14,910 bases of DNA from Candidatus Woesearchaeota archaeon (GTDB taxonomy: Archaea > Nanobdellota > Nanobdellia > Woesearchaeales > 21-14-0-10-32-9): positions 1 to 14,910 of the forward strand of contig SKHC01000014.1 of the NCBI GenBank assembly GCA_007117145.1, in the 5' to 3' direction. Position numbers and translations under genes: made by a program. Of the stretch, positions 1 to 14,910 are shown piece by piece. The notes beneath the pieces are model-generated. The model worked only from the letters and a program-made list of their open reading frames with translations. It was not told the origin of the DNA and did no database searches. Position 1 is the first letter of the stretch; the number at the start of each line of letters is the position of its first letter.

Positions 1-1
1 A

Positions 2-553
2 CAATACCCAGATCTTTTGCCAGAAGATATAAAAACCCCTCAGGACGCTTTGTTTAATTCAAAGATAGGTTTCCTTGCAAAAATTATAAATTTTAATTTA
101 AAGGGAAGTACAACAGAAGTTATGAAAAGCGTTAAAACACTAACTAGGATAAAAGAGCCATACGAGATACTAGATAAAACAACTTCTCAAGGCAAGTTTT
201 TGTATAAAAAGTTTGATAAAATAAACAAAGTCTATGAATTTCATAAGTCAAACATTAAAACTGATGATTCTAAATTCGTTGTTTACAAGTACCATGATGA
301 TGTAAGTATCACATCAGATCTAAGCAATGAATTATTATACACCTACCCTGATAAGATAATAATCGTTGGAAGAGAGCACGATGGTAAAGTCATGATGAGT
401 CTGAGAAGCGCAACAGATGTAATAGTTGATAATCTAAACGATACATTAACTTCTTTTGAAGGCTACGGTGGCGGTCATGAGCTAGCTTGTGGTGCTTGCG
501 TAAATCTATCTGATTTCGATGAATTCTTAAAGAATTTTAAGTCAAGATTTTAA
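2..553 (+). CDS. DHH-family phosphoesterase, C-terminal part (5' truncated by window edge)
   Basis: The reading frame is open to the first base of the window, so only the last 183 residues are present and the start lies upstream. Near the C-terminus is a Gly-rich GYGGGHELACGA stretch, the signature of the DHHA1 domain that follows the catalytic DHH domain in RecJ-like nucleases and nanoRNase/oligoribonuclease-type phosphoesterases. In that family this glycine-rich loop contacts the nucleic-acid or nucleotide substrate, while the metal-binding DHH motifs sit in the missing N-terminal half. A TTG near base 17 could be read as a start, but the in-frame codons before it and the absence of an N-terminal domain argue for a truncated view of a longer gene. 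An archaeal RecJ-like or DHH exonuclease is the likeliest identity; the exact subfamily cannot be told from this part. Confidence 0.8.
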   Translation, partial: QYPDLLPEDIKTPQDALFNSKIGFLAKIINFNLKGSTTEVMKSVKTLTRIKEPYEILDKTTSQGKFLYKKFDKINKVYEFHKSNIKTDDSKFVVYKYHDDVSITSDLSNELLYTYPDKIIIVGREHDGKVMMSLRSATDVIVDNLNDTLTSFEGYGGGHELACGACVNLSDFDEFLKNFKSRF

Positions 554-560
554 ATAAACA

Positions 561-567
561 TTTATAT
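561..567 (+). promoter_or_regulatory. TATA box for the NOG1-type GTPase gene
   Basis: TTTATAT lies about 33 bases before the ATG at 597 and a few bases after the stop of the DHH gene. The distance fits an archaeal promoter giving a leaderless or very short-leader transcript, and no Shine-Dalgarno sequence precedes the ATG. Confidence 0.55.
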
Positions 568-596
568 CTTAAACCAGATTACTTTTATAGTTAAAA

Positions 597-1466
597 ATGG
601 ATTTTCAAAAAATAATTGAGGTTAGAGAACCCGAGTTTTACTTAGATACAGCCATAAGAAAAAGTAAACTGAAAGGAGAACAAATAAGCGTTTTTTGTGA
701 TTACATTAAAAATACGTTTGACAAAATAGTGATTAGTTTTCCAAGTTTTGATAACCTAAGTGAATTTCATAAAGAGCTAGTCGCAAATTTTTTGGATTAC
801 GACTTGACAAAAAAGCATTTAGGAACATTAAAATGGGCTGGTCAGAGAATAAAAAGCTTAGAATCTCAGTACAAAAAAACTTTTAAGGAAGATAAAAGAG
901 AGTTTTTTGGTAGAGCTTCAAGTATAATGCGTCAGGTAAGGCCAAGCCTTGAGTATTTGGAGACAGCGAGAAAAAAACTTAGAGAGTTTCCAAACATAAA
1001 AGATTACTATACAGTCTGCGTCGTTGGCTTTCCAAATGTTGGTAAAACAACTTTGCTGACAAAGATTACAAGCTCTAAGCCAGAAATCAACAGTTACGCA
1101 TTCACAACCAAAGTTATCAACATAGGTTACATAAAGCAAGGTTTACAAACCATACAAGTATTAGATACCCCTGGAACTCTTAACAGATTAGATAAGATGA
1201 ATCAAATTGAAAAGCAAGCTTACCTTGCTTTAAAGTATACCGCCAACTTGATAGTTTACGTGTTTGATTTGACAGAGCCATACGATCTTGAGGAACAATT
1301 CAAATTATTTGAAAAATTGAGAGAATTAGATACTGAAATGATAGTTTATCTTTCTAAAAAGGATTTGCTTGGCAAAAAACTAGATGAATTTAAACTTGAT
1401 AATACTAAGATATTTCAATCTCCAAAGGAGTTAGTCGAGTACATATTAGTTAAGTCTAAGAATTAA
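597..1466 (+). CDS. nog1: NOG1-family GTPase (ribosome-assembly GTPase)
   Basis: This 289-residue protein has an N-terminal helical region (about 1-135) like the NOG1 N-domain, followed by a GTPase domain. The P-loop GFPNVGKT is at 144-151, the switch I FTTK at 169-172 and the G3 motif DTPG at 190-193. An IEKQAYLALKY segment at 204-214 matches the helix following switch II in the Obg/NOG1 class. The G4 position reads SKKD (253-256) instead of the usual NKxD, a conservative departure. NOG1 proteins act in large-subunit ribosome biogenesis in eukaryotes, and the archaeal members are thought to do the same. The adjacent convergent gene encodes large-subunit protein L10e, which suits that role. 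Its TAA overlaps the L10e stop codon by four bases. Confidence 0.88.
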   Translation: MDFQKIIEVREPEFYLDTAIRKSKLKGEQISVFCDYIKNTFDKIVISFPSFDNLSEFHKELVANFLDYDLTKKHLGTLKWAGQRIKSLESQYKKTFKEDKREFFGRASSIMRQVRPSLEYLETARKKLREFPNIKDYYTVCVVGFPNVGKTTLLTKITSSKPEINSYAFTTKVINIGYIKQGLQTIQVLDTPGTLNRLDKMNQIEKQAYLALKYTANLIVYVFDLTEPYDLEEQFKLFEKLRELDTEMIVYLSKKDLLGKKLDEFKLDNTKIFQSPKELVEYILVKSKN

Positions 1467-1981
1467 TTTTTTTCTACTAATACTCTCATTCCACATGGCA
1501 GTTTCTTTCTTGCTCTGTGAAGTGCTTCTTTTGCTACTTGCACTTTTTCTTTTGGAACGTGAACTTCAATTACTGGTTGACCTTTTTTTACTCTCGCAGC
1601 AATTCCGACAGCTTTTCCAAAACTATGACTCATTCCAGTACTCATCCTGTCTGCTCCAGCTCCTGCTGCTAAAGGATTGTTTCTTAGCACGTGGTGTGGG
1701 TAAATTCTGAATTTGAACAAGTAGTTTAGTGGTGCTTTTCTTTCTAAGTGTTTGTTCGTTGTTTTTCTTGCTGCTTCAAGACCGTTGTGTCTTAATTGTA
1801 TGTCGTGGTCTGATACAAGTGTTAATCTGAATTCGTATTCTTTCTTTTGGTTTCCCATAACATATTTTACAATTTTGTTTGTAGGGACTCCTCTAATAAA
1901 GTCTTTTTTTCTGTATTTTGACTTTCTTGTGTATGGTCTCTCTAGCCGTCTCCATGCTACAGCTCTCATTAGTTTTGCCAT
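1463..1981 (-). CDS. rpl10e: Large-subunit ribosomal protein L10e (uL16)
   Basis: The 172-residue protein matches archaeal/eukaryotic L10e over its whole length. The N-terminus MAKLMRAVAWRRLERPYTRK, the segment PYTRKSKYRKKDFI and the loop region AGADRMSTGMSHSFGKAVG are family hallmarks. L10e is the uL16 homologue; it sits near the peptidyl-transferase centre and tRNA-binding sites, and its basic internal loop approaches the tRNA. The ATG at 1981 has a TATA-like element about 25 bases upstream, consistent with leaderless translation. The gene converges on the NOG1-type GTPase gene, with the stop codons sharing the palindrome TTAA. Identification is firm. Confidence 0.97.
   Translation of the reverse strand: MAKLMRAVAWRRLERPYTRKSKYRKKDFIRGVPTNKIVKYVMGNQKKEYEFRLTLVSDHDIQLRHNGLEAARKTTNKHLERKAPLNYLFKFRIYPHHVLRNNPLAAGAGADRMSTGMSHSFGKAVGIAARVKKGQPVIEVHVPKEKVQVAKEALHRARKKLPCGMRVLVEKN
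1467..1473 (+). terminator. Oligo-T terminator after the NOG1-type gene
   Basis: Seven T residues follow directly after the TAA of the GTPase gene on the plus strand. Runs of T on the non-template strand are the usual intrinsic termination signal in archaea. The run lies inside the last codons of convergent rpl10e, where its complement encodes Lys and Asn. Confidence 0.5.
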
Positions 1982-2001
1982 ACTTTGAGAATTTCTATAA
2001 T

Positions 2002-2010
2002 GTTTAAAAA
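2002..2010 (-). promoter_or_regulatory. Core promoter of rpl10e
   Basis: On the minus strand TTTTTAAAC is centred about 25 bases before the ATG at 1981, with CCAAAAGG just upstream in the position of a TFB recognition element. A second TATA-like sequence, TTATATAC on the minus strand, sits inside an imperfect palindrome at 2049-2062 and could give an alternative start with a leader of about 50 bases. Confidence 0.5.
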
Positions 2011-2090
2011 CCTTTTGGTTGCTTACCTTCTAAATATTAAGCTTATGTGGTTGTATATAACCTTGAAAGCTAAATATAAGATTTGCATTT

Positions 2091-2447
2091 TTACCTTGTT
2101 CCCGCGTAGAATATGTTTTCAAGTTGGACTTGACTTGGTGCCACGTTGTTTCTGTCAATGGGTGTATCCAAAGGAGGATTATCTTTCCTCCTAAGGATCG
2201 CTTGCCTTGCGTTTGCAACAGTTTCTTTATCTTTGATTTTTTCGATAAAGTTTATTGCTTCGCAAAGCTTTTGTGTTAGTTGTGATACCTCTTTTTCCAG
2301 GGTATTTATGCGTTCTTTGTTGTTGTTTGTCAGCCTCACCAACATTTTTTGAGTTTCATCTTCACCGTGTTCTTGTAAGTGTCTGGTTACAGTTTGTCTT
2401 TCTGTTTGTAGTATTCCTTGTTCCTGTAGTCTTCTTACGTAATCCAT
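2091..2447 (-). CDS. Small coiled-coil protein with conserved-looking C-terminal tail, unknown function
   Basis: I do not recognise this 118-residue protein. The frame extends further upstream, but the ATG at 2447 (MDYVRRLQEQ) is preferred: a strong TATA box lies 28 bases before it, and the extra upstream codons would run through that promoter. Residues about 1-75 are charged and heptad-like (for example NTLEKEVSQLTQKLCEAI), predicting a coiled coil or helical hairpin. The last 30 residues change character: a basic RRKDNPP stretch is followed by DTPIDRNNVAPSQVQLENIF and YAGTR, which looks like a short peptide motif rather than a fold. No signal peptide or membrane helix is seen. It is a separate unit between rpl10e and alaX on the same strand. 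Confidence 0.75.
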   Translation of the reverse strand: MDYVRRLQEQGILQTERQTVTRHLQEHGEDETQKMLVRLTNNNKERINTLEKEVSQLTQKLCEAINFIEKIKDKETVANARQAILRRKDNPPLDTPIDRNNVAPSQVQLENIFYAGTR

Positions 2448-2470
2448 AAAAAAATGAAATGAAGATACAA

Positions 2471-2480
2471 ATATATAAAC
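2471..2480 (-). promoter_or_regulatory. TATA box for the 118-residue coiled-coil gene
   Basis: The minus strand reads GTTTATATAT, centred about 28 bases before the ATG at 2447. This placement is the main reason for choosing that start. Confidence 0.6.
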
Positions 2481-2519
2481 TTTTCTATTATAACCTATGC
2501 CAGTATACAATTATGTATA

Positions 2520-3224
2520 TTAAAGAAGTTTTACAACCATCCGCCTATTATTTTTTCCTTTATTTTCGCCTTTGACAAACTCAAGCGTTCCAATTTCACT
2601 CGTGTTTTTCACGTGGCACCCACCATCTGCTTGCATATCAACGTCTCCAATTTCTACAATCCTTATTCTTTCTATGTGTTTTGGTAGTTGTATTGCAAGT
2701 TTTACTACGCCTTCACGTTTCATCGCAGTTTCTCTGTCCAAATAATAAGTTTTGACCTTAACGTTTTTTGCTATCTCTTCATTAGCTTTCAATACGAACT
2801 CTTTCATCAACTCCTTATCCATATCTTCAATGCTAAAGTCAATTCGGAGTTTTTCAAATCCAATTTGGTTTCCAGTAATCAATGCTCCAAGCTCTTTAAA
2901 AAGCAAAGCGCTTATTATGTGGCTTGCTGTGTGGTACCTCATATACACATACCTTTTTTCAAAGTCAATAACTCCCTTCACAACATCGCCTTCAACTTAG
3001 CCTTGTTTATCTGTGAAATGCACAACTTTTCCATCTCTTCGCTCCACATTCAAAACACCAAATTCTTTTCCGTTAGCAACAAGTTTGCCAGTGTCTGCTG
3101 GTTGTCCTCCACCTCTTGGGTAAAAAGCAGTTTGGTCTAAAACAACCCCTTCTTCTACCACATCCACCACTTTAGCTGTGAATTCTTTTAAGTACATATC
3201 GTCTAAATACAATAACTTAGTCAT
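2520..3224 (-). pseudogene. alaX: alaX, alanyl-tRNA editing protein interrupted by one in-frame TAA
   Basis: Two open segments in one frame together make a complete AlaX-M-like protein of about 234 codons. The first 75 codons (from the ATG at 3224) hold the Gly-rich motif AFYPRGGGQPADTG; codon 76 is TAA (2997-2999); the rest carries the zinc-site motif YHTASH (H98, H102), the TGNQIG segment and QADGGCHVKNTSEIG (H204). AlaX hydrolyses Ser-tRNA(Ala) and Gly-tRNA(Ala) in trans. The family's CxxxH ligand position is Asp here, with Cys next to the His, a variation that may be tolerated. No base is lost or gained: a single substitution, for example TTA to TAA, would explain it. TAA is not known to be recoded in archaea, so this is a recent nonsense mutation or a sequence error. 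A GTG at 2981 could start a separate editing half. Confidence 0.85.
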
Positions 3225-3244
3225 GAAAAGCCTAAACAAAGATT

Positions 3245-3256
3245 ATTTATATAAAT
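3245..3256. promoter_or_regulatory. Palindromic TATA box shared by divergent alaX and nth
   Basis: ATTTATATAAAT is a perfect 12-base palindrome. Its centre lies about 24 bases before the nth ATG (3274) and about 26 bases before the alaX ATG (3224). No other TATA-like sequence is found in the 49 bases between the starts, so one TBP site probably serves both genes, each as a leaderless transcript. Confidence 0.65.
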
Positions 3257-3273
3257 ATTTCGTCCTCTACTTC

Positions 3274-3894
3274 ATGTCAAAATCAGATGAATTTGTTAAA
3301 TTGTTGTTAAAAGTAGAAAAAAGATTCGCCAATGCAAATAAAAGGTTAGCAGGTGAAGGTTGGAAGCATGATTGGCAGACACTATTTGCAACCATTCTCT
3401 CAGCGCAGTCAAGAGATGAGACAACAATACCCATAGCAGAGAAATTATTTTCTAAATATCCAACTCTTCAAAGCATAGCAATATCAAATCCCGCAGACAT
3501 AAAAAAAGTTGTAAACAGCATCAACTACAATAATACCAAGTCGAGAAACATCGTTTTAGCTGCTAATTACTTACTTGAAAATCATCAAGGAAAAGTACCA
3601 AGTACAATAGATGAACTAGTTTTAATACCTGGCGTTGGAAGAAAAACCGCAAACCTTGTTTTAGCAGAGTGTTTTGGTAAGCAAGCGATCTGTGTGGACA
3701 CCCACGTTCATAAAATAAGCAACATGTTTGGCTTTGTCAAAACAAAAAATCCCTTTGAGACAGAGTTAGCTCTTCAAACACTTGTTCCAAAGAAGTATTG
3801 GCACAGAATTAACAGAGCCTTCGTACTTTGGGGCAAGCAAACCCCAAGGTATGATAAAGACATTTTAGTTAGTATTTTAAACCAAGAGAAATAA
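3274..3894 (+). CDS. nth: Endonuclease III (Nth-type DNA glycosylase/AP lyase) lacking the iron-sulfur cluster cysteines
   Basis: The 206-residue protein belongs to the HhH-GPD superfamily. LSAQSRDE (42-49) is the N-terminal family motif. The helix-hairpin-helix LVLIPGVGRKTANLVL (115-130) contains the catalytic Lys124, and VDTHVHKI (141-148) contains the catalytic Asp142. Nth excises oxidised pyrimidines and cleaves the abasic site. The usual C-terminal [4Fe-4S] motif (C-x6-C-x2-C-x5-C) is absent: after WGKQTPRYDKD the protein ends without any cysteine, so it is a cluster-free variant. The ATG at 3274 is chosen because the shared TATA box lies 24 bases upstream; an in-frame start further upstream would cross the promoter. 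Its stop abuts the stop of convergent ogg. Confidence 0.93.
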   Translation: MSKSDEFVKLLLKVEKRFANANKRLAGEGWKHDWQTLFATILSAQSRDETTIPIAEKLFSKYPTLQSIAISNPADIKKVVNSINYNNTKSRNIVLAANYLLENHQGKVPSTIDELVLIPGVGRKTANLVLAECFGKQAICVDTHVHKISNMFGFVKTKNPFETELALQTLVPKKYWHRINRAFVLWGKQTPRYDKDILVSILNQEK

Positions 3895-4512
3895 TCATTT
3901 TATTATCTCCCCAGTTTTATAACTCCACATTGCAAGATCTAAAACGTCGAAGTCAAAGCCGTGTTTTTCTGCAAGCCTTTTCATCATGGCTTCTATTTCT
4001 TCGTATTCACTGACAGTCTTTGGTGCTACTACCTTTAAATTAAAAACCTCGTTTAACACAGCAATTACGTGTTTATCTATTATTGCAAAGCCCTTATAAC
4101 CTGTGTTTCTAAGAAAATGACTGCTCTCTTTCATTCCAAATCCTTTTAAGTTATCTTTAAAATACCTTCTAAGCTCAGTTTCCGACTCAAATTTTGATAA
4201 CAGCTTCGAAAAGTCTTCGTGGTTTTGTTTTATGTATTCTCTGTTGTGATGAAAGTATTCAATTCTTTTGTTGTAAAATCTAACTTTCTTGTAGACTTTA
4301 CTCCTAAGTACCTCTAGCTCTTCGTTAAGTGAATTCCTAATAAGATCACATGCAATAAGTCCCATCTTCGCACTGCTATTTGCCGCAAATAGGCAAAAAG
4401 CCATCTCTTCAAGCAATTCATCGTGGCTTCCTTTTCTTTTATCCTCAAAACCTTGTAATTTATTCTGTGCAGTTTCAAAGACAGATTCGTAGTGAAGTAA
4501 AAACTTGTCCAT
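3895..4512 (-). CDS. ogg: Archaeal 8-oxoguanine DNA glycosylase/AP lyase (Ogg2 type)
   Basis: The 205-residue protein matches the Ogg2 family (as in Methanocaldococcus jannaschii). The hairpin KGFGMKESSHFLRNTGY (123-139) contains the expected catalytic Lys128 and is followed by IIDKHV with Asp146. It ends in TGEIIK; a C-terminal lysine is a known feature of Ogg2 that contacts the oxidised base. It removes 8-oxoguanine from DNA and nicks the abasic site. There are no iron-sulfur cysteines, as usual for this family. The ATG at 4512 has a TATA box about 28 bases upstream. It is convergent with nth with no base between the stops, which places two base-excision repair glycosylases tail to tail. 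Confidence 0.93.
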   Translation of the reverse strand: MDKFLLHYESVFETAQNKLQGFEDKRKGSHDELLEEMAFCLFAANSSAKMGLIACDLIRNSLNEELEVLRSKVYKKVRFYNKRIEYFHHNREYIKQNHEDFSKLLSKFESETELRRYFKDNLKGFGMKESSHFLRNTGYKGFAIIDKHVIAVLNEVFNLKVVAPKTVSEYEEIEAMMKRLAEKHGFDFDVLDLAMWSYKTGEIIK

Positions 4513-4534
4513 GATTAAAAAGAAACCAGCACTT

Positions 4535-4547
4535 GTTTATATATATT
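4535..4547 (-). promoter_or_regulatory. TATA box of ogg, overlapping the 3' end of the gene before it
   Basis: The minus strand reads AATATATATAAAC, centred about 29 bases before the ogg ATG. Two of its bases fall inside the TAA (4546-4548) of the upstream 122-residue gene. Confidence 0.6.
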
Positions 4548-4914
4548 ATATCTTGATACTCATTCTGACAATGCTGTGTTTGATAAGTTCTCTAAATACA
4601 ATCACTTCATTAGCATTAAGACTTTTAGTCATCTCTTTTGTTTTTAAGAACATGTATCCTTCTTTTATTGTTATCCAAAGCTGCGTTTTTTCTCCTTTAA
4701 AATCGTGGATAAAACTACAACTATTCTTTTTTCCTTCGATAACACTTAAGATTTCTCCAAGTTCCATGTCGTTCATCTTAATCTTCTTCCAATCCCATTT
4801 CTCTTTTTCTTGTCCGAATTGGAAGTAGAATTCTCCTTCGTTGTTTAACTGCAGTTTTAAGCAGTTTTGTTTTCCAAAAAATGCTCTTTCCATCACTGAT
4901 TTGGTTTTTGTCAT
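4546..4914 (-). CDS. Small conserved-looking protein, unknown function (possible ssDNA-binding fold)
   Basis: I do not recognise this 122-residue protein with confidence. It has no signal peptide or membrane helix. The sequence alternates like a beta sheet: CLKLQLNNEGEFYFQFG (18-34), KWDWKKIKMNDMELGEILSV (39-58), then NSCSFIHDFKGEKTQLWITI (64-83), ending in a helix around 101-113. The order strand, WDWKKIK, short helix, strand with His-Asp-Phe loosely resembles small PC4/Whirly-like single-stranded DNA-binding domains, but that is only an impression of pattern. The ATG at 4914 is backed by a TATA box 30 bases upstream. It lies in the same direction as ogg, which has its own promoter at this gene's 3' end. 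Confidence 0.7.
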   Translation of the reverse strand: MTKTKSVMERAFFGKQNCLKLQLNNEGEFYFQFGQEKEKWDWKKIKMNDMELGEILSVIEGKKNSCSFIHDFKGEKTQLWITIKEGYMFLKTKEMTKSLNANEVIVFRELIKHSIVRMSIKI

Positions 4915-4937
4915 CTTAAATTAGTCAAGATGATTTT

Positions 4938-5714
4938 TTATTTATAAACACTTTGTCCGGGAGTGTCCAGTGCTATAAGAATTGCTCCAATCAAAACTAC
5001 ATTCATGCTAAAGTAAAGCCAAAGCAAACTTAAAATACTATAACTGGCAATTCCATACAACGTGTTAAATCCAAAAAATCCAAGGTAGCTATCAAGCAAT
5101 ATTTTTCCAAATATGAGTATGCTTCCAGTTACAACGCTACCTTTAAGCACCAGTTTAAAACTTCTTTTCTTACTTGGTAAGTACTTGTACATCAAAGTCA
5201 AAAATATTATCGTAATTAATGCTTGTATGACGTAGCTTAAACTAATTAGTATATCATCAGCAATTAAATTTGCAATAATTGTTGCAGACATAATAAGTAA
5301 AACCACCACCAAACTAGAAAATAAAAGTATACCCAGGCTGATAAGTCTTCTTTTAAAAAACTTTTTTACACCACGAGTTCTCTCTCCATCCATTATCTCA
5401 TTTAAACTATCTTGTAAGTAAGTAAGCGCAGCAGTACTTGTCACTATAAGTACAATTCCTCCAAAAATACCTGCTCCGAGGATACTTGGTTGAGTGCTAA
5501 GTACTTCTTTTAAAATAATTGCAAGTTCATAGTTAAAAAAATATGTTGCAACTTCAATGATTTGCTGTGTTCCAGTATCATATTTTGTAAACAACCCAAG
5601 AACACTCGCTATCACAACAAACATACTACTAATCCCGACAAATACGTAATAACTAAGTGCGGCGCTATGCCTATTCACATCATGCTTTAAGTACATATCA
5701 TATATTTCTTTCAC
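4938..5714 (-). CDS. YihY/BrkB (UPF0761) family integral membrane protein
   Basis: This 258-residue protein has six predicted membrane helices (about 22-43, 78-100, 125-149, 157-178, 190-210 and 223-249). Family features include HSAALSYYVFVGISS near the N-terminus, the YKYLPSKK segment (176-183) after the fourth helix, and LYGIASYSILSLLWLYFS before the last. The family is widespread in bacteria and found in some archaea; a transport role has been suggested, but no substrate is settled. The start is the GTG at 5714, because a TATA box lies 26 bases upstream. The ATG six codons later would leave a leader with no Shine-Dalgarno sequence. It shares its promoter region with the divergent cyclophilin gene. 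Confidence 0.9.
   Translation of the reverse strand: MKEIYDMYLKHDVNRHSAALSYYVFVGISSMFVVIASVLGLFTKYDTGTQQIIEVATYFFNYELAIILKEVLSTQPSILGAGIFGGIVLIVTSTAALTYLQDSLNEIMDGERTRGVKKFFKRRLISLGILLFSSLVVVLLIMSATIIANLIADDILISLSYVIQALITIIFLTLMYKYLPSKKRSFKLVLKGSVVTGSILIFGKILLDSYLGFFGFNTLYGIASYSILSLLWLYFSMNVVLIGAILIALDTPGQSVYK
4941..4948 (-). promoter_or_regulatory. TATA box for the 122-residue gene, just inside the 3' end of yihY
   Basis: TTTATAAA, an 8-base palindrome, is centred about 30 bases before the ATG at 4914 and lies within the last codons of the YihY-family gene. A strong core promoter therefore overlaps coding sequence. Confidence 0.55.
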
Positions 5715-5735
5715 AATAATATAGATATAGCAATG

Positions 5736-5744
5736 TATATAAAT
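5736..5744. promoter_or_regulatory. TATA box shared by divergent yihY-type and cyclophilin genes
   Basis: TATATAAAT (ATTTATATA on the other strand) is centred at about 5740, 26-27 bases from each of the two start codons (5714 minus, 5767 plus). No other good TATA element is seen in the 52-base gap, so one element probably drives both genes. Confidence 0.6.
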
Positions 5745-5766
5745 AAATTTTCAATCCTAACCAATA

Positions 5767-6282
5767 ATGAAAATAGCATTACTCACATTATTAGTATTAA
5801 TTGGAGGTTGTACTACTATGAATCCCACAGCAGTTATTGAAACGAACGCAGGCACTATGGAATTAGAGTTATTCAAAGATAAAGCGCCAGTTACAGTTGA
5901 TAATTTCGTGAAACTTGCAAACGAAGGTTATTATGATGGAGTGATTTTTCATAGAGTCATCTATAATTTTATGATTCAAGGCGGAGACCCTACAGGAACA
6001 GGTAGAGGAGACCCAGGCTACACCATTCAAGATGAGTTTCATCCAGCTCTTCGACATGATTCAATAGGTATACTTTCCATGGCAAATAAAGGCACACCAA
6101 ACAGTGGAGGAGGTCAGTTTTTCATAACGCTAGTTCCAACACCTTGGCTTGATGACAAGCATTCAGTGTTTGGAAAACTAATATCTGGTGAAGAAGTTCT
6201 AAAAAAAATTGGTTCAATGCCAGTTGATGAGGCTAATCGTCCTTTAGAAGATGTTGTTATCGAAAAAGTCACAATTAAATAA
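5767..6282 (+). CDS. Cyclophilin-type peptidyl-prolyl cis-trans isomerase, probable secreted lipoprotein
   Basis: The protein has 171 residues. Residues 1-14 form a short hydrophobic signal ending in the lipobox LIGGC (11-15), predicting lipid attachment at Cys15 and a location outside the cytoplasmic membrane. The cyclophilin domain starts at about 21. [15 protein letters not shown] (61-75) supplies the catalytic Arg63, Phe68, Met69 and Gln71; GGGQFFIT (114-121) and [14 protein letters not shown] (125-138) follow, with Trp127 and His132 at the usual ligand-site positions. It would catalyse proline isomerisation during folding of exported proteins. The ATG at 5767 fits the shared TATA box 27 bases upstream. 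Starting instead at Met18 would give a cytosolic enzyme, but the promoter position and the clear lipobox favour the longer form. Its stop overlaps the next convergent gene by 8 bases. Confidence 0.93.
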
Positions 6283-6565
6283 TTCCGACGTCGTCAACTC
6301 TAAGCCTTCCTTTATACATACTGCCTGTAAGACTCACAACCTCGTTTTCTTTAAGACCTTCACTAAAAACAGTGATGTTTCTGCACGCATACACAATCCC
6401 TCTATCGCCATTCACACTTAAAACTAAGCCATCAAGATACACGTAATCATTAGTTTCATAGAAAAAACCATCATCTATTTCAAAATCTAAAGAGAAAAAT
6501 AGCACTATCAGTCCAATTAAAATAGAAAGCACAGCCAGATAAGTAATTTTTTTATCATCAATCAT
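6275..6565 (-). CDS. Small membrane-anchored protein with OB-fold-like domain, unknown function
   Basis: This 96-residue protein has one N-terminal membrane helix (about 8-25) and then a short beta-rich domain: [56 protein letters not shown]. The order (strand with G-V-V, central C-R-N-I-T-V-F, then V-V-S-L-T-G and K-G-R-L-R-V-D) resembles small OB-fold nucleic-acid-binding domains, but the fold is inferred by eye. The start is set at the ATG at 6565, because an AT-rich TATA-like element lies 28 bases upstream; a TTG at 6580 would lengthen it by five codons. It converges on the cyclophilin gene with an 8-base overlap and is divergent from lonB. Confidence 0.72.
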
Positions 6566-6587
6566 ATACCCATAAAACAAAAATAGT

Positions 6588-6598
6588 TAATATTATTA
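6588..6598 (-). promoter_or_regulatory. Probable TATA-like element for the OB-fold-like gene
   Basis: The minus strand reads TAATAATATTA, centred about 28 bases before the ATG at 6565. It is weaker than the other promoters in the window. Confidence 0.35.
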
Positions 6599-6622
6599 CT
6601 TAGTGTTTTTCCGTGTTTCTTT

Positions 6623-6638
6623 CGAAAAGTATTAAAAT
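6623..6638 (+). promoter_or_regulatory. BRE plus TATA-like element of lonB
   Basis: CGAAAAG, in the position of a TFB recognition element, is followed by ATTAAAAT centred about 26 bases before the lonB ATG at 6661. Translation would be leaderless. Confidence 0.5.
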
Positions 6639-6660
6639 AATTGTTTCATCCATACAATAA

Positions 6661-8544
6661 ATGGCAAAGTCACAAAAGGATTTTTCGTTTAAAACTACCA
6701 AGGAACTTAAAACATCTGACAAAATCATAGATCAAGTTATAGGTCAGGAAGATGCAATCGAAGTAGTTAAGAAGTCAAGTCTTCAAAGGCGTCACGTTCT
6801 ACTAATAGGTGAGCCAGGTACAGGTAAAAGCATGTTAGGACTTGCAATGGCTCAAATGCTTCCAAAGGAAACATTAGTTGACATCTTAAGCTTTCCAAAT
6901 CCAAACGATGAAAACACACCCACAATTAGAACAAGTCCTGCAGGTAAAGGAAGACAAATTTCTCAAGCATCAAACAGGCCAGACTTGGCCAGAAATCAAA
7001 GCACAATAGTTTTTGTATTGGCTCTTGTGGCGATGATACTTCCTTGGTTTGTGTTAAACTATTATAGTGGAACGCTAGGCCCAGTTGCTGGAGCAATTAT
7101 GTTTATGGCCTTCTTTGTTGGTGGACTTGTTTTCCTTGCTATACTTATCCTTTTTTTAAATTTCAGTAAAAGGGGTGCTGATAAAACTTCAGGTCCGAAA
7201 GTTATAGTTGACAACTTCGATAAAAAACAAGCACCTTTCTTTGATGCCACAGGTGCTCATGCAGGAGCTCTTTTAGGAGATGTATTACATGATCCTTTCC
7301 AAAGCGGTGGTCTTGGAACCCCAGCTCATGAGAGAGTTGTTGCAGGTATGATTCATAAAGCTCATCTGGGCGTATTATTTATAGATGAGATTGCAACTCT
7401 TGCTCCAAACACTCAACAAGAATTATTAACTGCACTACAAGAAGGTAAATTCAACATCACAGGTCAAAGTGAAAGAAGCGCTGGAGCTATGGTTAGAACA
7501 GATCCAGTTCCTTGTCGCTTTGTTCTTATAGCAGCAGGGAACCTTGAAACTTTAAAGCACATGCATCCAGCTCTTAGAAGCAGAATCAGAGGTTATGGTT
7601 ATGAAGTATACATGAAAGATACCATGCCAGATACCGAAGAGAACAGGTTTAAACTTGCAAAGTTTGTTGCCCAAGAAGTAAAAAGAGATGGTAAAATACC
7701 TCATTTTTCAAAAGAAGCAGTAGATCAAATAGTTATGGAAGCTCGTCGTAAAGCAAATCGTAAAGGTCATTTAACTCTAAAACTTCGAGAACTTGGTGGC
7801 TTAGTTCGAGCAGCTGGAGACGTGGCGCTTGAGAAAAAAGACAAGTTAGTTCAACTTAAACATTTAAACGAAGCAAAAGCAGTTAGTCGTGGCCTTGAAG
7901 TTCAACTAGCAGATAGATACATTGAGAGAAAGAAAGAATACGAAGTCTTTACAACCAAAGGTAAAAAAGTTGGAAGAGTAAACGGCCTTGCCGTAATGGG
8001 TATAGATGGCAATGCGTCAGGCATCTTACTACCAATAGAATCCGAGGTAGCTCCTGGTGCTGGCAAAGAAATAATAGCTACAGGTAAACTTGGAGAGATT
8101 GCAAAAGAAGCCATAAAAAACGTGTCAGCCACAGTTAAAAAATACTTTGGTGAAGATATAAAAGACAAGTATGACATACACGTTCAATTCCTTCAAACAT
8201 ATGAAGGTGTTGAAGGGGACAGCGCTTCAGTAGCAGTTGCAGTGTGCTTAATTAGTGCATTGAAAAACATACCTATAAAACAAGAATTTGCGATGACTGG
8301 AAGCTTATCTGTTAGAGGAGATGTGTTGCCTGTTGGTGGAGTTAGTAGTAAAGTAGAAGCAGCAATTGATGCAGGTATAAAATCAGTTATAGTGCCACAT
8401 TCCAACATGAACGACATAGTTGTTGATAGCAAAAGATTAAAAAACATAAAAATAGTGCCCGTGCAACACATCCGAGAAGTTTTAGACTTAGTTTTTGATT
8501 GGAAGGGTAAAGCTCAGCTTAGAAAGCAAATCACAAAGAAATAA
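6661..8544 (+). CDS. lonB: Archaeal LonB, membrane-anchored ATP-dependent protease
   Basis: This 627-residue protein has the full archaeal LonB layout. The AAA+ Walker A GEPGTGKS is at 50-57. Two membrane helices (about 114-134 and 141-167) are inserted within the ATPase domain, the hallmark of the archaeal type. Walker B LGVLFIDE is at 236-243, and a sensor-1 AGN lies at 292-294 with arginines near 306-310. The C-terminal Lon protease domain carries the Ser-Lys dyad: Ser521 in [10 protein letters not shown] and Lys564 in [11 protein letters not shown]. It degrades damaged and regulatory proteins at the inner face of the membrane, and is the main membrane-bound ATP-dependent protease in archaea. 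All catalytic residues are present and the length is normal. A promoter lies directly upstream. Identification is firm. Confidence 0.97.
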
Positions 8545-8582
8545 ATTGTGTCACCATTTTTAAATAAATACAAATCGAAATG

Positions 8583-8590
8583 TTTTTATA
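8583..8590 (+). promoter_or_regulatory. TATA box of the 178-residue / PhoH-like operon
   Basis: TTTTTATA is centred about 26 bases before the ATG at 8613. An in-frame ATG at 8580 lies upstream of this element and so is not the likely start. The T-rich bases at 8556-8561 may also end lonB transcription. Confidence 0.5.
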
Positions 8591-8612
8591 CACATTATAT
8601 TTATACCATTAC

Positions 8613-9149
8613 ATGGGGCAAGACATCTACACTAAAGTTAAATCGCTACAGGAAGAATACAAGGAAAACAAAATCACAATAAATAAAGATCATGTAGGAA
8701 AACTTCTAACCCATAGCATTTTAAAAGTACCAAAAGATCATATGTTAAGTTATGCAAAAACATACGTTGATAATGGCAATGATATTGACGTTTCATTTGA
8801 TAAGCTTTCAGAGCAAGCATCACGTTTGTTAAAAGCAAGGCACATCAAGCAAATTAGAAAAAACATACTTAATTATGATACTAATTCAGTTTACCAATTA
8901 GATTCTCTGTCTTCCTGGATTAAAGATTTAATCGTAGATTTTGAAGATTCTCATCCTCAAAGTTTGGAAAACAAGTTATATTCTTTAAATCAAATACAAC
9001 CAGTACCTTTTGATGAAATAGGGAAAAAAATAATGCAGGGCAGTCAAAAATATTCTAAAATGGCAAGCAAAGAAGGCCAAAAAGGAAGAGACTGGGCTCT
9101 TTTCAAAGAGTATAATGCTATAATAAAAGAATTAGATAAATTGAAGTGA
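8613..9149 (+). CDS. Unknown 178-residue protein, first gene of a unit with a PhoH-like NTPase
   Basis: I do not recognise this protein. It begins MGQDIYTKVKSLQEEYKENK, is highly charged and predicted mostly helical, and has no signal peptide, membrane helix, cysteine pair or obvious catalytic motif. Segments such as FDKLSEQASRLLKARHIKQI (62-81) could pack as a helical bundle; the C-terminal 40 residues are basic and then coiled-coil-like (WALFKEYNAIIKELDKLK). The ATG at 8613 is placed 26 bases from a TATA box. The stop is only 7 bases before the PhoH-like gene, so the two are almost certainly co-transcribed and may act together as partner or regulator, but nothing in this protein alone shows how. 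Confidence 0.75.
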   Translation: MGQDIYTKVKSLQEEYKENKITINKDHVGKLLTHSILKVPKDHMLSYAKTYVDNGNDIDVSFDKLSEQASRLLKARHIKQIRKNILNYDTNSVYQLDSLSSWIKDLIVDFEDSHPQSLENKLYSLNQIQPVPFDEIGKKIMQGSQKYSKMASKEGQKGRDWALFKEYNAIIKELDKLK

Positions 9150-9156
9150 TGTATAA

Positions 9157-10761
9157 ATGAATAGCGTAGATGAAATAGTAAAACTTGTAAAAGAGAAAGG
9201 TTTTGATGGCGTAAAGTTAGTTGATCATGCAGCAATTAGAGAAGCAGGCCCATTGATATTTGACAAAGAAAGTCTGACAAAAAAAGGAAAAAAGACACTT
9301 GTTGTTGCATTAGATGATGCCTTTAAACATCTTTATACCTTTACTAATTCTAGACAAGCAAGTGAAAGACACATAGAAACCTTTGAAGATACTAACAAAG
9401 AACTCGCAAATCTAAGCTATGAATCAAAGGGATTTGCGCAAATAAATGAAGATAAGGGATTTGCACGAATTGAAACAAGTGATGAGAATAATCCATCAAG
9501 ACTAGATTTACTTTCTGAAAGCTTCAAAAAAACAGCCCAAGAATTAAACGATGCATTTCCAGATAAATTTGAAGCCATATGTGTTGAAAAACACAATTTA
9601 GCTAATTTAAAAAGCATTCAAATCCCATCAGATGTTTGGCACGACATCGGGCTTAGTAGCCTTAAAGTGTTACCAAAAGGATTTACAGATATTACCACGA
9701 ACCTACCAAATTTTATAAAAGAAGCAGAAGAGAAGCAAGCAGAGCACTTAATTACTCATATTAAAACTAAAGATGAGATAGATGAGCTTAGAAACATTGT
9801 AAAAACGGTAGAGAAAAATAGAAAACTTGACCCTCAGGATTTATCACAGTTAGTAAATAAAGAGTTTCTACCTAATGAAATAGTGTTTTTAAATCTGTTT
9901 GGAGATGAACATCATCTTAGATTCGATCCAAAACAAGAAAAAATAATCTATTTCAATTATAAAGATAAATTAAATGAAATATTCTTAAAGAAAAAAGAAG
10001 GTTTTCATGGTATACAACCTATGAATAAATATCAAAAAGCACAATTTGAACTATTATTAAATTCTGACATTACTTACTTTTACGGGGCAGCAGGCACCGG
10101 TAAAAGTCTCATACCTCTAGCACTGGGAGTTCATGCATTAACTCATGATATCAAAGCCCATGTGGGTAAAGCTAATAAAAAGACAGCTAGAGAAGATTTT
10201 ATGAAAAAATTCTTTTCTGAATATAATCCAACGACAGCAGCGCCCACATACGATCAAACAAAACTAATCGATAACATAACTATACTTGTTCCAACTGAGC
10301 CTGTTGGAAAAGATATAGGCTATCTGCCTGGTTCAAAAGATGCAAAAATGGCTGAGCACAGCATGCACATATATAAAAATCTAGAATTTATACTTTCTAC
10401 TGCTTCGAAAAGTAAAGAAAAGGATAGTGACAAATTAATTATATTTAAAGGTTTGCTAGATATTGAGCCACATACCTATCTGCGTGGTAGAACTCTTAGA
10501 GGATATAATATCGTTGAAGAAGGACAAAATGTCAGAAAAGATGTTTTAACTACTGTTTTAACAAGATATGGAGATGATTCTAAAACAGTAATAATAGGAG
10601 ACCCAGCACAAACAGATATACCCGGTCAAGAAATATATTATAATTCTTTAACTAGGCATTTAAAAGAAATAGCCAGGAATCCTACTAGCGATCAAGGAAT
10701 ACTATTCTTGCCAAATTATTCGAATGTGAGAGGTCGTAGATCTAGATATCATCTTAAGTAA
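9157..10761 (+). CDS. PhoH-like P-loop NTPase with a large unrecognised N-terminal region
   Basis: The C-terminal part of this 534-residue protein is a PhoH-type NTPase, related to superfamily-1 helicase cores. Walker A GAAGTGKS is at 310-317; VPTEPVGKDIGYLPGSKDAK (378-397) matches the family's T-x-P...G-x-LPG segment; YLRGRTLRGYNIVEEGQN (441-458) is the RGRTL/Walker B region; TRYGDDSKTVIIGDPAQTD (469-487) is the motif after it. Walker B reads EEGQN where the family has DEAQN. About 40 extra residues (331-373) lie between the Walker A helix and the TEP motif. Residues 1-290 are not a PIN domain as in PhoH2 proteins and match nothing I recognise; KGFAQINEDKGFARIE (91-106) is a short tandem repeat. 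The start has GTGAT, part of a Shine-Dalgarno sequence, 7 bases before the ATG, as expected for an internal operon gene. RNA remodelling is plausible but inferred. Confidence 0.85.
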   Translation: MNSVDEIVKLVKEKGFDGVKLVDHAAIREAGPLIFDKESLTKKGKKTLVVALDDAFKHLYTFTNSRQASERHIETFEDTNKELANLSYESKGFAQINEDKGFARIETSDENNPSRLDLLSESFKKTAQELNDAFPDKFEAICVEKHNLANLKSIQIPSDVWHDIGLSSLKVLPKGFTDITTNLPNFIKEAEEKQAEHLITHIKTKDEIDELRNIVKTVEKNRKLDPQDLSQLVNKEFLPNEIVFLNLFGDEHHLRFDPKQEKIIYFNYKDKLNEIFLKKKEGFHGIQPMNKYQKAQFELLLNSDITYFYGAAGTGKSLIPLALGVHALTHDIKAHVGKANKKTAREDFMKKFFSEYNPTTAAPTYDQTKLIDNITILVPTEPVGKDIGYLPGSKDAKMAEHSMHIYKNLEFILSTASKSKEKDSDKLIIFKGLLDIEPHTYLRGRTLRGYNIVEEGQNVRKDVLTTVLTRYGDDSKTVIIGDPAQTDIPGQEIYYNSLTRHLKEIARNPTSDQGILFLPNYSNVRGRRSRYHLK

Positions 10762-10763
10762 GA

Positions 10764-10771
10764 TTTATAAA
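10764..10771 (+). promoter_or_regulatory. TATA box of rpl35ae
   Basis: TTTATAAA is centred about 28 bases before the ATG at 10795, directly after the stop of the PhoH-like gene. The ribosomal protein gene therefore has its own leaderless promoter. Confidence 0.65.
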
Positions 10772-10794
10772 CCGTTAGTTGTTTCCTTTGACTT

Positions 10795-11049
10795 ATGAAA
10801 GCAAGAATTGTTAATTTTAGAAGATCAAAGCACGTAACCAGTAGTAATCACATGGTTGTAGAAGTTGATGGAGTTACTTCGATTGATAAAGCTAAAGAAT
10901 TAGTTGGAAAGAATGTTTCATACGATACAGGAAAAACTAAGATTTCTGGGAAAATCGCTTCTACTCATGGTAACAGTGGGTGCGTTAGAGTTATCTTTGA
11001 GAAAGGAATGCCTGGCCAAGCTATTGGAAAACCTGTTGAGATAAACTAG
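10795..11049 (+). CDS. rpl35ae: Large-subunit ribosomal protein L35Ae (eL33)
   Basis: The 84-residue protein matches archaeal L35Ae: it starts MKARIVNFRRSKHVTSSNHM, then has GVTSIDKAKELVGKNVSYDT (26-45), KISGKIASTHGNSGCVRVIF (49-68) and the C-terminal MPGQAIGKPVEI. L35Ae is an archaeal/eukaryotic protein of the large subunit with a translation-protein-like beta barrel. The length is typical. The TATA box 28 bases upstream supports the ATG. Its TAG overlaps the stop of the convergent coiled-coil gene in the palindrome CTAG, and a run of six T residues follows. Confidence 0.94.
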   Translation: MKARIVNFRRSKHVTSSNHMVVEVDGVTSIDKAKELVGKNVSYDTGKTKISGKIASTHGNSGCVRVIFEKGMPGQAIGKPVEIN

Positions 11050-11429
11050 TTTTTTCCTATTTCTAATATTTTTGCAACATCTTCTACAAGTATTGATGTG
11101 TCTTTAAATAACTGGTCAGAATCTTTTACTAAGTTTTCTATGTCTTCATGTTTAATATCATCTAGACATTTCTTTGAGTCTTTAATCGTTTGCTGTAAAT
11201 CTAAGAATGCTCGCTTGTTTGATTGCTCTTTAGTAAAAAGTCTCACTTCAATGTTTTCTATTTTTTCAATAAGCTCTTCAAGTCTTTGAGCTTTTTCTAA
11301 GTCGTCTTTTTCCAACTGATTATGCTCGTCAAGCTTTTTTAATTGTTCACTATAACTCTTAAGCTTCTCTGCTAATAATCTTTGTTTGTTTGCAAGTTCC
11401 AATAATTTATCTACGTTTCCATCACTCAT
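11046..11429 (-). CDS. Soluble coiled-coil protein, second gene of the leftward membrane operon
   Basis: The 127 residues are nearly all charged heptad sequence, for example LANKQRLLAEKLKSYSEQLK and EKAQRLEELIEKIENIEVRL, predicting a long coiled coil with a break near 70-80. There is no membrane helix, signal peptide or catalytic motif, and I do not recognise a family. Its ATG overlaps the TGA of the membrane gene upstream (ATGA), so the two are translationally coupled. The upstream protein has its own N-terminal coiled coil, which makes a physical association of the two plausible. The stop codon overlaps that of rpl35ae. Confidence 0.8.
   Translation of the reverse strand: MSDGNVDKLLELANKQRLLAEKLKSYSEQLKKLDEHNQLEKDDLEKAQRLEELIEKIENIEVRLFTKEQSNKRAFLDLQQTIKDSKKCLDDIKHEDIENLVKDSDQLFKDTSILVEDVAKILEIGKN
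11050..11055 (+). terminator. Oligo-T terminator after rpl35ae
   Basis: Six T residues follow directly after the rpl35ae TAG on the plus strand. As with the T run after the NOG1-type gene, it is embedded in the last Lys-Asn codons of the convergent gene. Confidence 0.45.
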
Positions 11430-12070
11430 TCTTCCACCTTTCCGATTAAATCAGCTGTTCCAGCTCCAAGCACAGCCAATATACTAATAGCTGCCACTGT
11501 ATTATATATTTGTTGGAGAGAACTTTCAAGTGTAAACACACCATATAAACTAAGTACAATACCTACAGTTACTATAGCGCTAAAGTATATCACGATAGCT
11601 CTTACAGGTATAAATTTGAATTTAAATTTGTCATCAACCTTTCTAAAACCAGCAACATACAAAAAAATTATTATTATAATAAAACTCGTTAAATAAAGCA
11701 TACTGCTTCTAAGATAACTAAATTCAGCCGCGATACTTGCTCCTTTTGCAAATGCGAAGTGGCCAACTATTCCAAAAAATGCTCCAATCATACCTTTAGT
11801 TATGTCTCTGTAAGTTATCTTCTTTATAGCGCTACCTTCAACATCTTTAAGTATTCTCCGTTCTAACTCTTCAATTTTTTTAAGTTCAGATAATTCTTCC
11901 TCTTCACCACTTAGAATTTGGTCCTCTTCTTTTAGTGCTTGCCTTTCAAGACTTAGCATTTCTTGCTCTCCTTTTTCAATTTTAGTTTCTTTTGCTAGGA
12001 TTTCTTTTTGAAGTTTTAATATCTTCTTTTGATCTTTTCTTATCTCTTCAAGCACATCTTTTTTAGTCAT
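11426..12070 (-). CDS. Coiled-coil plus four-helix membrane protein (possibly DUF2391-like)
   Basis: This 214-residue protein has a highly charged N-terminal coiled coil (about 1-78, for example EEIRKDQKKILKLQKEILAK) and then four predicted membrane helices (about 90-108, 123-142, 156-179 and 188-210). The membrane part, beginning ITYRDITKGMIGAFFGIVGH, recalls the DUF2391 family of small integral membrane proteins of unknown function; I hold that assignment with moderate confidence. With four helices and no signal peptide, both ends are predicted on the same side, so the coiled coil is probably cytoplasmic. The ATG at 12070 has a TATA box 26 bases upstream. It is the first gene of a two-gene operon, divergent from the 4-TM and paralogue operon. 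Confidence 0.8.
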   Translation of the reverse strand: MTKKDVLEEIRKDQKKILKLQKEILAKETKIEKGEQEMLSLERQALKEEDQILSGEEEELSELKKIEELERRILKDVEGSAIKKITYRDITKGMIGAFFGIVGHFAFAKGASIAAEFSYLRSSMLYLTSFIIIIIFLYVAGFRKVDDKFKFKFIPVRAIVIYFSAIVTVGIVLSLYGVFTLESSLQQIYNTVAAISILAVLGAGTADLIGKVEE

Positions 12071-12093
12071 TAACTCCTAAATTAGCTTAAATA

Positions 12094-12106
12094 CTATATA
12101 AGGTTT
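12094..12106 (-). promoter_or_regulatory. BRE/TATA promoter of the leftward coiled-coil operon
   Basis: The minus strand reads AAACCTTATATAG: a BRE-like AAACC directly followed by a TATA box, centred about 26-28 bases before the ATG at 12070. Confidence 0.65.
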
Positions 12107-12117
12107 ACCTATTTTTT

Positions 12118-12132
12118 CGAAACCTTTATATA
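12118..12132 (+). promoter_or_regulatory. BRE/TATA promoter of the rightward membrane-protein operon
   Basis: CGAAACCTTTATATA combines a BRE-like CGAAACC with a TATA box centred about 30 bases before the ATG at 12159. It mirrors the AAACCTTATATA of the leftward promoter 12 bases away, so the two divergent operons have near-identical, back-to-back core promoters. Confidence 0.7.
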
Positions 12133-12158
12133 CACTCAGTCAAAGTATTTAAAGTAAA

Positions 12159-12563
12159 ATGGCATTAACAGATTTCGTAATATTACCAGCACTCCTTATG
12201 GGAGTTGTGCTAAGTTTGATAGAGATTTATTTTGTTGCCAAAGACGAAGCAGGTATGCACTGGTTAAAACACGCCTTGCATGCAGTGCCAGCAATGTTCA
12301 TTTTTACTTTTATTGCTATGAACGCAGGTTGGGCTCTTAGTTTTCTTCCTTTCGGAGAGAGTTTAGCTATAACAGTTGCTGCTCAAGTTGCTATTGGAGT
12401 TGTCGCTATGATTAAAGTTAAGGCGGCTGCAAGTATTACTGGAAGAGGTGGAGTTGGAGAAAGCAATATTCACGTTTTTATAATTGGTCTTTTGATCGCT
12501 GCCTCGCCTTATATTTGGGCATTAGGTCTTGAGCCTTTCATTGGTGATTTGCTTCCGTTTTAG
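12159..12563 (+). CDS. Four-helix integral membrane protein, unknown function
   Basis: The 134-residue protein is almost entirely membrane-embedded, with predicted helices at about 4-27, 40-62, 69-88 and 104-124. There is no cleavable signal peptide. Conserved-looking polar features inside the membrane region are Glu22, and the KDEAGMHWLKHALHAVP loop (28-44) with several histidines; a Gly-rich loop TGRGGVGESN lies at 94-103. I do not recognise the family. It is the first gene of a tightly packed operon (7 bases to the next ATG) led by a strong BRE/TATA promoter, so it is probably abundant and works with the two paralogous membrane proteins downstream. Confidence 0.8.
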   Translation: MALTDFVILPALLMGVVLSLIEIYFVAKDEAGMHWLKHALHAVPAMFIFTFIAMNAGWALSFLPFGESLAITVAAQVAIGVVAMIKVKAAASITGRGGVGESNIHVFIIGLLIAASPYIWALGLEPFIGDLLPF

Positions 12564-12570
12564 GTAGAAA

Positions 12571-14079
12571 ATGAATAAATTAAACCTTGTATTTAGTGCA
12601 TTGTTAGCTTTACCTGGCGTTAGCGCTCAAGGTTTACCAGTTCCTGACGTTTTAGATAATACTATAAGATCAATATTTACAGGTTCTGTTGACCTTGCTT
12701 ATCAAAGACTAATTATTTTTATTGGTGTTTTCACGATTTTTTATGCTGTGATGCACATGCTTCCTTTTGCTCGTGGAGGTTCTGGGTATGATAGTGTTTC
12801 TGCTCCTAAAGGAATTACTATAACTTTATCTTTAGTTCTTTCAGGTATCGCAACGTTTACTATGCCTGAGAATTTGGTTGAAACAATTTTCAACCTCTAT
12901 AGTGGCTTGTTTGGAGTTGTTTTGCTCTTTGGTCCTGTTCTGTGGTTGTTATATATTACTTTTAAGTACATCCCTGGAGATACTCGTGGAGGTCATTTTG
13001 CCAGGTTTTTCTTTTTAGCCATTATCGGACTGATTTTAATGGCGGAGGAGTTGATTTTAAGAATTCCTTTATTAGAACAAATTGGAGCTATGAGTTATTT
13101 GCAATTAGTTGGTATAATCATCTTATTCATAGCATTTTACAACTTAGCTCAAACATTCACTTCAGGCAGTTCAGATAGCATTAGTAGTTCTAGTACTCCC
13201 TCAAATACTAATTACAAAGACTTGTTTAAACCTAACAATAGTTCTAATTCACCTGAAGTTGACGATGAAAAAATGTCAATGGATGAAGAGATGAACACCG
13301 AAAAAGATTTTGAAGATCTAGAAGAGACAGAAAAAAAGATAGAACAAACAGAAGAAAAACAAGGAGAGGAACTAGAAAAAGAGACAAAAAACTCAATCGA
13401 AGCCCTTAAAAAAATGACGGAAGGAGGTTCAGTAACTGATGCACTTAAAACTCTAGAAAAAGAACTAAACAAAATAAAAACAGCCTTTAGAAATATTCCA
13501 GATCCTTCGGAACAAACACTTATCTATCAAAAAGAATATAGAGCTTTGTTAAAATTAACTGATTTGCTTGACAGAAGAATAAAAATTAAGAATTTTATCA
13601 CAAAAGAATTAGAAAATCAAGCAAATAAAAATCCAGAAAAAAATAAGGCAGATAAGATAGCACAAGACCTTCAAAAACAAAGAGACCTACTAAACAAATA
13701 TCAAAAGAGTCGTAAATTAGTAGAAGGACTAACGTTTAAGATTACACAGAGATTTAATAATAATCAAAAAGTATATGCAGAGTACGATTTAATAAGGCAA
13801 AACATAGTTGCAGCCTTTAATAACCAAAATAAACTAATAGCAGAAGTTAGAAACTCAAAAATAAATGTTGAACAACAAAGAATATCTTTGCAAAACTTCA
13901 GTACAACTCAACAAAAAATATTCGAGCAATTATATAAGGAAATCTCCTTGTTTAACCAAAGTATACAAGATATGAAACTTGCAAAAACCACTCTAGATAA
14001 ATTGATTAACGAATTCAGAAATGACTCAGCAAAACACATTCGAGCTGAACACACAATTATGAGGAATAGAACTAAGTAA
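12571..14079 (+). CDS. Signal-peptide, five-helix membrane protein with long cytoplasmic coiled-coil tail (paralogue 1)
   Basis: This 502-residue protein of unknown family begins with a signal peptide (1-20, ending LPGVSAQ), predicted to be cut after Ala19 or Gln20. Five membrane helices follow (about 44-65, 80-98, 106-130, 144-163 and 175-195). The loops near 66-79 and 131-142 carry the basic residues, which by the positive-inside rule puts the C-terminus in the cytoplasm. A Ser/Thr/Asn-rich linker (197-228) and an acidic stretch (229-262) lead to about 240 residues of charged, Gln/Asn/Lys-rich helix predicted as coiled coil. The first 196 residues are clearly related to the next gene. A short AGGT precedes the ATG. 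The membrane half is T-rich and the tail A-rich in DNA, which follows amino-acid content rather than showing transfer. Confidence 0.85.
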   Translation: MNKLNLVFSALLALPGVSAQGLPVPDVLDNTIRSIFTGSVDLAYQRLIIFIGVFTIFYAVMHMLPFARGGSGYDSVSAPKGITITLSLVLSGIATFTMPENLVETIFNLYSGLFGVVLLFGPVLWLLYITFKYIPGDTRGGHFARFFFLAIIGLILMAEELILRIPLLEQIGAMSYLQLVGIIILFIAFYNLAQTFTSGSSDSISSSSTPSNTNYKDLFKPNNSSNSPEVDDEKMSMDEEMNTEKDFEDLEETEKKIEQTEEKQGEELEKETKNSIEALKKMTEGGSVTDALKTLEKELNKIKTAFRNIPDPSEQTLIYQKEYRALLKLTDLLDRRIKIKNFITKELENQANKNPEKNKADKIAQDLQKQRDLLNKYQKSRKLVEGLTFKITQRFNNNQKVYAEYDLIRQNIVAAFNNQNKLIAEVRNSKINVEQQRISLQNFSTTQQKIFEQLYKEISLFNQSIQDMKLAKTTLDKLINEFRNDSAKHIRAEHTIMRNRTK

Positions 14080-14080
14080 A

Positions 14081-14910
14081 ATGAAAAAACTTAACTTACT
14101 ATTGGGATTTATTTTAGCACTGCCCGCAGTTAGTGCACAAGGAATGCCTCTTCCAAGCATGTTAGATAGTACTTTAAGAGGATTATTTGGCGGTGTTACA
14201 GACATTGTTTATCTTAGAATAATTCTATTCATAGGTGTCTTCACAATTTTCTACGCAGCTCTTTTCTTACTTCCCGTACTTCAAAGAAGAGATGGTAAAG
14301 GTCCAACTAAAGGCATTACTATAACTTTAGCTTTGGCATTAGCAGCAATAGCTACATTTACCATGGACGATACTTTAGTCCTTGCAATATTTAATGTTTA
14401 CAGCGGGTTGTTTGGTTTATTTCTTATATTCATTCCGGCTTTTCTTATAATTTATTTTAGCTTCGCAGTAATTGAAGGAGGTAATAAAGGAGGTCATTTC
14501 ATCAGGTTCATACTACTAGGTGTTGTGAGTGCCTTGCTTATGTCAAAAGAATTGCTAAGCCAAATAAGTGTTATAAATAATATTGGCGCTACCACTTACA
14601 TTGAGTTTGGTGGATTTATCATTTTCGTCTTTGCAGTAATCGAATTGTTTAAAGCGTTTGGAGCTAAAGCAGCAGGAGATCCTGAAACCTCATCTGATTC
14701 TAACTCAATGGCTGACTTTGGCAAAGGAATGTCTGATTGGTTAAGTAGTAGAAAACAAAGTAAAGAAGAAAACAGACAAGAGCAACAAGCAAGGCTTCAG
14801 CAAAGAGAAGCTCAAAGGGCAGAGAATCTAAGACAAGTTGGAAAAGATATTGCAAGCCTTGAAATTCAAGAATCTACAGATTTGGCTAGGTTAAAGAAGC
14901 TAATTAAGAC
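14081..14910 (+). CDS. Signal-peptide, five-helix membrane protein with helical tail (paralogue 2; 3' end beyond window)
   Basis: The frame opens at the ATG one base after the previous stop and stays open to the window end (276 codons seen, no stop). The first 195 residues match paralogue 1 in order and spacing: signal peptide ending ALPAVSAQG, LRIILFIGVFTIFYA (45-59), KGITITLALALAAIATFTM (77-95), IFNVYSGLFG (103-112) and GGHFIRF (137-143). About three fifths of the first 60 residues are identical by eye count. From about 196 on it diverges into an Arg/Gln/Glu-rich tail (SRKQSKEENRQEQQARLQQR) predicted as a long helix or coiled coil. The start is fixed by the match to paralogue 1. Identity is unknown; the gene pair is a tandem duplication with different tails. 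Confidence 0.85.
   Translation, partial: MKKLNLLLGFILALPAVSAQGMPLPSMLDSTLRGLFGGVTDIVYLRIILFIGVFTIFYAALFLLPVLQRRDGKGPTKGITITLALALAAIATFTMDDTLVLAIFNVYSGLFGLFLIFIPAFLIIYFSFAVIEGGNKGGHFIRFILLGVVSALLMSKELLSQISVINNIGATTYIEFGGFIIFVFAVIELFKAFGAKAAGDPETSSDSNSMADFGKGMSDWLSSRKQSKEENRQEQQARLQQREAQRAENLRQVGKDIASLEIQESTDLARLKKLIK

What the first reader, a model, noticed from the sequence alone, without database searches (positions are those of the whole stretch)
12571..14910. Tandem paralogous membrane proteins with a conserved membrane half and unrelated cytoplasmic coiled-coil tails
Two adjacent genes, one base apart, share a signal peptide and a five-helix membrane domain (about 60% identity over the first 60 residues by hand count, with identical FIGVFTIFYA, KGITITL, IATFTM, YSGLFG and GGHF blocks). 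Their cytoplasmic tails differ completely: one acidic then Gln/Asn/Lys-rich, the other Arg/Gln/Glu-rich. Retention of the membrane half with free divergence of the tails suggests a hetero-oligomeric membrane assembly whose tails recruit different partners. I recognise no described family. This is the best candidate in the window for an undescribed system.
Basis: partly seen in the sequence, partly recalled or inferred. Interest (0 to 1): 0.7.

Follow-up and report, generated by a model that had tools for sequence, protein, structure and literature searches.

The report
Undescribed archaeal tandem membrane-platform proteins
Two neighbouring genes of a tiny uncultured archaeon encode sister membrane proteins with a shared five-helix membrane part and different tails, and they belong to a widespread, unnamed family whose job in these cells is still unknown.

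Summary
W1 (12571-14079) and W2 (14081-14910, cut by the contig end) share a signal peptide and a five-helix membrane half (95/187 identical; BLASTP 3e-57). W2's tail is cut after about 80 residues, so 'unrelated tails' is only partly testable here.

They belong to a family ('FAM') that I could file nowhere: no Pfam, NCBIfam or PHROG family and no PDB sequence or fold match. A profile finds it in 183 of 352 genomes of the order at E<=1e-3 (128 at <=1e-10). It is chromosomal, lies within 3 kb of ribosomal L35Ae in 35 of 57 loci of this order, and is often tandem.

Two patterns recur. (1) The membrane half is kept while tails differ; one pair is 100% DNA-identical over residues 61-180, with unalignable tails. 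(2) The gene can be split at TM4/TM5 into a membrane ORF and a TM5-tail ORF; two such second ORFs start with a signal-peptide-like stretch, which puts the tail in the cytoplasm.

A 4-TM partner, P134 (12159-12563), heads the operon and is itself a conserved archaeal family with invariant charged and His residues.

Best reading (inferred): a mixed membrane platform with exchangeable cytoplasmic tails. Assembly and function are untested.

The parts
12571..14079 (+). W1, 502 aa: FAM member 1 (signal peptide, five membrane helices, coiled-coil-like tail)
12571..13158 (+). W1 membrane half, residues 1-196
   Evidence: AlphaFold helices; profile match 1-206 of 208, E 1.4e-44 (W1 is itself a row of that profile)
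13159..14076 (+). W1 tail, residues 197-502, predicted cytoplasmic: acidic stretch, then K/N/Q-rich, heptad-periodic
   Evidence: heptad z 6.0; 18 acidic and 7 basic in the first 60 residues counted
14081..14910 (+). W2, FAM member 2, 276 aa seen; cut by the contig end
   Evidence: (E 3.6e-42); contig length 14910
14660..14910 (+). visible part of the W2 tail (R/Q/E-rich); conserved in P0004 (41/71)
12159..12563 (+). P134: 134 aa, four-helix membrane protein, first gene of the putative operon, 7 bases before W1; residues E22 D29 H38 N55 K86 H105 invariant in 93 rows
12118..12133 (+). archaeal-type BRE/TATA-like element (CGAAACCTTTATATAC) before P134; read by eye, no scan
   Evidence: sequence
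11426..12070 (-). divergent neighbour: N-terminal coiled coil plus membrane helices, DUF2391-like (23.1 bits, cut-off 22); relatives recur beside FAM or P134 in some other genomes
11046..11429 (-). 127-aa coiled-coil-like protein; an ORF of similar size (118 aa) sits in the same place in L032 (homology not tested)
10795..11049 (+). ribosomal protein L35Ae, the commonest of the neighbours that I tagged beside FAM in this order
   Evidence: 35 of 57 loci within 3 kb

Best explanation
W1 and W2 are tandem members of an undescribed chromosomal membrane-protein family of one class of DPANN archaea (Woesearchaeota and kin). Shown by sequence: the family, its frequent tandem arrangement and recurrent neighbourhoods, its modular tails, natural splitting before TM5, and near-identity of membrane halves over unrelated tails in two genomes. 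Indicated, not tested: topology with N outside, five helices, tail in the cytoplasm. Inferred: the like membrane halves pack together into a mixed oligomer (a membrane platform) whose different tails, with soluble coiled-coil proteins made from the same loci and in this lineage the 4-TM protein P134, hold or recruit different cytoplasmic partners. Matching interfaces would explain why the membrane half is kept alike while tails are exchanged, and why splitting between TM4 and TM5 is tolerated.
For: Family: 183 of 352 order genomes at E<=1e-3, of which 128 at 1e-10 or better (hand count of that list); 171 of 378 in the class sample, 158 of 327 in the phylum sample (overlapping samples). Control: 0 of 275 reversed multi-TM proteins at E<=1e-3. 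Tandem: 34 of 57 same-order loci with two or more FAM ORFs, 33 on one strand; L35Ae within 3 kb in 35 of 57. Copying: G422 pair 100% DNA-identical over residues 61-180, 69-75% over 21-60, 25-30% past residue 220; G342 pair 90% identical in the membrane half, tail z 1.9. Splitting: 17 of 30 short FAM ORFs listed are TM1-4 ORFs followed, from a one-base overlap to 10 bases on, by an ORF with TM5 and tail (TM5 by eye); two second ORFs (L118; L065, 45 bases on and not among the 17) start with a signal-peptide-like stretch (by eye). Lipobox-like N-termini in 13 of 147 (pattern search). Tails heptad-periodic (z>=3) in 51 of 80 tails of 100 aa or more. P134: operon-like spacing here; FAM-like ORFs (E<1e-3) in the fetched flanks of 19 of 39 named P134 loci.
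Against: No structure or experiment shows any oligomer. Membrane halves are 45% identical or less in 67 of 79 within-locus pairs, and 85% or more in only 2, so homogenisation is the exception; W1/W2 show no conversion tract. In other orders only 9 of 15 multi-copy loci are on one strand. In 23 of 57 same-order loci only one FAM ORF was found, though contigs often end early. 169 of 352 genomes give no hit at E<=1e-3, and that threshold is not clean: an HtpX-like peptidase (L099:515-1396) scores 9.7e-5 with the local profile. P134 is found in 69 of 336 genomes, and in 20 of 39 named P134 loci no FAM was seen in the flanks held, so it is no obligate partner. The copying could be gene conversion without selection, and G422 is probably a metagenome assembly.
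Confidence: 0.5

Rival explanations
1. Paralogous anchors: each FAM protein works alone (monomer or homo-oligomer) as a generic membrane anchor for its own tail; tandem copies are ordinary duplications, and conversion is a by-product of like tandem DNA.
For: 67 of 79 pairs are at most 45% identical in the membrane half; some lineages show position-specific clades, so long-separate histories (a quick tree); one tail carries enzyme domains (GT2 and GT1 in G337).
Against: In this order the copies stay together on one strand in 33 of 34 multi-copy loci; a mere anchor would hardly need five kept helices (argument); in G422 the identical tract ends around TM5, before the tail.
Confidence: 0.25
2. 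A translocation machine distantly like VirB6/TrbL or CedA/TedA: the five-helix halves form a channel, and a HerA-like ATPase encoded nearby powers it.
For: Same outline: signal peptide, outside N-terminus, five or more helices. HerA-like ATPase within 3 kb of FAM in 13 of 57 same-order loci and 10 of 19 loci of other orders. Ted loci contain HerA-like genes and a VirB6-like TedA (PMC9905601, passages).
Against: TrbL/VirB6 is not among the Pfam families listed for 37 members and has no match in the own genome; best PDB sequence match E 0.56, to a cytochrome oxidase subunit; no fold match. In the maps I saw no HerA-like gene in one operon with FAM, and none was tagged on the window contig. Pilin genes were not searched for.
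Confidence: 0.12
3. Sensor proteins: the membrane half senses a membrane or outside signal, and exchangeable tails are outputs, as in modular receptors.
For: Modular tails, one with catalytic domains; short outside N-terminal segments of variable make-up.
Against: No kinase, cyclase or methyl-accepting output domain in the 18 long FAM proteins and one doubtful one scanned with Pfam; one of 37 membrane halves touches 7TMR-DISM at E 0.31 only.
Confidence: 0.13

Closest known systems
VirB6/TrbL and the archaeal CedA/TedA of T4SS-like DNA-transfer systems
   Same: Signal-peptide-like N-terminus (FAM), five or more membrane helices, HerA-like ATPase genes in the wider neighbourhood of some loci
   Different: No sequence, profile or fold match found; chromosomal housekeeping neighbourhoods; tandem copies with exchangeable tails. 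CedA/TedA profiles themselves could not be compared here
Modular membrane receptors (LytS-type 5TM, 7TMR-DISM; recalled)
   Same: One membrane module joined to different cytoplasmic parts
   Different: No signalling output domains found in the members scanned; tails mostly coiled-coil-like; signal peptide
ZorA/MotA-type membrane proteins with long coiled-coil tails (recalled)
   Same: Membrane core plus long cytoplasmic coiled coil, small partner membrane protein
   Different: Five helices and a signal peptide here; MotA/ExbB not among the Pfam families listed for the 37 members
DUF2391 (PF09622) integral membrane proteins
   Same: Archaeal members pair a coiled coil with a membrane bundle and recur beside FAM or P134 in some loci
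   Different: Coiled coil at the N-terminus; only chance-level matches to the FAM profile in the loci looked at (E 0.8-1)

Membership tests
TrbL/VirB6 (PF04610) | Match to the family profile | tested here: not met
   Not among the 25 families listed for the 37 A2 members at E<=1 (the list is cut at 25, its last entries are single matches near E 0.9); 0 matches at E<=0.01 in the own, 80%-complete genome, while the control rang in 4 of 14 genomes, over the cut-off in 1
TrbL/VirB6 (PF04610) | Polytopic, outside N-terminus, inside C-terminus | tested here: inconclusive
   Predicted five helices, lipobox-like starts, signal-peptide-like stretches before TM5 in two split genes (by eye); no experiment
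TrbL/VirB6 (PF04610) | Encoded with VirB4/VirD4-type ATPase | tested here: inconclusive
   HerA-like ATPase within 3 kb in 13 of 57 and 10 of 19 loci; no operon with FAM seen in the maps
Ced/Ted DNA-import system | CedA1/TedC-like pilin gene beside the channel gene | not tested
   No pilin profile was run
7TM/5TM receptor families | Recognised sensor or output domain | tested here: not met
   No output domain in 18 FAM proteins and one doubtful one scanned; 1 of 37 membrane halves hits 7TMR-DISM at E 0.31
Any family with a solved structure | Shared fold of the membrane half | tested here: inconclusive

The most novel reading that the evidence does not exclude
A membrane machine of its own kind, spread over a class of DPANN archaea: a mixed oligomer of like five-helix subunits, in places kept matched by gene conversion, that displays a set of exchangeable cytoplasmic tails (coiled coils, in one genome glycosyltransferases) and in one branch works with P134, a four-helix protein with an invariant charged/His set predicted near the cytoplasmic face; it would organise the inner face of the envelope in these tiny, often host-dependent cells.
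Probability: 0.35. Interest if true: 0.82.

Novelty: categorically new. Interest (0 to 1): 0.62.

Why it matters
DPANN archaea are largely known from genomes, and much of their gene content has no annotation. A family found in a third to a half of the sampled genomes of an order (128 to 183 of 352 by threshold), in recurrent housekeeping neighbourhoods and with a distinctive evolutionary signature (membrane half kept or copied, tails exchanged, genes split at one place), is a strong candidate for an envelope structure of these cells and gives concrete genes to test. 'Categorically new' means that no known family or fold was matched, not that a new mechanism was shown.

Tried and rejected

Results against my reading: P134 is not obligate; only 2 of 79 within-locus pairs show near-identity with unrelated tails, while two other pairs are alike in both halves and tails (L112: 76%, tail z 41.8; L124: 61%, tail z 16.1); in G342 the longer copy's tail matches one gene of sister G340 (z 11.1), so tail replacement is as good a reading there as conversion; the tree is a quick one with long branches, and several position-specific clades have modest support. 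Specificity: 18 of 127 multi-TM proteins not first counted as FAM match the local profile at E<=1e-3; 16 lie in the P134 loci L137-L152, mostly where FAM would be expected, but one is an HtpX-like peptidase (L099, 9.7e-5) and one is unidentified (L117, 2e-4), so hits near 1e-3 to 1e-4 include false ones. One long FAM protein (L060) passes the cut-off of a metal-sensitive-repressor family over 46 residues of its tail (24.1 against 22.8 bits), not followed. Of 20 P134 loci fetched, 19 came from genomes where A2 was absent or weak and one (G213) from a genome with a strong FAM on another contig; FAM-like neighbours were clear in about nine or ten of the 20.

Full report
WHAT IS THERE. The window is all of contig C50 (14910 bases) of a 640-kb, 80%-complete genome. 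W1 (12571-14079) and W2 (14081 to the contig end) are one base apart; P134 (12159-12563) ends 7 bases before W1. A BRE/TATA-like element precedes P134 by eye, so P134-W1-W2 look like one operon; upstream, in divergent orientation, lie a DUF2391-like and a small coiled-coil gene, then ribosomal L35Ae.

THE OBSERVATION. W1 and W2 membrane halves are 95/187 identical and far above shuffles; BLASTP E 3e-57. All five quoted blocks are there, and 36/60 of the first residues agree. The tail contrast is real for what can be seen, but W2 is cut after about 80 tail residues, and full-length relatives with a W2-like tail show faint similarity to W1's tail (z 2.0 to 6.4).

THE FAMILY. Pfam and NCBIfam give no match over a cut-off and PHROGs none of weight; 37 membrane halves scanned one by one share no Pfam family (at most 4 of 37, E 0.048 at best). 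The single sequence reaches 35 of 352 genomes of the order. A 37-row profile (A2) reaches 183 of 352 (99 of 180 good genomes), 171 of 378 in the class sample and 158 of 327 in the phylum sample. These samples overlap, E-values are for one genome, and the genomes that gave the 37 rows are among those searched. Every genome listed with a match is marked same class or nearer, so I claim the class only. By hand count, 55 of the 183 have a best E between 1e-10 and 1e-3, leaving 128 of 352. Controls: reversed multi-TM proteins, 0 of 275 at 1e-3 with either profile; but a real HtpX-like peptidase scores 9.7e-5 with the local profile, so the 128 are firmer than the 183.

NEIGHBOURHOODS. I fetched 75 stretches and added the window; loci were chosen because they held FAM, and contigs often end early. 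In 57 same-order loci with FAM, L35Ae lies within 3 kb in 35, PAC2 in 17, HerA-like ATPase in 13, P134 in 11; in 19 loci of other orders, FEN1 in 14, Trm5 in 13, HerA-like in 10, P134 in 2 (Pfam names for one or two representatives of L35Ae, PAC2, HerA, FEN1 and Trm5). FAM thus has recurrent chromosomal addresses. Two or more FAM ORFs stand in 34 of the 57, on one strand in 33; in other orders in 15 of 19, on one strand in 9 (pieces of split genes count as ORFs). Soluble coiled-coil-like proteins often lie between or after the FAM genes (by eye); one locus adds a Band-7 protein.

MODULAR TAILS. Of 100 full-length members, tails have a median of 182 aa, range 8 to 1425; 51 of 80 tails of 100 aa or more are heptad-periodic at z>=3. 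Of 18 long members and one doubtful one (L156) scanned with Pfam, one (1670 aa, G337) ends in GT1 and GT2 glycosyltransferase domains and one (L060) has a short match just over a repressor family's cut-off; the others have none over a cut-off.

COPYING OF THE MEMBRANE HALF. In 79 within-locus pairs, membrane halves are 22-90% identical, at most 45% in 67; tails could be compared in 52, with z under 5 in 44. Two pairs stand out. In G422 the DNA is 100% identical over residues 61-180 (360 bases), 69-75% over 21-60, 25-30% past residue 220. In G342 the membrane halves are 90% identical with unrelated tails. The mosaic in G422 fits gene conversion better than recent duplication; in G342 tail replacement fits as well. 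A quick tree shows both position-specific clades, some with modest support, and within-genome pairs (G342, G422, G010, G226, and two of three copies in G274). W1/W2 themselves show no conversion tract (third positions agree at 44/95 identical residues).

SPLITTING AND TOPOLOGY. In three families of the order (f23, f86, f21) a FAM gene is two ORFs: TM1-4, then TM5 plus tail, from a one-base overlap to 10 bases on, in 17 of 30 short FAM ORFs listed (several of the 30 are short whole members of other orders). The profile touches some of the second ORFs over the TM5 region only, weakly (domain E 0.03-0.9). In L118, and in L065 45 bases on, the second ORF begins with a signal-peptide-like stretch (by eye). 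With lipobox-like sites in 13 of 147, this points to N outside, five helices, tail inside. No topology program or experiment was used.

P134. It is better conserved than FAM: 499 proteins at E<=1e-3 among 7327 candidates, none of the 120 listed with a Pfam domain; 69 of 336 order genomes; 39 named loci titled Woesearchaeota, Nanoarchaeota, Nanoarchaeia or archaeon but for one called bacterium, including the AR15 chromosome. E22, D29, H38, N55, K86 and H105 are invariant in 93 rows. The AlphaFold model is confident (pLDDT 90.7, pTM 0.86; four helices) and matches no solved fold. FAM-like ORFs (E<1e-3) lie in the flanks of 19 of 39 named P134 loci, two or more in 9. By the positive-inside rule (inference, no program) D29, H38, H41, K86, E101 and H105 sit near the cytoplasmic face.

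MECHANISM. Shown: family, tandem arrangement, tail modularity, near-identity in two pairs, splitting. Inferred: mixed oligomer, tail-borne recruitment, partnership with P134. The signature is what one expects if membrane halves must fit each other while tails do different jobs, but a neutral account (tandem DNA converts, tails evolve fast) is not excluded. HerA-like neighbours invite a Ced/Ted-like reading (PMC9905601, passages); profile tests gave it no support.

VERDICT. Interest 0.62.

Noticed in passing
window 2520-3239 (-): An AlaX-like alanyl-tRNA editing gene appears as two ORFs (2997-3239 and 2520-2981, 15 bases apart), matching tRNA-synt_2c and tRNA_SAD in turn: broken, truly split, or an assembly error; described only.
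   Followed up: partly
window 9157-10761 (+): A 534-aa protein with a C-terminal PhoH ATPase domain behind about 280 residues without a Pfam match.
   Followed up: no
L039:3042-8051 (-), genome G337: A 1670-aa FAM member whose tail ends in GT1- and GT2-type glycosyltransferase domains, which would lie in the cytoplasm by the proposed topology.
   Followed up: partly
L045:5242-6249 (-), genome G342: A Band-7/SPFH protein is encoded between the FAM pair and PAC2.
   Followed up: no
L118:9579-11024 (+), genome G095: The split-off TM5-tail ORF carries a signal-peptide-like start (by eye) and a CarboxypepD_reg-like domain in its tail.
   Followed up: partly
L038, L041, L048, L052, L054, L056, L058, L059, L065: In family f23 FAM mostly lies between L35Ae and a cluster of ribosomal-protein and TruB-like genes (labels by eye), with a HerA-like ATPase and often a signal-peptide-peptidase homologue close by.
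   Followed up: no
window 5767-6282 (+): A cyclophilin with a lipobox-like N-terminus (Pfam; lipobox by eye), a likely lipoprotein.
   Followed up: no
L060:8219-9952 (-), genome G052: The tail of this FAM member matches a metal-sensitive transcriptional repressor family over residues 524-569, just above its cut-off (24.1 against 22.8 bits).
   Followed up: no
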